Part shown: piece by piece, positions 1 to 62,646 of the stretch
How positions within the stretch are numbered: position 1 is the stretch's first letter
Layout: each line of letters begins with the position of its first letter
Assembly: GCA_002839645.1 (NCBI GenBank)
Contig: PGYL01000007.1
Location: forward strand, 26,525-89,170
DNA length: 62,646 bases
Direction of reading: 5' to 3'
Origin: Methanomicrobiales archaeon HGW-Methanomicrobiales-2
GTDB lineage: Archaea > Halobacteriota > Methanomicrobia > Methanomicrobiales > Methanoculleaceae
Made by a program: the position numbers and the translations under genes
Notes under the pieces: generated by a model
Seen by the model: the letters and a program-made list of their open reading frames with translations, nothing else
Database searches by the model: none
Told to the model about the DNA's origin: nothing

Positions 1-374
1 ATGCATCGCGGGTCGATGCCGAAGCCGTCGTCGATGAACTGCTGCTCAAGGTCCGGGGCGTGGACGAGCACCAGGTCTACGTCGCCGCGCCTGCCGGAGT
101 CGATAGACTGCCCGGTGCCCTGGGCGATGAACTGGAGGTCCATACCGGTCTCTTCCTCGTAGATCCGCTCGAGTTCCGCGAGCAGTCCGGTGTTTTCGAG
201 GCTCGTCGTGGTGGCGATCCGGAGGACGTTCCCCCCGCCGCCGGGAGCGGTCGTCGCCCCGGCCCCCGGGGTCTCGTTCCCACCGGGCGCCGAACCTGTG
301 CACCCCGCACAGGCGGCGAGGATGAGCAGGATCGTGATGATACCTGCCGTCAGAAGAGTCACATTCGTCTTCAT
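1..374 (-). CDS. Tungstate-binding lipoprotein, TupA-like (N-terminal part, runs off the left edge)
   Basis: Reading from the ATG at 374 down to base 1 gives 124 codons of an extracellular solute-binding lipoprotein. It has a short hydrophobic signal ending in a Cys-containing stretch (LAACAGC), a Gly/Thr/Pro-rich linker, then RIATTTSLENTGLL, the TTTS signature of the TupA tungstate-binding family, and RRGDVDLVLVH. The same two motifs occur in the complete TupA at 12608. The family binds tungstate outside the membrane and hands it to a TupB/TupC importer. The C-terminal two thirds and any permease partners lie outside the window. It is divergent from hisD. The family assignment is firm; whether it prefers tungstate or molybdate cannot be told. 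Confidence 0.85.
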   Translation of the reverse strand, partial: MKTNVTLLTAGIITILLILAACAGCTGSAPGGNETPGAGATTAPGGGGNVLRIATTTSLENTGLLAELERIYEEETGMDLQFIAQGTGQSIDSGRRGDVDLVLVHAPDLEQQFIDDGFGIDPRC

Positions 375-397
375 AGCAGCGCGTTCTAGGGCACTCT

Positions 398-434
398 GGC
401 AATATATACTTATCCGGGCCACCAAGTTAGCTAA
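398..434 (-). promoter_or_regulatory. Promoter of the left-edge tungstate-binding protein with a small palindrome
   Basis: On the minus strand an AT-rich TATA element (AAGTATATATTG, within 400-413) lies about 26 bp before the ATG at 374, so the transcript should be almost leaderless. An 8-bp perfect palindrome, TTAGCTAA at 427-434, sits just upstream of the TATA box, where an archaeal activator or metal-oxyanion regulator could bind. The palindrome is seen; its function is inferred. Confidence 0.5.
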
Positions 435-513
435 ACTATATTATCCGGTTAAAGATCACCGGCCGACGGCAGGGTCGAAACCTTAACGCTTCCATCCGCC
501 AACCATTTCCCTC

Positions 514-1764
514 ATGTGGCAGGCGCTGGATATCGAGACCTGGATCGCCGGGCGGCGGTCGGACCTTGACCGGGTGAAGGGACCGGTCTCTGAGATCATC
601 GGGAGGGTGCGGGCGGAAGGCGACGACGCCCTCTTTGACCTGACGAGGAAGTTCGACGGCATCGACCTTGAGGAGATCGCCGTCTCCGACGAGGAGCGGA
701 TGGCGGCCTACGACCTGGTGGATGCACGGCTGGTCGAGAGCCTGGTGGAGGCGGAGGAGCGGATCAGCCGGTTCCACGAACTGCAGCGCGGGCGGGACCT
801 CTGGCTGCAGGAGATGGAGCCCGGGGTCACCCTCGGCGTCAAGACGACGCCCCTCTCCCGGATCGGGGCCTACGTCCCCGGCGGGCGAGCGGCATACCCC
901 TCGACGGCGCTGATGTGCACGATCCCGGCAAAGGTTGCGGGTGTCGCGGAGATCTGCTGCTGCACCCCGCCGCCGACGAACCCGATCACGCTAGTCGCGC
1001 TCGATATCGCCGGGGTCGACGAGATCTACCGGGTCGGCGGCGCCCAGGCGATCGCGGCGATGGCAATAGGGACCGATACCATCCCCCGGGTGGAAAAGAT
1101 CGTCGGCCCGGGGAACGTCTACGTCACCGCGGCGAAGATGCTCCTCCGTGACGAGGCCGAGATCGACTTCCCGGCGGGCCCGAGCGAGATCGCGATCCTC
1201 GCCGACAGCACGGCGAACCCGGTCTTCATCGCGGCCGACATCCTCGCCCAGGCCGAGCACGACCCGAACGCCGCCTGCGTCCTGGTGACCACCGATGCGG
1301 CCCTCGCCGATGCGGTCACGGAGCAGGTGAAGCGGATGGCGGCGGGCGCGGCCCGGCGTGAGATCGTGGAGAAGGCGCTCGACCACTCAGGCTACATCGT
1401 CGTCGGCGACCTTGACGAGGCAGTGGCGACGGTCGACGGGATCGCCCCCGAGCACCTCTCGTTGCAGGTGGCCGACCCGCTCGGCATCCTCAACCGGATC
1501 AGGAACGCCGGGTCGATCTTCGTCGGCCCTTACGCGGCGGTGGCCTGCGGCGACTACGCGTCGGGCACGAACCACGTCCTCCCGACGGCGGGCTATGCCC
1601 GCCTCTACTCCGGCCTCGACGTGAACCACTTCTGCCGGCGCTCGACGGTCCAGATGATCACGCGGGAGGGCCTCGAAGCCATCGGGGACGTCGTGGAGAC
1701 GATCGCCGACGCGGAAGGGCTCCACGCCCACGCAGAGTCGGTAAGGGTCCGGAGAAGGGGATAA
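514..1764 (+). CDS. hisD: Histidinol dehydrogenase
   Basis: 416-residue protein of the usual family length, catalysing the last two oxidations of histidine synthesis (L-histidinol to L-histidine, NAD-dependent, zinc). Family motifs run in order: GAYVPGGRAAYPSTALM near residue 110, RVGGAQAIAAMA and KIVGPGNVYVTAAK around 170-205, DFPAGPSEI, AEHDPNA near 247, APEHLSLQ with the catalytic Glu-His near 312, and GDYASGTNHVLPT near 350. Starts at the only nearby ATG, 27 bases after the last upstream stop, and is followed by a T-run terminator. A single-gene unit here; hisC lies about 23 kb away. Confidence 0.97.
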   Translation: MWQALDIETWIAGRRSDLDRVKGPVSEIIGRVRAEGDDALFDLTRKFDGIDLEEIAVSDEERMAAYDLVDARLVESLVEAEERISRFHELQRGRDLWLQEMEPGVTLGVKTTPLSRIGAYVPGGRAAYPSTALMCTIPAKVAGVAEICCCTPPPTNPITLVALDIAGVDEIYRVGGAQAIAAMAIGTDTIPRVEKIVGPGNVYVTAAKMLLRDEAEIDFPAGPSEIAILADSTANPVFIAADILAQAEHDPNAACVLVTTDAALADAVTEQVKRMAAGAARREIVEKALDHSGYIVVGDLDEAVATVDGIAPEHLSLQVADPLGILNRIRNAGSIFVGPYAAVACGDYASGTNHVLPTAGYARLYSGLDVNHFCRRSTVQMITREGLEAIGDVVETIADAEGLHAHAESVRVRRRG

Positions 1765-1775
1765 GGGGAACAACT

Positions 1776-1783
1776 CTTTTTTT
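1776..1783 (+). terminator. T-run terminator after hisD
   Basis: A run of seven T (1777-1783) lies 12 bases after the hisD stop. Archaeal termination commonly uses such runs without a hairpin. Confidence 0.5.
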
Positions 1784-2072
1784 CATGCCGGGCTCTTAGT
1801 CCTGTAGCATGGTTTTCCGGGAATTTCCATCTCTCTTTGTGCGCGCCCCCCCGCACCGGGCCGGGGGCTCCGGGGGCGGCTGTATCGTGCAGAGCAGCAG
1901 AGCCCGGTGCTCTTTGGCGACTACGATCGGTGCGGTGAGAGACGGAAAAAAGCGCTCAGCCTCTTTCGATCCAGATCCGGCGTGAAACAGGGGACGCACG
2001 CCCGGTATAGACCGATAATCTTGATCTATTTAAAGAAGGCGTGACCAAATCGCCGGTAAAAAAAACCGAACA
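1784..2072. other. Intergenic region between hisD and the PKD/kelch gene
   Basis: About 290 bases with no coding sequence I can support. The first part is C/G-rich (poly-C at about 1846-1852 and a GGGGGCGG stretch near 1874); the last 60 bases turn AT-rich and lead into the promoter of the surface-protein gene. No tRNA or repeat seen. Confidence 0.5.
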
Positions 2073-2078
2073 TTTATA
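2073..2078 (+). promoter_or_regulatory. TATA box of the PKD/kelch surface-protein gene
   Basis: TTTATA at 2073-2078 lies about 26 bp upstream of the ATG at 2104, the usual archaeal TATA-to-start distance. This predicts a leaderless mRNA and argues for ATG 2104 over the upstream TTG at 2098. Confidence 0.55.
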
Positions 2079-2103
2079 GATACTCACATACGTTTAATTG
2101 CAT

Positions 2104-4071
2104 ATGGGGAATCCTTCGAAACGCATTCCAGTGATGACGCTGTGCCTGATCGCTGCAACCCTGCTGCTGGTCGGCACCGCAAGCGCTGCCGCACCGCAGG
2201 CGGCGTTCAGCAGCAGCACGACTTCCGGGGCAGAGCCCCTGACTGTACAGTTCACCGACACCTCGACCGGCGGCGACCCGGACGGGTGGGCGTGGTTCTT
2301 CGGTGACGAGACGTATGGCGATGCGTGGACGAACCAGACTGCCGCGTCCGGGGTTGCTCCCGGGTGGGAGGCAAGAGGGGGTCACACCAGCGTCGCGATG
2401 CCGGACGGAAGCATCGTTCTCATGGGCGGGCATGATGATGGCTACAACCGCCTGAACGACACCTGGCTATCGCGCGATGGCGGCACGACCTGGACGGTGG
2501 TGAACACGAGTCCCGGGTGGTCGGGGCGAGACGGCCATGCGGCGGTCGCGGTCGGTGACAGTATCGTTCTCATGGGCGGCAATGACGGCGCCCTGAAGAA
2601 CGACGTCTGGCGGTCGGATGATTACGGCGCGACCTGGGAAAATATCACGCCGCAAGACCCCGATGACATATGGCCGGCAAGACGGGATCACACCAGTGTC
2701 ACGATGCCGGATGGAAGCATCGTAACCATGGGCGGCAGCGGCGCCGTTTGGAGGGAGAACGACGTCTGGCGGTCAGATGATTACGGCGCAACCTGGACGC
2801 GGCAGACCGCCAACGCCGAATGGACAGCAAGATACGCCCACAGCAGCGTCGTGGTCGGTGACAGTATCGTTCTCATGTGCGGGTATGATGGTAGCGCCAA
2901 CCAGAACGACGTCTGGCGGTCGGATGATTACGGCGCGACCTGGGTGGAGGTGACACCTGATGACTGGTGGCCGGAAAGACAACATCCCACCAGCGTCGCG
3001 ATGCCAGACGGAAGCATCATACTCATGGGTGGGTATAACACCGGCGCCATGAACGACGTGCGGCGGTCGGATGACGGCGGCTGGACGTGGATGCAGTTAC
3101 CCAATGCCGGGTGGTCGGCACGATCCTCGCACAGCAGCGTCGCGATGCCGGATGGGAGCATCGTAATCATGGGCGGTTTTGGCGGTGCCCAGACAAACAC
3201 CGCTCGCAACGACACCTGGCGGCTCCAGCCAGCCGGATCAAACGAACAGAACCCATCGCACACCTACAACACCCCGGGCACCTACGCGGTAACCCTACAG
3301 GCATACAACGACGACGGCTACAACGCCACGCGACAGATCGGTTACATCACGGTCACGGCCCAGGTCGCCCCGACGGCGGCGTTCACCGCCAATAGAACCA
3401 CCGGCGCCGCGCCGCTCGCCGTGCAGTTCACCGACACCTCCGCGGGAGGACCGACTTCGTGGACCTGGGACTTCGGCGACGGCGAAACCTCAACCGAGCA
3501 GAGCCCGGCCCACACTTACGCCACTGCCGGGACCTACACCGTCAGCCTGAATGCCACCAACGCAGCAGGAAGCAACACGCACACCGAGGCCGGCTACATC
3601 ACGGTCTCCGCCGCACCGGTTCTTCCGGTGGCAAACTTCAGTGCTGACCCGACCTCCGGCACCGCGCCGCTTACCGTCACCTTCACCGACACCTCGACCG
3701 GCTCCCCGACCGGGTGGGCGTGGTTCTTCGGCGACGAGGCGTCTGGCGGTGCGTGGACGCAGGTGACCGACGGCGCCGGGTGGTCGGCAAGATACTCTCA
3801 CACTGGCGTCGCGATGTCGGACGGGAGCATCGTAATCATGGGCGGGATAGATGGATCCAACAACCGCCTGAATGACACCTGGCGGTCGATTGATGGCGGG
3901 GCCAGCTGGACACGCATGAACGCAAGTTCCGGGGGGACGGAGCGGCTCTCCCCTGCAGCGGTCGCGAGGCCGGACGGGAGCATCATACTCATGGGGGGGG
4001 CGGACGCCAACACCCCCCCGAACGACAACGGGCGGGGTCGATTGATGGCGGCGGGAACTGGACATGCATGA
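2104..4071 (+). CDS. Large secreted PKD/kelch surface protein, N-terminal part (frameshifted)
   Basis: First half (655 codons) of a secreted cell-surface protein. Residues 1-28 are a signal peptide. A PKD domain begins (AAFSSSTTSGAEPLTVQFTD, GWAWFFGDE), is interrupted by six kelch-like repeats of about 48 residues (pattern HTSVAMPDGSIVLMGG ... NDVWRSDDYGATW), then resumes with NPSHTYNTPGTYAVTLQAY. A normal PKD domain follows (about 418-500), and a third PKD domain again opens (GWAWFFGDEA) and runs into a second block of kelch repeats. The frame is lost near 4034-4037, where CGG-GG-TCG replaces the CGG-TCG of sister repeats; it then ends at 4071. The fused product would be about 1,292 residues. 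PKD domains mediate surface or protein contacts; the ligand is unknown. Confidence 0.8.
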   Translation: MGNPSKRIPVMTLCLIAATLLLVGTASAAAPQAAFSSSTTSGAEPLTVQFTDTSTGGDPDGWAWFFGDETYGDAWTNQTAASGVAPGWEARGGHTSVAMPDGSIVLMGGHDDGYNRLNDTWLSRDGGTTWTVVNTSPGWSGRDGHAAVAVGDSIVLMGGNDGALKNDVWRSDDYGATWENITPQDPDDIWPARRDHTSVTMPDGSIVTMGGSGAVWRENDVWRSDDYGATWTRQTANAEWTARYAHSSVVVGDSIVLMCGYDGSANQNDVWRSDDYGATWVEVTPDDWWPERQHPTSVAMPDGSIILMGGYNTGAMNDVRRSDDGGWTWMQLPNAGWSARSSHSSVAMPDGSIVIMGGFGGAQTNTARNDTWRLQPAGSNEQNPSHTYNTPGTYAVTLQAYNDDGYNATRQIGYITVTAQVAPTAAFTANRTTGAAPLAVQFTDTSAGGPTSWTWDFGDGETSTEQSPAHTYATAGTYTVSLNATNAAGSNTHTEAGYITVSAAPVLPVANFSADPTSGTAPLTVTFTDTSTGSPTGWAWFFGDEASGGAWTQVTDGAGWSARYSHTGVAMSDGSIVIMGGIDGSNNRLNDTWRSIDGGASWTRMNASSGGTERLSPAAVARPDGSIILMGGADANTPPNDNGRGRLMAAGTGHA

Positions 4072-5984
4072 ACGCGAGTTCCGGGTGGGAGGGAAGAGCC
4101 GATCTCGCCACCGTCGCGATGCCGGATGGGAGCATCATACTCACGGGCGGTGACGCTGGCAACAACTCCGTCGACATATTCTATAACGACACCTGGCGAT
4201 CGATCGATGGCGGCGGGAACTGGACGTGCATGAACGCAAGTTCCGGGTGGACGGAGCGGTTCGGCCACACCAGCGTCGCGATGCCGGATGGGAGCATCAT
4301 ACTCATGGGTGGGGTGACGAATAACCCCACCCGCATGGTGAACGACACCTGGCGGTTGGCCGCTGGCGAAACAACCTGGGAGCTGATGAACGCAAGTTCC
4401 GGGTGGACGGCGCGGTACTACCACACCTCCGCCGCGATGCCGGACGGGAGCGTCATACTCATGGGCGGGCAGGACGATAGCCGGGTCGACACGAACACCC
4501 CCCAGAACGACACCTGGCGGTCGACCGATAACGGCGCGACGTGGACGCAGGTGAACGCGAGTGCCGGGTGGGCGGCAAGACAGGATCACACCAGCGTCGC
4601 GATGCCGGACGGGAGCATCATACTCATGGGCGGTGAGGATGACAACTACAACCGCCTGAACGACGTCTGGCGGCTCCGGCCCGCAGCAGGGTCTTCGCTC
4701 CAGAACCCATCGCACACCTATACTGCCCCGGGCACCTACACGGTAACGCTGCAGGCATCCAATGCCGGCGGGTACGACAGCACGCGCCGGACCGACTACA
4801 TCACGGTCTCCGCCGCACCAGTTCCGCCGGTGGCAAACTTCATCGTCAATCAGACCTCCGGCACCGCGCCGCTCGCCATACAGTTCAATGACACCTCGGC
4901 CGGCTCGCCAATCGTCTGGAACTGGTCGTTCGGCGACGGTGCGTGGCACAACACCACGGACGCAGCGGAGAGGAACGTCACCCACACTTACACCGCCGCC
5001 GGAACTTACACCGTCAGCCTGACGGTCGATAACGCGGCGGGAAGCGACACGTGTCCCCGCGCCGGTTACATCACAGTCTCCGCCGCACCGGTCCTCCCGA
5101 CGGCCGCCTTCAGCGGCACGCCGACTTCCGGCGCCGCGCCGCTCGCCGTGCAGTTCACCGACACCTCCGCGGGAGGACCGACTTCGTGGACCTGGGACTT
5201 CGGCGACGGCGCAACATCGACCGAGCAGAGCCCGGCCCACACCTACTCCGTCGCAGGAACCTACACGGTCAACCTGACGGTCAGCAACGCGGCGGGGAAC
5301 GACACGCTCTCACGGAGCGGGTACATTACGGTCACGGACCCAACCCCAACCGTAACCCCGACCACCCGACCGGTCTACAGCGGCGGCGGCTCGACAGGCG
5401 GGCCGGGAGGATATAATGTGGGCGGCGACTCCGCTGTGAGCAAGGTCAACGTCACCGGCACCGGGCTCAACAGGCTGATCGTCACCGGCTGGAAACAGCC
5501 CTCCCCGGGCTCCGGGATCCCCCCGGCGCCGGGCACCCCGTACCAGTACGTCGACCTAATGCCGGCCCGGTTCGAGGAGATCGTCGAAGCGACAATCACC
5601 TTCACCGTCCCGGTCTCGTGGCTCGATGAGCATGGATTCACCCTCGAAGAGGTCGTGATGTACCACTACAACGGCACGGCCTGGGAGGCGCTCCCGACGT
5701 GGGTCGTGGACGACAGCGGGACGACGGTCACCTTCACGGCGACGACCCCCGGGTTCTCCCTCTTTGCGATCAGCGGGGTCGGGGAGACCGGTGAGGCCAC
5801 AACGACCCCGACAGCGACCACGCCGCCGGCGACGGCAGAACCCACCGCAACGCAGACCACGGCCGCGCCAGCCGGTGAGCCGGCGCCCGGATTCCCGTCC
5901 GGCACGATCGCGATCGTCGTCGGGGCCGTCCTGGTGCTTGCCGTCGGCGGCTACCTAATCCGCCGCTGGTGGATATCCGGGTAG
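4068..5984 (+). CDS. Large PKD/kelch surface protein, C-terminal part with PGF-pre-PGF domain and membrane anchor
   Basis: Continues the upstream gene after the frameshift; the apparent ATG at 4068 overlaps the upstream stop (ATGA) but lies inside a kelch repeat, so it is probably not a true start. It holds the remaining four kelch repeats of the second block, the end of the interrupted PKD domain (NPSHTYTAPGTYTVTLQAS), two complete PKD domains (WNWSFGDG and WTWDFGDG cores), a PGF-pre-PGF type beta domain (about residues 445-565, with FTLEEVVMYHYNGTAWE), a Thr/Pro-rich linker and a C-terminal tail, PAPGFPSGTIAIVVGAVLVL then RRWW, like archaeal PGF-type sorting signals. Likely displayed on the S-layer side of the membrane. 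Confidence 0.8.
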   Translation: MNASSGWEGRADLATVAMPDGSIILTGGDAGNNSVDIFYNDTWRSIDGGGNWTCMNASSGWTERFGHTSVAMPDGSIILMGGVTNNPTRMVNDTWRLAAGETTWELMNASSGWTARYYHTSAAMPDGSVILMGGQDDSRVDTNTPQNDTWRSTDNGATWTQVNASAGWAARQDHTSVAMPDGSIILMGGEDDNYNRLNDVWRLRPAAGSSLQNPSHTYTAPGTYTVTLQASNAGGYDSTRRTDYITVSAAPVPPVANFIVNQTSGTAPLAIQFNDTSAGSPIVWNWSFGDGAWHNTTDAAERNVTHTYTAAGTYTVSLTVDNAAGSDTCPRAGYITVSAAPVLPTAAFSGTPTSGAAPLAVQFTDTSAGGPTSWTWDFGDGATSTEQSPAHTYSVAGTYTVNLTVSNAAGNDTLSRSGYITVTDPTPTVTPTTRPVYSGGGSTGGPGGYNVGGDSAVSKVNVTGTGLNRLIVTGWKQPSPGSGIPPAPGTPYQYVDLMPARFEEIVEATITFTVPVSWLDEHGFTLEEVVMYHYNGTAWEALPTWVVDDSGTTVTFTATTPGFSLFAISGVGETGEATTTPTATTPPATAEPTATQTTAAPAGEPAPGFPSGTIAIVVGAVLVLAVGGYLIRRWWISG

Positions 5985-6018
5985 AACCCGGCGCTGTTCG
6001 GGGACCCGGACTGATGAG

Positions 6019-6043
6019 GCGCGATAGAGCGCCCACCTTTTTT
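6019..6043 (+). terminator. Terminator after the surface-protein gene
   Basis: GCGATAGAGCGC is a short inverted repeat, followed by CCACC and six T (6038-6043), 35-59 bases after the stop. A similar end (gcccaccttttt) recurs after the relic at 30250. Confidence 0.45.
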
Positions 6044-6081
6044 GAACACCCCCGTTGCTCCAGGGAAAAAAGTGAGATGGG

Positions 6082-7065
6082 TTACCGCGACGTCGGTGGC
6101 GACGGCTCCGGCGCGGCCTCCCCCCGGACCATCCGGATCTTTTCTATCGCGTCCTGTGCGACGCTTCTCTCCTCCGCGTCCCCGCTCCGGGCGAGGTCCT
6201 GCAGCGCCTCGATCGCCCGCGGGTTGCCGATGTACTTGAGTGCGCCGGCCGCGTAGAGCCGGACGTTCCGGTCGGCGTCCTTCGTCGCCGCGATCAGCGG
6301 CTCGACCGCGGCATCGCCTATCCGGAAGAGGGCGCCTCCCGCCGCTCCCCGGACATCGGGGTTCCTGTCGCGGAGCGCACTGATGAGGGGCTCGACCGCG
6401 GCCGGGTCGCCGGTATCCCCGAGGACACCGGCCGCGACGATCCCGACCTCCGGGTCCGGGTCGGCGAGCATCGCCGTCAGCGGCTCGACCGCTTCGCTCC
6501 CGAGCTTCGCGAGCGCTCCGGACGCCTGGCACCGGAGATCGTCGCTCGCGCCCTTGAGCGCTCCGACGAGTGGCTTCACCGCGGCGGGGTCGGCGATCTC
6601 GCCGAGGATGGCAGCCGCGTAGACCCGCCGGAGGTCGTGCCGGGTCTCGATCTCCCAGGTCTGGCCGCCGGGCCCGGTCACGGTCGCCGTGCCTCCGGGA
6701 GCCCCGGACTCCTCGTACCTCCCCGACGCCTCCGGGCTCTCCAGCAGTTCGACGAGCGGCCCGACCGCCGCGCCCCCGAGCAGGGCGAGCGAGTCTGCCG
6801 CCGCTTCCCGCACCGCCGTCACCGGGTCGCCGAGCGCCCGGATGAGCGGTTCCGCCGCCTCCGGTCCGCCGAAGTCCCCGAGCGCCAGGGCGGCCCGCTG
6901 GCGGGTCAGGCCGTCATCGCTCCCGAGCGCCTCGATCAGGCCGTCGACGTCCTTCTCGGCCCGCAGGAGATCGATGTTATACCTTTTCTCGCCCCGCTGC
7001 TCCGTGAGAGAACTTCCTCCTTGCTCCAATCTCTTCGCCTCCGGATCCGGCGTATGACGCCTCAC
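6082..7065 (-). CDS. HEAT-repeat protein (PBS-lyase type)
   Basis: Up to 327 residues made of short HEAT repeats with the pattern DPAAVEPLISALRD ... VRGAAGGALFRIGDAAVEPL, like phycobilisome-lyase-type repeats. Such proteins are helical scaffolds without known catalysis. About 35 residues around 125-160 (Gly/Ser-rich, then TWEIETRHDLRRVYAA) break the repeat, and look like an inserted loop. The start is uncertain: the longest frame uses GTG 7065, but a TATA-like TTCTTATACC near 7070-7080 would place transcription start inside it, favouring TTG 7029. Convergent with the surface-protein gene, downstream of the MOT1-like permease on the same strand. Confidence 0.75.
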   Translation of the reverse strand: MRRHTPDPEAKRLEQGGSSLTEQRGEKRYNIDLLRAEKDVDGLIEALGSDDGLTRQRAALALGDFGGPEAAEPLIRALGDPVTAVREAAADSLALLGGAAVGPLVELLESPEASGRYEESGAPGGTATVTGPGGQTWEIETRHDLRRVYAAAILGEIADPAAVKPLVGALKGASDDLRCQASGALAKLGSEAVEPLTAMLADPDPEVGIVAAGVLGDTGDPAAVEPLISALRDRNPDVRGAAGGALFRIGDAAVEPLIAATKDADRNVRLYAAGALKYIGNPRAIEALQDLARSGDAEERSVAQDAIEKIRMVRGEAAPEPSPPTSR

Positions 7066-7130
7066 CGGTATAAGAACCTTCTCCGGCAGGGGCTCGATAC
7101 AACAATTTCACGCTGCTCCCTGCCACCGGG

Positions 7131-8264
7131 TCAGGGCCCGGCCGTTCCCGCTCTCCCCCGCCGCTCCAGCACATAGGCAAGGACCATCCCGACGATGAAG
7201 GCGACGGTGAGGCCTATCGCGAGGGTGAGGACGGCGATGACCGCCGTGACCAGGTAGGAGTCCGTCTTTGCGCTATGCTTCCCGAGTTCGAGCGCCACGA
7301 AGACCAGGAGTGCCCCAAAGACCCCAAACGGGATGAGGGTCAGGACCTCCGGCGGGGCGAAGGCGACGGCGAATATGAGGATGAAGAGGCCGGCGATGAT
7401 GTTGGCCCCCCCGGTCCTCGCGCCGAACCGGTACATGGCGGCAAGCCCCCCGGCGCCGTGGCACATCGGAAAGCCGCCGAGCGGCGTCGATATCAGGTTC
7501 ATGGCGCCGATGGTCCGGGAGAGCCGGTCGGGGTCCACGCCCTTCTTCGGGAAGAGGTCGTAGGTGAGGAGCGATGTCGCGAGGATAGCATTCGCGAGCG
7601 TGAGCGGTATCTGCGGGAGGACGAGGTCCCAGGTGCCGGCGATGAAGTCTGAGGGCATCGGGACGAAGAGGGTCGGGAGAGGCATCAGGTGGAACGGCGG
7701 CATCCCCTGCACGGCGATCCCGGCGGCAAGCCCGATGATGAGGACCAGGAGGGCGGAGACGTCGGGGATCCGGGTCCGCTGCGACGCGACGAAGAAGGCG
7801 AGGATGATCCCGATGGATATGGCCGCAACCAGGACGTCGGCGACGATGTAATTGAACGATGTCCGGAGAAGGAGGAGCGCGAGCCCTGCCTGGACGCCCC
7901 GGATGACACTCTTTGGGATCCGCTCCCCAAGCCAGGTCATGCCGCCGACGAGGCCGAGCAGGAGGAAGAGCGCGCCGACGACGATCCCCGATGCCACGAT
8001 CTCGCCGGCACAGAGCCCTTCGGCGATGACGATGGCACCGATCGCCTTCATCGGTTCGATGGGAATGGGAAGGCGGTAGTAGAGCCCGGTGATGATGAAC
8101 CAGGCGGCGAGGAAGAGGAAGAAGTGGCTGACGTTCACGTCGGGGCAGACGATGGCGACGCCGAGCAGGATGGGGAAGATAGTGCCGAAGTCGCCGACGG
8201 CTCCGGCGACCTCCTCAAGGGTGATCCGGATGCCGCGCTCCTCCGCTCCGCCGCTCTCCGTCAT
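7131..8264 (-). CDS. MOT1-family molybdate/sulfate permease
   Basis: 377-residue membrane protein with about 10-12 hydrophobic segments. It carries the two MOT1 family signatures: PIPIEPMKAIGAIVIAEG near residue 70 and GGFPMCHGAGGLAAMYRFG near 265. MOT1 proteins are secondary molybdate transporters related to SulP sulfate carriers; archaeal substrates are inferred. The start has a strong ribosome site (GGAGGTGA, 5 bases before the ATG at 8264). In the context of a TupABC operon and a storage-protein homologue nearby, a molybdate or tungstate role is more likely than sulfate. Confidence 0.85.
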   Translation of the reverse strand: MTESGGAEERGIRITLEEVAGAVGDFGTIFPILLGVAIVCPDVNVSHFFLFLAAWFIITGLYYRLPIPIEPMKAIGAIVIAEGLCAGEIVASGIVVGALFLLLGLVGGMTWLGERIPKSVIRGVQAGLALLLLRTSFNYIVADVLVAAISIGIILAFFVASQRTRIPDVSALLVLIIGLAAGIAVQGMPPFHLMPLPTLFVPMPSDFIAGTWDLVLPQIPLTLANAILATSLLTYDLFPKKGVDPDRLSRTIGAMNLISTPLGGFPMCHGAGGLAAMYRFGARTGGANIIAGLFILIFAVAFAPPEVLTLIPFGVFGALLVFVALELGKHSAKTDSYLVTAVIAVLTLAIGLTVAFIVGMVLAYVLERRGRAGTAGP

Positions 8265-8547
8265 GCTTCACCTCCCTGTATGTCGGGCCTCCTTCTTGGG
8301 GTTTTGGATAGCGTCTCCGGGTGCGTTCGGGCCTTGCAGGGGATAACGGTTACCATACCCGAAGAGTATGATTGGTTAAGTTAGAACCATCAACATCTTC
8401 CGTATTATAAACGTTTATATTGCTCGATTGAGTAGTTATCCTTATGAGGGCGTACCCATCTCCCATCCTTCCCCTGCAATTTACGGCAACCGGCACGGCA
8501 AAACCCGAACCGCCCGCCCACACTACCTCCACGGAGATGACCTTCTG

Positions 8548-9078
8548 ATGGGACAGAACGAGCATAACACCATGGAGACCGCCACCTACCGGATCATCGG
8601 GACCATTCACTCGCCATTCACCGACCGGGACACCACACCCATCCAGAGCATCTTCTCCGGGGCGGAGGGGACCGTCGAGGTCTTCCCGGAATACGCAGAG
8701 GGGCTCGAGGGGGTCGAGGGATTCTCCCACATCATCCTCCTCTATCACTTCCACCGGGTGGACGGCTTCTCCCTGCGCCAGCGACCCTTCGCCGACGGCA
8801 GCAGGGAGCGGGGGATCTTTGCCATACGCCACTGCAACCGCCCCAACCCGATCGGGATCTCCCTGGTCGAGGTCCTCACGGTCGAGGGCAGCACCGTCCG
8901 GGTCCGCGGGATCGACGTGCTCGACGACACGCCGCTCCTCGACATCAAGCCCTACGTCCGCCAGTTCGACCACCGCGACGAGGTCAGGAGCGGCTGGGTC
9001 GACACGCGGCATATCGAGGAGGTGAAGGTCCGGAGCTTCTCCCCAAAGGACCTCCGTGAGTACGAGGGGGCTTCCTGA
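8548..9078 (+). CDS. trmO: tRNA m6t6A37 methyltransferase, TrmO/TsaA type
   Basis: 176 residues from ATG 8548, chosen because GGAGATGA lies 7 bases upstream; ATG 8572 is the alternative. TrmO uses SAM to methylate N6 of t6A at position 37 of ANN-decoding tRNAs. The TrmO signature is present: IGTIHSPF near the N-terminus, GVEGFSHIILLYHFHR, RHCNRPNPIGISLVEV and the late DIKPYV motif. A TATA box (ACGTTTATAT, about 8411-8420) gives a leader of roughly 100 bases. Divergent from the MOT1-like gene. Confidence 0.88.
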   Translation: MGQNEHNTMETATYRIIGTIHSPFTDRDTTPIQSIFSGAEGTVEVFPEYAEGLEGVEGFSHIILLYHFHRVDGFSLRQRPFADGSRERGIFAIRHCNRPNPIGISLVEVLTVEGSTVRVRGIDVLDDTPLLDIKPYVRQFDHRDEVRSGWVDTRHIEEVKVRSFSPKDLREYEGAS

Positions 9079-9108
9079 GTCAGCGGAGCTGCTCCCGCCG
9101 CCCTGCTC

Positions 9109-10080
9109 TCACGCCGCCTGTCTGGGCGCCGTGCCCCTGTCGCGGGCCGCATCTTCCGGGGAAGATGACGAGGGTCCGGGGCCGGGCTCATCCTCCCGCT
9201 TCTTCTCGTCAAGAAGCTCTTCGGCCTTCAGCCGTTCGATGGCCGCATCAAGATACTCCGAGACGATCCTGTCCCTTTCCTTAATTTGCCGGATCCAGAC
9301 CCGCACCGTCAGCCGAACCCAGTCCTCCTTGATCGATGAGACCTGCACCTTCGGCCCGAACAACGCATGACCGGGGCCGGGGCGATCGAAGGAGAGGCGC
9401 CCGATATACGGGAGATCGAAGAGGCTCTGGAGGGCGGACCGCTCGGCCGGCTCGACGTGGGGCAGGATCAGGGGATGCTCGTGCGCGGCGGCAAGTGCGA
9501 GCGCCTCCGCCCGCGCGAGGTCTGCGGTGGCCGGGACGGCGAGCGGGATCGAGACCTCGAGAAGCCCGGCACGGGAGTAGTTGATGACCTTTGAGGTGAT
9601 GATGCTCGCGTTCGGGGTGAGGACCAGACCGCCGTCGAGCCCCTTGAGGGTCGTCGTCGTGAACGAGATGTCGTGCACCTTGCCGGGCCCGGTCTCCGGC
9701 CTCCCGCTGACGGTCACCTACTCTTCGAGCTGAACCGGGCGGTTAATCGTGATCAGGACGCCGGCGATGCCGTTCTGGATGATCTGGCGCGACGAGAACG
9801 CTATGACGATACCGAGGACACCGAGCGATGCGGTGAAGGCCCTCAGGTCGAAGGCGAGAAGATACCGTGTGCTCGCGTAGCCGCCGCCGATGATGACAGC
9901 ATACTGGGAGATAGCCGCCGCCCACTTGGCCGCTCCGGGGGAGACCCGCCCATCCAGGGCCCACCTGAGAAGCATGTAGGTTAGGTTGCCAAGGAAAAGG
10001 AGCCCGATAAGCGTGAGGGCAAACGCGAAGAGCGCGTCAAGGGGCACACCGCCGATGAGAACCGGATCGCCCGACTGCAT
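9109..10080 (-). pseudogene. MscS-family mechanosensitive channel interrupted by an in-frame TAG
   Basis: From ATG 10080 the frame reads three hydrophobic segments and the MscS pore (TASLGVLGIVIAFSSRQIIQ) and RPVQLEE, then TAG at 9718-9720, and continues in the same frame with VTVSGRPETGPGKVHDI, LTPNASIITSKVINYS and a charged cytoplasmic tail to 9109. MscS proteins usually have Trp right here (…GDWV…); TGG to TAG is one base change. There is no frameshift: both halves join exactly. About 323 codons in all. Possible explanations are a recent nonsense mutation, readthrough or a sequencing error. Same strand as and 27 bases after the winged-helix gene. Confidence 0.8.
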
Positions 10081-10107
10081 GTAGAGGGGGGTGGGTGAGC
10101 GAGGGAG

Positions 10108-10488
10108 TTAACCCCTCCTGCTTCTGGACCCGTCGCTGCCCGGTACCCCCGCGCGGGCCTGGAGCGCCGACAGGATCTCTGCATCGAGAATCTCCTCGGC
10201 ACGTTCCCGATACCGGTCCGCCATGATCGCGAGGAGGCATTCCGTCCCCGGGGCCGTGGTGGAGATCCCGACCCGCTCCGTCCGGCGAATCAGACCGTCC
10301 CGCTCCATCGCCCCGAACCGGGGGAGGACGTAGTAGTGGGGGATCCCGAGATGCTCGGCAAGCTTCCGGGTCGTGGGGAAGCGTATGGTGATGCCGCCCG
10401 GATAAAAACCGATGGTTACGCACCGATCCTCTTCGAGGAGGATCTGTGCTGCCGCCTCGAAGATATCGTCATGCTCGTGTGTGGACAT
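10108..10488 (-). CDS. Small winged-helix DNA-binding-like protein
   Basis: 126-residue soluble protein. Residues 30-75 (FPTTRKLAEHLGIPHYYVLP ... MERDGLIRRTERVG) read as a helix-turn-helix plus wing, as in archaeal MarR/ArsR-like regulators. The C-terminal part is helical and charged (DRYRERAEEILDAEIL). I cannot name a family. It lies between a small conserved protein and the MscS channel on the same strand (gaps of 48 and 27 bases), so may be co-transcribed with both. Confidence 0.6.
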   Translation of the reverse strand: MSTHEHDDIFEAAAQILLEEDRCVTIGFYPGGITIRFPTTRKLAEHLGIPHYYVLPRFGAMERDGLIRRTERVGISTTAPGTECLLAIMADRYRERAEEILDAEILSALQARAGVPGSDGSRSRRG

Positions 10489-10536
10489 CCGATCGCAGAA
10501 GCTTGGTTGTTGTGAGAAAAAAGGAAGTCGGTCTGG

Positions 10537-10773
10537 TTACGCTGCCGCTTCCGCCTTCATCTCGCCCCGCTCTTCTTCAGGCATCTCCTCGAGGTAGACG
10601 ATCTCGGCGCCGATGTCTTTGGCGATCTGTTCGAGTTCGGTTTTGCGGAAGTGGGCGCTCTCCACCTTCAGGTGCTTGTCCTCGCCCTTCTCTTCGACGA
10701 CGGCGACGACGCGGAACCGGGGCTGCTTCACGCCGGTGCCGACTTTCTGGCGTTCACGTGCATAGATCTTCAT
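10537..10773 (-). CDS. Small conserved archaeal protein of unknown function
   Basis: 78 residues from ATG 10773 (MKIYARERQKVGTG). A mixed alpha/beta, highly charged protein: KQPRFRVVAVVEE as a strand, then a helix, then AKDIGAEIVYLEEMPEEERG. It has no signal, membrane segment or Cys motif. I do not recognise a function. It is divergent from the molybdenum-storage-like gene and shares with it a 92-base promoter region that carries a palindrome. Confidence 0.65.
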   Translation of the reverse strand: MKIYARERQKVGTGVKQPRFRVVAVVEEKGEDKHLKVESAHFRKTELEQIAKDIGAEIVYLEEMPEEERGEMKAEAAA

Positions 10774-10788
10774 ACTTCTCTTCACCTC

Positions 10789-10805
10789 ATACCAGTTGGT
10801 ATACC
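10789..10805. promoter_or_regulatory. Palindromic operator candidate in a divergent promoter
   Basis: ATACCAGTTGGTAT (10789-10802) is a perfect inverted repeat with 5-bp arms, overlapping a second palindrome GGTATACC (10798-10805). A further CATACCAG copy lies at 10842-10849, 17 bases before the storage-like gene. The arrangement suggests a dimeric regulator controlling both divergent genes. Function inferred only. Confidence 0.45.
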
Positions 10806-10865
10806 TGCTGGTGGACCACAAAGATACTTAATGTTTTCCTCCATACCAGAGTTGAGTGGTGTTTT

Positions 10866-11672
10866 ATGGCAGAACGATTTGAGATGGATTCAAGGTTCCG
10901 TGGTGAGAGCCTTGTCCGGCGGGGCCTGCTCCGCGAGACCAGGAGCGACCGGCAGATCAGGATCTTACCGGAGTTGAACGTCGTCAAGATCGGCGGCCAC
11001 GGCGTCATCGACTATGGGCGGGAGGTGATGTTCCCGCTGATCGACGAGATCGGGGAACTCTCCCGGAAGAACAAGATCCTGGTCGCCACCGGCGGCGGCG
11101 TCCGGGTGCGGCACATCCTCGATGTCGGGATCGACCTTGGCATGCCGACGGGGGTGCTTGCGGAACTGGCAGGCAAGGTCAGCGAGCAGAACGCGATCAT
11201 GATGTCCATCCTCTTCTCGAAGTACAACGGCACCCGGATCCACACCGACGATCTCTTGAACCTCCCCTCGATCTTATCCCTCGGGATGCTGCCAGTCGTC
11301 CAGGGCACCCCGCCCTACGGCCTCTACGAGCACCCCCCGAAACTCGGGAGCATCCCGCCGCACCGGACCGATACCGGCGCCTTCCTGATGGCCGAGGTGG
11401 TCGGCGGGAAGAACTGCATCCTCGGGAAGAACGTGGACGGCCTCTATGCCGAGAACCCGTTCGTGAACCCCGATGCCGAGTTCATCGCGGATATCACGGC
11501 CGACGAGCTCCTGGAGATGGAGATGGAGGATATGGTGCTCGAACCCATGGCGGTCGAGCTCCTCCGGGATGCCGTCCACGTTACGGAGATCAAGGTGGTG
11601 AACGCCCATGTCCCCGGGAACATCACGAAAGCCATCAACGGGGAGCGGGTCGGCACCATCATCCGGGCCTGA
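10866..11672 (+). CDS. Molybdenum-storage-protein-like, amino-acid-kinase fold
   Basis: 268 residues, the length of MosA/MosB subunits of the bacterial molybdenum/tungsten storage protein, which bind ATP and pack oxyanions as polyoxometalate clusters. Seen: VVKIGGHGVIDYG near residue 40 (kinase-fold nucleotide loop), VATGGGVRVRHILD, GMPTGVLAELAGKVSEQNA (the storage-protein signature region), and a late GKNVDGLYAENPFVNPDA. UMP kinase shares the fold but has a shorter N-terminus and different mid-region, so storage or a related role is preferred. Upstream of a TiaS-like gene and the TupABC operon, which supports the tungsten/molybdenum link. No second subunit gene is adjacent. Confidence 0.75.
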   Translation: MAERFEMDSRFRGESLVRRGLLRETRSDRQIRILPELNVVKIGGHGVIDYGREVMFPLIDEIGELSRKNKILVATGGGVRVRHILDVGIDLGMPTGVLAELAGKVSEQNAIMMSILFSKYNGTRIHTDDLLNLPSILSLGMLPVVQGTPPYGLYEHPPKLGSIPPHRTDTGAFLMAEVVGGKNCILGKNVDGLYAENPFVNPDAEFIADITADELLEMEMEDMVLEPMAVELLRDAVHVTEIKVVNAHVPGNITKAINGERVGTIIRA

Positions 11673-11758
11673 CGGCCCCGGAGTCAACACCATTTAATTA
11701 ACCCGAAGAAGTATTATTTAATTTTGTGGGCTGATCAGTACAGAGCACGAGCGATAAC

Positions 11759-12457
11759 ATGACCCTCTACCTTGGCATCGACGACACCGACACCCGCGAG
11801 TCCCGGGGGACCGGACGGCTCGCCCGCACGATTGCAGCAGAACTCGCCAGGACATACATGGTATCGGGGGTGACCCGGCACCAGCTCTTTGTCCACCCCT
11901 CCATACCCTACACCTCTCACAACAGCTCTGCGGTCATCCACATCCAGGAAGCAGAGAGCGGGGCCGCGGTCGACGTATTCGCGACGGCAAAGGAACTGAT
12001 GCTCGCCGACTTCATCGAGGGGAGCGATCCGGGCATCTGCGTCGCCGCCGGCGCCGAGATCAACGGCGACCTCTCCCGCTTCGGCTTCTCCGCGAAGACG
12101 AGCGTCGTGACACAGAAAGAGGCGCGCGCACTCGCTCGCGAGGCAGGAATCCTGCTCGAAGGGCTCGGCGGCACCGAAGACGGCGTGATCGGCGCACTTG
12201 CAGGCATCGGCCTTGCGGCATCCGGAAACGACGGCCGGTTCGTCCAGAAGGGGACGACACGCGACCTCCGCGGCAACCAGACCATCGCCGCGATCCTGGC
12301 CTCCGGCGTCGACCGGGTGGAGACCCGGGACGGGGCGGCGGTCGACGAAGGCACCGTCGCCCTCCGGAAGTTCCCGAAGCCCGCTTTCATCGGGGGGAAG
12401 GCGGTCCTCTACGTCGAGGCCGGGGATGACGGCTACCACGACATCGTGGTAGGGTGA
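11759..12457 (+). CDS. Stand-alone TiaS-like domain protein
   Basis: 232 residues. The N-terminus, YLGIDDTDTRESRGTGRLAR, matches the start of TiaS, the tRNA-Ile2 agmatinylcytidine synthetase, with its Asp-Asp-Thr-Asp motif. Full TiaS has about 420 residues with added ferredoxin-like, OB and zinc-ribbon domains for tRNA binding; these are missing, so this is probably a paralogue with another job. The middle holds DFIEGSDPGICVA and GGTEDGVIGALAGIGLAASG, matching the family. It lies 86 bases after the storage-like gene and ahead of tupA, with an AT-rich leader (11692-11724). Confidence 0.75.
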   Translation: MTLYLGIDDTDTRESRGTGRLARTIAAELARTYMVSGVTRHQLFVHPSIPYTSHNSSAVIHIQEAESGAAVDVFATAKELMLADFIEGSDPGICVAAGAEINGDLSRFGFSAKTSVVTQKEARALAREAGILLEGLGGTEDGVIGALAGIGLAASGNDGRFVQKGTTRDLRGNQTIAAILASGVDRVETRDGAAVDEGTVALRKFPKPAFIGGKAVLYVEAGDDGYHDIVVG

Positions 12458-12522
12458 CGGAAGAGGGGATCGGGACAAAACCGCCCCCCCGGAGTCCATT
12501 TTACCCAGACTCGTCCGGCCAA

Positions 12523-12550
12523 TAAACTAGGTAAAATTAATATACTAAAC
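12523..12550 (+). promoter_or_regulatory. Promoter of the tupABC operon
   Basis: A TATA element (AATTAATATACT, 12534-12545) is flanked by TAAACTA (12523-12529) and CTAAAC (12545-12550). CTAAACTA also occurs upstream of the left-edge tungstate-binding gene (431-438). Transcription should begin near 12570, giving a leader of some 40 bases. The shared hexamers may be a regulator site; this is weak. Confidence 0.45.
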
Positions 12551-12607
12551 ATCGACGCAGATCTATAACGTTTAATTGTGAGTATTCTGATATTTCCATT
12601 GATATTT

Positions 12608-13534
12608 ATGGTTAAACAAACCCTTTTTGCCGTTGCGGCCGTGATGGTCGCCTTCCTGCTGATCTGCGGCTGTACCGGGACGACAACCGACCCGGTCTCC
12701 GGAGAGAAGCAGCAACTCCGTATCGCTACGACGACGAGCCTCTACGACACCAAACTCCTCGACCACCTCACCCCGATCTTCGAGGAGAAGTACAACGCCG
12801 AGGTGCTGATCGTCTCTGCCGGAACCGGCAAGGCGCTCGAGTACGGGCAGCGCGGCGACGTGGACGTCATGATGGTGCACGACCGTGCCCGTGAAGACAC
12901 CTTCCTTGCCGACGGCTACGGCACCAACCGGCGCGTATTCGCCTACAACTACTTCGTCCTCGTCGGGCCTGAATCCGACCCGGCAGGGGTCAAGAACGTG
13001 ACGCCCGAAGCGGCGTTCACCGCTATCCGCGAGAAGGGCCTGACCGGCAACTCAAGCGTAATCTTCGTCTCGCGCGGCGACGCCTCGGGCACGCACTCTA
13101 AAGAGCAGGCCATCTGGAAGGCGGCCGGGTTCAACTACTCGACAGAGGTGAAAGGCTCCGGCGACTGGTACCAGGAAGCCGGGACGGGCATGGGCGCGAC
13201 CCTTGAGATGGCAAACGAGAAGGAGGCCTACACCCTCTCCGACATCGGCACCTACCTCGCCTACAAGGGCGATCTCGACCTCGTGACGATCGTGGACGAG
13301 GGCGACATCCTCCTCAACGTCTACGGCGCGATGCAGATCAACCAGGAGAAGTTCCCCGACGTCAACAGCACCGTCGCGAAGGACTGGGTCAACTTCCTCA
13401 TCTCCGACGATGTCCAGAAGGAGATCGCCTCCTTCGGCGTCGACAAGTACGGCCAGCCGCTCTTCTACGCCGCCCAGAATGACTGGGAGAAGATTGGCGT
13501 GACCGAGGCTGAAGTGAAGAACCCGATCGCCTGA
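12608..13534 (+). CDS. tupA: Tungstate ABC transporter, substrate-binding lipoprotein
   Basis: 308 residues from ATG 12608 (an upstream GTG at 12578 is in frame but would precede the signal peptide by ten hydrophobic residues). A signal ends at LLICGC, with Cys as lipid site. RIATTTSLYDTKLLDHL is the TupA oxyanion motif; SAGTGKALEYGQRGDVDVMM, VSRGDASGTHSKE and GDWYQEAGTGMGATL follow, all typical of TupA. It captures tungstate outside the membrane for TupB/TupC. First gene of the operon; 59 bases to tupB. Confidence 0.93.
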   Translation: MVKQTLFAVAAVMVAFLLICGCTGTTTDPVSGEKQQLRIATTTSLYDTKLLDHLTPIFEEKYNAEVLIVSAGTGKALEYGQRGDVDVMMVHDRAREDTFLADGYGTNRRVFAYNYFVLVGPESDPAGVKNVTPEAAFTAIREKGLTGNSSVIFVSRGDASGTHSKEQAIWKAAGFNYSTEVKGSGDWYQEAGTGMGATLEMANEKEAYTLSDIGTYLAYKGDLDLVTIVDEGDILLNVYGAMQINQEKFPDVNSTVAKDWVNFLISDDVQKEIASFGVDKYGQPLFYAAQNDWEKIGVTEAEVKNPIA

Positions 13535-13593
13535 TCCGGCCAAAAACCCAACCCCTTTTTGCCTCCGGCAAACCCACAATCAGGTATAAGAGC

Positions 13594-14295
13594 ATGTACG
13601 AGATCATCGAGGGATTCCTGGAGGCGGCGAGGCTCATCGTCACGCTTGATGCCGACGTGATGGCCATCGCTCTCCGGAGTATCCTCATCTCGCTCACCGC
13701 AACCGTGCTCGGGACAGTGATCGCCGTTCCCCTCGGCGCTGCAATCTACTTTGGTGCGTTCCCGGGGAGGAGAGGACTCATCAACCTGATCCAGACCCTC
13801 TACGCCCTCCCCACTGTTGTCGTCGGGCTCCTGATCTTCCTGCTCATATCCCGCGTCGGGCCGTTCGGCTTCGTGCGGCTGCTCTTCACCCCGACCGCTA
13901 TGGTCATCGCACAGATGGTCCTCATCCTGCCAATTATGACCGGCCTCACCATATCGGCGCTCTCGGGAGTCGACCCGGTCCTCAGAGACGCCCTCCGCTC
14001 GCTCGGAGCGACCCGCCTCCAGTTCTTCGCGAACGTTATGAAGGAGGCCCGGTTTGCGATCCTCGCGGCTGTTGCGGTCGGGTTCGGGCGAGCGATATCC
14101 GAGGTCGGGGCGGCGATCCTCGTCGGCGGCAACATCATGGCGTCGTCGTTTGCGAGTTCGACCCGGGTACTGACAACCGCAATATCCCTGGAGACATCGA
14201 TGGGCAACATATCCGAGTCGATAGCGCTCGGGATCATCCTCCTCATCATCGCCCTTGGCGTCAACCTTGTCATAACCGCGATCCAGCACAGGTAG
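13594..14295 (+). CDS. tupB: Tungstate ABC transporter, permease
   Basis: 233 residues with about five transmembrane segments. The permease coupling loop reads EVGAAILVGGNIM preceded by SLGATRLQFFANVMKEARFA, the EAA-type motif (Glu-Ala-Ala-like, then Gly) that contacts the ATPase. Length and order fit TupB. It forms the membrane channel for tungstate with TupC. Five bases separate it from tupC. Confidence 0.93.
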   Translation: MYEIIEGFLEAARLIVTLDADVMAIALRSILISLTATVLGTVIAVPLGAAIYFGAFPGRRGLINLIQTLYALPTVVVGLLIFLLISRVGPFGFVRLLFTPTAMVIAQMVLILPIMTGLTISALSGVDPVLRDALRSLGATRLQFFANVMKEARFAILAAVAVGFGRAISEVGAAILVGGNIMASSFASSTRVLTTAISLETSMGNISESIALGIILLIIALGVNLVITAIQHR

Positions 14296-14300
14296 AGCCC

Positions 14301-15377
14301 ATGATTGAACTTGAAGGCGTTAGAAAAGAGTTCGACGGTAAGAGCGTGCTCGCCGGCGTCATCGGACGGATTGAAGAGGGTGAGATCTTCGCCGTCATCG
14401 GCCCCTCCGGGTCGGGAAAATCGACCCTGCTCCGCCTCATCGACCTCCTCGATACCCCAACGGGAGGAGAGATCCGGATCAAGGGTATCGACATCCACGC
14501 GGAGCGTGAAAGAAGCCTCACTATCCGCCGCATGATGGGGATGGTCTTCCAGAAACCGGCCGTTTTCAACACGACGGTCAGCGAGAACATCGCCGTCGGG
14601 CTCCGGTTCCGGGGAGCGGACAGGGGGAAGATCCGCGAGAAGGTCGAGGAAGCCCTCGATATGGTCGGCCTTACCGGCTACGGGGAGCGGCGGGCCCGGA
14701 CACTCTCGGGCGGCGAGATGCAGCGGGTGGCTCTTGCACGGGCGATGGTGATCGAGCCGGAGATCCTCCTGCTGGACGAACCGACAGCAAACCTCGACCC
14801 GGTCTCGGTGGCGACGATCGAGGACCTGGTCGTCCGGATCAACCGCGACCTCGGCACGACGATCGTCTTCTCGACCCACGACATGTACCAGGGGCAGCGG
14901 CTCGCCCACCGGATCGGTGTCCTGATGAAGGGCGGGTTTGCGCAGGTGGGGACGCCGCGGGAGGTCTTCACCCTGCCCGCGACCCGCGAGGTCGCCCGGT
15001 TCGTCGGGATCGAGAACATCGTCGACGGCGTCGTCGTCGGGGAGAACGGCGCCTCCGTGGTCGATGCCGGCGGCGTCCGGGTCCGGGCCGGAAGGCTTCC
15101 CGGCCCGGGGGAGGAGGTCTCCCTCTGCATCCGGTCGGAGGACCTGCGGATCGCCCCGGCGGATGCCGCGAGAGCCCACCCCGGCAAGAACGCCCTCCCC
15201 GGCACCGTGACCGCTGTCGTCCCGCGCGGCCCGTTCAGCAGGGTGGCGGTCGACTGCGGGGTTCCTCTCTCGTCGGTTCTCACCTGGAAGAGGGTAGACG
15301 ACCTGGACCTCCGGGAGGGGAGCCGCGTCGTGGTCTCGTTTTCGCCGGAGTCGGTCCACGCCGTCCGGCGGGACTGA
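14301..15377 (+). CDS. tupC: Tungstate ABC transporter, ATP-binding protein
   Basis: 358 residues. ABC ATPase domain with Walker A GPSGSGKST (about 34-42), Q-loop MVFQKPAVF, signature LSGGEMQRVALARA, Walker B ILLLDEPTANLD and switch His in VFSTHD. From about residue 235 a C-terminal TOBE-like domain follows, which in molybdate and tungstate ATPases can sense the oxyanion and inhibit transport. Last gene of the tupABC operon. Confidence 0.93.
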   Translation: MIELEGVRKEFDGKSVLAGVIGRIEEGEIFAVIGPSGSGKSTLLRLIDLLDTPTGGEIRIKGIDIHAERERSLTIRRMMGMVFQKPAVFNTTVSENIAVGLRFRGADRGKIREKVEEALDMVGLTGYGERRARTLSGGEMQRVALARAMVIEPEILLLDEPTANLDPVSVATIEDLVVRINRDLGTTIVFSTHDMYQGQRLAHRIGVLMKGGFAQVGTPREVFTLPATREVARFVGIENIVDGVVVGENGASVVDAGGVRVRAGRLPGPGEEVSLCIRSEDLRIAPADAARAHPGKNALPGTVTAVVPRGPFSRVAVDCGVPLSSVLTWKRVDDLDLREGSRVVVSFSPESVHAVRRD

Positions 15378-15620
15378 GATAACATCGTCCCCCGCCGAGC
15401 ACCTTCACCAGCACCGCCCACCTCGACAACCCCGCTTTTGAGGCGAACGTTTGAGCGGCGGGTGAAGCGACTGACCAGAGATCCGGTCTGCGACCAGAGA
15501 GGGGGAGATGTGATAATTCTCAAACATGCGCAGTTTGCTTCCACCTGACCGCGGGAGAACGCCATGGCGAAGGACAACTGTTATTAACGCAAGGATAGAT
15601 GCCTCAAAGAGGCTATACTC

Positions 15621-16304
15621 ATGAACCGTCGCATGATCCCGCCGCTTGCATCGGTAGCACTCGTCGTGGCCTGTGCCATTATATCTGGCTGTGTAGCTGC
15701 TGATGAACAGCCCATAGCCGTCAATATAACCGTTCCTATAGAGCGTGGATGGCATCAGGCGACAGTGGGAATCCTTGAACAATACACGCTTAGTGGGGCC
15801 AACCAGGAAGCATACGATATGTTCAATGGTTCGGTGGTGTCCCCGAAACCCGCAATCCTGTTCGACTCCAACGGGCATCCCCTGTACTACCGATATTATG
15901 TTCAGAAAGGTGGCGAACCCTTTTACGCGGTCCAGGTGAGCGCGAACAAATTGCTCGGCACAACGGTAACCAAGATCGGGGATTTCGGCTACATTGGGCG
16001 AGATGGATCGATGAATATGACCATGAACGGAAGCGATCCCTATGGTGCAGAAACCGGATTTGCCCGCAGTACCCCGGTCCCCTCGTACAGCGATAAGTAT
16101 GCCCGATTAATGCTCGATGCCTGGGAAGCCGGGGACGCCTATGCGCAGAATGTTATGCGAGACGCGGGGAATGCGGGCATCGATCTCTCAGAACCCCTCT
16201 CCGACGAGGAGCAGGAGGTCATCGGAGAGATTCTCTGGGAACGGATCAGGCAGCGAGAACAGGGGATACGGGCGATCGAGGAGAACAATCGGGTGAATCT
16301 CTAA
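15621..16304 (+). CDS. Lipoprotein of unknown function
   Basis: 227 residues with a lipoprotein signal (lipobox IISGC, Cys at about 24). The remainder is exported: ILFDSNGHPLYYRYYVQKGG and YAVQVSANKLLGTTVTKIGD look like beta strands of a small sensor-like fold, and the C-terminus is a charged helix (DEEQEVIGEILWERIRQRE). I do not recognise a family. It stands alone; about 240 bases of noncoding DNA separate it from tupC, and it uses somewhat more AT-rich codons than its neighbours. Confidence 0.6.
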   Translation: MNRRMIPPLASVALVVACAIISGCVAADEQPIAVNITVPIERGWHQATVGILEQYTLSGANQEAYDMFNGSVVSPKPAILFDSNGHPLYYRYYVQKGGEPFYAVQVSANKLLGTTVTKIGDFGYIGRDGSMNMTMNGSDPYGAETGFARSTPVPSYSDKYARLMLDAWEAGDAYAQNVMRDAGNAGIDLSEPLSDEEQEVIGEILWERIRQREQGIRAIEENNRVNL

Positions 16305-16647
16305 CAATCGAGTCGAGCACCCCTCTACCAAACTTCGCGTTCTTCACGGCTTCGCGTGAGTTAACGCGCGAGAAACACAATACGGCTCACGCGACCTGCA
16401 GCGGACGGTGCGCCGTTGTATCGAGCGGCCGGACCGGGCAGGTGCTGATGGGACCTCGCAATCCCCCGGTCGATGCGTGCCCGGCCGCCCTCCGACCCCC
16501 AACGAATCCGGTCTCCCTGCCCCACCCGGGAGCCGTCCGCTCCGCTCATACGCTCTTCACCTGGTTTCTGGCGCCCCGGGCACCAGGGAGGTTGCGCACG
16601 GTTTTTGTCCCTGATCTTAAATACCCGCGCGGCCCACCATTTCTACA
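16305..16647. other. Intergenic region, no gene supported
   Basis: 343 bases. Near 16337-16372 there are repeated cttcgcgt/gcgcg words around GTTAAC that can fold back on themselves. The remainder is GC-rich without a credible reading frame. A TATA-like TCTTAAATA near 16614-16622 lies 26 bp before the next ATG, predicting a leaderless transcript for the hydrolase. Confidence 0.45.
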
Positions 16648-17433
16648 ATGGAACTGACAGTCCTCGCCAGCGGGAGCAAGGGAAACTGCTCCTATCTGCG
16701 AGGGGAGCGGGGTGCGCTGCTCGTTGACGCGGGGCTCTCCGCACGCGAGACCCTTCGCCGCCTCTCAAACGCCGGCGGCGATGCATCGGCGATCGAAGGG
16801 ATTCTCGTCACTCACGAGCATATCGACCACATCCGGGGCGTCGACGTCCTGGCAAGGAAGCTCGGCGTGCCCGTTTACGCGACCGCCGGCACGTTGGAGG
16901 CGTTCAACGAGAAATGCGGGCCGACGCCGGCAGAGGTCCGGCGGTGCAGGTATGGGGAATCGTTCTGTGTGGGCGACTTCTCGGTCGAGGCCTTCGCGAC
17001 CTCCCACGACGCCCGGGAACCCTGCGGGTTCTCTGTCACTGAAGGGGACCTCCGTATCGGATGCTGCACCGAAACCGGCACCGTCACCGCCTCCTTCTTC
17101 GACCGGCTCGCATCCTGCGACGCCCGCCTCCTCGAGAGCAACCGCCGTCCCGATACGCTTGAGACCGGCCCCTATCCTGCGTATTTAAAGAGCCGGATAC
17201 GGTCAAAACGCGGGCATCTCTCGAACCCCGATGCAGCCCGCTGCCTGCAGAGGCTTGCCGATCGGATCCACATGGCGATGCTCGCCCATGTGAGCGAGAT
17301 CAATAACACGCCGGAGAAGGTGCTCCTCTCCGCCCTCGAGGGGCTCGGGTTCTACTCCGACCAGGTAGGAGTCACCGTGGCGCCCCAGGACCCGGGGCCG
17401 GTGCACCCGGAGTCCTACGGCTTTCGGCTCTGA
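16648..17433 (+). CDS. Metallo-beta-lactamase-fold hydrolase, YycJ/WalJ-like
   Basis: 261 residues, opening LTVLASGSKGNCSYLR as in YycJ. The first metal motif is complete (VTHEHIDHIRG, His-x-His-x-Asp-His near 55-60), and SHDA follows near residue 112. Two later ligand positions differ from the family as I know it: CTETGTV where Asp is usual, and LESNRRPD where NHD is usual. GPYPAYLKSRIRSKRGHLSN is well kept. YycJ-type enzymes are thought to be nucleases; whether this one is active is open. Confidence 0.8.
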   Translation: MELTVLASGSKGNCSYLRGERGALLVDAGLSARETLRRLSNAGGDASAIEGILVTHEHIDHIRGVDVLARKLGVPVYATAGTLEAFNEKCGPTPAEVRRCRYGESFCVGDFSVEAFATSHDAREPCGFSVTEGDLRIGCCTETGTVTASFFDRLASCDARLLESNRRPDTLETGPYPAYLKSRIRSKRGHLSNPDAARCLQRLADRIHMAMLAHVSEINNTPEKVLLSALEGLGFYSDQVGVTVAPQDPGPVHPESYGFRL

Positions 17434-17443
17434 CCGCCCACCC

Positions 17444-18727
17444 TTACAACTTCCGGATCGTGCAGACCATGCCGATCACGAGACCCACGGCATCGACGAT
17501 CGGGTCGGCGGAGATCTGGACCGCCTGCACTGAACCGTCATATCGCACGAGTACAGCCCCCTCCGAGCACGCTGTCGACCTGCCCCGCCCCAGCACCTCT
17601 TCTGAGAGGAGATCCCGGACATGGCTGCCTGAAAAGAGAGACCACACCGGTCTTCCGGCCAGTTCTTCCCCGGCATAGCCGGTCAGGTGCTCGGCCTCCG
17701 GGCTGACGATGACGACCGTCCCGGCAACATCGGTGGTGAGCCTTGCCCCCCCGGGTTCGGCCGGATTCAAGGTGTCCTGTTCGATCGATGAGTCCAGCCA
17801 CTCCTCCGCGGCTCTCCTCTCGGTCATCTCGATAGAGTAGAGAAGTTGCTCGAGCTGCTGGTTCGCATGCTCGAGTTCTGCGGTTCGTTCCGCGACAAGT
17901 TCCTCGAGATGCTCGCGGTGCCGATGCAGTTCCTGTTCCACCTCCTTCCGCTCCGTGATCTCCCTGATGATGACCATCAGGTGCATCTCATACAGCAGTA
18001 CAACGCGGGCCTCGTAATGCCGGGTCTCTCCGGCCTCCGTGTGACGGAACTCCAGGGGTGCGACAGGCGCATTCGTCCGGACGGCCTGCTGCAGTGCATC
18101 CCCGAGCACCTCTCCTACCCCGGCGGGGAGCAGGTCCTGCACCCGCCGGCCGAGCAGTGCCCGGGATTTCAGCGGCGTCTCCGCCAGCCTGCCGGCTCTG
18201 GAGTCGAGGATCGTCCCGTCGGCGTTCAACCTGAGGAAGAGGTCGGGAAAAGCTTCGATCACCGCGGTCAGTTCGGATGTAGCCTGCCTGAGGTGCTCCT
18301 CGGTCAGGACCTGCTCGGTGACGTCCCGGACCGTGAGCAGGATACAGCGTCCCTCGACCGGCGACCGCCGGATCTCGAGGTCACGCACTTTTCCATCCCG
18401 GCAGACCACGCTGGCGACCAGAGTGTTTCGGTCGCCCAGGAGCAGTTCCTGCCCCATACCCTGCACCTTCTGCCGGTATGCCGGGTTTGGGTGGGCGCGT
18501 TCGAACCATGTGTTCAGGGTCGGGACATCCTCCCGGGTATACCCGGTGATCCGGCTAAATGCCGGGTTCAGGTACCGGCATTCGCCCCCGCCGTCCACCA
18601 GAACGAGTCCGTCCGGCGCTTCACGGAGGATGGAGAGGCAGACATCCTCTCTGAGGTACGACGATCCCACGCCATCAGTCCCGGATGCTCCCCTCTCGGT
18701 GTCTCGTGTAGTATTGTTTCCCGTCAT
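17444..18727 (-). CDS. PAS-domain sensor without a kinase domain
   Basis: 427 residues: PAS 1 at about 28-140 (LREAPDGLVLVDGGGECRYL), PAS 2 at about 150-265 (VIEAFPDLFLRLNADGTIL), a coiled coil at about 265-320 (HLEELVAERTAELEHANQQL), and PAS 3 at about 330-427 (ADPIVDAVGLVIGMVCTIR). There is no His-box, HATPase, GGDEF or receiver domain and no membrane segment, so it can only pass a signal by protein contact. Methanomicrobiales have many such PAS-only proteins. Convergent with the hydrolase gene. Confidence 0.8.
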   Translation of the reverse strand: MTGNNTTRDTERGASGTDGVGSSYLREDVCLSILREAPDGLVLVDGGGECRYLNPAFSRITGYTREDVPTLNTWFERAHPNPAYRQKVQGMGQELLLGDRNTLVASVVCRDGKVRDLEIRRSPVEGRCILLTVRDVTEQVLTEEHLRQATSELTAVIEAFPDLFLRLNADGTILDSRAGRLAETPLKSRALLGRRVQDLLPAGVGEVLGDALQQAVRTNAPVAPLEFRHTEAGETRHYEARVVLLYEMHLMVIIREITERKEVEQELHRHREHLEELVAERTAELEHANQQLEQLLYSIEMTERRAAEEWLDSSIEQDTLNPAEPGGARLTTDVAGTVVIVSPEAEHLTGYAGEELAGRPVWSLFSGSHVRDLLSEEVLGRGRSTACSEGAVLVRYDGSVQAVQISADPIVDAVGLVIGMVCTIRKL

Positions 18728-18970
18728 GGTAACCGATCCTCCCCGGTGTATCTGCCTATTGGGGTCCGGAAGCGCTTTCTGTAGGAAGTTTTCCCTGTCG
18801 GGGTAGATATATCCATCGCTATGCTTTTTTGCCCTATCATCGAGATTGGTCGTTTTGACGGGACATCCCGAGAATTACCGTGAATTCAGCACCGGTGAAG
18901 GGGGAACGGGCTATCCGGAGATGAGACGCGGGACTGCATATCACCGGGTCGGGGAATACGCGGCCACTCA

Positions 18971-20149
18971 TCACTCCTCCTTAATCTTCAGGACCTGCAT
19001 GCTGTACTGGTCAACGCTCGTGAAGAAAGCCGATCTCGCCCGTTTCGCCCGGTCCTCGTCTCCTTCGACGAAGTCGCAGAGGATGTATTCCAGCGCTGCG
19101 ATGTAGTATTCCCGCCCGGGGGAAGCCTTCTTTGCCTCCTCAAAGCAGAGGTAACTCTCGGTCTTGTGGTTGCACATGACCTCAAGCACGGCATCGAGCA
19201 GCAGAAGCAGGTGCCGGGGGAATCCTTTCAAGAGCGCCAGTTTTCGGAAAGTGGCGTAGGATCTCGATTGCCCTCCAAGAATGGCCAGTTTCATCCCGAA
19301 ATAGAGCGGCTCGTGGTCGTCGGGATACTGCTGCATCATCTGTTTGACAATCGCGGCGGCATCGCCCCCGTTGCGCAGTTCTACGCGGGTGTTGAACGCT
19401 TCCGTCAGGAAGAACCTGTTATCCGAGAACCGCTCTATAGCGTGGACAAGGAGGCTCTGGCGGCGTTCGATGTCCCCTTCGTGCTTTGTCCTGGAGATGC
19501 CGATACGGTAGAACTCCGGTTCACTCGGAAACCAGGTGAACGCCAGATCCAGCATGAACCAGAAGATCGAGTTTAGACGGGTGTCCCTGCGATCGAGGAC
19601 CCCAAGGCGGTTGAGCGGGGGGCGGGTCCGGGAGAGGCCCAGCATCTCCTCGCGGGCATGAAGCTCCAGATCGTCGGGGCGAAGACCCTGCTTCCGGTTG
19701 GTTGCCAGGGACAGGGCATAGTAACTGTAGGCGATTGCCGCGTTGATACGGCCGTCATAGTTCCTGTAGCGCGCAAGGTAATCGATCGCCTGATAATAGT
19801 TGCCGGTATCGATCAGCTTGAGGCCCACAATCACATCGAGGGTTGCCCGCCCCTTTCTCCGCCGCTTGTTCCCCATGGCATGCCGCAGGGTCTTCTCGAG
19901 AAACTCCACTGTAGGGGCCTCGCGCGTGGTGTTGACGAGCGTGAAGGTGGTTGCATCGATGAAGTCATCGTAGGTCCTGTCGTCCAGGTCGGGAAAGGTC
20001 TTGTCGAGCGTGGCGGCAACGTGCCCGAAGAAGACCGGGAGGTTCGCCTCCACCTGATCGGTGTGCTTGACGATGTAATCGTCCATGGTAGCCCGGAGCT
20101 GCTCGAGTCTCCTGTTTCGGAGCGCTTCGGGCTGCCACGCATCTTCCAT
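18971..20149 (-). CDS. Unrecognised helical protein
   Basis: 392 residues, soluble and largely helical. Pairs of helices in the second half (NRFFLTEAFNTRVELRNGG, EPLYFGMKLAILGGQ, YATFRKLALLKGFPRHLLLL, KTESYLCFEEAKKASPGREY) have TPR/HEAT spacing but no clean repeat. No catalytic motif, signal or membrane segment is visible. I do not recognise a family. A TATA box (CATATAAAAACA, complement of 20181-20192) is well placed for this start. Divergent from the hotdog thioesterase. Confidence 0.6.
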   Translation of the reverse strand: MEDAWQPEALRNRRLEQLRATMDDYIVKHTDQVEANLPVFFGHVAATLDKTFPDLDDRTYDDFIDATTFTLVNTTREAPTVEFLEKTLRHAMGNKRRRKGRATLDVIVGLKLIDTGNYYQAIDYLARYRNYDGRINAAIAYSYYALSLATNRKQGLRPDDLELHAREEMLGLSRTRPPLNRLGVLDRRDTRLNSIFWFMLDLAFTWFPSEPEFYRIGISRTKHEGDIERRQSLLVHAIERFSDNRFFLTEAFNTRVELRNGGDAAAIVKQMMQQYPDDHEPLYFGMKLAILGGQSRSYATFRKLALLKGFPRHLLLLLDAVLEVMCNHKTESYLCFEEAKKASPGREYYIAALEYILCDFVEGDEDRAKRARSAFFTSVDQYSMQVLKIKEE

Positions 20150-20180
20150 ACATCTAATGGTGGAGAGCGAGAGAGATATT

Positions 20181-20192
20181 TGTTTTTATATG
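20181..20192 (-). promoter_or_regulatory. TATA box for the unknown 392-residue protein
   Basis: CATATAAAAACA on the minus strand, about 40 bp before the ATG at 20149; transcription should start near 20160. Confidence 0.5.
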
Positions 20193-20266
20193 ATCTCCGG
20201 GGCTCAACCGGCGGCGGAGAGCATCCGCCCCGTTAGTTTCCACGCTTTCGAGAGGAACGGCTCCGG

Positions 20267-20854
20267 ATGAGGTTTTGCCGGACAATTATGCGGTGGTCCC
20301 TGCCACCGGCCAGACAGGATAGCGTGGCGATGCCTTCAATCGATTCCACGGCCGCCAGCAGGCATGAAATACAGCATCAGGCACGGCATTCACAACGCTT
20401 ATCCCGGCGGACTCCAAACCCTCTCGCATACGGGCGTGGTCATCTGGACTATATCGACGAGCTAAACCGGGTGGGGAGGGATGCAAATCCCTTCTTTAAG
20501 TTGATGGGAATAGAACTGGGCGAATTCGGCGACGGGTGCGCCAGCCTCACCATGGAAGTCCGGCCGGATATGCTGAACGGCGCCGGGTGGCTCCAGGGGG
20601 GAGTCTACGTGGCGCTCGCAGACGAGGCGATTGCCCTTGCACTCTATACGCTTCTCTCAAAAGACGAGAAGATCGCCACGATCGACGAGCACACCAGTTT
20701 CATAAAAGGCGTCAACACCGGGACGATAGCCGCAACCGGGAGGGTCATCCGCAAAGGGCGCCGGGTGGCGTTTGCAGACGGAGAGGTCCGGAATGCGGCA
20801 GACGACACGCTTCTTACCCGGACATCGACATCGTTTGCCGTTATCAAGAATTAG
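20267..20854 (+). CDS. PaaI-type hotdog thioesterase
   Basis: The recognisable part, about the last 125 residues, is a single hotdog domain: [39 protein letters not shown] (the Asn/Gly-Gly active-site helix), and [18 protein letters not shown]. PaaI-type enzymes hydrolyse acyl- or aryl-CoA thioesters. The first 60 codons (Arg/Ser/Pro-rich) look noncoding, so the real start is probably later, perhaps GTG near 20470; the longest frame is given. Upstream of pyrG, not clearly co-transcribed. Confidence 0.75.
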
Positions 20855-20990
20855 CACCGTGGTGGACGCCGGCAGAACCCCCCATTGCACCGGCAGGGAT
20901 TCGTGGGGACTGCCGGAACAATACATTCTCAATACCCAGGATCACATACATAAGATAGAGAATCTGGAGCAACCGGAGAGGAGCGAGAGT

Positions 20991-22580
20991 TTGAAGTATA
21001 TCGTTGTAACTGGCGGCGTCATGAGTGGGCTCGGAAAGGGCATCACCACCGCATCTATCGGCCGCCTCTTAAAAAACCGCGGCTACCAGGTAACGGCGGT
21101 GAAGATCGATCCGTACCTGAACATCGATGCCGGCACCATGAATCCCGCCCAGCACGGTGAGGTCTTCGTCCTCTCTGACGGTGGGGAGGTCGACCTCGAT
21201 CTCGGCAACTATGAACGGTTCTTAAACATCAACCTAAAGTCGATCCACAACATCACGACGGGCAAGGTTTATCGGAACGTCATCGAGAAAGAGCGGCGCG
21301 GGGACTTCCTCGGCGCGACCGTTCAGATCATCCCCCACATCACCGACGAGATCAAGCACTGCATCAGCCGGGCGGCAGAGGAGAAAGTCAACGGCGGCAA
21401 GGAGGCAGAGATCTGCCTGGTGGAGGTCGGCGGCACGGTCGGCGACATCGAGAGCATGCCGTTCCTCGAGGCGGTTCGCCAGATGCACGGCGAACTTGCG
21501 CCCGAGGATATGATCCTGGTCCACGTCACCCTGGTCCCGGTGGACACCATGGGGGACCTCAAGACCAAGCCCACGCAGCACTCGGTCAAGGCTCTGCGGG
21601 AACTCGGGCTGCAGCCCGACATCATCGTGGGGAGGAGCAGCGAGGTGATCAGCCCGCAGACAAAGAAGAAGATCTCCACCTTCACCGACGTACCGGCAAA
21701 GGCCGTGGTCTCCGCAAAGGATGTCCCCGACATCTACCAGATCCCGGTGGAACTGGAGAAAGAAGGGCTTGCGGACGTCGTCTGCAGTTACCTGGCCCTC
21801 GATAACAAGGACCCGGACACCGCATGGTACCGGGTCGTTTCGCAGGAGTACACGAACCGGGCGACGGTCGCCATCGTCAGCAAGTACGGGATCGAGGACG
21901 TCTACATCTCCATCAAAGAGTCGCTCAAGCATGCCGGAAGAGCTCTCTCCACCGAAGTGAACATACGCTGGCTGGATGCGGAGACGTTCGAACTCCGTGA
22001 CCTTGCCGACGTCGACGGCATCCTGATCCCGGGAGGGTTCGGCAAGCGCGGCATCGAAGGCAAGATCCGGGCGATACAGTATGCCCGCGAGAACAACAAG
22101 CCTTACCTCGGTCTCTGCCTCGGCTTCCAGCTCTCGGTGATCGAGTACGCGCGGCACGTCCTCGGCATGCCCGATGCCACCAGCGAAGAGATGGGACCGG
22201 GGGCGCACGTCATCGCCATCCTCCCCGAGCAGGAGGAGGTCTCTGATCTCGGCGGCACGATGCGCCTCGGGAACTGCGACGTCGTTCTCAAGGAAGGGAC
22301 GAGGGTGGCCGGCCTCTACGGCAGGACCGCAATCGTGGAGCGGCACCGGCACCGCTACGAGGTGAACCCGGAGTTCATCGCCGACCTTGAGAACGCAGGC
22401 CTCGTATTCTCGGGCTTCTGCGGAGAGCGGATGGAGGTCTGTGAAATCCCCGATCACCCCTTCTACCTCGCCACACAGTTCCACCCCGAGTTCAAATCGA
22501 GCCCCACAAACCCCTCCCCGCCCTACATCGGCTTTGTAGAGGCATGCAAAAAGAATAAAATATCATCCCAGACCAGGTGA
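20991..22580 (+). CDS. pyrG: CTP synthase
   Basis: 529 residues from the TTG at 20991, chosen because the family begins [16 protein letters not shown] exactly here, with GGAGAGGAG upstream. It makes CTP from UTP using ATP and glutamine. The synthetase domain has the P-loop GVMSGLGKG and [13 protein letters not shown]; the glutamine amidotransferase domain has LGLCLGFQ with nucleophile Cys near residue 375 and FHPEFKSSP with the catalytic His-x-Glu. First gene of a run of six plus-strand genes with gaps of 9 bases or less. Confidence 0.96.
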
Positions 22581-22589
22581 GACAACAGA

Positions 22590-23507
22590 ATGGTAAATAT
22601 TGAGAAGTTTATCGATCAGGCAGTCCAGCAGATACGCGAGACTGCCGGTGGAGATAAGGTCGTGATGGCACTCTCCGGCGGCGTGGACTCGTCGGTCTGC
22701 GCGGCGCTGGCCACCCGTGCCATCGGGGACCAGCTTGTCCCGATATACGTGGATACCGGCCTCATGCGGAAGGGAGAGACCGATCGCATTCGGTCCCTCT
22801 TTGCCGATGCAAACCTCCGCGTCGTCGATGCGGCGGATGAATTCTTCGAGGCGCTCGCCGGGATCACCGATCCCGAAGAGAAGCGCAAAGCCATCGGTGC
22901 GAAGTTCGTCCGAATCTTCGAGCGGGAGGCAAAGCGGACGGGAGCGACGATGCTCCTGCAGGGGACGATCTACCCCGACCGCATCGAGAGCGAAGGGGGC
23001 ATCAAGAGCCACCACAACGTGGGAGGCATGCCCCTCGACATCAAGTTCAAAGGCGTCATCGAGCCGCTGGCCGATCTCTACAAGGACGAGGTCCGCGATG
23101 TGGCCGGCGGCCTTTCGCTCCCGACTGAGATCCAGCACAGGATGCCCTTCCCGGGACCCGGGCTTGCCGTCCGGGTGCTCGGTGAGGTGACCAGAGAGAA
23201 GATCGCGATCGTCCGGGAGGCAAACGCCATCGTCGAGGAGTGCCTGGTGGAGAAGTTCCAGCCCTGGCAGTGCTTTGCCGCGCTTCTCGGCCTCGGGACC
23301 GGGGTCAAAGGAGATATCCGGCTGCACGGCTGGATCGTCGCGGTCCGGGCCGTCCATTCCCGGGACGGCATGACCGCAGACCCGCTGCCCCTGCCCTACG
23401 ACACCCTCGCGCGGATAGCGACCCGGGTCACCGCCGAGATACCCGGCGTTGCCCGGGTCGTCTACGACGTCACCCCCAAACCCCCCGCGACGATCGAGTA
23501 CGAGTGA
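22590..23507 (+). CDS. guaAB: GMP synthase, ATP-pyrophosphatase subunit B
   Basis: 305 residues. Archaea split GMP synthase into amidotransferase (A) and synthetase (B); this is B. The PP-loop [14 protein letters not shown] lies near residues 29-42, and the dimerisation part has [20 protein letters not shown] and a C-terminal KPPATIEYE as in GuaA. It aminates XMP to GMP. It follows pyrG by 9 bases, pairing the CTP and GMP amination steps. The A subunit is not in the window. Confidence 0.95.
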
Positions 23508-23511
23508 GACC

Positions 23512-24636
23512 ATGGCAGAAGATTCACGGGTGCTTGATGCACGCTACTACATGCCCGCATTCGGCCGGACGATGAAGATCGTCCGGGGTGCGGGGTCGCG
23601 CGTCTGGGACGATCAGGGACGGGAGTACATCGACTGTGTAGCCGGGATTGCGGTCTGCAGCACCGGCCACTGCCACCCGAAGGTGGTAGAGGCTATCTGC
23701 GACCAGGCCCGGCAGTTGATTCACTGTTCGAACCTCTACTACGTCCCGAACCAGGCGGAACTTGCCGAGAAACTCGTGGGGATCACGGGCCTATCCAAGG
23801 CGTTCCTCTCGAACTCCGGCGCGGAGGCAAACGAAGGCGCAATAAAACTCGCCCGCGTCCGGACGGGAAGAAAGAAGTTCGTCGCGTTTACCCACGGGTT
23901 CCACGGCAGGACCTGCGGGTCGCTCGCCGTCACCCACAAGCCCGCGATCCGGGAGCCGTTCGAGCCGCTCTCGCCCGCCTGCACCTTCGTCGACTACGGC
24001 GACCTCGACGCCCTCGCGGGGGCCGTCGATAAGGATACCGCCGGAGTCTTCGTCGAGCCTATCCAGGGCGAAGCGGGGGTCCTGATCCCGCCCGACAGTT
24101 ACCTCCGGGGTATCCGGGATATCTGCGACGATACCGGCGCATTGATGATCGTCGACGAGGTGCAGACCGGGATGGGCCGGACCGGCAAGTGGCTTGCCAT
24201 CCAGCACACCAATGTTGCCCCCGACATCGTCACGCTCGCAAAAGGGCTTGCGAGCGGTTTTCCGATCGGCGCGCTCGTCGCCCGCGAGGGGCTCGAGTTT
24301 GGAAAGAGCGAGCACGGCAGCACCTTTGCCGGAGGGCCGCTCGCCTGCGCAGCGGCACTCGCGACGATCGGCGTCATCGAGGAGGTCCTCCCCGATGTCC
24401 CCGGGAAGGGCAGGCGGTTCATGAGTGAACTTGCTCCCCACAATCCGCGGGGACGCGGCCTGATGATCGGTATCTCGGTCGGCGACCGGTGCGCGGAGAT
24501 CCAGCGCACCTGCACCGAGCACGGTGTGCTCGTTAATTGTGCCGCCGACGGGAACCTCCGCCTGATTCCGCCGCTGGTGATCACGGACGAGGAGATCGAC
24601 GCGGCTGTCGGTGTCATTAATGCGGCGTTTGATTAG
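23512..24636 (+). CDS. argD: Acetylornithine aminotransferase
   Basis: 374 residues from ATG 23512, 4 bases after the GMP synthase stop; a longer frame upstream overlaps that gene and is unlikely. PLP class III aminotransferase: SNSGAEANEGAIKLAR, THGFHGRTCGSLAVT, EPIQGEAGV, VDEVQTGMGRTG, and TLAKGLASGFPIGA with the PLP Lys near residue 243. In arginine synthesis it makes N-acetylornithine; in archaea such enzymes may also serve lysine synthesis, but dapL and lysA nearby argue for arginine here. Confidence 0.92.
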   Translation: MAEDSRVLDARYYMPAFGRTMKIVRGAGSRVWDDQGREYIDCVAGIAVCSTGHCHPKVVEAICDQARQLIHCSNLYYVPNQAELAEKLVGITGLSKAFLSNSGAEANEGAIKLARVRTGRKKFVAFTHGFHGRTCGSLAVTHKPAIREPFEPLSPACTFVDYGDLDALAGAVDKDTAGVFVEPIQGEAGVLIPPDSYLRGIRDICDDTGALMIVDEVQTGMGRTGKWLAIQHTNVAPDIVTLAKGLASGFPIGALVAREGLEFGKSEHGSTFAGGPLACAAALATIGVIEEVLPDVPGKGRRFMSELAPHNPRGRGLMIGISVGDRCAEIQRTCTEHGVLVNCAADGNLRLIPPLVITDEEIDAAVGVINAAFD

Positions 24637-25678
24637 GCCGTACTTCGCGGGCGCAAGCGGCTACTCCTACGCGAAGAAAGCGGAGGACGTCGCGCGCGAG
24701 CATGGCATCGACCGGGTGGCCCGCCTCGCGAGCAACGAGAACCCCCGGCCGCCGTCGCCCGCCACAATACAGGCGGCGGCGAATGCTCTCCAGACAGCAA
24801 ACCGGTACCCGGACGAACGGGCATCGGCGCTTATCAAGGCTCTCCGCCGCTACCACGGCGATTACCGGTTCGTCACCGGCTCAGGGATGGACGGGGTCAT
24901 CGAGACGGTGATCCGGACCGTCGTCGAGCCGGGGGAAACGGTGGTCATCTCGACGCCGACCTTCTCCTTCTACGGGCTCGCGGCCGCCATATACGGTGCC
25001 CGGGTCACAAACGTCCCCCGCCGGGAGGATTTCTCGATCGACCCGGCATCCTTCATCGAGGCCTCGCAGGGGGCAAAACTCGCTTTCCTCTGCTCGCCGA
25101 ACAACCCCACGGGGAACTCGGTACCGCCGGAGGCGGTCGAGGAGATCCTCGAGGGGATGGAGGGGCTGCTCTTCCTCGACAACGCCTACGTCGACTTTGC
25201 AGATATCGACTACCGGCCTCTCATGCGGCGGCACGAGAACCTGGTCCTCGGGCGGACGATGTCGAAGATCTTCGCCCTCGCCGGGCTGCGGGTCGGCTAC
25301 GCCTTTGTTCCGGAGTGGCTGGAGCCGTACTACCACCGGGCGGCGACACCGTTTGCACTAAACTCGGTCTCGGCGGCGGCGGCCGTCGGGGCGCTTGCGG
25401 ATACCGACCGGGTGCACGAGACCCGCGACCACGTCCTGGAGTGGCGGCAGCGGTTCCTTGAAGAGGTGCCGTTCAGGACATACCCTACCGATGCAAACTT
25501 TGTTATGATCGACGTCGCTCCCCACACTGGCGACGAGGCGACAGAAAGCCTCGCGGCGAAGGGTGTCCTCGCCCGGTCCTGCACCAGTTTCCCGGGGCTC
25601 GGGGACCACTACATCCGGGTCAGCATCGGCGAAGACTGGGAAAACATTCGATTCCTCGAGGCGATTAAAACCTTATGA
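24620..25678 (+). CDS. hisC: Histidinol-phosphate aminotransferase
   Basis: 352 residues from ATG 24620, overlapping argD by 17 bases (GTG 24611 is also possible). PLP class I/II aminotransferase with HisC features: LASNENPRPPSPATIQAA, CSPNNPTGN, LDNAYVDFAD and MSKIFALAGLRVGYAF with the PLP Lys near 215. It transaminates imidazole-acetol phosphate in histidine synthesis. The AK6-like gene begins at its stop codon. Confidence 0.9.
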   Translation: MRRLIRPYFAGASGYSYAKKAEDVAREHGIDRVARLASNENPRPPSPATIQAAANALQTANRYPDERASALIKALRRYHGDYRFVTGSGMDGVIETVIRTVVEPGETVVISTPTFSFYGLAAAIYGARVTNVPRREDFSIDPASFIEASQGAKLAFLCSPNNPTGNSVPPEAVEEILEGMEGLLFLDNAYVDFADIDYRPLMRRHENLVLGRTMSKIFALAGLRVGYAFVPEWLEPYYHRAATPFALNSVSAAAAVGALADTDRVHETRDHVLEWRQRFLEEVPFRTYPTDANFVMIDVAPHTGDEATESLAAKGVLARSCTSFPGLGDHYIRVSIGEDWENIRFLEAIKTL

Positions 25679-26187
25679 TGACAGGCATCACCGGCACGCC
25701 GGGAACAGGAAAGACATCCATTGCGGCCGAACTCGAGCGGCGAGGGCACACGGTCGTCCGCCTGGCCGATACGGTGCGGCCCTACATCATCGAGGAGGAC
25801 TCTCGCCGCCAGACGCTGGTGGTGGACGTCGACCAATGGGCGGAGGAGTTCGAACCCATCGACGGGATCGTCGAAGGGCACCTCGCACACCTGCTCCCCT
25901 GCGACCGGGTCGTGGTGCTCCGGTGCCGTCCCGACGTCCTGCGAAAGCGCCTTAGCCCCAGGAACTATCCCCCCGAGAAGGTCGCGGAGAACGCCGAGGC
26001 TGAGGCGCTCGACGTCATCCTGATCGAGACGCTCGATGAGCACTCAGACGAGCACGTCTTTGAGGTGGATACGACCGATCTCTCTGTAAAGGAGTGTGTA
26101 GACCGGATCGAGCAGGTCATCCGGGGGGAGTTGCCGCCGTCCTGCGGGTCCATCGACTGGACCGATTATCTGGAGCCAGGCATATGA
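25675..26187 (+). CDS. AK6/Fap7-type adenylate kinase
   Basis: 170 residues with P-loop ITGTPGTGKTS at about 5-15, then HLAHLLPCDRVVVLRCRPDVL and a lid arginine pattern, RLSPRNYPPEKVAENAEAE, characteristic of AK6 (eukaryotic Fap7). Members transfer phosphate between ATP and AMP and help mature the small ribosomal subunit. ATGA overlaps with both neighbours (start at 25675 with the hisC stop, end at 26187 with the next start) show translational coupling. Confidence 0.9.
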   Translation: MMTGITGTPGTGKTSIAAELERRGHTVVRLADTVRPYIIEEDSRRQTLVVDVDQWAEEFEPIDGIVEGHLAHLLPCDRVVVLRCRPDVLRKRLSPRNYPPEKVAENAEAEALDVILIETLDEHSDEHVFEVDTTDLSVKECVDRIEQVIRGELPPSCGSIDWTDYLEPGI

Positions 26188-26786
26188 CGCTCGACCAGTT
26201 TCGACCGCAGGTGCAGGGCATCATTCAGCCCATGGTAGGCCTGATGAGAAAGATCGGGGTCACCCCGAACGGGCTGACGATTGCTTCTTTTTTTGTATCG
26301 GCACTTGCCGGTATCGCGTTCTATGCCGGAGGGGTCGTGCTCGGCGTCGCCATGGTCATCTTCAACGCCGTCTTTGACGCGCTCGACGGAGCGCTCGCAC
26401 GGGACATGGGGATCGCGGGCGTCCGCGGAGATTTCCTGGACCATGTCATCGACCGCTACGCCGACATATTCATCATCACCGGCATATTTGCAGGCGGCGC
26501 CGCACCCTGGCCGATCGGCGTCTTTGCCCTGACCGGGGTCCTGATGTCCTCATACCTCGGCACCCAGGCGCAGGCTGTCGGGGTCGGCAGGTTTTACGGG
26601 GGCGTCCTCGGCCGGGCAGACCGCCTCGTGCTGATCATCATCGCCGGCGTGCTCACGGTGCTGATCCCGGGAGAGGTCTACGGTCTGAATTACCTCGGGT
26701 GGCTCCTCGTGATATTCGGCATCCTCGGGCACTACACCGCTTTTCAGCGTTTCGCCCACGTCTGGCGCCAGATAGAAAAAGAGTGA
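26184..26786 (+). CDS. CDP-alcohol phosphatidyltransferase, probable archaetidylinositol-phosphate synthase
   Basis: 200 residues from ATG 26184, overlapping the previous stop (ATGA). Five or six transmembrane segments and the family catalytic motif FDALDGALARDMGIAGVRGD followed by FLDHVIDR (Asp-x2-Asp-Gly-x2-Ala-Arg-x8-Gly-x3-Asp-x3-Asp). It joins CDP-archaeol to an alcohol phosphate in membrane lipid synthesis; archaetidylinositol phosphate synthase is the usual annotation of this archaeal group, while the exact alcohol is inferred. Ends the six-gene run. Confidence 0.87.
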   Translation: MTLDQFRPQVQGIIQPMVGLMRKIGVTPNGLTIASFFVSALAGIAFYAGGVVLGVAMVIFNAVFDALDGALARDMGIAGVRGDFLDHVIDRYADIFIITGIFAGGAAPWPIGVFALTGVLMSSYLGTQAQAVGVGRFYGGVLGRADRLVLIIIAGVLTVLIPGEVYGLNYLGWLLVIFGILGHYTAFQRFAHVWRQIEKE

Positions 26787-26792
26787 GCGGTT

Positions 26793-27299
26793 TTACGGGT
26801 TGAGGATGTAGATCCCGTAGGTGAGGTAGGCCGCGAAACTCACCCAGAGGAGGTAGGGGAGAAGCAGGAGCGCCGCGGGTACCGATACCCGGTAGAAGGC
26901 GCCGATCGTCATGAAGATTGCAATCCAGAGGAGCACGATCTCGATAAGAGCAAAAAACGGCGACTGCAGACCGAAGAAGAGGTACGACCAGAGGACGTTC
27001 AAGACCAGCTGGACGGCGAAGATCGTCATCGCGACCTGCACGTTCTTCTGGCTCCACCCCCTGCTCCAGACGAGATAGAGCGCGATGCCCATGAGGATAT
27101 AGAGCACCGTCCAGACAGGACCGAAGACCCACGCAGGGGGGTTCAGGGCAGGCTTCAAAAGCGTAGCATACCAGGTTGGGATGGCCGGCATGGTGAAGGC
27201 CGACCCGATCACCGCTGCGAGCAGGCAGACCGCGATCGACGCAAAGAATTGAGTGGCCCGGACATAGAGAGATGTCACGACGCTAAATTGTGGCCGCAC
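26793..27299 (-). CDS. tspO: TspO/MBR-family membrane protein
   Basis: 168 residues with five transmembrane segments. Family signatures are clear: WYATLLKPALNPPAWVFGP, VWTVLYILMGIAL and QLVLNVLWSYLFFG. TspO proteins bind tetrapyrroles and sterols and respond to stress; in a methanogen that makes haem-like F430 and siroheme, a tetrapyrrole role is plausible but unproven. Convergent with the CDP-alcohol transferase, 6 bases apart; a TATA-like AGGTATTAAG lies at about 27302-27311. Confidence 0.9.
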   Translation of the reverse strand: MRPQFSVVTSLYVRATQFFASIAVCLLAAVIGSAFTMPAIPTWYATLLKPALNPPAWVFGPVWTVLYILMGIALYLVWSRGWSQKNVQVAMTIFAVQLVLNVLWSYLFFGLQSPFFALIEIVLLWIAIFMTIGAFYRVSVPAALLLLPYLLWVSFAAYLTYGIYILNP

Positions 27300-27414
27300 A
27301 ACTTAATACCTTTCGATATTGAGTCAAAAATTCAGCCCCCGACCCGATGTGAAACCGACATCGTGCCGTTTCCGCGCGGGATAGGGGAAGAGTCTCTGAA
27401 GGGTGCCCGGGAAG

Positions 27415-29772
27415 TCACTCGCACTCTTCTCCGTCCGGATACTCGTCGTCTTCATCGTCCCCGGAAGCGAGAACCTCGCGGAGCGTAAACCGGAACGCCG
27501 TACCGAGGTCCGAGCGCCCCTCGACCCGGTCTTCCACCCGGATGGTGCCGCCGTAGCGCTCGACCAGGGTGCGGACGATGAAGAGGCCGAGCCCGTCGCC
27601 GTAGCCCCCGACCCATCCCCGCTCGAACCGGTGAAAGATCGACTCCTTCATGGGATCGGGTATGCCCGGCCCGGTATCCTCAACAGAGACCAGCACGCTC
27701 TCGCCGTCGTACTCCTCTACACGGATGGCGATCCGGATCCCCGGATCGCCGAACTTGACGGCATTGCGGATGAGGTTGGCGAAGACCTCGGAGAGGAGGT
27801 CGTCCGCCCAGATCCGGCGGTGGCTGACCGAGAACTCAATCAGAACATCCGGGAAGGCGGCGACCTCCTCCCTGATGACGAGATCGAGGTCGACCGGCCC
27901 GACATCCGGCGAATCGTGGTGGATGCGGCGGATCGTGGTGACGTTCCCGAGGATCTCTGCGCTCCTCCGGACACTGCTCCGGATCTTCCTGGCGTATAGC
28001 GCGGCCTCTCCCTCCAGCATCTCGATGAGGAGATCGGCATAGAGGTTCGAGACGTTCTCGGCATTCTTGATGTCGTGCGTCATGATATCCAGGTAGAGGT
28101 TCGCCTCCCGGTTGGCCGCCTCCAGTTTCTTGTGCAGCATGCCCTTCAGGATACCCGATCCAATCTCCTTTCCCACCATCTCAAGAAGCGCCATCTCCTC
28201 GCGGGAGAAGGTCTCCTTTGTCTTGCTCCCGACGTAAACCGCCCCGACAACGACCGATTCGGCGATGAGCGGGATGCAGGCGAGCGCCGAGACCTCGAGC
28301 TCCTGCAGTATGCCCGCCTCGATGGAGTTGAGGTCAGGCTGCCGCTCTATGTAGCGCGGCTGGCCGGCGATGAAGATAAAGTTGAACGGCCAGTGGTGGA
28401 CCTTGATGATACGGCTCCGGGCCATGCATGATTGGGGCAGCCCGCTCTGGTGCTGGAGGAGGGCCCGTTTGCGCTCGGCGTCGAGCATGTAGACGATGCC
28501 GACATGAAACCCCATCAGGTTGAGCGTCTTTTCCAGTGACTCTTCCAGGAGTTCGGCAAGAGAGAGGGAGGTGGCGGAGACGCCGACCACCTGGTTGAGC
28601 ACCATGAGCTGCTCGTTCCGGATGCGGATCTCCTCTTCCGCCCGTTTTCGTTCGGTGATATCCATCACACCGGCGATCGAGCCCCGAAATTCGCCGGAAT
28701 CATCGGAGAACGGCGACGCGATCATCAGCGCGGTGATGCGGTCGCCTTCCTTCCGGACGAATTCGCACTCATACTGTTCCTGAGCGCCGTCTCTCCGGCA
28801 GTTCAGGCGATCCCGCATCGTGGCATCGGAGAGGGGGGTGAGGAATGCATAGATGGACCTGCCGATCATCTCATCCGGAGCGTAGCCGAGCATCTCCGCC
28901 ATCCGGGGGTTGACAAACGATGTGCAGGCGTTCCGGTCGATCACCCAGATCCCCTCGCTGAGGCTCTCCACGACAAGCCGGTACTTCTGTTCGCTCTGCC
29001 TGAGCGCCTCTTCCGCTCTTTTGCGGCCGGTGATGTCGAGCACCCCGGCAAGACATCCGCAAAAGGCGCCGGTGGCATCCGTGATCGGCGACGTGACCAC
29101 GAGCGCGTGGACGCTTCTCCCGTCATCGCTGAGGAGGTCCAGTTCAAACTCCTGCCTCTGAGCAGTCCGCCAGCAGAACGGATTTCTGGTGGCCGAACCG
29201 GTGCTGCCAGTCCCAAAGAACCCGGTAACGGGCGACCCGATCAGGCTTTCCGCGCGGCAACCAAGGATCTCCTCCATCGCCGGGTTTGCGAAGGTGATGA
29301 GGCCGGCCTCGTCCACGGCGAGAACGCCTTCGTTGAGGTTCTCGACCAATCTCCGGTACATCGCCTCCGAGTGCCGGAGTGCAAGTTCCACCCGCGTCCG
29401 CTCCTCTGCGTACCGCACGGCCCGGCAGAGCAGTTCCGCGTCGGTCTTCCCTTTGACCAGGTAGTCCTGCGCCCCGTGCTGCATCGCGCGGAGTGCGGCG
29501 GGCTCTTCTCCCGCGGCGGTGAGCACGATGATCGGGATGTCGGGCGCCACCTCTCGCAGGCGGTCAAAGATTCCCATTCCCCGGCCGTCCGGGAAGTCGA
29601 GGGCGAGGGGAACCACCCCGACTCCGCCCTCCAGCACGGGAGGCAGCCCGTCTTCGGGGCGTTCGCAGTACAGCAGTTCAACCTCGCGCCCGCACCCTTC
29701 AAGCATCTCCCGGATACCCGGGGCGTCGCCGGGATTCTCCCCGATCAAGATCACTCTCAACGATTCGCTCAT
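27415..29772 (-). CDS. Receiver-PAS-PAS-GAF histidine kinase
   Basis: 785 residues from ATG 29772 (MSESLRVILIGENPGD); a longer frame adds 45 unlikely residues. Order: receiver-like domain (about 3-120; LALDFPDG with the Asp, IIVLTAAGEEP, YLVKGK), PAS (about 130-250), PAS (about 255-375), GAF (about 390-555; EVSALACIPLIAESVVVGAVY), a His box DIMTHDIKNAENV near 570, and HATPase (FANLIRNAVKFG, VEDTGPGIPD, GDGLGLFIVRTL). A complete cytoplasmic sensor kinase with no membrane segment. No partner response regulator is adjacent. Confidence 0.92.
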   Translation of the reverse strand: MSESLRVILIGENPGDAPGIREMLEGCGREVELLYCERPEDGLPPVLEGGVGVVPLALDFPDGRGMGIFDRLREVAPDIPIIVLTAAGEEPAALRAMQHGAQDYLVKGKTDAELLCRAVRYAEERTRVELALRHSEAMYRRLVENLNEGVLAVDEAGLITFANPAMEEILGCRAESLIGSPVTGFFGTGSTGSATRNPFCWRTAQRQEFELDLLSDDGRSVHALVVTSPITDATGAFCGCLAGVLDITGRKRAEEALRQSEQKYRLVVESLSEGIWVIDRNACTSFVNPRMAEMLGYAPDEMIGRSIYAFLTPLSDATMRDRLNCRRDGAQEQYECEFVRKEGDRITALMIASPFSDDSGEFRGSIAGVMDITERKRAEEEIRIRNEQLMVLNQVVGVSATSLSLAELLEESLEKTLNLMGFHVGIVYMLDAERKRALLQHQSGLPQSCMARSRIIKVHHWPFNFIFIAGQPRYIERQPDLNSIEAGILQELEVSALACIPLIAESVVVGAVYVGSKTKETFSREEMALLEMVGKEIGSGILKGMLHKKLEAANREANLYLDIMTHDIKNAENVSNLYADLLIEMLEGEAALYARKIRSSVRRSAEILGNVTTIRRIHHDSPDVGPVDLDLVIREEVAAFPDVLIEFSVSHRRIWADDLLSEVFANLIRNAVKFGDPGIRIAIRVEEYDGESVLVSVEDTGPGIPDPMKESIFHRFERGWVGGYGDGLGLFIVRTLVERYGGTIRVEDRVEGRSDLGTAFRFTLREVLASGDDEDDEYPDGEECE

Positions 29773-30059
29773 GGTCTCACTCGTATGCAAAGCCTGATAC
29801 CCGCCCATATCGGCTGCAAACTCAGGTATCCCGGCTTGAGGTCGGTTGCCGCTGTGTTTCACGATCATCCCCCCGTGATGATGCTCTCCGGACACGCACT
29901 CTTCCACGCTGCCGTACAGGGCGGATCAGCAGGCCCGGGGAGAACCCGGCTGGCCATGACAGCACCCCCGGCAGGCACGATCCCCGATCCACTCCCAGTA
30001 ATGTATGTACCGCCCTTGGGGAATTTATACCTCATTCTTTGAACGCGGACGCCACGCGG

Positions 30060-30250
30060 GTCCGGCGCCCCGCGTTCCGGGAGGGGATGCCCGGGAGAGG
30101 AGGGCGACGGCGGCAGCGGCGACGAGATCGCACGCGGCAGCAGACCAGACCACGACTGCACCGTCCGGCACGACCGTCCCTGTAGTCGGGGCCGTCCTGC
30201 TGCTCGCCGCCGGCGGGTTCCTGGTCTGGCGGAGAGGGGTGCACCGCTAG
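30060..30250 (+). pseudogene. Relic of a surface-protein C-terminal anchor
   Basis: An open stretch ends with QTTTAPSGTTVPVVGAVLL, then a Gly-rich hydrophobic segment and WRRGVHR. This is a C-terminal membrane anchor with no gene body in front. Both protein and DNA resemble the tail of the PKD/kelch protein at 5900-5984 (gtcggggccgtcctg is identical), and the sequence after the stop also matches (gcccacctttttt type end). It is best read as the leftover of a duplicated or recombined surface-protein gene. Confidence 0.55.
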
Positions 30251-30385
30251 ATCCGGCGCGGTTCAAGGACGACGATTCACTCCATGATCGATGAGACGGA
30301 ACAGGGTGCCCACCTTTTTGGGGACTCTACAGAGTCTCCATATAAAAATATACACATTTAATGGAAGAAGAACCGAATTGAAGAC

Positions 30386-30937
30386 ATGCAAATGTCGTCA
30401 ACCTCATTCCTGTGTTTGTGCGTCCTCGGCCTGCTCCTTATGACCGCCGCATGCACGCAGAGCGAGCCCGGTATACCCGCCTCGACGCCGGGAAGCCCCG
30501 AACCCAACTACACCTCCAATGAAACGCTCGTCGCCTTCGTCGAGAGCGCGGTTGCCTATGCACACGCAAACGGCAAAGAAAAGGCCCTCGCCGAGTTTTC
30601 CGACCCGAACGGAACGTTCGTTCAGGGCGAACTCTACATCTACGCCTACGACTTCAACAACACCACCCTCGCCCACCCGTTCGACCCCGACAAGATCGGC
30701 GTGAGCCGGATGGACGAACTCGACGCCTTCGGCAACCCCTACACCCGGCAGTTCATCGACGCAGCGACGAATGGCTCCGGGTTCGTCCGGTTCTACTACA
30801 TCAATCCCGCACACAACCGGACGGTCGAATCAAAACTGGGATACGTGATGAGGGTGGACGAGGACTGGTGGCTCGGCTCCGGAATTTACACGGGGCCGGC
30901 AGACCCGGTCACGGAAAACAGCCATACAGAGGGTTAA
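30386..30937 (+). CDS. Single-Cache-domain lipoprotein
   Basis: 183 residues with a lipoprotein signal (LLLMTAAC, Cys at about 24). The rest reads as a small extracellular Cache/PAS-like sensor: ETLVAFVESAVAYAHANGKE, GELYIYAYDFNNTTLAHPFD, FVRFYYINPAHNRTVESKLGYV and DWWLGSGIYTG, the single-Cache (sCache_2) pattern. Such proteins bind small ligands outside the cell. An AT-rich promoter (TATATAAAAATATA, about 30340-30353) lies 35-40 bp upstream. ATG 30392 is an alternative start. Confidence 0.8.
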   Translation: MQMSSTSFLCLCVLGLLLMTAACTQSEPGIPASTPGSPEPNYTSNETLVAFVESAVAYAHANGKEKALAEFSDPNGTFVQGELYIYAYDFNNTTLAHPFDPDKIGVSRMDELDAFGNPYTRQFIDAATNGSGFVRFYYINPAHNRTVESKLGYVMRVDEDWWLGSGIYTGPADPVTENSHTEG

Positions 30938-30985
30938 CCCTGACCACACCCGCCACTTTTTAGTGCCCCAATAGATGAGAAAGGG

Positions 30986-31267
30986 CTACTTCCCCTTCCT
31001 CGCCCGCAGCCGTGCAATATCCTCGCTGCCGGGGACCTTCACCACGAACGTCCCGTGGCAGGGCTTGGTGTAGGGGAAGATCAGGTCCTCGCCCTCCACG
31101 CCGACATAGAGCGGCGGCACACCGATGATGTGGACATCATGGATCTTGTAGCCCGGTTCGACCTCGTGGTACTCCCGGACGTTCTTCTTGATATACTCCC
31201 GCGCCTCCTTAAACGAGGCCTGTGAGAGAATGATCTCGGGTTTCATTGCTTCGAGACAGCTGCCCAT
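30986..31267 (-). CDS. DUF1894 family protein, methanogen-specific
   Basis: 93 residues. Family pattern: SFKEAREYIKKNVREYHEVE, GVPPLYVGVEGEDLIFPYT, KPCHGTFVVKVPG. The start at 31267 keeps the Cys-containing N-terminus (MGSCLEAMKPEIIL) expected from family members; ATG 31246, which overlaps the upstream stop as ATGA, is the alternative. Function unknown; it always seems tied to methanogens, and here ends an operon with DUF1890 and FdhD. Confidence 0.85.
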   Translation of the reverse strand: MGSCLEAMKPEIILSQASFKEAREYIKKNVREYHEVEPGYKIHDVHIIGVPPLYVGVEGEDLIFPYTKPCHGTFVVKVPGSEDIARLRARKGK

Positions 31268-31719
31268 TGCATCACCTCGTCGAGTTTCCGCTTCAGCGGC
31301 ATGGGGTTGTGGACGGCCTTTACCGCGACGACCTCGCAGGGGAACTCGATCTCGCCGGCGAGTTCTTCCGCGTGCTCCCCGAAGATGAGCGTATACAGCC
31401 GTGCCTTCGAGATGTAGGCCATCGTCCCCGCATAGGCGATCCCGGAGTCGTTGTGGATGAAGACGAAGCAGAGGTCGAAGTCCCGCTGCTTTTCCGTGAT
31501 CTCGTCGATCGCAACGTCGAGATCGGTCATCTCCGAAACGTAGTACCGGCCCGGATCGGCCACTTCCATCAGTTTCCGCGCCGCCGTCGTCCCGGCAATC
31601 ACCGGCCGGATGCCCCGCTGCTTCAAGCCGTGCACCAGGTAGAGCGCCATGCTCGTCTGGACGGGCACCTGCGGGCACCCGAGCAGGATCAGTGCTGTTT
31701 TTTCGTCGTTCTCCGTCAT
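31243..31719 (-). CDS. DUF1890 family protein, methanogen-specific
   Basis: 158 residues, soluble, with a Rossmann-like N-terminus (TALILLGCPQVPVQTSMALY). CFVFIHNDSGIAYAGTMAYI in the middle and FPCEVVAVKAVHNPMPLKRK near the end are recognisable for DUF1890. Function unknown. Start overlaps the fdhD stop by four bases (ATGA), its end overlaps DUF1894 by 25, so all three are translationally coupled. Confidence 0.85.
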   Translation of the reverse strand: MTENDEKTALILLGCPQVPVQTSMALYLVHGLKQRGIRPVIAGTTAARKLMEVADPGRYYVSEMTDLDVAIDEITEKQRDFDLCFVFIHNDSGIAYAGTMAYISKARLYTLIFGEHAEELAGEIEFPCEVVAVKAVHNPMPLKRKLDEVMQWAAVSKQ

Positions 31720-32465
31720 CGTTCTGTCTTCTCCAGTTGTTCAAGGACTTCAGGCACCCGTTCGGGGTGCGTGTAGATGGTGAACCGCTCCCCCCGCGAG
31801 AAGCTGACCAGGGTGATCCCCGCCTGCTCCGCCGTGAGGATGCCCCGATCGGTCGAGGCGGCGCGGGAGACGACGATCGGGATGCCTGCGTTCGCCGCCT
31901 TCGCCACCATTCCCGACGGCTGCCTCCCGGTGCACCCGAGGATGCAGGTCGACCGGTCGAGCCCCCGGAGGGCCGCGTAGCCCACGACCTTGTCGACGGT
32001 GTTGTGCCTCCCCACATCGCAGGCCCGGGTGACGAGTTGACCGTTGCAGAAGAGGACCGAACAGTGGACGGCGCCGGTCCTCCGCCAGGTATCGGACTCG
32101 ATCGCCGCCGTGACCGCACGGATGCCGTCCGCCGTGACGGTGATCGACGAGGCAACCCCTCTGGGCTCGCCGAGAACGCGGTAGCCGCCGGACGACTCCA
32201 TCTCGAGCCGGACGTCTCTCCCGACCGGGGCGGTGATATACACGTCCTTCCCCGATACCTCCACCGAGTCGACCCTGTCGGTCAGCCCCTCGCTGACGAC
32301 GAACCCGGCCCCCAGGTCGTCCAGGCGGTCGGGGCTTGCCACCAGGGCCGTAAGGTACTCGCCGTTCAGGAAGAGCCTGACGTGGTCCTCGATGATGATA
32401 TCGTCGTGGACGGTGCGCGCGGCGTCGCCCGTCACCTGGATCCCCGTGCGGCAGACGATCTCCAT
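31716..32465 (-). CDS. fdhD: Formate dehydrogenase accessory sulfurtransferase
   Basis: 249 residues. FdhD carries sulfur from a cysteine desulfurase to the Mo/W-bis-pyranopterin cofactor of formate dehydrogenase. Family motifs: HCSVLFCNGQLVTRACDVGR followed by HNTVDKVVGYAAL, and LGCTGRQPSGMVAKAANAGI with the SRAAST segment. Cys residues sit at the centre (HCSVLFC) and at LGCTGR, in the family's active loop region. The start overlaps the cutA stop (TGATG). A cysteine desulfurase two genes upstream in the same operon is its expected donor. Confidence 0.92.
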   Translation of the reverse strand: MEIVCRTGIQVTGDAARTVHDDIIIEDHVRLFLNGEYLTALVASPDRLDDLGAGFVVSEGLTDRVDSVEVSGKDVYITAPVGRDVRLEMESSGGYRVLGEPRGVASSITVTADGIRAVTAAIESDTWRRTGAVHCSVLFCNGQLVTRACDVGRHNTVDKVVGYAALRGLDRSTCILGCTGRQPSGMVAKAANAGIPIVVSRAASTDRGILTAEQAGITLVSFSRGERFTIYTHPERVPEVLEQLEKTER

Positions 32466-32782
32466 CAGGCCGTCTCCTCCCGTATCCAGTCCAGGTACGG
32501 GGTGTAGCCGCCGAGGACGGGTATGGCGATGATCTCGGGGAGGTCGTAACTGTGGAGCCCCTTTACCTTCGCGATGAGCGGGTCGAGGAGGCTCTGCTGC
32601 GTCTTGATGATCAGGAGCTGTTCGGGCTCGCTCCTGACCGTGCCCTCCCACCGGAAGCAGGACTGGACGCCGGTGACGTTCACGCAGGCGGCAAGCCGGG
32701 CATCGACGAGCGCTTTTGCAATCGCCTCCGCCTCGCCGGCAGGGGCCGTGCAGAAGACCACGACAAATTCCGGGATATCCAT
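32465..32782 (-). CDS. cutA: CutA1-like protein
   Basis: 105 residues from ATG 32782. Trimeric CutA1 fold: VVVFCTAPAGEAEAIAKALV, LAACVNV, SCFRWEG, LLIIKTQQSL, LHSYDLPEIIAIPVLGGY and LDWI match the family along its length. CutA1 is linked to divalent-metal tolerance but its role is unclear. It lies between the cysteine desulfurase (25-base gap) and fdhD (one-base overlap). Confidence 0.93.
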   Translation of the reverse strand: MDIPEFVVVFCTAPAGEAEAIAKALVDARLAACVNVTGVQSCFRWEGTVRSEPEQLLIIKTQQSLLDPLIAKVKGLHSYDLPEIIAIPVLGGYTPYLDWIREETA

Positions 32783-32807
32783 GATGTTACCTTCGTAGCA
32801 TCCGTAT

Positions 32808-34007
32808 TTAACCATTCTCCGGCGCCCGGCCGGAGGCAGGCGTCAGCGGCGATATCTGCCGCAGCCGCCCGATCACCTCCGGCAGCACGTCCAGAACGCA
32901 GTCGACGTCCTCTTCCGTGTTCGCGTCGCCGAGGGTGAGCCGGAGCGAGCCGTGCGCCTCCTCGTGAGGGAGGCCGATCGCGAGCAGCACGTGCGACGGT
33001 TCCAGCGATGCCGAGGAGCAGGCGCTCCCCGTGGAGGCGCAGATCCCGCGGGCGTCGAGCAGCAGGAGGATCGACTCGCCCTCGACGTAGCGGAAGCTGA
33101 AGTTCGCGTTGTTTGCGAGCCGCCCGGTCGGGTGGCCGTTTAAGCGGGCATCCGGGATCGACCCGAGAACCCCCCGGACCAGCCGGTCTCGCATCGCGGC
33201 GATCCGGCGGTTGTGCCCCTCGATATCGGCGGTCGCGAGTTCGATCGCCCGGCCGAGCCCGACGATCCCCGGGACGTTCTCGGTCCCGGCGCGCCTTCGT
33301 TGCTCCTGTGCGCCACCGTGGATAAGATTCTCGACCCGGGTCCCCCGCCGGATGTAGAGCGCTCCGGTCCCCTTGGGCCCATAGAACTTGTGAGCGGAGA
33401 GCGAGAGGAGGTCGATCCCCATTGCGTCGACGTCGATCGGCACCGCCCCGACCGCCTGGACCGCGTCGGTATGAAAGAGGACGCCGTGGTCGTGCGCGAT
33501 CCGGCCTATCTGGGCGACCGGCTGGATTGTCCCGATCTCGTTGTTCGCCATCATCACCGAGACCAGGGTGGTCTTATCGGTGATCGCGTCCTCGACGTCG
33601 CCCGGGTCCACCCGGCCGAATTCGTCGACGGGGAGGTAGGTGACGGAGAACCCCTGCTTCTCCAGCCACGCGCAGGTATGGAGGACGGCATGGTGCTCGA
33701 TTGCGGAGGTGACGATATGGTCGCCCCGCTTCCGGTTCGCGAAAGCCGCTCCCTTGATCGCCCAGTTATCGGCCTCGCTGCCGCCGGCGGTAAAGAAGAT
33801 CTCGTTCGGCTCCGCCCCGAGGGCTGCTCCAACCTGCCCGCGTGCCTCTTCCACGCCCTGCCGGGACTCGCCGGCAAACTGGTAGAGGGACGAGGGGTTG
33901 CCGAAATACCGGGAGAAGTACGGGGCCATCGCCGCGAGCACCTCCGGTTTCATGAATGTTGTCGCCGCGTGGTCCATATACACAGGGCGTTGATCCAGGT
34001 CGTTCAT
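32808..34007 (-). CDS. Cysteine desulfurase, NifS/IscS type
   Basis: 399 residues from ATG 34007 (GTG 34013 possible). PLP enzyme releasing sulfur from cysteine for Fe-S clusters and thio-cofactors. Seen: YMDHAATTFMKPEVL, GNPSSLYQFA, TSAIEHHAVL, NNEIGTIQP, LSLSAHKFYGPKGTGALY with the PLP Lys near 205, and STGSACSSASLEPSHVL with the catalytic Cys near 329. The operon position upstream of fdhD suggests it feeds the FdhD persulfide relay. No iscU-like scaffold gene is adjacent. Confidence 0.94.
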   Translation of the reverse strand: MNDLDQRPVYMDHAATTFMKPEVLAAMAPYFSRYFGNPSSLYQFAGESRQGVEEARGQVGAALGAEPNEIFFTAGGSEADNWAIKGAAFANRKRGDHIVTSAIEHHAVLHTCAWLEKQGFSVTYLPVDEFGRVDPGDVEDAITDKTTLVSVMMANNEIGTIQPVAQIGRIAHDHGVLFHTDAVQAVGAVPIDVDAMGIDLLSLSAHKFYGPKGTGALYIRRGTRVENLIHGGAQEQRRRAGTENVPGIVGLGRAIELATADIEGHNRRIAAMRDRLVRGVLGSIPDARLNGHPTGRLANNANFSFRYVEGESILLLLDARGICASTGSACSSASLEPSHVLLAIGLPHEEAHGSLRLTLGDANTEEDVDCVLDVLPEVIGRLRQISPLTPASGRAPENG

Positions 34008-34121
34008 GTCCACTAAAGCGTTAGGTCTAAGACCGTATCAGCGTTACCGGTCCGGGACCGGCCGGGAGCCTTATGGGCCCGAGTAAGAAATTAAATAGGG
34101 TTCCATGCGCAATATCTGATA

Positions 34122-35270
34122 ATGTACTCAAGACGGATGGATCACCTTCCCCCTTACCTTTTTGCACGCATTGACGAGATGAAAGAGGAGAAACGGCGAC
34201 AGGGGGTCGATGTCATCGATCTCGGGGTCGGTGACCCCGACCTCCCTACCCCGCCGCATATCGTAGAGGCTCTCTGCGCCGCGGCCCGCGACCCGAAGAA
34301 CCACCACTACCCCTCCTACACCGGCATGCTTGCCTACCGCGAGGCGGTGGCCGACTGGTACCGGGGCAGGTTCGGCGTCGACCTTGACCCGAAGAAGGAG
34401 ACGCTCGCGCTCATCGGGTCCAAGGAGGGCATCGCGCACATCGCCGAGGCTTTCGTCAACCCGGGCGAGGTCGTCCTCGCTGCCGATCCGGGATACCCCG
34501 TCTACAAGACCTCCACGCTCTTTGCCGAAGGAAAGGTCCATGAACTGCCTATCCGGGCGGAGAACGACTTCCTCCCGGTGCTCGAGGATATTCCCGCCGA
34601 CGTGGTGAAGCAGGCGAAGTTGATCTTCATCAACTACCCAAACAACCCCACGGCCGCAATAGCGCCCCTCTCGTTCTTTACGGAGGTCGTCGAGTTCGCG
34701 CGGGAGCACAATATCGTCGTCGTCCACGACAACGCCTACTCCGAGATCACCTTCGACGGCTACCGGGCGCCCTCGTTTCTCGAGGCAGACGGCGCGATGG
34801 AGGTCGGTATTGAGATGCATTCGCTCTCAAAGACCTACAACATGACCGGGTGGCGGATCGGCATGGCCTGCGGGAACCCCGGGATCATCGCCGGGCTCGG
34901 CCGGGTCAAGACCAACGTCGACTCGGGCGCGTTCGACGCCATCCAGCACGCCGCAATCGCCGCGCTCACCGGCCCGCAGGACTGCGTGCAGGAGGCCTGC
35001 TCAATATACCAGGAGCGCCGGGACGTGCTCGTGAAAGGGCTCTGTGAGATCGGTTTAGACGTCCACGCGCCGAAAGCCACCTTCTACGTCTGGGTGCCGG
35101 TCGACGACTGCATGGCGTTCTCCGCAAAACTCCTCGATGCGGCCGGGATCGTCGCGACTCCCGGACTCGGGTTCGGCAAAAACGGCGAGGGGTTCGTCCG
35201 GTTCGCCATAACCCGGTCGATCGAGCGGATCAACGAGGCGGTCGACCGGATGCGGGGGCTCGACCTATGA
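34122..35270 (+). CDS. dapL: LL-diaminopimelate aminotransferase
   Basis: 382 residues. Class I aminotransferase: [81 protein letters not shown] with the PLP Lys near 235, and [11 protein letters not shown]. It converts tetrahydrodipicolinate directly to LL-diaminopimelate, the one-step route used by methanogens. The ATGA overlap with lysA, the last enzyme of lysine synthesis, confirms the pathway. A TATA-like AAATTAAATA at 34087-34096 gives a near-leaderless start. Confidence 0.92.
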
Positions 35271-36559
35271 TCCTTCCCTCCCACCTCTCGGTCAGGGACG
35301 GCCACCTCCGGATCGGCGAGCACGATACGGTGGACCTTGCCGGACGGTTCGGCACCCCGCTCTATGTCACCGATGAGATGCGGATCCGCGATAACTTCCG
35401 CCGTCTCTCCGGCGCCCTCACCGCCCACTACCCGAAGGTGCGGGTCCTCTACGCCGCAAAGGCGAACGGCAACCTGGCGGTCTTTAAGACGCTCGCCTCG
35501 ATGGGCGCCGGGGCCGACGTCTTCTCCGCCGGAGAGGTCGCGCTCGCCCTTGCGGCAGGCATGCGCCCGGCTTCGCTCCTCTTCAACGGAAGTTCCAAGA
35601 CCCCCGCCGACCTCGCCCTCGCCGTAGAGAAGGGGATCCGGGTCTCGGTGGACTCGCCCGACGAGCTCCGGCAGCTTGAGGCGGCAGCCGCGAAAGCCGG
35701 CAGGACCGTCGATATCGCTTTCCGGGTCAACCCCGCGATCGAGGTCCCCACCCACCCCAAAATTGCCACCGGCCTCGCCACGAGCAAGTTCGGCATCCCG
35801 GCGAGGGAGATCCTCGATGCCTACCGGGAGGCGCTCGCGCTCGAACATATCAATCCGGTCGGGATCCACTGCCACATCGGCTCGCAGATCCTTGCCGTGG
35901 AGCCCTTCGCCCGCGAGGTCGAGGTGCTGATCGATGTTGCCCGCGACCTCATCGGCATCGGGGTCGACCTCTCGTTCATCGATATCGGGGGAGGCCTCGG
36001 CATCCCCTACCGCCGGGAGACCGACCGGGCCCCGACGCCGGAGGAGTATGCGGGAGCGGTCATGCCGGTCTTCCTGAAGGGTATCCGCGACCTCGGGATC
36101 GAGCCCGAACTCTGGGTCGAGCCGGGCCGGTGGCTCGTCGCCGACTCGACGATCCTCTTAACCAGGGTCAACTCGGTCAAGACCGCTCATGCGAACTTCG
36201 CGAACGTCGACGCCGGGTTCAACCTCCTCGTGCGGCCGACGATGTACGACGCCTACCACGAAGTCGTGGCGGCAGACAGGGCGGACGCACCCGCGGTGCG
36301 GGAGTACTCCGTCACGGGACCGATCTGCGAGACGGGCGACATCCTTGCAAAGGGCCGGATGCTCCCCGATCTATCGGCCGGCAACCTCATCGCGGTGCTG
36401 GATGCCGGGGCGTATGGGTTTGCCATGTCGTCGCAGTACAACAGCCGCCCCCGGTGCGCCGAGGTGCTCCTCGCGGGCGAGAAGGCGGCGCTGATGCGCC
36501 GGGCAGAGACGATCGACGACCTGACCGCCCCCATGGTCACTCCGCCCTGGCAGGCGTAA
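35267..36559 (+). CDS. lysA: Diaminopimelate decarboxylase
   Basis: 430 residues. Alanine-racemase-fold PLP enzyme: [17 protein letters not shown] with the PLP Lys near 64, [48 protein letters not shown] and [14 protein letters not shown] with the substrate Cys. It decarboxylates meso-DAP to lysine. Starts within the dapL stop (ATGA); diaminopimelate epimerase is not in the window. Confidence 0.95.
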
Positions 36560-36575
36560 GGAGCGGAGCGGCAGC

Positions 36576-37856
36576 GTGAAGTTCCACTACCTCCTGGTCG
36601 ACGACCTCCTCGAAAAGGGAGAGTTCGAGCGCCGGGTGGAGGAGAAGGTGGCGGAGTCGGGGGACCTGCTCGACGACCGGACGGGGGCGATGCTGGTCGT
36701 CAAAGACCTGGGCCGCTCGCACATCCAGATACATGACCTCCCGGCCGCCCCGAGCCTCGCCTGCTTCTTTGCAAAAGTCCTCTCCATCGAGGAGCCCCGG
36801 GAATTCGAGCGGGCCGACGGCACGACCGGCATCGTCGCGAGCGTGACGGTGGGCGACGAGACCGGCAGGGCCAGGCTGACCCTCTGGGACGAGAAGGCCG
36901 GCGCCGTCCATGAGATCGAGGCAGGAGACGTCCTCGAGATCCTCGGCCGGCCGAAGGGCAAAGGAAAGGTCCCCGACGTCACCGCCGTCGCCGTCGAGAA
37001 AGCAGCGTGCGAGATCACCTGCGACGATGCAGGAGCCCCCGCGCCCGGGCCGGGAGGCGACCTCGAGGTCAGGCTCATCGCCATCGAGAGCCCGCGGACG
37101 TTCACGCGGCGCGACGGCGGCACCGGGGAGATGGTTGAAGCGGTGATCGGCAACGAAGACGGTGTCTTCCGGCTTGTCGCCTGGGCCCCCGCAGTCCTCG
37201 AAGGGTTGGAAGCAGGGGGAAACGTCGTCATCCGCGGCGCCACCGCCCGGGAGGGCGACCAGGGCATCGAGTACAGCCTCGGCGAAGCGGCGTCCGTCTC
37301 GCGCTCCGACCGGGAGATCAGCCTCGCGCTCGATACCGTCGCGGATGTCGTGGAAGGGAAGTCGTATTCGCTTGCCGGAACGGTGGCAGGCGTGCAGCCC
37401 CCTCACGCGTTTGTCACGCGGGCCGGGAGGCAGTCCAGTGTCCGAAACCTGGTCCTCGCCGACGGGACGGGGGAAGTTCCGGTCGTTATCTGGGGCGAGA
37501 AGGCGGACGAGCACCTGGTAGCCGGCGACCGGATCGAGGTCTACAACACAACCGCCCGGCGGGGGCGATACGGCGACATCGAGGTGCATCTCTCGTGGGG
37601 GAGCGCTCTCGTTCTCCTCGCACAGGAGGAGAAGGAGGTGGAGGTCGAAGGGACGATCATCGCCACCCGGGAGGGGATCGCTCTTGATACCGGTGATGCC
37701 TGCTACCTCCTTGCCGAGCCGCTGCCCATCGGATCTGTTGTGCGCGCCCGGGGCCGGGTGCATAGGGGCGTGATCTGCCTGAGCGATATCGAGGCGGTAA
37801 TGCCCGATCAAGAGGGTCTGCAGCGGCGCCTGGATCAGTTCTCCGGGAGACCCTGA
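36576..37856 (+). CDS. Single-stranded DNA-binding protein, RPA-like with several OB folds
   Basis: 426 residues from GTG 36576, 16 bases after lysA. Three or four OB folds in tandem: FFAKVLSIEEPREFERADGT, VRLIAIESPRTFTRRDGGTG and LAGTVAGVQPPHAFVTRAGR each open a fold, with ARLTLWDEKA, FRLVAWAP and VPVVIWGEKAD as repeat cores. Archaeal RPA proteins coat single-stranded DNA in replication and repair. No zinc finger is visible. It lies ahead of radA (about 100-base gap), a natural recombination partner. Confidence 0.87.
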   Translation: MKFHYLLVDDLLEKGEFERRVEEKVAESGDLLDDRTGAMLVVKDLGRSHIQIHDLPAAPSLACFFAKVLSIEEPREFERADGTTGIVASVTVGDETGRARLTLWDEKAGAVHEIEAGDVLEILGRPKGKGKVPDVTAVAVEKAACEITCDDAGAPAPGPGGDLEVRLIAIESPRTFTRRDGGTGEMVEAVIGNEDGVFRLVAWAPAVLEGLEAGGNVVIRGATAREGDQGIEYSLGEAASVSRSDREISLALDTVADVVEGKSYSLAGTVAGVQPPHAFVTRAGRQSSVRNLVLADGTGEVPVVIWGEKADEHLVAGDRIEVYNTTARRGRYGDIEVHLSWGSALVLLAQEEKEVEVEGTIIATREGIALDTGDACYLLAEPLPIGSVVRARGRVHRGVICLSDIEAVMPDQEGLQRRLDQFSGRP

Positions 37857-37964
37857 TCCCGATCTTCACTTTCGCCCCGCACGGCGAGCGACCTTTATGG
37901 TTCCCGCTATAGACTCTTAGTGTAAGCAGAGCAGACACACCAGAGAGATCAAGTGAGGATTGAG

Positions 37965-38939
37965 ATGACAGAGATTGATCTTGAAGATTTACCCGGCGTC
38001 GGAGCCACCACCGCCGATAAGCTCCGCGAGGCTGGATACGGCACCGTCGAGAGCATTGCAACGGCCACCACGTCGGATCTCGCCGAAGCGGCTGAGATCG
38101 GCGAGGGGACCGCAAAGAAAGTTATCCTGGCCGCCCGGAAGATGGCGGATATCGGGGGGTTCAAGACGGGCCGCGATATCCTCGATAAGAGAAAGGATAT
38201 CAAGAAACTGCAGACGCTGGTCCCCGAGTTCGACGAACTGATGGGCGGCGGACTTGAGACCCAGGCGATAACAGAGGTCTACGGCGAGTTCGGGTCGGGT
38301 AAGAGCCAGCTCGTCCACCAGATGGCCGTCAACGCCCAGCTCCCCGTAGAACTTGGCGGTCTGCACGGATGCGTCATCTACGTCGATACCGAGAACACGT
38401 TCCGCCCGGAGCGGATCGAGCAGATGGTCAACGGGCTCCCCGAAGAGGCGGACCTTGGCCCGCTCGAGGATATCCTCGAGCGCATCCATGTCGCGAGAGC
38501 ACACAGCTCCGACCACCAGATGCTGCTCCTTGAAACCGCACGAGAACTGGCAAACGAACTGCGGACCTCCGATTACCCGGTAAAGCTCTTCGTCATCGAC
38601 TCGTTGACGTCCCTCTTCCGCTCGGAGTACGCAGGGCGCGGCACGCTCGCCGCCCGGCAGCAGAAACTGAATCGCCACATGCATGACCTCCTGAAACTGA
38701 TCGACGACCACAACGCCGTCGGTCTCGTGACCAACCAGGTTATGTCAAACCCGGCCGTCCTCTTCGGCGATCCCACGAAACCGATCGGCGGCAACATCGT
38801 CGGGCACACCGCAACCTTCCGGCTCTACCTCAGGAAGAGCAAGGGCGGCAAGAGGGTTGCCCGCCTGGTAGACAGCCCCAACCTCCCCGAGGGCGAGGCG
38901 GCATTCATGGTTGAACAGGCCGGGCTCAAGCAGTGTTGA
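37965..38939 (+). CDS. radA: DNA repair and recombination protein RadA
   Basis: 324 residues from ATG 37965 (GTG 37953 is in frame). N-terminal helix-hairpin-helix domain ([20 protein letters not shown]), then the RecA core with Walker [10 protein letters not shown] near 106, [12 protein letters not shown], Walker [14 protein letters not shown] near 208, and L2/ATP-cap region [20 protein letters not shown]. Archaeal strand-exchange recombinase. Its last bases overlap the phosphatase start. Confidence 0.96.
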
Positions 38940-39637
38940 AGGCGCTCGTAACGGACGTCGACGGCACCATCACCGACCGGCGGCGGCGGATCAACACCGC
39001 AGCCGTCGATGCCGTCCGGACCCTCGTCGACGCCGGGATCGAGGTCGTCCTTGCAAGCGGTAACACCGTCTGCTTCATGGACGGCCTCTGCAAGATGGTC
39101 GGGACGGACGGGACCATCATCGGCGAGAACGGCGGTGTCTACCGGAGGGGGTTTCCCGGCACCCTCCATATTCCCGGCGACCAGGCGGCCTGCCTGGAAG
39201 CGTATGAGGTCTTAAGGGACTATTTTGCCGGAAAAGGCGTCGAACTCGAACTCTACGGCGCACAGTATCGGTTCGCTGATGTGGCCTTCGCCCGGAACAT
39301 CGATGTCGATGAAGCGAGAAGGGTCATCCGCGACCACGACCTCCCCGTCCGGCTGCTCGATACCGGGTTTGCGGTCCACCTCCAGACCCCCGGCGTGAGC
39401 AAGGGAACGGCGCTCGTGGAACTTGCCCGCGAGATGGGGCTTGCCCCTTCCGAGATGATGGCTATCGGCGACTCCGAAAACGACATCGAGATGCTTGAAG
39501 TTGCCGGCATCGGCGTTGCGGTGCGAAACGCCCCGGCCCCGACACGCACGGCGGCGGACTGGGTCTCGGAAGGGACCTATGGAGACGGATTTTTAGAAGC
39601 GATAAAAAAGTATTTTGGCGATTTTGAGACACGGTAA
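38933..39637 (+). CDS. Phosphoglycolate phosphatase, archaeal type
   Basis: 234 residues from GTG 38933 (TTG 38936 also possible), overlapping radA by 7 bases. HAD hydrolase of subclass [16 protein letters not shown] (nucleophile Asp), [14 protein letters not shown], a cap region, [12 protein letters not shown] and [16 protein letters not shown]. Archaeal members dephosphorylate 2-phosphoglycolate, a by-product of DNA 3'-end repair; the fusion to the radA unit fits that role. Confidence 0.9.
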
Positions 39638-39772
39638 CCGCGCTGGTGATCCGGCTCTCAATGACCTACCTTGAAGGTCACTATTTAAAGCCGGAGATTC
39701 TGTATTTCAGAGAATTATTTCCTTCGTCCTCCCGAATCCATCAATCATACCGGCTCCTCGCAACGATGGAGT

Positions 39773-41380
39773 TTAATTGGTTTCGTTCTCGTCTTCCACA
39801 GGAGTCTGCTCCTCTATCGGCTCCTCAGTCGGTTCCGGTGTGAATGTTGAAATTTCTTCCAGTTCCGGCTCCACAATTGGGGTCACCTCCGGGGTCGGCT
39901 CCTCGACCATGGGCTCCGCAGTTGGCTCCTCAATTGGGGTTGGCTTCGGTGTTGTCGATGGAGTGGCCGGGGGAACGGTTGGCGGTGGTGTCCAGTCTTT
40001 TGGCGGTTCCCAGTCATCCCGAGCCGGGGTTGCAGTTGGGTGGGGCGGCAAATGCTGCACCGGGGTTGGTTGCGGAACCGATGTTCCTACCGGAGATGGC
40101 GTCTCTATAGCCGTAGGAGGCGCAGTTGGATCGGTAAGGGTTGGTGTGGGCGTGGGCGGCTCAGTGGGCGTTGGTGTGGCCGGTAAATAGGGATTATCGG
40201 GCCTTCCTTCGCGATACAGCCGTATCGGCGCAGAAACCGGGAGATCATAATACCTTGGTATATCTGGCTGCTTTTCCGGCATTACCGCTTTCTTATCATA
40301 GTATTTCCGTGGGATGTAGTCGTGTTCGTCAGTATAAGGATTTCTCATAAATGAATATTGGCCGAAATCCACCGTGCTTATCACATACACCGGGACATTC
40401 TCCGAGTAAATGAGAATTACTGACTCCGTGAGCGGGTAATTCCATTCCTTAAGCCAATCATAATAACCGAAACGGGTCTCAAGGGTCGGGCCACCGTAAT
40501 TTTCACCGTTTGGCCCGGCGTTCCGGTTATAGAAGTGTAAATAGACATTTTTCAGTTCAATGTTGCTGAAGTGATAAACGTGGTCGTGCAGTTCAAAGCT
40601 CTGCATACCGGCTAATTCCGGAGGGAACTCCGATTCAACGATAACACTTGTCGTTTGTGTGGCATGATCAACGATGTAATAATAGGTGCGGGGAACGCCA
40701 GCCGTTCCCGTCCAGGTCTCGATAGTAACCTCCGTTGTCGGCGTTGGCGTCGGTGTCGGGTCAATCGTTGGGGATACCGTTGGTGTAGAATCCAGTGCAG
40801 GCTCCGTGGTCGCCGTAGGAACGGATGTTGTGGTCGCAGTGGGTGTGGGGGTTGCAGTTGGACTCGTAGTTGGGGCGGGAGTCGCTGTCTCATTCGTAGT
40901 CGGGGTTGCGGTTGGACTCATAGTTGGGGCGGGAGTCACCGTCTCATTCGTAGTCGGGGTTACTGTCTCATTTACCGTTGAGGTCGTTGTTGGCTCGGTT
41001 GTCGGACAGGGCGTCTCCGTTGCCGTTGGAGTAACCGTTGTTCCTCCAGAGGAACTGCTACTACTGCTACTTCCTCCAGATGATGACGAAGACCGTGCCG
41101 AACCGCCAGAAGTGCTTGTTTCAGCCACATTTGAAAACATCCCGATAATCATATTCACGATTCCCGGTCCCGGTTCACCCGGTGCCCCAATTGTCTTATT
41201 TTCGGTCGCCTTCGTCGTGTTATCAATAGTCCGCGAGACGACCGCGTCGTTCACTATAACAGAATTCATTTCCGTCGAATTGTTCAATTCCCCTGTTTCA
41301 AACCCGCCAGTGGCGTAAACAACGCCTACAGCCAGAGCGAGGGTGAGAACGATTCCAGCGACGATTTCCAGTTGCTTCAT
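39773..41380 (-). CDS. Thr/Pro/Ser-rich secreted surface protein
   Basis: 535 residues from ATG 41380. An N-terminal hydrophobic segment (EIVAGIVLTLALAVGVVYA) acts as signal or anchor; then an acidic N-glycosylation-rich part, a Ser/Gly-run spacer, a Thr-Pro repeat (many PTNET and APTTSPTAT units), a globular domain at about 225-390 rich in aromatic residues (TYYYIVDHATQTTSVI, HFYNRNAGPNGENYG, YDWLKEWNYPLTESVI), and a long Pro/Glu/Thr tail. No C-terminal membrane anchor. Function unknown. GC content is lower than its neighbours and a TATA box (AAAATATATACG, about 41423-41440) precedes it; acquired DNA is possible. Confidence 0.75.
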   Translation of the reverse strand: MKQLEIVAGIVLTLALAVGVVYATGGFETGELNNSTEMNSVIVNDAVVSRTIDNTTKATENKTIGAPGEPGPGIVNMIIGMFSNVAETSTSGGSARSSSSSGGSSSSSSSSGGTTVTPTATETPCPTTEPTTTSTVNETVTPTTNETVTPAPTMSPTATPTTNETATPAPTTSPTATPTPTATTTSVPTATTEPALDSTPTVSPTIDPTPTPTPTTEVTIETWTGTAGVPRTYYYIVDHATQTTSVIVESEFPPELAGMQSFELHDHVYHFSNIELKNVYLHFYNRNAGPNGENYGGPTLETRFGYYDWLKEWNYPLTESVILIYSENVPVYVISTVDFGQYSFMRNPYTDEHDYIPRKYYDKKAVMPEKQPDIPRYYDLPVSAPIRLYREGRPDNPYLPATPTPTEPPTPTPTLTDPTAPPTAIETPSPVGTSVPQPTPVQHLPPHPTATPARDDWEPPKDWTPPPTVPPATPSTTPKPTPIEEPTAEPMVEEPTPEVTPIVEPELEEISTFTPEPTEEPIEEQTPVEDENETN

Positions 41381-41826
41381 GATTATAACCCCATTCGGCT
41401 CATGTTTCCACAAATTCAGCCACGTATATATTTTACTTTGAATACATGCTTGTGGATATATATGTTTGCAAGCAATCACCGAACCCGAATGAGGAGCGAT
41501 TCGCTACATAGACAGATCAACCACGCGCGATACAGGGGAGTTGAGTCCTGATCTACAGGGCTGTCCCGCCGCCTTTTCTCCAAAAAGTGTGGCGCGACCG
41601 GGGTCTACAACCCTGACCGGGCCCGGTCCAGCGTGCTGAGCCGGGTCTTCCTTCGCCAATACGCAAGCCAGAGCCCGATCCCCGGGCTCAAGATGGGGCC
41701 GTCGTTGCCCACAGTCCCGGTGGGGGTATCGATGCGGTTGGTGTCATGAACGTTCGAGGGAACCCGGGGACCCGCAGGTATCTAAACCAGTATAGTTACC
41801 GCACCCAGGCGGGGTCAGAAAAAGTA
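41381..41826. other. Intergenic region with a possible decayed surface-protein tail
   Basis: 446 bases. Next to the surface-protein gene is its AT-rich promoter. On the minus strand about 41608-41745 reads GPILSPGIGLWLAYWRRKTR to a stop, a hydrophobic-then-basic tail like an archaeal membrane anchor, but no start or upstream gene body is present. This could be a relic or chance. The rest shows nothing I can support. Confidence 0.35.
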
Positions 41827-42084
41827 TTATCCGGATCTCTTCAGCAGGTAGCGGTCGACCACGACATAGTCTTTTATATCCTTCACCGCCTCGAACGGAA
41901 CGAGCATCTTGTCCCCATCTGTCCTGTAGCCCTCAGTCCTGAACGTCTCGTCCGGTTTGACGAGCAGGTCGACAACCTGTCCGGTGTTGAGGTCGACCAT
42001 GATATTCTTGATAGTCCCGATGAGCATGCCATCGTTACTCATCACTTTCTTCCTCGCAAGGGCACGGCAGAACGTTTTGCTCAT
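41827..42084 (-). CDS. PRC-barrel domain protein
   Basis: 85 residues forming one PRC-barrel: DGMLIGTIKNIMVDLNTGQV, VDLLVKPDETF, MLVPFEAVKDIKDYVVVDR. Stand-alone PRC-barrels are common in archaea and have been linked to cell division (CdpB type) and RNA processing. No neighbour points to either. A minus-strand TATA-like ATTTAAATAG lies at about 42104-42113, 20-30 bp before the ATG. Confidence 0.85.
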   Translation of the reverse strand: MSKTFCRALARKKVMSNDGMLIGTIKNIMVDLNTGQVVDLLVKPDETFRTEGYRTDGDKMLVPFEAVKDIKDYVVVDRYLLKRSG

Positions 42085-42377
42085 ACAGAACCGTGGGGTG
42101 TTTGTACTATTTAAATGTTCTAAAGTCCATAAAATCCCGGGAAACCGGCATTATAGAATCCTTCACCGGGGGAAGGTGCCACTGCCGTTGTCCGGGGCTG
42201 CAGAGGGGTCCCGGGGGCCGAACTGTTCCCGATAGCCAGAACCCTTTACCGGGCGATGCTGGCGTGCCGCAGGTCTTAATCACCGAAACGCCGCAGGCCC
42301 CGTCCCACACAAGGAGCAAGAGTTCCATTTAGACGGGCGACCGCTCGCCTGATGGCAAAATAAGAAGTAGGGTTGGT

Positions 42378-42587
42378 TTATCTCACGGTCTCGGCTGCCA
42401 TCCTGACGTCGGTTGCCTTGACCGTCTTTCTGCCCGCATGGCCCGCCAGCTTGATCGCCTCTTTGGCGATCCTTGACGCGTACTGTTCCATCAGTTTTGC
42501 AAGTTCTTCATTTGCATCGGAACTCACTCGTTCCGCGCCGGACTTCTTTACAATTCTGCCAACTGGTGCCAGAGGTATATCAGTCAT
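42378..42587 (-). CDS. Archaeal histone
   Basis: 69 residues, a single histone fold: LAPVGRIVKKSGAERVSSDA, ELAKLMEQYASRIAKEAIKL, GRKTVKATDVRMAAETV, matching the HMf family including the Arg-Thr pair region in the last loop (KTVKATD). It wraps DNA as dimers and larger stacks. It has no extra tails. Its upstream region carries two perfect inverted repeats, listed separately. Confidence 0.96.
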   Translation of the reverse strand: MTDIPLAPVGRIVKKSGAERVSSDANEELAKLMEQYASRIAKEAIKLAGHAGRKTVKATDVRMAAETVR

Positions 42588-42610
42588 GATCTCATTTCCC
42601 CCTTTTCATT

Positions 42611-42680
42611 GAGTTCTGTGAAATGCACTCACACACAGAACTCGTTTTACAGAAGCACCATAGGTGCTCTCATATAAATA
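42611..42680 (-). promoter_or_regulatory. Histone gene promoter with two perfect inverted repeats
   Basis: Minus-strand TATA at 42671-42680 (TATTTATATG). Downstream, near the expected start of transcription, AGCACC-ATA-GGTGCT (42654-42668) is a perfect 6-bp inverted repeat. Further on, in the probable leader, GAGTTCTGTG (42611-42620) and CACAGAACTC (42634-42643) form a perfect 10-bp inverted repeat around 13 bases, 24 bases before the ATG. The first could be an operator, the second an mRNA hairpin close to the ribosome site. Control of histone level is inferred. Confidence 0.6.
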
Positions 42681-42731
42681 CTTATCCGTTTCCAGAGGGG
42701 TTGAAGCGCGAAATTCCCTTCGGGGAGGGGA

Positions 42732-43613
42732 TCAAAGTGAGGGAAAGACCCGAATTATATCGGTCTGGGTAACGATCCCTATGGGCTTGCCGCCCTCGAC
42801 TACAATCAGTCTCCCGATCTCCCGTTCCTTGAACCGGCCGACAAGCTCGTAGAGCCGGATCGAAGACGGCGCCTCCACCACATCGGCGGTCATGACCTCT
42901 GCGATGGGCGCATCGAGCGTCATGCCCCGATCAAGACCGCGGGCAACATCGCTCAACGTCACGATGCCCGCGAGGTCGCCGTTCTCTACCACCACCGGGG
43001 CACCGTGAATATGGTGCGTGGTGAAGAGGTGAACGGCATCGCGGAGGGTGGCGGAGAGCGGCAGGGTCAGGAGCGGGGTGCTCATATAGTGCTTGATCGA
43101 CTGTTTCGGCAGAGATATCATCTCCGCGACACTGATCAGGAGCGCCTGCTGATTTTCGTCCATCCCGAAGATCTCACCGCGGACGAGGAGTTTGTTCACC
43201 GGCGTGGGCCCGATCGAGACCATATCCCCCATGCGGAAGAGTTTTACGCTCCCGATGATCCTGACCATCGCCTGGCAGAGGTCCGGGTGGCAGAGAGTGG
43301 TGAAACCGAGCTCGGCGACCCGCACGCCCTTCACTCTTTCACCATCGCGGAAGATCGGCACCTCGGACTGGTGCTCGAGGTCCCCGAGATTCAGTTCCTT
43401 GTATGCACCTGCGGTCGGGCTATAGCCCCCTTTGGGCCCGGGAACGCCGTCGACAAGCCCGAGCGCCTTTAACGCCTGCATCTGGTTACGGACTGTGCCG
43501 GGGTTGCGCTTGAGCACATCCGCGATCTCCTCACCTTTTATAGAGTGGGAAGACTGATGATATAGAGTTATCAGAGTTATCAGGATGTCCTTCTGAATGG
43601 GAGAGAGATCCAT
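42732..43613 (-). CDS. HTH-CBS regulator
   Basis: 293 residues. N-terminal winged helix (about 1-65; SIKGEEIADVLKRNPGTVRN), a middle domain of about 95 residues with GFTTLCHPDLCQAMVRIIGS and MGDMVSIGPTPVNKLLVRGE, and two CBS domains (about 170-293; MSTPLLTLPLSATLRDAVHL, IGRLIVVEGGKPIGIVTQTD). CBS pairs bind adenine nucleotides, so it may switch transcription with energy state. It is divergent from a GTPase gene with 39 bases between starts, so may control that gene and itself. Confidence 0.87.
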   Translation of the reverse strand: MDLSPIQKDILITLITLYHQSSHSIKGEEIADVLKRNPGTVRNQMQALKALGLVDGVPGPKGGYSPTAGAYKELNLGDLEHQSEVPIFRDGERVKGVRVAELGFTTLCHPDLCQAMVRIIGSVKLFRMGDMVSIGPTPVNKLLVRGEIFGMDENQQALLISVAEMISLPKQSIKHYMSTPLLTLPLSATLRDAVHLFTTHHIHGAPVVVENGDLAGIVTLSDVARGLDRGMTLDAPIAEVMTADVVEAPSSIRLYELVGRFKEREIGRLIVVEGGKPIGIVTQTDIIRVFPSL

Positions 43614-43652
43614 AATTATCAGTCATTATACGTTGTTTAAATACATTAGGTT

Positions 43653-44642
43653 GTGCGTACAGTGGAATTTGAAACCATCCCGACCGTTCCGACGGCAGAC
43701 GAATTGCTTGACCGCAGTCTTCGCAGAGCAGCTGCCAAAAGGAAGCTGAAGACCAACGTCGATAGCGCAAACGAAGAGTTCGTGAGAGCGGTCGCGAAAG
43801 CCATCCACGACAAGTTAAAAAGCGTGGTCAGCTCGTTTCCGAGTTTCGAGCGTCTCTCCCCCTTCTACCAGGAGGCGACCGACATCCTCGTCTCGCTCGA
43901 CCGGCTGAAACGATCCCTCGGCGCCGTCAACTGGGCGGCCGACCAGGTCTGGATCATCGGCTCCGATTACACCCGGAGTATGCGATCCGGAGTAGACACA
44001 CCCTCAAAACGGCGACAGGCCGTCGCCCGCATAGCCTCCATCGTTCACCAGGTGGAAGACGATCTCGTATACTTAAACGAGGCCCGCAACATCCTGCGGA
44101 AACTCCCGCACGTGAACGACGACGACTTCACCGTGGTGGTGGCGGGGTTCCCGAATGTCGGGAAATCTTCGTTTATCCGGCTTGTCTCAACAGCAGAACC
44201 CGAGATCGCCGCCTATCCGTTCACCACCAAGGGGATCATCGTCGGCCACCACGAGATCGGCAAACGCGACCGGGTCCAGCTCGTCGATACGCCCGGAGTC
44301 CTCGAGCGCCCGGCCGAAGAGAGGAACCCCATCGAGCGGCAGGCGGTAAGCGCCATCATCAACGCCGCCGATGTCGTGCTCTTCATCCTGGACCCAAGCG
44401 AGCACTGCGGGTACATGCTCGACGACCAGATCCGGCTCCTCGATGAGATACACCGGATCGTCGACGTACCGGTGGTGACGGTTGCGAACAAGGCGGATAT
44501 CCAGGGGATCGAGGGTTACCTGGAGATGTCCACGCTCACCGGCGAAGGGGTGGAGGCGGTCTTCGACCTCCTGCTCACACACAAAAAGGAAGCCACGAAA
44601 ACGAACCTGCGAGAGCCGCCCCAACCAGAAACCCAAGAATAG
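43653..44642 (+). CDS. NOG1-type Obg-superfamily GTPase
   Basis: 329 residues from GTG 43653 (GTG 43662 possible). An N-terminal helical NOG1 domain (about 1-155) precedes the G domain: G1 VVVAGFPNVGKSSFIR, G2 PFTTKGIIVG, G3 LVDTPG, G4 NKAD, G5 STLTGEG. Members assist large-subunit ribosome assembly. TTTAAATA at about 43636-43643 gives a leaderless start. Its last 68 bases overlap the 3' end of the presenilin-like gene on the other strand. Confidence 0.9.
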   Translation: MRTVEFETIPTVPTADELLDRSLRRAAAKRKLKTNVDSANEEFVRAVAKAIHDKLKSVVSSFPSFERLSPFYQEATDILVSLDRLKRSLGAVNWAADQVWIIGSDYTRSMRSGVDTPSKRRQAVARIASIVHQVEDDLVYLNEARNILRKLPHVNDDDFTVVVAGFPNVGKSSFIRLVSTAEPEIAAYPFTTKGIIVGHHEIGKRDRVQLVDTPGVLERPAEERNPIERQAVSAIINAADVVLFILDPSEHCGYMLDDQIRLLDEIHRIVDVPVVTVANKADIQGIEGYLEMSTLTGEGVEAVFDLLLTHKKEATKTNLREPPQPETQE

Positions 44643-45486
44643 CCCCGCCGTTTAAGGGAGGGAGCCCCGCCTGGGGCTTTCCCTTGTTGACAAAGAAGAG
44701 GAGTACGGCAAGGCCGGCAAGCGACCCTGCCATCGCACCGAGTGTCGGTGCGGAGAGGATCCAGAGGACGGCAGGCGCATCCAGAAAGACGTGCGACGAT
44801 GCCACGAGGATCGAGGGCATGATCAGGTCGCCCATACCCATGACGAACGCGCCGCGCTCCTCCCCCTCTCCTATGTTGAGACCCTCCCGCCGGAACGAGT
44901 AGTCCATTCTCTTCGGGACCACGACCATGATGGGAGCTTTTGTCTCGAGGACGCCTTCGGCAAGCGTGATCATGTGTTTTGTCCGGTAAACCGATATTGC
45001 GTCGTAGACCGCGAGCAGCACGAGCAGCACGAGCACCGGCAGGATGGCGAGGGATATCCCGAAGATAGACGCAACCCCGGCAGATATCAGCACGCCGAGA
45101 ACATCGATGACGTACCACTCCGGGTAGAGATAGAGGAGCGCCGTCGCCGCCCCGGCACCGATGAGCGTCCCGATGACAGCGGCATCGGTGGTCCCGAGCG
45201 CGAGGTTGGAGAGCGCCGCAAAGATGTAGAGGAACGTCAGGAATATGGAGATGCCGATGATGATCGAGATGAAACGCCGCCCTCCCGCCCGGATAAGGAG
45301 GAGCAGGACCAGCGTAAAGGCGAGCAGCATGCCTATGAATATCAGGGGATTCGCGACCGACTCGGGGTCTTCAAATGCCACAAGACCCGCCGCCTGCATG
45401 GGGAGAACGAGAACGAGGGCGATCAACTGGACGGATAAGAGCATGAGGGGCATTCCAAGAAGTGGCAGCCAGTCGCGTATCTGCAT
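44575..45486 (-). CDS. Presenilin-family intramembrane aspartyl protease (PSH type)
   Basis: 303 residues from ATG 45486 (a GTG directly before it is in frame). About nine transmembrane segments. Catalytic Asp pair: LAVYDAISVY (Asp162) and MGMGDLIMPS (Asp220), the positions reported for the crystallised Methanoculleus marisnigri homologue. The third signature near the end reads LPPLNGG where PAL is the usual form. A soluble insert of about 40 residues separates the two Asp segments. It cleaves substrates within the membrane; natural targets are unknown. Convergent with and overlapping the GTPase gene. Confidence 0.93.
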   Translation of the reverse strand: MQIRDWLPLLGMPLMLLSVQLIALVLVLPMQAAGLVAFEDPESVANPLIFIGMLLAFTLVLLLLIRAGGRRFISIIIGISIFLTFLYIFAALSNLALGTTDAAVIGTLIGAGAATALLYLYPEWYVIDVLGVLISAGVASIFGISLAILPVLVLLVLLAVYDAISVYRTKHMITLAEGVLETKAPIMVVVPKRMDYSFRREGLNIGEGEERGAFVMGMGDLIMPSILVASSHVFLDAPAVLWILSAPTLGAMAGSLAGLAVLLFFVNKGKPQAGLPPLNGGAILGFLVGAALAGSFSWLPFCV

Positions 45487-45543
45487 CACAAAACTCCATT
45501 CATTTTAGGTAGGTTAATTAATGCATCCTCATCACTTTAAAAT

Positions 45544-45858
45544 ATGGAGATTCGCGAACTCATCGGCGACATTGTTCTCACCATCGTGATGGTAGTCTCC
45601 ACCATCGTTCTGGTGATGCGGTTCTGGCAGGACCTGATTATAGCGGTTGCTGCGACGTTCATGATGCTCTCCCTCGGGGGGCTGCTCATCTCTCTTGGTA
45701 TGAAGATCATGAGCCTCGAGAAGAGCGTCGCACAACGGGAGCGCACCATGCGCGTGAACATGGAGGAGATGGGAAGGACGATGAGCACCAAATACGACAA
45801 TACGGTCAGTCACATCGAGGAGATCGTCGACGGGCTCTCCCGGCGGATGTACCGGTGA
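45544..45858 (+). CDS. Small two-helix membrane protein with a coiled-coil tail
   Basis: 104 residues: two transmembrane segments (about 8-27 and 31-55), then a charged helix (SLEKSVAQRERTMRVNMEEM) and DNTVSHIEEIVDGLSRRM likely in the cytoplasm as a coiled coil. No known family. TTAATTAATG near 45511-45520 serves as promoter. Divergent from the presenilin gene by about 57 bases. Confidence 0.7.
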   Translation: MEIRELIGDIVLTIVMVVSTIVLVMRFWQDLIIAVAATFMMLSLGGLLISLGMKIMSLEKSVAQRERTMRVNMEEMGRTMSTKYDNTVSHIEEIVDGLSRRMYR

Positions 45859-45906
45859 ACCGGACCGCCATCTTAATGCCCTCTCCCCTTCTCATGATCA
45901 GGTAGC

Positions 45907-46908
45907 ATGGGCGTTGCTATCCGAGATATCCTGGCAGACTGTAAAGAGACGTTGACGTGGGACGGCCTCTCCGGCACCGCCGCAGTGGACGCCCACAACG
46001 CACTCTATCAATTCCTCTCCATCATCCGGCAGCCCGACGGCACCCCGCTGATGAACGGCGCGGGCCGGGTCACCTCGCACCTCTCCGGCATTCTCTTCCG
46101 GTCCATCAACTTCCTGGAAAAGGGCATCAGGCCGGTCTTTGTCTTCGACGGGAAGCCGCCGGAGTTCAAGCAGGAGACGATCGACGAGCGGCGTCTCGTC
46201 CGTACCAGGGCCGACGAGGCCTGGAAGACGGCGCTCCGGGAAGGGGATATGGAGGAGGCGTATAAGCAGGCGAGCGCCTCCACCCGTATCGACAGCCATA
46301 TCATTGCGTCGTCCCACGAACTCCTCGACCTGCTCGGCATCCCCTGGGTGCAGGCACCGAGCGAAGGCGAAGCGCAGGCAGCCCACATGGCGCGGCAGGG
46401 AAAGGTTACTTACGCCGTCTCGCAGGACTACGACTCGCTCCTCTTCGGCTCCCCGGTGCTGGTGCGCAACCTCACCGTCAGCGGCCGGCGAAAGATGCGA
46501 GGGCGGACGATCACCGTGAACCCCGAGCGGATCGTCCTCTCCTCCCTCCTCGACTGCCTTGGCGTCACAAGGGAGCAACTCGTCGAGATCGGCATCCTGG
46601 TGGGCACGGACTTCAATCCGGGCATCCGGGGCGTCGGCGGCAAGACCGCCTTGAAGGTCGTGCGAAACGGCGAATTTGAGTCTGTGATCGCGGAAAAGCA
46701 GCCCGACTTCGACCCCGCTCCAATCCGGGACTTCTTCCTTAACCCGCCGGTCACCGGGGACTACACCCTCGAGTGGAGGTCGCCGGACGTCGACGGGGTT
46801 ATCGAGATGCTCTGCGGACGCTACGACTTCTCAAAAGAGCGGGTCGAAAGCGCTCTCGCCAAGGTCTCGGTGAAGGCGACGCAGAAGACGCTGGATGCCT
46901 GGTTCTGA
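45907..46908 (+). CDS. fen: Flap endonuclease 1
   Basis: 333 residues. Metal-binding acidic motifs of the family: [10 protein letters not shown] and [12 protein letters not shown] (N region), [14 protein letters not shown] and [13 protein letters not shown] (I region), and a helix-hairpin-helix [20 protein letters not shown]. The C-terminus, [10 protein letters not shown], is a PCNA-interacting motif. Removes 5' flaps during lagging-strand maturation and repair. Named fen (FEN1/XPG family). Confidence 0.96.
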
Positions 46909-47266
46909 TACACCTGATGCGCCACCTCTTCCCGGGACGGCCCAAAAGACGGCGAATCCCGGAAGGCGACTCTCTTTTACCCATAGGAGTGCATAGGGAG
47001 ACGACACAACAGATATATGCCAGAACGACCAAGTAAGCCGATTGACGAAGAATTCCCAGGTCTTCAAGACAGGATGGGGAGTGCAGGGACGAAAGCGGAC
47101 ACGCACAATCTCTACCGTTCAGTCTCCCAGACTATTATCGACCTTTCGTTCTCCCGGTTCGTCCGGGCTCTTCCCGGGACCAACTCCCCTCCGTCTCCCA
47201 GCGTCGCCCTGTAACCACGGTGGCCCCTGCCGGACCGCCGTTAAACGATACCAAGAGGTGATTGAT
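46909..47266. other. Long leader region upstream of the DUF2193 gene
   Basis: 358 bases. ACAGATATATG at about 47007-47018 looks like a TATA element and would give a leader of some 220 bases before the ATG at 47267, unusual in a genome with mostly short leaders. A 65-codon frame from ATG 47017 to 47214 exists but its composition (Ser/Pro-rich) gives no support as a gene. A structured regulatory leader is possible. No tRNA seen. Confidence 0.4.
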
Positions 47267-48766
47267 ATGAGAGAACTCTACGAGAAGATGATAAACGAGG
47301 CCATGGCCGCCCAGCGGGCGGATGTGGATACGGTAAAGGCGAAACGCGGCCAGAAGTTCGTCATCGAGGACACGAAACCCTACGTCGACGTGGCGAAGAA
47401 GATGACGGCGATCGGCAACCAGAGCCAGGCGGTCATCAACCTCCACAAGAACTCGGTGGTCTCGCATTTCGAGACCCTGAAAAGCCTTACAACGACCGTC
47501 CGCCCCGAAGACGACCCGTTCGTCGAACACTACCAGACACCCGTGGTGCTTGAAGTCTTAAAAGATCAGGACGAGGCGTTCGCGAGGAGCGTTGATGCCT
47601 TCGTGCAGGCGATCGCGGATGCAGAGGCCCGGATCGGCCTTGAGGCGGTGCGGCGCTACGGCGGATTCTACGGTCCTACCTGCGTCGTCGACTTTGCGCT
47701 GATCCCGGGGAGCACGAGCAACGTCGTGAACCAGGTGCTGCAGAAGACCGACATCCCGGTCGAGCACAAGCGGGCGATCCTCGCCGCCAAATCATGGGGG
47801 ATGAACACCTCCTACGGCTTTGGAGACCACTTCTCCCACGCCCTCGAGGCAGGAGCCACTCCCACTGAGGCGACGGCAAAAGAGATCGCCACCATGCAAA
47901 AGATCTACCGCGAGCCGGTCAACGCCCAGGCGGAACTGATGGATGATGCCGGGATGACCTCCTTTGACCAGCGGAAGTACATGAGCGAGTACCGGCGCCG
48001 CATGGAAGGGACGATCAAGGCCGCAGTCGACGACGGCGTCCACTACGGCAACATCCTGACCATCCCGGCCTATAGCGTCGGCGACGTCTCCCACCACATC
48101 GCGCAGACGACCTTCAACATGTGCAAGGACGACGTCGTCATGGCGACAATCGAGGCGGTCACCGATGTGATGGAGTCCTCGCTCCGGAGATCGCTCGACT
48201 CCTACAAGAGTTACTGGGACGTTCTCTCGGTCGCGACCGGGTCGTCTGCCGCCGCAACCGAGTATCTCCTCCAGCTCGACGGGTTCAACGCTCCCATGAT
48301 CGTCGACCTGCTCACGAAGAGGTTCCACAACTACGTCCAGATCTACCCGGCCAGGGGCGCGGCGGCGGAACTCCACAACTGCGACTTCATGGACATGATC
48401 TACCGCGGGTGGAAACTCCTCGACAAGGCAGAGCGGATGCGGAACGGGTCCGGTGAGGCGCTGGTCCCCATGGTCGGCAAGTACCCCGTCGATCTTGCGC
48501 CCATTCGCAACAACGAGGTGCTGATGAACCCGCAGCGGTATGTCTACGCGGCCTGCGCGATATCCGTCCGGTTCGCCGCCCTGATGAGTCTTGCCGACTA
48601 CCCGTGCCTCCTGACGAGCGAGCCCGTGACCGCGACGATGATGACGAACATCATCGCTCTCGAGAAGGAGACGGCGGCCGCCCCGGTGCGGGCCTGTAAG
48701 AATTGCGCCTCGGCGTGCCTGGTCGACATGCGGCACCAGTACTGCCAGTGGAAAGAGGCGGTCTGA
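47267..48766 (+). CDS. DUF2193 family protein
   Basis: 499 residues from ATG 47267 (GAGGTGAT 6 bases upstream); the longer frame upstream is not coding. A soluble, mostly helical protein, with GGFYGPTCVVDFALIPGSTS, KSWGMNTSYGFGDHFSHALE, GYNILTIPAYSVGDVS-like stretches and a C-terminal cysteine cluster, RACKNCASACLVDMRHQYC, suggesting metal or Fe-S binding. Family function is unknown; it occurs mainly in methanogens. Three bases before the small zinc-ribbon gene; operon likely. Confidence 0.85.
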   Translation: MRELYEKMINEAMAAQRADVDTVKAKRGQKFVIEDTKPYVDVAKKMTAIGNQSQAVINLHKNSVVSHFETLKSLTTTVRPEDDPFVEHYQTPVVLEVLKDQDEAFARSVDAFVQAIADAEARIGLEAVRRYGGFYGPTCVVDFALIPGSTSNVVNQVLQKTDIPVEHKRAILAAKSWGMNTSYGFGDHFSHALEAGATPTEATAKEIATMQKIYREPVNAQAELMDDAGMTSFDQRKYMSEYRRRMEGTIKAAVDDGVHYGNILTIPAYSVGDVSHHIAQTTFNMCKDDVVMATIEAVTDVMESSLRRSLDSYKSYWDVLSVATGSSAAATEYLLQLDGFNAPMIVDLLTKRFHNYVQIYPARGAAAELHNCDFMDMIYRGWKLLDKAERMRNGSGEALVPMVGKYPVDLAPIRNNEVLMNPQRYVYAACAISVRFAALMSLADYPCLLTSEPVTATMMTNIIALEKETAAAPVRACKNCASACLVDMRHQYCQWKEAV

Positions 48767-48769
48767 GCC

Positions 48770-48979
48770 ATGAAGTGCTACTACTGCGCCCTTGAAGGGG
48801 GGGATAGCGAGGCGGTGGCGATCTGCATCGTCTGCGGAATGGGGCTCTGCATGGAGCACGCCATCCGAAAGGACGTCGACGTCTGGGAGGGGGGCTACCC
48901 GCTCCCCAGCAAGCGCGTGAAGGCTCCGTTGCCGAGGATCCTCTGCCCCGCATGCTACGCTGCCCTGTACGGGAAATGA
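48770..48979 (+). CDS. DUF2180 zinc-ribbon protein
   Basis: 69 residues with four CxxC-like pairs: MKCYYC, AICIVCGMGLC, and LCPACY, plus a His (MEHAIRKD). Two zinc sites likely. The family is restricted to methanogens; role unknown. Placed directly after the DUF2193 gene, whose own C-terminal Cys cluster suggests a joint metal-linked function. Confidence 0.85.
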   Translation: MKCYYCALEGGDSEAVAICIVCGMGLCMEHAIRKDVDVWEGGYPLPSKRVKAPLPRILCPACYAALYGK

Positions 48980-49047
48980 GGCACTCTCCCATACAATTTT
49001 AGGAAAAACCTTACCCTGAAAAGAGGATATGATTATCTGGTGAAATA

Positions 49048-49791
49048 ATGACTGTATCTCTTGGAAAGCGGTTCGTCGCGGAAGCCGTCGGCACCTTCAT
49101 CCTGGTCTTCTTCGGGGCCGGTGCAGCAGCCGTCACGCTGATGCTCGCCGCGGGAACCACCCCGTCGACTCCCTTCAACATCGGGATCGGGGTGCTCGGG
49201 GGTCTCGGCGACTGGCTCGCCATAGGACTCGCCTTCGGCATCGCCATCGCCGGGGCCATCTACGCCCTCGGCAGGATATCGGGATGCCACATCAACCCGG
49301 CGGTGACGATAGCCCTCTTTGCGACCGGGCGGTTCCCCGGACGCGACGTGGCCCCCTACATCGTCGCACAACTCCTCGGCGCAGCCGCCGCAAGCCTGCT
49401 CTTTGCCTGGGCCGTCGGCCCGGACGCCGTCGCCGTCGGGGGCCTCGGGGCAACGGCACCCTTCCCCGGCATCGGTTACCTGCAGGCGATCGTCATCGAG
49501 GCCATCGGGACGTTCCTCCTGATGCTCGTCATCATGGGCGCTGCCGTCGACGAGCGGGCCACGCCGGGCTTTGCCGGCCTCGCGGTGGGTCTTGCGGTTG
49601 CCGGCATCATCACGACGACCGGGAACCTGACCGGGGCTTCCCTGAATCCCGCCCGCACGTTCGGGCCGTACCTCGGGGACTGGCTCCTCGGCGGGCAGAA
49701 CCTCTGGGCGTTCTTCCCCATCTACATCATCGGCCCCATCGTCGGCGCGCTGCTCGCTGTGTTCCTCTACGACTACCTCTCCGGCGATTAA
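49048..49791 (+). CDS. Aquaporin/aquaglyceroporin
   Basis: 247 residues, six transmembrane segments and two pore loops: SGCHINPAVTIALFATG (NPA near 82) and GASLNPARTFGPYLGD (NPA near 199), with both Asn-Pro-Ala boxes intact. Conducts water and perhaps glycerol or other small solutes, as AqpM does in Methanothermobacter. TATA-like ACAATTTTAG upstream (about 48994-49003). Confidence 0.93.
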   Translation: MTVSLGKRFVAEAVGTFILVFFGAGAAAVTLMLAAGTTPSTPFNIGIGVLGGLGDWLAIGLAFGIAIAGAIYALGRISGCHINPAVTIALFATGRFPGRDVAPYIVAQLLGAAAASLLFAWAVGPDAVAVGGLGATAPFPGIGYLQAIVIEAIGTFLLMLVIMGAAVDERATPGFAGLAVGLAVAGIITTTGNLTGASLNPARTFGPYLGDWLLGGQNLWAFFPIYIIGPIVGALLAVFLYDYLSGD

Positions 49792-50218
49792 TCCAATTCC
49801 ACTCTTTTTCATGCTTCCGCCGGAAGAGAGTCAGGCCTATCTATCATGGTCCGAAAAAAATCCCGCCGTTTGCCGGCAAGAGCAGTGAACCGGAATGGAT
49901 CCGGTTCGCCGCAAGTCTCCCCGGAACGCCCGTCAAACGGACGGGCACCCGGGAACCCTTTAGCGTGGAGCAGATAACGAGAATCCGATGCTCCCACCCG
50001 GATCGACATCCGGAAATCCCCGCGTACCCGGTATGGGCGCCACACGTTATGCGCCCGCACCGGGATGTTCACATATACCCTCGGAGCCTCATTCCCGTGG
50101 AAGGTACTTATACATTTCGGGAGGGGTGTGCCACGCCCCACTGCCGCCTGTCAGAGACCTATCCCGTCCGGACCTCCGACTTCATCGGGTGGGCCCCCTG
50201 CAATCGCGGGGCAGAGCC
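49792..50218. other. Intergenic region with hairpin and promoter-like element
   Basis: 427 bases without a supportable protein gene. A perfect 7-bp inverted repeat, GCCCGTC-AAACG-GACGGGC, spans 49928-49946. AATGTATAAGTACC on the minus strand (about 50103-50116) is a good TATA element with no known gene below it, so an unannotated small RNA reading toward 49800 is possible. GC-rich elsewhere. Confidence 0.35.
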
Positions 50219-51838
50219 TCACTTGAACCGCTTCGGGTCGGTCTCGATGTCGATGACGACGGGCTTGTTCATCTCCACCGCGGTCTTAACCGCCCCGGCG
50301 AGTTCCTCCGGCCGGGTCACCCGTATCCCGGCGCCGCCGCAGGCCTCCGCGAACGCGGCAAAGTCAGGGTTCGAGAGGTCGGTGCCGAAGGGCGGGTAGC
50401 CCGCTTCCCGCTGCTCTTCGCGGATCATGGCGAGGTCGTGGTTGTTTAAGACAATGCCCGTGATGGGAAGGTCGTACTTGCCCGCCGTGGGGAAGTCGGC
50501 CATGACCATGGCAAACCCGCCGTCACCGGTGATGCAGACGACTTTTGCATCAGGGCAGGCCAATTTTGCCGCAATCGCCCCGGGGAGCCCGAACCCCATC
50601 GTCCCGAGGTAGCCCGACATCGCGAACCGCTGCCGCTTCATCCGGAAGTTCCGCCCGAACCACCACTGGTTCTCCCCGACGTCGAGTGAGATGACCGCAT
50701 CCTCCGGCAGGGTCTCGGAGAGGACTTTCATGATGTAGGGCGGGCGAATCGGGACGGCCTCCGGATCGGCCTCCCGGTCGAGCCGGCCGCGCCATTCCTG
50801 CTTCTTCTCCGCGAGCCACTGCCGGGTCCCGGGGTCATCCCGCGACCGGACCCGCTCACGGATCCGGGGGAGCGCAACGGCGCAATCGCCCCAGACCCCG
50901 ACCGCGAGCGGGTGCTTCCCGAGCTGAAGCGGGTCGATATCGATATGGACGGCCCGCTTACTCCCGGGGATCCCGGTGAGGTCGGAGAAACTTGCGCCGC
51001 AGGCGATCACGAGGTCCGATTTCAGGACGAGTGTCAGGGCATGCGGCGTCCCGAGCTGCCCGTGGAGCCCGGCAACCCACTCGTTGTCGTCGGGGAGGAT
51101 CCCTTTCGCCCGGAAGGTGGTGACGATCGGCGCCTGGATGGTCTTTGCGAGGTCAAGGACCGCTCCGGCCGCACGCATGGCCCCGAACCCCGCGAGGATG
51201 ACCGGTCGTGCGGCGCCGTCGATCGCCTCCGCCGCGGCCGCGACGGCTTCTTCGGTCGGCGCAACCCCGACCTCCGGGAGGCAGGTCTCGCGCTCGCAGT
51301 AAGCTGAGTCAAGCGGTTCTCGCTGGACGTCGTTCGGGAAGGAGAGCTGGGCGACGCCGCGGGCGACGATAGCGTACCGCAACGCGCGAGTGAGGAGTTT
51401 GACCGCCGTCGTCGGGTCGGCGACGGTGTTGTTGAAGACCGTGATAGGCCGGAAGAACGCGTCCTGGTCGATCTCCTGGATACCGCCGGGGCCGGCGTAC
51501 TGCGTCTTCACCTGCCCGGAGAGAGCGAGAACGCTCGCATGGTCCTCCTTTGCGTCGTACAGGCCGGTGGCAAGGTTCGTCGCTCCCGGCCCGGCGATGG
51601 TCAGGCAGACCGCTATCTTTCCCGTGAGTTTGTTGTAGGCAGACGCGGCGAAGGCCGCCGTCTGCTCGTGCCGGACGACGATATACCGGGCATTCGGGTT
51701 TTTCCTGACCGCATCCACGAGCGGGAGCGCCGACGCTCCGGGCATACCGAAGTAGAGGGTGACCCCCCATGCTTCCAGCTCCGCTACCATTACGTCGGCC
51801 ACCGTCGTTGCAGCCCCTTCAAAGGTAGTCTTCTTCAT
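50219..51838 (-). CDS. Thiamine-diphosphate enzyme, acetolactate synthase/pyruvate oxidase-like
   Basis: 539 residues. N-terminal Pyr domain with the catalytic Glu ([17 protein letters not shown] near 58), central domain ([20 protein letters not shown]), and C-terminal PP domain with the TPP motif, [20 protein letters not shown] ... NNHDL (about 435-465). Acetolactate synthases and pyruvate oxidases share this plan; no regulatory subunit (ilvN/ilvH) is adjacent and the substrate is unsettled. Its start overlaps the 3' end of the rubredoxin gene by 20 bases, suggesting an electron-transfer link. Confidence 0.85.
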
Positions 51839-52022
51839 TCGTCTTCACCTCTTCCTCCTCTTCGTTGACCCGCACGAACGCTCCCTTCCCCACGGCGCAA
51901 CGCGGGCACCTCCAGTCGTCGGGGAGATCCTCAAACGGCGTACCCGGCGGTATGCCGGTTGCCGGGTCCCCCGCTTCCTCATTGTACTCGTAATCACAGA
52001 CACTGCACACCCACCGTGCCAT
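51819..52022 (-). CDS. Rubredoxin
   Basis: 67 residues from ATG 52022. Iron site from two Cys pairs: [20 protein letters not shown] and [14 protein letters not shown]-terminal acidic tail follows ([16 protein letters not shown]), longer than in most rubredoxins. One-electron carrier. Overlaps the TPP-enzyme gene by 20 bases. FprA, which in many anaerobes takes electrons from rubredoxin, lies 1 kb away on the other strand. Confidence 0.95.
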
Positions 52023-52156
52023 ACTGTCCACACTCCAAAGATGACTCTCCGGGCATACCATTTTTCAATACATATAAAAATGCCTCCTCACCCGCTGTCG
52101 GGGGTCCGGGCCGTACTCACCAACAGACAGTAATAGTCCGGATCCATCTGGTGATC

Positions 52157-52867
52157 ATGGAGATCAAGGAGAGCCACCCGTTCGACCTCTCCCCGGCCGA
52201 AGCGATCCTTCTTCAGAAGGCGCTCCGGGCCCGGATCCGCCCCTCCGGCGATATTGGCGAGGTCTCCCTTGTGGCCGGCGCCGACGCCTCCTACATGAAG
52301 GGCTCAGACGAGATCTACGCAGTCGTCGTCGCCCTCAGTTACCCTGACCTCACCGTCGTCGAGCGGGTCTCCGCCTCGGCCGAGACGGCCTTCCCCTACA
52401 TACCGGGCCTCCTGACCTTCCGGGAAGGCCCTGCCCTCCTTGAGGCGTTTCGGAGGCTGCAATCCGAGCCGGATATCATCTTCTTCGACGGCCAGGGGAT
52501 CGCCCACCCCCGCGGGCTCGGTATCGCAAGCCACATAGGCCTCCTGCTCGACCGGCCTGCCGTCGGGGTGGCAAAGAGCCTTCTTTCTGGCACGGCGACG
52601 GAGCCCGGCCCCGGCAGGGGGTCGGTGAGCCCGGTTCTCCATAACGGCGAGACGGTCGGGATGGCAGTGCGGACGAAAGAGAAGACGAAACCGGTCTACG
52701 TCTCGGTGGGTCACCGGATTGCTCTATTGCCCGCGGTCGACCTCGTCCTCGCGACCGCCCGGGGATACCGGCTCCCGGAGCCGACCCGGCAGGCCCACCT
52801 CTATGCGAACGTCGTCCGGAGGGAGGGGAGCCGGGGCGGCAGGCAGACCGGCCTCCCCACCCGGTAA
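52157..52867 (+). CDS. nfi: Endonuclease V
   Basis: 236 residues from ATG 52157. Motifs: VAGADASYMKGSDEIYAVVV (first catalytic Asp), PYIPGLLTFREGP (PYxP wedge that probes the lesion), IIFFDGQGIAHPRGLGIA (catalytic Asp), and GVAKSLLSG. Cleaves DNA near deaminated bases such as deoxyinosine. Divergent from the rubredoxin gene. Confidence 0.93.
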   Translation: MEIKESHPFDLSPAEAILLQKALRARIRPSGDIGEVSLVAGADASYMKGSDEIYAVVVALSYPDLTVVERVSASAETAFPYIPGLLTFREGPALLEAFRRLQSEPDIIFFDGQGIAHPRGLGIASHIGLLLDRPAVGVAKSLLSGTATEPGPGRGSVSPVLHNGETVGMAVRTKEKTKPVYVSVGHRIALLPAVDLVLATARGYRLPEPTRQAHLYANVVRREGSRGGRQTGLPTR

Positions 52868-52964
52868 GGAAGACGAAACCGTTATCTGCGTTTGAGTTGA
52901 ATAAGCGTTCACCGACCGGCACGGCGGAAAACCGCGGCCGGTTGCAGTTTATGGAGCGTGAATA

Positions 52965-53030
52965 ATGTCAGAAAACCACTCACATACACTGTATTACCGC
53001 CGGAGTGCACCCGCGGGAGGCAGCGCATGA
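52965..53030 (+). CDS. Possible 21-residue upstream peptide coupled to fprA
   Basis: ATG 52965 opens a 21-codon frame (starting MSENHSHTLYY) whose TGA overlaps the fprA ATG as ATGA. TGGAGCGTGA lies directly before its ATG as ribosome site. It may couple translation to fprA or be chance; no similarity is recognised. Confidence 0.35.
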   Translation: MSENHSHTLYYRRSAPAGGSA

Positions 53031-54217
53031 CCCCGCGTGAGATCGTGCCGGGCGTCTTCTCCATCGGGGCCATCGACTGGGACCTCCGTCTCTTCGATGA
53101 GTTGATCCCGACACCCGACGGTACCTCCTACAACAGTTACCTCGTGCGGGGCAGCGGGAAGACGGCGCTGATCGATACCGTCAATCCGCCGAAGTTTGCG
53201 GACCTCACGAAAAACCTGGACCGGCTCGGCGTCGAGAAGATCGACTACATCATCGCCAACCACGCCGAGCAGGATCACTCGGGCTCGATACCGGCGATGC
53301 TCGACCGGTTCCGCGGGGCGAAGGTGGTGACAAACGCAAAGTGCCGGGATTTCCTGGTCGACCTCCTCCACATCTCCGCCGATCAGGTCATCGTCATCGA
53401 CGACGGCGATACGCTCACCCTCGGAGATAAGACGCTTGAGTTCATCATCGCCCCCTGGGTCCACTGGCCGGAGACGATGCTGACCTACCTCCAGGAAGAC
53501 CGGATCCTCTTCTCCTGCGACCTCTTCGGCTCGCACTACGCGACGAGTTCCCTCTACGTCCCCGACGAGGGCGTGATCTACGAATCCGCGAAGCGCTACT
53601 ACGCCGAGATCATGATGCCCTTCCGGTCAAGCATCACGGCGCACCTTGCGAAACTGGAGCCCCGCGATATCGCCATGATCGCCCCGAGCCACGGCCCCAT
53701 CTACGACAGGCCGGCGTTCATCATGGATGCCTACCGCGACTGGACAGGCGACGCCGTCAAAAACACGGTGGTGCTTCCTTTCGTCTCCATGCACGGGAGC
53801 ACCCAGGCGATGGTCGACCACTTCGTTGGCGCCCTGATAGAGCGCGGCGTCCAGGTCCAGCCGTTCAACCTGACGAAGACCGATATCGGCGAACTTGCAA
53901 AGGCCATGGTGGATGCTGCGACGATCGTGATCGGGACGCCGACGCTCATCTTCGGCCCCCACCCGCAAGCGGTCTACGCGGCGTACCTCGCAAACCTCCT
54001 CCGCCCGAAGACCCGGTATGTCTCGGTGATCGGGTCCTATGGCTGGGGCGGGAAGACGGTCGATACCCTGGCGGGCATGCTCGGCCGGCTCAAGATCGAG
54101 GGGATCGAACCGGTCTATATCAAGGGCTACCCGAAGGAGGAGGACTTCGCGGCGCTGGACCGGCTCGCCGACGAGATCAAGAAGAGGCACGAGGAAGCGG
54201 GGATCATCCCGTCCTAG
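53027..54217 (+). CDS. fprA: F420H2 oxidase / A-type flavoprotein
   Basis: 396 residues from ATG 53027 (GGGAGG 6 bases upstream). Diiron metallo-lactamase domain: NHAEQDHSGS (His-x-Glu-x-Asp-His near 78-83), HWPETMLTYL and SCDLFGSHYA ligands, and IAPSHGPIY. Flavodoxin domain from about 250: FVSMHGSTQAM binds FMN. In methanogens this protein reduces O2 to water with F420H2. Placed beside rubredoxin and endonuclease V, it fits an oxidative-stress neighbourhood. Confidence 0.92.
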   Translation: MTPREIVPGVFSIGAIDWDLRLFDELIPTPDGTSYNSYLVRGSGKTALIDTVNPPKFADLTKNLDRLGVEKIDYIIANHAEQDHSGSIPAMLDRFRGAKVVTNAKCRDFLVDLLHISADQVIVIDDGDTLTLGDKTLEFIIAPWVHWPETMLTYLQEDRILFSCDLFGSHYATSSLYVPDEGVIYESAKRYYAEIMMPFRSSITAHLAKLEPRDIAMIAPSHGPIYDRPAFIMDAYRDWTGDAVKNTVVLPFVSMHGSTQAMVDHFVGALIERGVQVQPFNLTKTDIGELAKAMVDAATIVIGTPTLIFGPHPQAVYAAYLANLLRPKTRYVSVIGSYGWGGKTVDTLAGMLGRLKIEGIEPVYIKGYPKEEDFAALDRLADEIKKRHEEAGIIPS

Positions 54218-54310
54218 GCTCTACACCTATTTCTTTTTTCCCGGGTAAGGTCTCGGCCTGGCACCGAAATCTTAACAGTGTAAGGATGCCGACCACACCT
54301 CGATCTGATT

Positions 54311-55333
54311 ATGTCCCGATCCGACTTCAAGAGAGTCATTGCAGAGTCGTCTTATGTATTCATCATCGGCGTAGCGGGAGACAGCGGAAGCGGAAAGACC
54401 ACGTTCACCCGGGCAATCCGGGAGATCTTCGGCGAAGATCTCGTCTCCACCATCACCATCGACGACTACCACCGGTACGACCGCCGGGAACGCAAGGAAC
54501 TCGGGATCACGCCGCTTGTTCCTGAGGCGAACCGGTTCGACCTGTTAGAGGAGCACCTCGGCGACCTGAAGGCGGGGCGGACGATTCAAAAACCGGTCTA
54601 CAACCATGACAACGGGAAGTTCGAGCCCCCGGTGCCCTTTAAACCCACGAAGATCCTGATCCTCGAGGGGCTGCACCCGTTTATCACCCCAAAGATGCGG
54701 GCCCTGATCGACTTCAAGCTCTACGTGGACCCGGACCCCGACGTCAAACGCGCCTGGAAGATCAAGCGCGACGTGGAGCGGCGGGGATACTCCCCTGAGG
54801 CCGTCCTCCGGGAGATGACGGAGCGCAAACCCGACTTCGAGCAGTACGTCGCACCCCAGTGCCGGTTTGCAGACGCGGTCATCCGGATCGCCTTCTCGAA
54901 GTACGGCCGGGAGGCAAGCGAGAAGCGCAACGTCTACCACGTCACCCTCTGCCAGAGTAAACTTGAAAAGAGCATCCGGGACGTTGATCTCTCCATCGAC
55001 CTCTTCGGACTCCTCTCCCTCTCGCAGCGGGACTTCATGGTCGAGTTCACCGTCGAAGAGATCGGGGGGAGGGCAATGGGAGCGCTCACGTTCGACGGGG
55101 AGTTAAACGATGCCGTGGTGAAGAAACTGGAGAAGAACATCGAGATCCAGACGCAGGTGCGGCCTATCGACCTCGTCGAGAGCGGCGCCTACCTGACGGC
55201 CGGGGATATGGCCCAGCTCATCCTCGCCTGGCGGATCGTCAACCGACGCATCTTCATCGAGAGCACGCCGGTGACGGCCGGCGAGCAGGCGGCATCGACC
55301 GGGAACGGCGGCTGCGAATGCGGCCGCCGGTGA
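54311..55333 (+). CDS. Archaeal phosphoribulokinase
   Basis: 340 residues. P-loop IIGVAGDSGSGKTTFTRA near 18-34, TITIDDYHRYDRRERKELGI with the catalytic Asp pair, PVYNHDNGKFEPP and LILEGLHPFITPKM match phosphoribulokinase/uridine kinase. The C-terminal half, about 130 residues longer than in uridine kinase, supports PRK. In Methanospirillum the archaeal PRK acts in the reductive hexulose-phosphate pathway, making ribulose-1,5-bisphosphate. The tail ends with Cys-rich NGGCECGRR. Confidence 0.85.
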   Translation: MSRSDFKRVIAESSYVFIIGVAGDSGSGKTTFTRAIREIFGEDLVSTITIDDYHRYDRRERKELGITPLVPEANRFDLLEEHLGDLKAGRTIQKPVYNHDNGKFEPPVPFKPTKILILEGLHPFITPKMRALIDFKLYVDPDPDVKRAWKIKRDVERRGYSPEAVLREMTERKPDFEQYVAPQCRFADAVIRIAFSKYGREASEKRNVYHVTLCQSKLEKSIRDVDLSIDLFGLLSLSQRDFMVEFTVEEIGGRAMGALTFDGELNDAVVKKLEKNIEIQTQVRPIDLVESGAYLTAGDMAQLILAWRIVNRRIFIESTPVTAGEQAASTGNGGCECGRR

Positions 55334-55413
55334 TTCCGAGGCATTTTGGGTCGCCGGGAGCAAAAAGAACGTGCAGGAGAAAGTAGATAAGAGCGTCCGG
55401 AGAATGTGTATCG

Positions 55414-56871
55414 ATGGATAGGATCGAGCAGTTCTCGATCATCGCACCCGACATCGGCAAAATCTTCAGGTTCATGAGCATCGCCACGGCGGTGCCGCTT
55501 ATCGTGGCGGTGATCTATCGGGAGTGGGATATGATCCTGCCCATGGCCTCCGTCCCCGTCACCCTGTTTCTCCTCGGGACGCTTCTTACCCGGATACCCC
55601 GGCGAGAGCGTGAGGCACCCCTATCCGCCGCCCTTATGGCCGTCGCCCTGATCTGGCTGATCATCGCGCTGGTGAGCGCCCTCCCGTTCTGCCTCGGGCT
55701 CGGCGTCCCGTACCTCGACGCAGTCTTTGAGGGGATGTCGGGGTGGACCGATACGGGTCTGACCATGATGCGGTCGGTCGACGACCTGCCCCGGACGATC
55801 CTCTTCTGGCGATCGCTGATGCAGTGGCTCGGCGGTATCGGGATCGTCGCCTTCACCGTCGCGATGGCTTCGCGGACCGGGCTGACCCAGTTCCGCCTCT
55901 ACCGGTCGGAAGGGCGCTCGGAGGCGTTGATGCCGAGCGTTGTCGCAACGGGCTTTGAGATGTGGAAGATCTACCTGGTGCTGACCGCCGCGTCGATCGG
56001 CCTCGTCCTCGTATCCGGGGTGCCCCTCTGGGACGCGGTGAATATCGCTCTTGTCGGGATCTCCACCGGCGGATTCTCCGTCCACGCGGAGGGGATCCCC
56101 TTCTACAACAACCCGCTTCTCGAGGTCCTTATCGTCCCGGTCATGATCGCGGGCGCCCTGCCGTTCAAACTCTACTACCTCCTCTACCGCAAGAAAGGCG
56201 TGCGGTTCTTCGAGGACCAGCAGGCACGCCTCCTCCTTATGCTCGTCGCGCTCGGGATCGTGGTGATAACGTGGGACCTCATCACGCTCAGCGCAACTGA
56301 CGTTCCTACCGCCATCCGCCAGGCACTCTTCATGTCGACTGCGGCGATCACCAGTACCGGGTTCCAGGTCGCCGCCCCGAACGAGTGGGCGAGCGTGACG
56401 GTCCTCTTCCTCTCGATGCTGATGGTCATCGGCGGGGCGTCGGGGAGCACCGCCGGCGGCATCAAGCTCTCCCGGGTCGTCCTTGCCTTTCAGAGCCTGC
56501 TCTGGTGGTTCCGGCGGATGCTCGTCTCCGGGAAGGTGCTCGTGCCTTTCAAGTATGACGGCAGGGTGATCCCGAAGAACGTCGCCGACCTCGAGGTCTC
56601 GCGGAACATGCTGATCATCATGCTCTACTTCCTGATCATCTTCGTCGCCACGATACTGGCGATGCACCTGCAGCCGACGTCTTTTGACTCGAGCAACGTG
56701 ATCTTCGAGGTTGTCTCCGCGATGAGCAACAACGGCATCTCCACGGGGTTCGTCTCGCCCGACATGACCGAACCGGCGAAGGTCCTCTTCATTCTGACCA
56801 TGTGGATAGGGCGCCTGGAGATCATACCGGTGATCATGCTGGTTATGGGCCTCCTCAGGCGGTTCGAGTGA
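55414..56871 (+). CDS. trkH: Potassium uptake protein, TrkH type
   Basis: 485 residues, about ten membrane segments. Four K+-filter-like pore loops around TDTGLTMM, STGGFSVH, TSTGFQVA and NNGISTGF, the repeated TxG pattern of TrkH/KtrB. Also MIGGASGSTAGGIKL-type segment VIGGASGSTAGGIKLSRV. It needs a NAD-binding TrkA partner, which is not in the window. TATA-like AAGTAGATAAG lies about 25-35 bp before the ATG. Confidence 0.93.
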   Translation: MDRIEQFSIIAPDIGKIFRFMSIATAVPLIVAVIYREWDMILPMASVPVTLFLLGTLLTRIPRREREAPLSAALMAVALIWLIIALVSALPFCLGLGVPYLDAVFEGMSGWTDTGLTMMRSVDDLPRTILFWRSLMQWLGGIGIVAFTVAMASRTGLTQFRLYRSEGRSEALMPSVVATGFEMWKIYLVLTAASIGLVLVSGVPLWDAVNIALVGISTGGFSVHAEGIPFYNNPLLEVLIVPVMIAGALPFKLYYLLYRKKGVRFFEDQQARLLLMLVALGIVVITWDLITLSATDVPTAIRQALFMSTAAITSTGFQVAAPNEWASVTVLFLSMLMVIGGASGSTAGGIKLSRVVLAFQSLLWWFRRMLVSGKVLVPFKYDGRVIPKNVADLEVSRNMLIIMLYFLIIFVATILAMHLQPTSFDSSNVIFEVVSAMSNNGISTGFVSPDMTEPAKVLFILTMWIGRLEIIPVIMLVMGLLRRFE

Positions 56872-56893
56872 GCCGCAAAAAAAGAGATATCGG

Positions 56894-57508
56894 TTACGCC
56901 TGCGGGTGCCGGGCGTAGAGGTCGTCCACCGCCACCCTGTCTCCGCCGTTCTTTGCGAGCAGGTCCATGTAGGCGTAGACGCCGGGGGCATCCTTCTTTA
57001 AGAGTGCCGGGGTGGTGTGGTAGAGCATGAAGGCATCGGCAAAGACCGCCGCCTCTCTCTCTTCACCGGAGGATGCACTGATACCGGTCAGGTAGGTTCC
57101 GGAGTTCGCGGCGAGCGCCGCAAAGACCGTGCTCTCCTCAAATCCCATGGTGCGGTAGACCCGGTACCCGACCTGCTCGGCAAAGGCCTCGTCGGCTTGC
57201 GACGGGTTCCTGTCCGAGCGGATGTAGATGGCGTTCTCTCCAGGGACATACAGGCCGCTCGCGGTGCTGTTCTGCTGCCGGAACACCGCATTCTCGCTGT
57301 CGATGTAGACGGTGAGGTTCTCCATAAACTCTTCTCGTATTTTGGTGCTCTGCTGCAGCACCAGGGCCTCTGCAAGTGCCGCTTCAGCGCCGCTTCCATC
57401 CCTGTTTTCCAGATGGAAACCGGCGACCGGGCTCACTGAGAAGGCCGAACAGACGATGATCAGAAGAATGATCGCCGCAATCAACCGTGATCGGAATCGT
57501 GGGTCCAT
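56894..57508 (-). CDS. Secreted protein of unknown function
   Basis: 204 residues from ATG 57508. Signal peptide (LIAAIILLIIVCSAFSVSPV, cleaved near 32), then a soluble domain: EFMENLTVYIDSENAVFRQQ, GLYVPGENAIYIRSDRNPSQ, AEQVGYRVYRTMGFEESTVF. The fold resembles small secreted hydrolases with a surface-anchored helix, but no His-Glu-x-x-His or other catalytic motif appears. Convergent with trkH. Its TATA box (AAAGTATATAAC) is within 57544-57559. Confidence 0.65.
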   Translation of the reverse strand: MDPRFRSRLIAAIILLIIVCSAFSVSPVAGFHLENRDGSGAEAALAEALVLQQSTKIREEFMENLTVYIDSENAVFRQQNSTASGLYVPGENAIYIRSDRNPSQADEAFAEQVGYRVYRTMGFEESTVFAALAANSGTYLTGISASSGEEREAAVFADAFMLYHTTPALLKKDAPGVYAYMDLLAKNGGDRVAVDDLYARHPQA

Positions 57509-57733
57509 GGTTTTCCCTCTGCTTAACAAGAGTTACAACCACATTGTTATATACTTTTTCAATTCTAAAAATCGAAATATAAATCTCCGATTATCGAAAA
57601 AACTGAAATTAGCCCCTTTTTCCATAAAAGGTGCCACCAGAAATACATCCGTCATCACAACAAAGTAGATATAGATCAAGTGTGCGAACACCATCCGACA
57701 CCTAATTACCCATGCAAGCGCATAGTAGAAACA

Positions 57734-58552
57734 ATGAAACAGATCGCCCTCTACGGGAAGGGGGGAATCGGGAAATCCACCACTGCAGCGAACCTATCGG
57801 CAGCACTGGCAGGGGAAGGGCTCGATATCCTGCAGATCGGCTGCGATCCGAAGCACGACAGCACACGGATGCTGATGCACGGGACCTGGATCCCGACGGT
57901 CCTCGACCTCATCCGGGAGCGCGGAGACGAGAGGATCACCGTCGATGACGTCGTCTACAAGGGATACCGGGGGGTGCGCTGCGTGGAGGCCGGCGGGCCT
58001 GAGCCGGGGATCGGGTGCGCCGGACGGGGCATCATCGCAACGTTCCAGCTCCTCGAACGCCTGGAGGCCCTCAAAGGAGATGTGATCGTCTACGACGTCC
58101 TCGGGGACGTCGTCTGCGGCGGGTTTGCGATGCCGATGCGGGAGGGATACGCGCAGGAGGTCTACCTGGTCACCTCCGGCGAACTGATGTCCCTCTACGC
58201 GGCAAATAACATTGCTAAGGCCATCGCCCGTCTCTCGAACCGGGTGCGGAGCAAATGCTCGCTCGGAGGCGTGATCTGCAACGCAAAGAACATCGAAGGC
58301 GAACGGGAACTGGTGGAGGAGTTTGCCCGCCGGATCAACTCCCGGATCATCGCCTACGTCCCCCGGTCCCGGGACGTGCAGGTTGCGGAGCTGCACAGGC
58401 AGACGGTCGTCGAGTACGCCCCCGAATCGGACCAGGCGGCGGTCTACCAGGAACTTGCACGCACGATCTATGGGAACGAAACGACGAGTATCCCCACCCC
58501 CCTCGAGATGGATGAACTCGAATCCTTCGCCCTCGAATTCGTCCAGGTTTGA
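57734..58552 (+). CDS. cfbC: Ni-sirohydrochlorin a,c-diamide reductive cyclase, reductase component
   Basis: 272 residues from ATG 57734. NifH-like ATPase: P-loop [38 protein letters not shown], and the two 4Fe-4S cysteines, GIGCAGRGI near 93 and [10 protein letters not shown] near 128. CfbC delivers electrons to CfbD for the step of coenzyme F430 synthesis that forms the ring system of 15,17-seco-F430; the absence of nif genes and the partner below rule out nitrogenase. Start follows an AT-rich leader. Confidence 0.93.
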
Positions 58553-59579
58553 GGGGTGCACCCTGACCGGAGCGCTCTCGGTGCTCTCGGAGGTACGGGA
58601 CGCGGTCTGCATCGTCCACGGTCCGGCAGGGTGCACACACCATAACTTCTCCCTCCTCCACGCCACACTGCTCGCAAACGACCGGCTCGAAGCCCCCCGC
58701 CTTCTCTCCACCCGCTTAACGGAGAACGATATCATCTTCGGGGGCGAAGAGGCGCTGGAGAAGACCATCGCACGGGCGCTCTCGCTCTCCCCTGCTTCCG
58801 TCTTCGTCCTCTCGACCTGCATTGTCGAGACGATCGGGGACGACACCGCGGCGGTCTGTGCGAAGGCCCAAGGCGTCCCGGTGATCGCCGTGCCGACCGC
58901 GGGGTTCCTTGGGGGGGTGTTTGAGACCGGTATCAGAAACGCCCTCGCTTCGGCAGCGTCGCTCGCCCGGCCTCCTGCCGAGACGACGCTCTCGGCAAAC
59001 CTGGTCGGCGAGAAGAACCTGGAGTTCGGCGTCGACGAGAACGCAGCCGAGATCGCACGCCTTCTTTCCCGGCTCGGCATCGGCATCAACCTCCGGTTCG
59101 TGCGGGGGATCGGCACCCGGGATATCGAACGCCTCGGGTCCGCCGCCGTCAACATCCTCAGAGAACCGGCGCTCCGGCCGGTCGGCGAAGACCTCCAAAA
59201 GAGGTTTGCCACGCCTTATGTGGACTCGTTCCCGGCCGGCCTTGCGGGGACGTGCCGGTTCCTCGAAGAGGTCGGCCGCATCTGCGGCATCGACGCTTCG
59301 GCCGCTGTCGAAGAGGAGCGCGCCTGCCAGGCAGCGATCTTTGAGAGGTTCGCGGACATCGCAGGGAGCCGGGTGCACTTCGTGTCTCCCCACCCCATGC
59401 TCGAGGCCGATCCAGATGCAGAGACCATCTGCACCGAATGCGCCGAAGCCCTCGGCCTCACCGTCGCCCCGGACGGGACCGCCATCCCCCTCCCGTACCC
59501 GGCGCCCGTCGGGACCGCAGGGCTCCGGCGGATGCTGCACCGGTGGAGGGTGCTGATCCGGGGGGAGCGGCGGGGGTAG
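58512..59579 (+). CDS. cfbD: Ni-sirohydrochlorin a,c-diamide reductive cyclase, catalytic component
   Basis: 355 residues from ATG 58512, overlapping cfbC by 41 bases in another frame. NifD-like: [16 protein letters not shown] and [14 protein letters not shown] carry the cluster Cys residues; [19 protein letters not shown] holds a third. CfbD works with CfbC in F430 synthesis, needed for methyl-coenzyme M reductase. The unusually long overlap implies tight translational coupling; an intermediate in-frame start nearer 58550 cannot be ruled out. Confidence 0.92.
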
Positions 59580-59659
59580 TTTTGGGCGGGCAAGCAGTCG
59601 TGACGGGCGAAATCGGTGGGGCAAGCCGTTTTCGGGCACCGAACCCCGGCAGAGGGTGA

Positions 59660-60000
59660 TCAGGCGGCCTCGTCATCAAGCATCTGCCTGACTGCGCCCC
59701 GTAGTTCCGGGATCTTGTTCCTGACAACGCCCCACACGATCTCGTTATGGATCCCGAAGTATGCGTGAATGAGGATGTCGCGCATTCCTGCAACCTTTCT
59801 CCAGGAAATATCGGCGTGTTCGCATTTCAGCGGTTCAGGGATGAGTTTGCCTCACCGATGACCATGAGGTTCCGGATCACTCCGTCCTGCACCAGGTCGT
59901 CTGCCAGGAACCCCTCGTAATCCATTCCCCTGGTATACCGCTCAATTCTCCCGATAGCCTCAAGGATATCATTGAGATAGAGACTATATTCCCGGGACAT
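59660..60000 (-). pseudogene. HepT-type (HEPN) toxin, frameshifted
   Basis: From ATG 60000, MSREYSLYLNDILEAIGRIE ... VIGEA reads as HepT, then runs into a stop; one base earlier the frame resumes as LIPEPLKCEHADISWRKV, AGMRDILIHAYFGIHNEIV (the RX4HXY RNase motif intact) and a normal end at 59660. Total length is 341 bases, so one base is missing near 59845-59850. HepT cleaves RNA and is silenced by AMPylation by MntA. It may be a real loss of toxicity or a sequencing error. It overlaps mntA by 17 bases. Confidence 0.85.
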
Positions 60001-60286
60001 ACCGAACGCTCCGGAGGATGTGCGGTGCGAGAGCCGGTTTTATGGCATCGCGGTCAACGAGGTCGACTCTTCTCCCGAAGAGGTCTTCGAGGAAGAACTT
60101 GAGGTCCATGTACGTGTCAAAGGAGCGCCCTCCTTCCTTGAACTCGATGAGGATATCGATATCGCTCTCTTCGCGCTCTTCGCCCCGGGCAAACGACCCG
60201 AAGATCCCGATCCGCCGAACGCCCAGGCTCCTGATCCGTTCGCGGTGTGCTGCCAGCGCACCGAGGATGCCGTCAGCCGTAAGCAT
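59984..60286 (-). CDS. MntA-type nucleotidyltransferase antitoxin
   Basis: 100 residues. Minimal nucleotidyltransferase: GIFGSFARGEEREESDIDIL is the GSX10DXD active site, followed by SFDTYMDLKFFLEDLFGRRV and a third acidic residue (VDLVD). In the MntA-HepT (type VII) module it AMPylates the HEPN toxin near the RX4HXY motif. Its stop falls inside the hepT start region. Since HepT here is broken, the antitoxin is orphaned unless the frameshift is an error. Confidence 0.9.
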   Translation of the reverse strand: MLTADGILGALAAHRERIRSLGVRRIGIFGSFARGEEREESDIDILIEFKEGGRSFDTYMDLKFFLEDLFGRRVDLVDRDAIKPALAPHILRSVRYVPGI

Positions 60287-60452
60287 ACCGTATCATACTC
60301 CTGTTACCCGCCCATCAGGATAACGCTTTTCCCCCCGAGGTTGTGCCGGCAGGCGTTCACCATCCCGGTAACGACGTTTCTCTCCCGGCATGCTCCCCTC
60401 ACGGCTCACCGTCGAACCGTTAACTGTCCATCTGCGGAGCGGTTTCATCGCA

Positions 60453-60706
60453 TCAGACCGCCCTCTCCACAACCGCGATCTCCTCCTCCGTCAGCCCGTA
60501 GAGTTCGTAGACCAGCCGGTCGATCTGCCGGTCGGCCTTCTCGCACGCTGCCTCCCGCCGCGGCCGCTCTTCCGACGGGACATCCTCGGCAAGCGCTTTG
60601 TTCATCATAAGGAGGCTCTCGACCAGGGCGACGATCCGGTCGCGGGAGGCGGGGAGGTAGGAGGGGAGGAGCAGGCCGGAGAGAGCGAGTGCCGGGAGAT
60701 GATGGT
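60453..60706 (-). pseudogene. C-terminal relic of a type IIG restriction-modification enzyme
   Basis: A minus-strand frame, closed upstream by TGA near 60710, reads LPASRDRIVALVESLLMMNK, then DRQIDRLVYELYGLTEEEIA and VVERAV to the stop at 60453-60455. This is the characteristic tail of Eco57I-like single-chain type IIG enzymes and related N6-adenine methylases. The remaining 900 or so residues are absent, so it is a relic. The rest of 60287-60832 shows no gene; AT-rich TATA-like DNA at 60766-60780 leads into the next operon. Confidence 0.65.
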
Positions 60707-60832
60707 GTCATGCCCTGCGCCCATGCGGAGTGGCAATGGAGGAAGGGTACGACAGCAACACATAACAACCATATAATTCATATCACTACACTGTAATCCA
60801 CATACAGAACAATCTGACCCTGACAGAGAGAG

Positions 60833-61411
60833 ATGGTGGCTATGGAGTTCACTATTGATGAGATTGCCGATAACCTCCCGGGTCTCGGTGTGGCAATCCT
60901 GCACCTACTGCATGCCGGAGGCAGATCCCCTGTCCGGGGGGATGTTATATTCCAGAAAGAACTCTTTCTCATCGGGGATTACATTGAACGGATCGGAGAC
61001 GACGCGGACTTCACTCCTCACATATTTGGGCCGTATAGCGAACCCGCTGAGGTTGCGCTGGACGAGCTCTCCTCCCTGGGTCTGGTCAGGAGAAACGCGG
61101 GAGGTTATACCCTCACCCCTGATGGGGTCAGGGTCTGGGAGAGGGTGCGCTCTGCATTTCCCAACGATGAGTCCGGGGCAATCGAAGATTTTAAGGCTTT
61201 TATCAACGACCTCAGCGTGGATGAGGTCCTCCTCTTCGTTTACGTCACCTATCCTGAATACACCTGTGAGTCTGCAAGATTTCGCGATATCCTGCGAAGG
61301 AGGAGGCCGCTCTCTGCCTCACTGTACCGGAAAGGGAAAGTAAGTCTTGAAAAAGCTGCGTTTCTGGCCGGGATGAACCTGGAGTCGTACCTTGATTACC
61401 TCAAGAGATAG
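60833..61411 (+). CDS. Winged-helix-like protein with a UPF0175-like C-terminus (probable antitoxin)
   Basis: 192 residues from ATG 60833 (ATG 60842 possible; GAGAGAG upstream). Residues about 5-105 resemble the winged-helix part of SocA/YwgA-type proteins: VIFQKELFLIGDYIERIGDD, FGPYSEPAEVALDELSSLGL, YTLTPDGVRVWERV. The C-terminus, ASLYRKGKVSLEKAAFLAGM then NLESYLDYLKR, matches UPF0175, a family of PIN-toxin antitoxins. The combined layout is unusual. It is 3 bases ahead of the PIN gene. The AT content is higher than in the core genes. Confidence 0.7.
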   Translation: MVAMEFTIDEIADNLPGLGVAILHLLHAGGRSPVRGDVIFQKELFLIGDYIERIGDDADFTPHIFGPYSEPAEVALDELSSLGLVRRNAGGYTLTPDGVRVWERVRSAFPNDESGAIEDFKAFINDLSVDEVLLFVYVTYPEYTCESARFRDILRRRRPLSASLYRKGKVSLEKAAFLAGMNLESYLDYLKR

Positions 61412-61414
61412 TGC

Positions 61415-61909
61415 ATGAAGATCTTTGATACATCATCCATCGTCTGTGTCTTTCGGGAGATAGAGTACCCAAAAATCCTGGATATCTGTGATGATCTTGG
61501 GTACCGGCTTAGCATCACCCCCCAGGTGTATGAGGAGATCACGGAAAACCCTGAGACTCTTCGATGCCTTGAGGCGTATGGGGGTGTCGAGATCATAGAT
61601 GACGGCGACACCGAATGTTCTGAGAGACTTGCCCGACGTTACCCCTGGCTGCACAAGGGTGAGATCAGTGTCATCTGTGCCGGCGTCGCGGAAAAGCGGG
61701 ATAAAAAACGATACTACTGCATCATCGATGAACGAGCCCGGAACCTGCGGGATAGACTGCAGATCAGGGTAACAGGCACCATCGGCCTCATACTCTGGGA
61801 AAGGGGGCGGCTTGCCCTGACGGGCGAGGAGTGCCAGGATCTCTACAATAGGTTTCTACAATCATCTTTCCACATCAAAAAGGAAGTTCTGCAGGAGTTG
61901 TTACGGTGA
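61415..61909 (+). CDS. PIN-domain nuclease (VapC/DUF3368-like)
   Basis: 164 residues. PIN-like acidic residues: IFDTSSIVCVFREIEYPKIL (first Asp), LHKGEISVICAGVAEKRDKK (Glu), IIDERARNLRDRLQIRVTGT (Asp/Glu and Arg). The last motif and its Gly-Thr-x-Gly-x-Ile-Leu ending are those of the DUF3368 PIN group, whose usual antitoxin is UPF0175, matching the gene in front. Probable RNase. Its stop codon overlaps the next start (GTGA), so the three genes are translationally coupled. Confidence 0.83.
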   Translation: MKIFDTSSIVCVFREIEYPKILDICDDLGYRLSITPQVYEEITENPETLRCLEAYGGVEIIDDGDTECSERLARRYPWLHKGEISVICAGVAEKRDKKRYYCIIDERARNLRDRLQIRVTGTIGLILWERGRLALTGEECQDLYNRFLQSSFHIKKEVLQELLR

Positions 61910-62646
61910 CAAAGGAAGTTCGAATCATCGATTACCTATGTGCGGATGATACCGACCTGAGGTCGCTCTCCGCCGATATCGGAGCGGGAAAGATTGCGAC
62001 ACCGATAAAGACGATAAACCCTCGCGACTTCTACACCGATACTGATTTCCCGCAAAACCTGACGAACCTTCACGAGACATACCTTAAGTTCAACGATGAG
62101 AGCCTGCACCGTATGGATGAGGATAAGGCATACTCCATGCAGAAGAACAAGGAGATCAGCAGGTGCAGAAAGAAAGCGCATGACTGCCCGGGTCTCTGCT
62201 TTGTGGAGTTCAAAACCGGCGGGCCGGAAGGCCGTTATCCTACTGCGCATGAGATAGATATCCTGGCCAACGCTGCCTACTCATACTCGGCTATCACGCC
62301 CATCCCCTCGGTTCCGAGGATGGGGCGCTCCATCAACAGGGAGAACATCGAAGGGTTTTTGCAATATCTCTCATCCTGTATCGAGAGCATCGAGGTCCGG
62401 AACAAAAAGTGCATCCTCGGGTACATGCCTTCAGCCACCGCTCTTTACACCCAGACAATCGTTGATTTCTACCTGGATCATGGGATCAATGCATACTACA
62501 TCGATTTCGATGGAACGATGGTTCAGAGCCATCTCGACTCCCTGAACGCGCTCAAGCGGCGCCTCAAGGTAAGAGGGTATGAAGAGAATAACCTCCTCTG
62601 CTATATCAACGTCAGTTTCGGAAAGGCCATCAACGACCAGAATGTC
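61906..62646 (+). CDS. Unrecognised protein of the three-gene operon (runs off the right edge)
   Basis: 247 codons open from GTG 61906 to the end of the window, with no stop. The start overlaps the PIN stop (GTGA). Seen: GPEGRYPTAHEIDILANAAY, ITPIPSVPRMGRSI, KKCILGYMPSATALYTQTIV and YYIDFDGTMVQSHLDSLNAL, i.e. alternating strands and helices with a Cys-rich stretch, ISRCRKKAHDCPGLCFV. This suggests a TIM-barrel-like or Rossmann-like enzyme, but I do not recognise a family and see no membrane segment. The lower GC than the flanking core genes points to transfer. Confidence 0.6.
   Translation, partial: MTKEVRIIDYLCADDTDLRSLSADIGAGKIATPIKTINPRDFYTDTDFPQNLTNLHETYLKFNDESLHRMDEDKAYSMQKNKEISRCRKKAHDCPGLCFVEFKTGGPEGRYPTAHEIDILANAAYSYSAITPIPSVPRMGRSINRENIEGFLQYLSSCIESIEVRNKKCILGYMPSATALYTQTIVDFYLDHGINAYYIDFDGTMVQSHLDSLNALKRRLKVRGYEENNLLCYINVSFGKAINDQNV

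Follow-up and report, generated by a model that had tools for sequence, protein, structure and literature searches.

A three-gene unit of a winged-helix protein, a PIN nuclease and a remote TGT relative in Halobacteriota, a candidate defence module linked to DNA restriction systems

Gene content of the locus

The window analysed here, a stretch of 62,646 nucleotides from contig PGYL01000007.1 of Methanomicrobiales archaeon HGW-Methanomicrobiales-2, ends with three genes in the same direction, named A, B and C (Table 1). According to the ORF calls, A and B are separated by a 3-bp gap and B and C share a 4-bp GTGA overlap, in agreement with the three coupled reading frames described in an earlier sequence-only reading of this DNA. 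The window end truncates gene C, and ORF and contig sequence continue beyond it: a run of 25 N (L002:5172-5196) starts where the window ends, after which gene C resumes in frame as LSARDLLAYGHG... and reaches a stop at L002:5622. Both flanks of this run are contiguous (NDQDV/LSARD) in a 94%-identical copy of the locus (L014), so the run is taken as scaffold filler hiding little or no sequence, and the rightward extension proposed in the earlier reading finishes gene C at about 388 aa. The named relatives, by sequence, were Methanoculleus and Methanomicrobiales, which puts the archaeon in Methanoculleus or very close to it.

Table 1. Coordinates of the A, B and C genes and of features next to them in the window.
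Feature	Positions	Strand	Description
Gene A	60833..61411	+	192 aa; putative regulator/antitoxin; winged helix (YwgA/DarG/PDC-M19A-like) and UPF0175-like tail, residues 158-192
Gene B	61415..61909	+	164 aa; PIN nuclease (DUF3368/PDC-S70 type), putative effector
Gene C	61906..62646	+	first 247 codons in window; predicted remote TGT/DpdA-superfamily protein; full length ~388 aa
MNT nucleotidyltransferase of HepT/MNT pair	59984..60286	-	intact, 100-aa ORF; neighbour
hepT	about 59660..60000	-	frameshifted, translated in two frames; neighbour, not trio member
Relic 3' end of type IIG restriction-methylase gene	60453..60535	-	83 bp
17-bp element CAGCAACACATAACAAC	60753..60769	+	directly upstream of TATA-like ATATAA (60771-60776)

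A broken HepT and a relic restriction enzyme had been noticed beside the trio from the letters alone, and both were recovered: the frameshift lies in hepT, with the MNT gene intact, and the relic corresponds to the 3' end of a type IIG methylase, with 89% identity to an intact type IIG gene located ~4 kb further right in the same contig. To the right of the trio, in the opposite direction, are genes for an HNH protein, a 1198-aa type IIG restriction-methylase and a 1065-aa PLD/SNF2 helicase. The methylase and the PLD-helicase adjoining the trio are in line with the defence-like island that had been proposed; these RM genes are convergent with the trio and are not in the same operon. Further left (57680-59579) are NifH-like and NifD-like genes which, by eye, we take to be probably CfbC/CfbD of coenzyme F430 synthesis; genes of the CfbC/CfbD type are ordinary in methanogens.

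The 17-bp element CAGCAACACATAACAAC upstream of gene A was found exactly in four of the five nearest Methanoculleus relatives and near-exactly in the fifth, with different surrounding sequence. It has a single exact copy in its own 2.8-Mb genome, and none is expected in the window. Together with ATATAA it probably forms the promoter/operator of the A-B-C operon, and it could be the operator bound by A. A second exact copy of the element, at L018:3327-3343, precedes a PIN-like gene of 152 aa whose neighbour is a type IIG methylase.

Protein families of A, B and C

The A protein of the window matched PADLOC PDC-M19A (2.9e-9) and, under the Pfam cut-off, UPF0175 (3.6e-5). Within the A family PDC-M19A was matched in 31 of 31 members, DarG in 23 and UPF0175 in 20 (best 6.4e-11). 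Pfam SocA_Panacea gave a weak match in two of the 31 (best E 0.032), the window's A not among them, and for this reason A was rejected as a SocA/Panacea (DUF4065) antitoxin. Of the SocA/YwgA-like winged helix and UPF0175-like tail first proposed for A, the YwgA-type helix and the tail are therefore retained, the latter below cut-off, and the SocA component is dropped. The library models nearest to the predicted N-terminal winged helix are those of the YwgA/DarG/PDC-M19A type. A structural model of A, of low confidence (pLDDT 68), has a helical N-terminus, a wing and, at the C-terminus, HTH helices; no Foldseek match to it was significant. Beside the trio in L014 there is a second pair, composed of a 313-aa PDC-M19A-like protein and a 241-aa protein resembling a PIN nuclease (L014:2866-4541).

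The window's B protein matched PADLOC PDC-S70 (2.5e-10), and its DUF3368-like C-terminus had a Pfam value of 0.009, under the cut-off. Of the PIN acidic residues, all 25 B sequences compared have D5 and D105, and at least 90% of them have E41 and E83. The earlier assignment of B as a DUF3368-type PIN thus holds for the PIN with its conserved acidic residues, with the DUF3368 label resting below cut-off. In L174 the B position is occupied by a 153-aa protein, by eye a different PIN, which no family model matched. PDC-S70 is a candidate defence gene that occurs mostly in archaea (PMC12988326).

Gene C belongs to a family of 41 or more proteins and had no match above chance in Pfam, PADLOC, PHROG and NCBIfam, so that a housekeeping or other known family from these collections was rejected. 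The earlier description of the third protein as unrecognised accordingly stands for annotated families and has to be amended for a remote TGT-superfamily signal. In a profile search of PDB sequences archaeosine TGT was the top match for C (E 0.17-0.25), in two collinear segments that comprise an N-terminal "TP" hairpin and a C-terminal HN...E helix. Against archaeal TGT profiles, the C profile obtained E values of 6e-4 and 3e-3, with shuffled or reversed controls at 0.18 or higher, and the two halves of C each found the corresponding TGT end independently. A bridge was provided by L216, a divergent C relative encoded beside an A gene, which was found by the C profile (E 2e-4 over 322 columns) and by the TGT profile (E 2.7e-5; 0.46 in reverse), and which carries the TGT zinc motif CxCxVC. 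Among 58 genomes of the class to which L216 belongs, one had such a zinc-bearing C relative. Searching PDB with divergent C relatives as single proteins gave nothing. On these profile comparisons it is very likely that gene C encodes a remote member of the TGT/DpdA superfamily. In the L216 region (L216:2999-6899) the A-C pair is followed by a gene resembling a UvrD-type helicase.

As judged from its alignment, C is not a normal TGT: the zinc motif CxCxxC was found in none of the 41 main members, and the position aligned with the TGT nucleophile Asp is variable (D in 24, N in 13, H in 3 and A in 1 of the 41, with an uncertain alignment at this point). The window lineage has N there. Conserved positions are G259 and N342 (41/41), D261 (40/41), N235 (37/41) and H267 (33/41), a pattern suggestive of a functional site and not of decay; D200 is also among the strongly conserved polar residues. 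Of the profile and Foldseek searches suggested earlier for C, the first led to the TGT superfamily and the second, run on an AlphaFold model of six sequences (pLDDT 47, pTM 0.43), gave no significant matches by which a TIM-barrel fold could be recognised. The Cys-rich stretch noticed in C is not conserved in relatives and was rejected as a metal site. A viral origin of the gene was likewise set aside, with no relative among viral contigs or phage records; a single C gene was on a plasmid, in Haloarcula.

Several C proteins end in a strict C-terminal Q-x-x-h-x-x-aromatic motif, for example QKSLDRFF, QVSLKEWY and QTGLSDF, which we take to be an archaeal PCNA-interacting box. It was found in 10 of 46 C proteins vs 4 of 476 other proteins from the same loci (P ~1e-8, uncorrected for kinship). 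The window lineage's C has no PCNA-box-like tail. A haloarchaeal clade of C without A or B (L072, L080, L155-L162, L178 and L179) often has such tails. Its loci always adjoin a small protein of 137-166 aa, usually convergent, and five are near orc1/cdc6; the small protein ends in a conserved CP-C..PL-TLEHE motif and had no Pfam or PADLOC match in the one member searched.

Conservation and restriction context of the trio

Matches to C were found in 11 of 150 relatives, 25 of 393 phylum genomes, 14 of 341 haloarchaea and 25 of 232 class genomes, and A-B-C was present in at least 30 loci across Halobacteriota. Iterated A, B and C profiles, applied to the fetched neighbourhoods, recovered A-B-C as a co-directional operon 26 times; in five further loci C is divergent from A-B, and another four contain A and C only. 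A search with A added four further full trios (L209, L212, L213 and L214) and the degenerate loci L206-L208 and L211. A and C without a recognised B were found in L215, L216, L218 and L153. The survey across genomes suggested in the sequence-only reading thus found the trio conserved as a unit elsewhere, and no housekeeping family emerged for C.

The pairwise distances of A, B and C co-vary (Mantel r 0.93-0.95 in 25 loci), a value reached by none of 2000 permutations. Close pairs have dN/dS values of 0.05-0.17, indicating purifying selection; these values, the open-frame length and the conservation across the phylum excluded chance ORFs. In the nearest comparison C is the best conserved of the three genes (dN/dS 0.08). 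In one genome (G011, L015:7343-8509) an in-frame TAG interrupts C, with A and B intact, and in L207 and L208 A and B persist with C broken or lost.

Several trios are located within restriction operons. The order HsdR-A-B-C-HsdS, with HsdM nearby, was found in L165 and L166, and HsdM-HsdS-A-B-C-HsdR in L170; L060, L061, L180, L163 and L168 also lie inside type I operons. In L218 (L218:3548-11095) the order is HsdR-HsdM-A-C-HsdS, with no PIN gene, an arrangement that suggests a direct link of A-C to restriction. Hma operons contain the unit as HmaA-A-B-C-HmaB-HmaC (L176) or as HmaA-HmaB-C-A-other PIN-HmaC (L174), with further cases in L173, L175, L069 and L209. The trio is beside a type IIG methylase in the window, L018, L062 and L182. 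Between hsd or hma genes the reading frames of the trio overlap. Genes embedded in Hma operons include proven antiviral ones (PMC12988326), and the DUF1156/DUF499/SNF2 set is also named Type-1 BREX-related (PMC12839542).

Overall, a type I, Hma or type IIG system was present in 20 of 43 loci with A and C vs none of the 20 control regions taken from those genomes (P ~1e-4), in a comparison with RM profiles built from the trio loci themselves, some near-duplicate genomes and several short contigs. These counts support the defence setting that had been proposed from the window. In more than half of the trio loci, including most of those nearest to the window's, no member of the RM/Hma families tested was within reach.

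Candidate function and its alternatives

No description of the three-gene A-B-C unit was found, and the parts resemble several known systems. PADLOC PDC-M19 and PDC-S70 are the closest for A (PDC-M19A in all 31 members) and B, but neither candidate, each of them predicted, includes C. SocAB consists of the SocA/Panacea antitoxin and the clamp-binding toxin SocB; A is likewise a small helical/winged adaptor, with a partner, C, that in other lineages may bind the sliding clamp; in the searches made, C showed no relation to SocB, and the window's C lacks a clamp motif. In archaea, UPF0175 (COG2886) paired with PIN is well established as a predicted TA family (PMC2701414), and the UPF0175-like tail of A also adjoins a PIN gene; here, however, UPF0175 is a mere tail on a winged-helix protein and a third gene is co-conserved. 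C has the N-terminal TP hairpin and a C-terminal helical segment in common with TGT/DpdA proteins, and L216 keeps CxCxVC, but the 41 main members differ in the absent zinc ligands and the variable nucleophile position. No Dpd or BRC partner genes were seen, the trio had no Dpd match, and its immediate window neighbours had none beyond a generic helicase similarity to DpdE. TGT homologues make DNA marks in Dpd and are proposed to do so in BRC systems (PMC12839542); the same paper reports that PIN RNases occur, though rarely, as backup effectors and that a TGT forms part of another composite system. No description of the trio was found in its main text.

The closest precedent in logic is PrrC, an RNase encoded in a type I operon that is held latent and is proposed to act once restriction has been defeated (PMC3506569). 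As in PrrC/EcoprrI, the gene for the trio's RNase effector is located among hsd genes, in an RM operon in L165, L166, L170, L218 and others; the window's trio only adjoins a convergent type IIG gene. The trio differs in having a PIN instead of the HEPN-type nuclease of PrrC, in its separate A and C proteins, and in occurring outside type I operons as well, in Hma or type IIG loci or by itself. No ABC NTPase or HEPN anticodon-nuclease domain was found in A, B or C.

The trio could be an auxiliary antiviral module of abortive type, which archaea would have embedded in their DNA restriction systems with a logic like that of PrrC, a reading that we regard as evenly balanced. It is supported as the best explanation because of the embedding in RM and Hma operons, the co-conservation of the three genes, the intact PIN residues, the relation of A to antitoxins and of C to TGT, and the PrrC precedent. 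In this module A would bind the operon promoter and keep B, the PIN RNase, inactive within a complex. The TGT-like C would bind or modify nucleobases, tethered in many lineages to the sliding clamp PCNA, and would report the state of DNA or tRNA to the A-B complex. The trigger could be the defeat of the linked restriction system, or the sensing of foreign or unmodified nucleic acid by C. B would then be released and cut RNA, possibly tRNA, the usual target of such PIN toxins, and this cleavage would stop growth and virus production. A more specific version, possible but doubtful, is a previously undescribed archaeal defence system built as a portable cassette for type I, type IIG and Hma systems alike. 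Its TGT-superfamily member, tethered to the clamp, would read or rewrite a nucleobase and, by way of the winged-helix protein as a switch, license the PIN RNase.

The main rival, which we consider somewhat unlikely, takes C as an active DpdA-like DNA base-exchange enzyme brought to forks by PCNA, where C would write a self mark on new DNA for the linked restriction system, with A as the regulator of C and the PIN as a secondary safeguard. It draws on the TGT/DpdA signal with its zinc-motif intermediate L216, the conserved polar residues D200, N235, D261 and H267, the PCNA-box-like C-termini (10/46 vs 4/476), the A-C pair without PIN inside HsdR-HsdM-A-C-HsdS, the orc1/cdc6 neighbours of some haloarchaeal C-only loci, and the DNA marks made by TGT homologues in Dpd and proposed in BRC (PMC12839542). 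However, at the position aligned with the nucleophile Asp, 24 of 41 proteins have D and 13 have N, the window lineage among the latter; the zinc motif is absent in 41/41, no DpdB/DpdC partner was seen, and the window's C lacks the PCNA-like tail.

It is rather unlikely that A and B form an ordinary UPF0175/PIN type II TA pair, with C as a non-defence accessory and the RM neighbours reflecting the clustering of mobile genes. That COG2886-PIN pairs are an established predicted family in archaea (PMC2701414) favours such a pair, as does the persistence of A and B where C is interrupted, broken or lost (G011, L207 and L208). Yet the retention of C and its co-divergence with A and B make a passenger role less likely; C is the best conserved gene in the nearest comparison (dN/dS 0.08), C and A persist without B, and the overlapping frames between hsd and hma genes are tighter than loose clustering. 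An A-B-C unit acting on tRNA only, in which C modifies or shields a tRNA that the PIN cuts when the modification is missing, independently of DNA restriction, seems improbable: PIN toxins commonly cut tRNA or rRNA and the ancestry of C is in TGT, but the PCNA-like tails and the DNA-restriction contexts point to DNA.

The three-component toxin or antiphage system proposed in the sequence-only reading is thus borne out in its conserved unit and defence contexts, while its emphasis on a toxin may be misplaced: the PIN is dispensable in the A-C loci L218, L215, L216 and L153, where it may not be the point.

Under the abortive-module reading, the novelty is probably a new protein family as the third part of a restriction-linked module. 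Archaeal immunity is poorly charted, and its most frequent candidates are untested single genes; here, PDC-M19A-like and PDC-S70-like candidates are joined with the new family C in one unit, which is embedded in three kinds of DNA-restriction system. A TGT-related protein serving defence outside tRNA and Dpd biology is suggested, in a unit that is small and carried by cultivable archaea.
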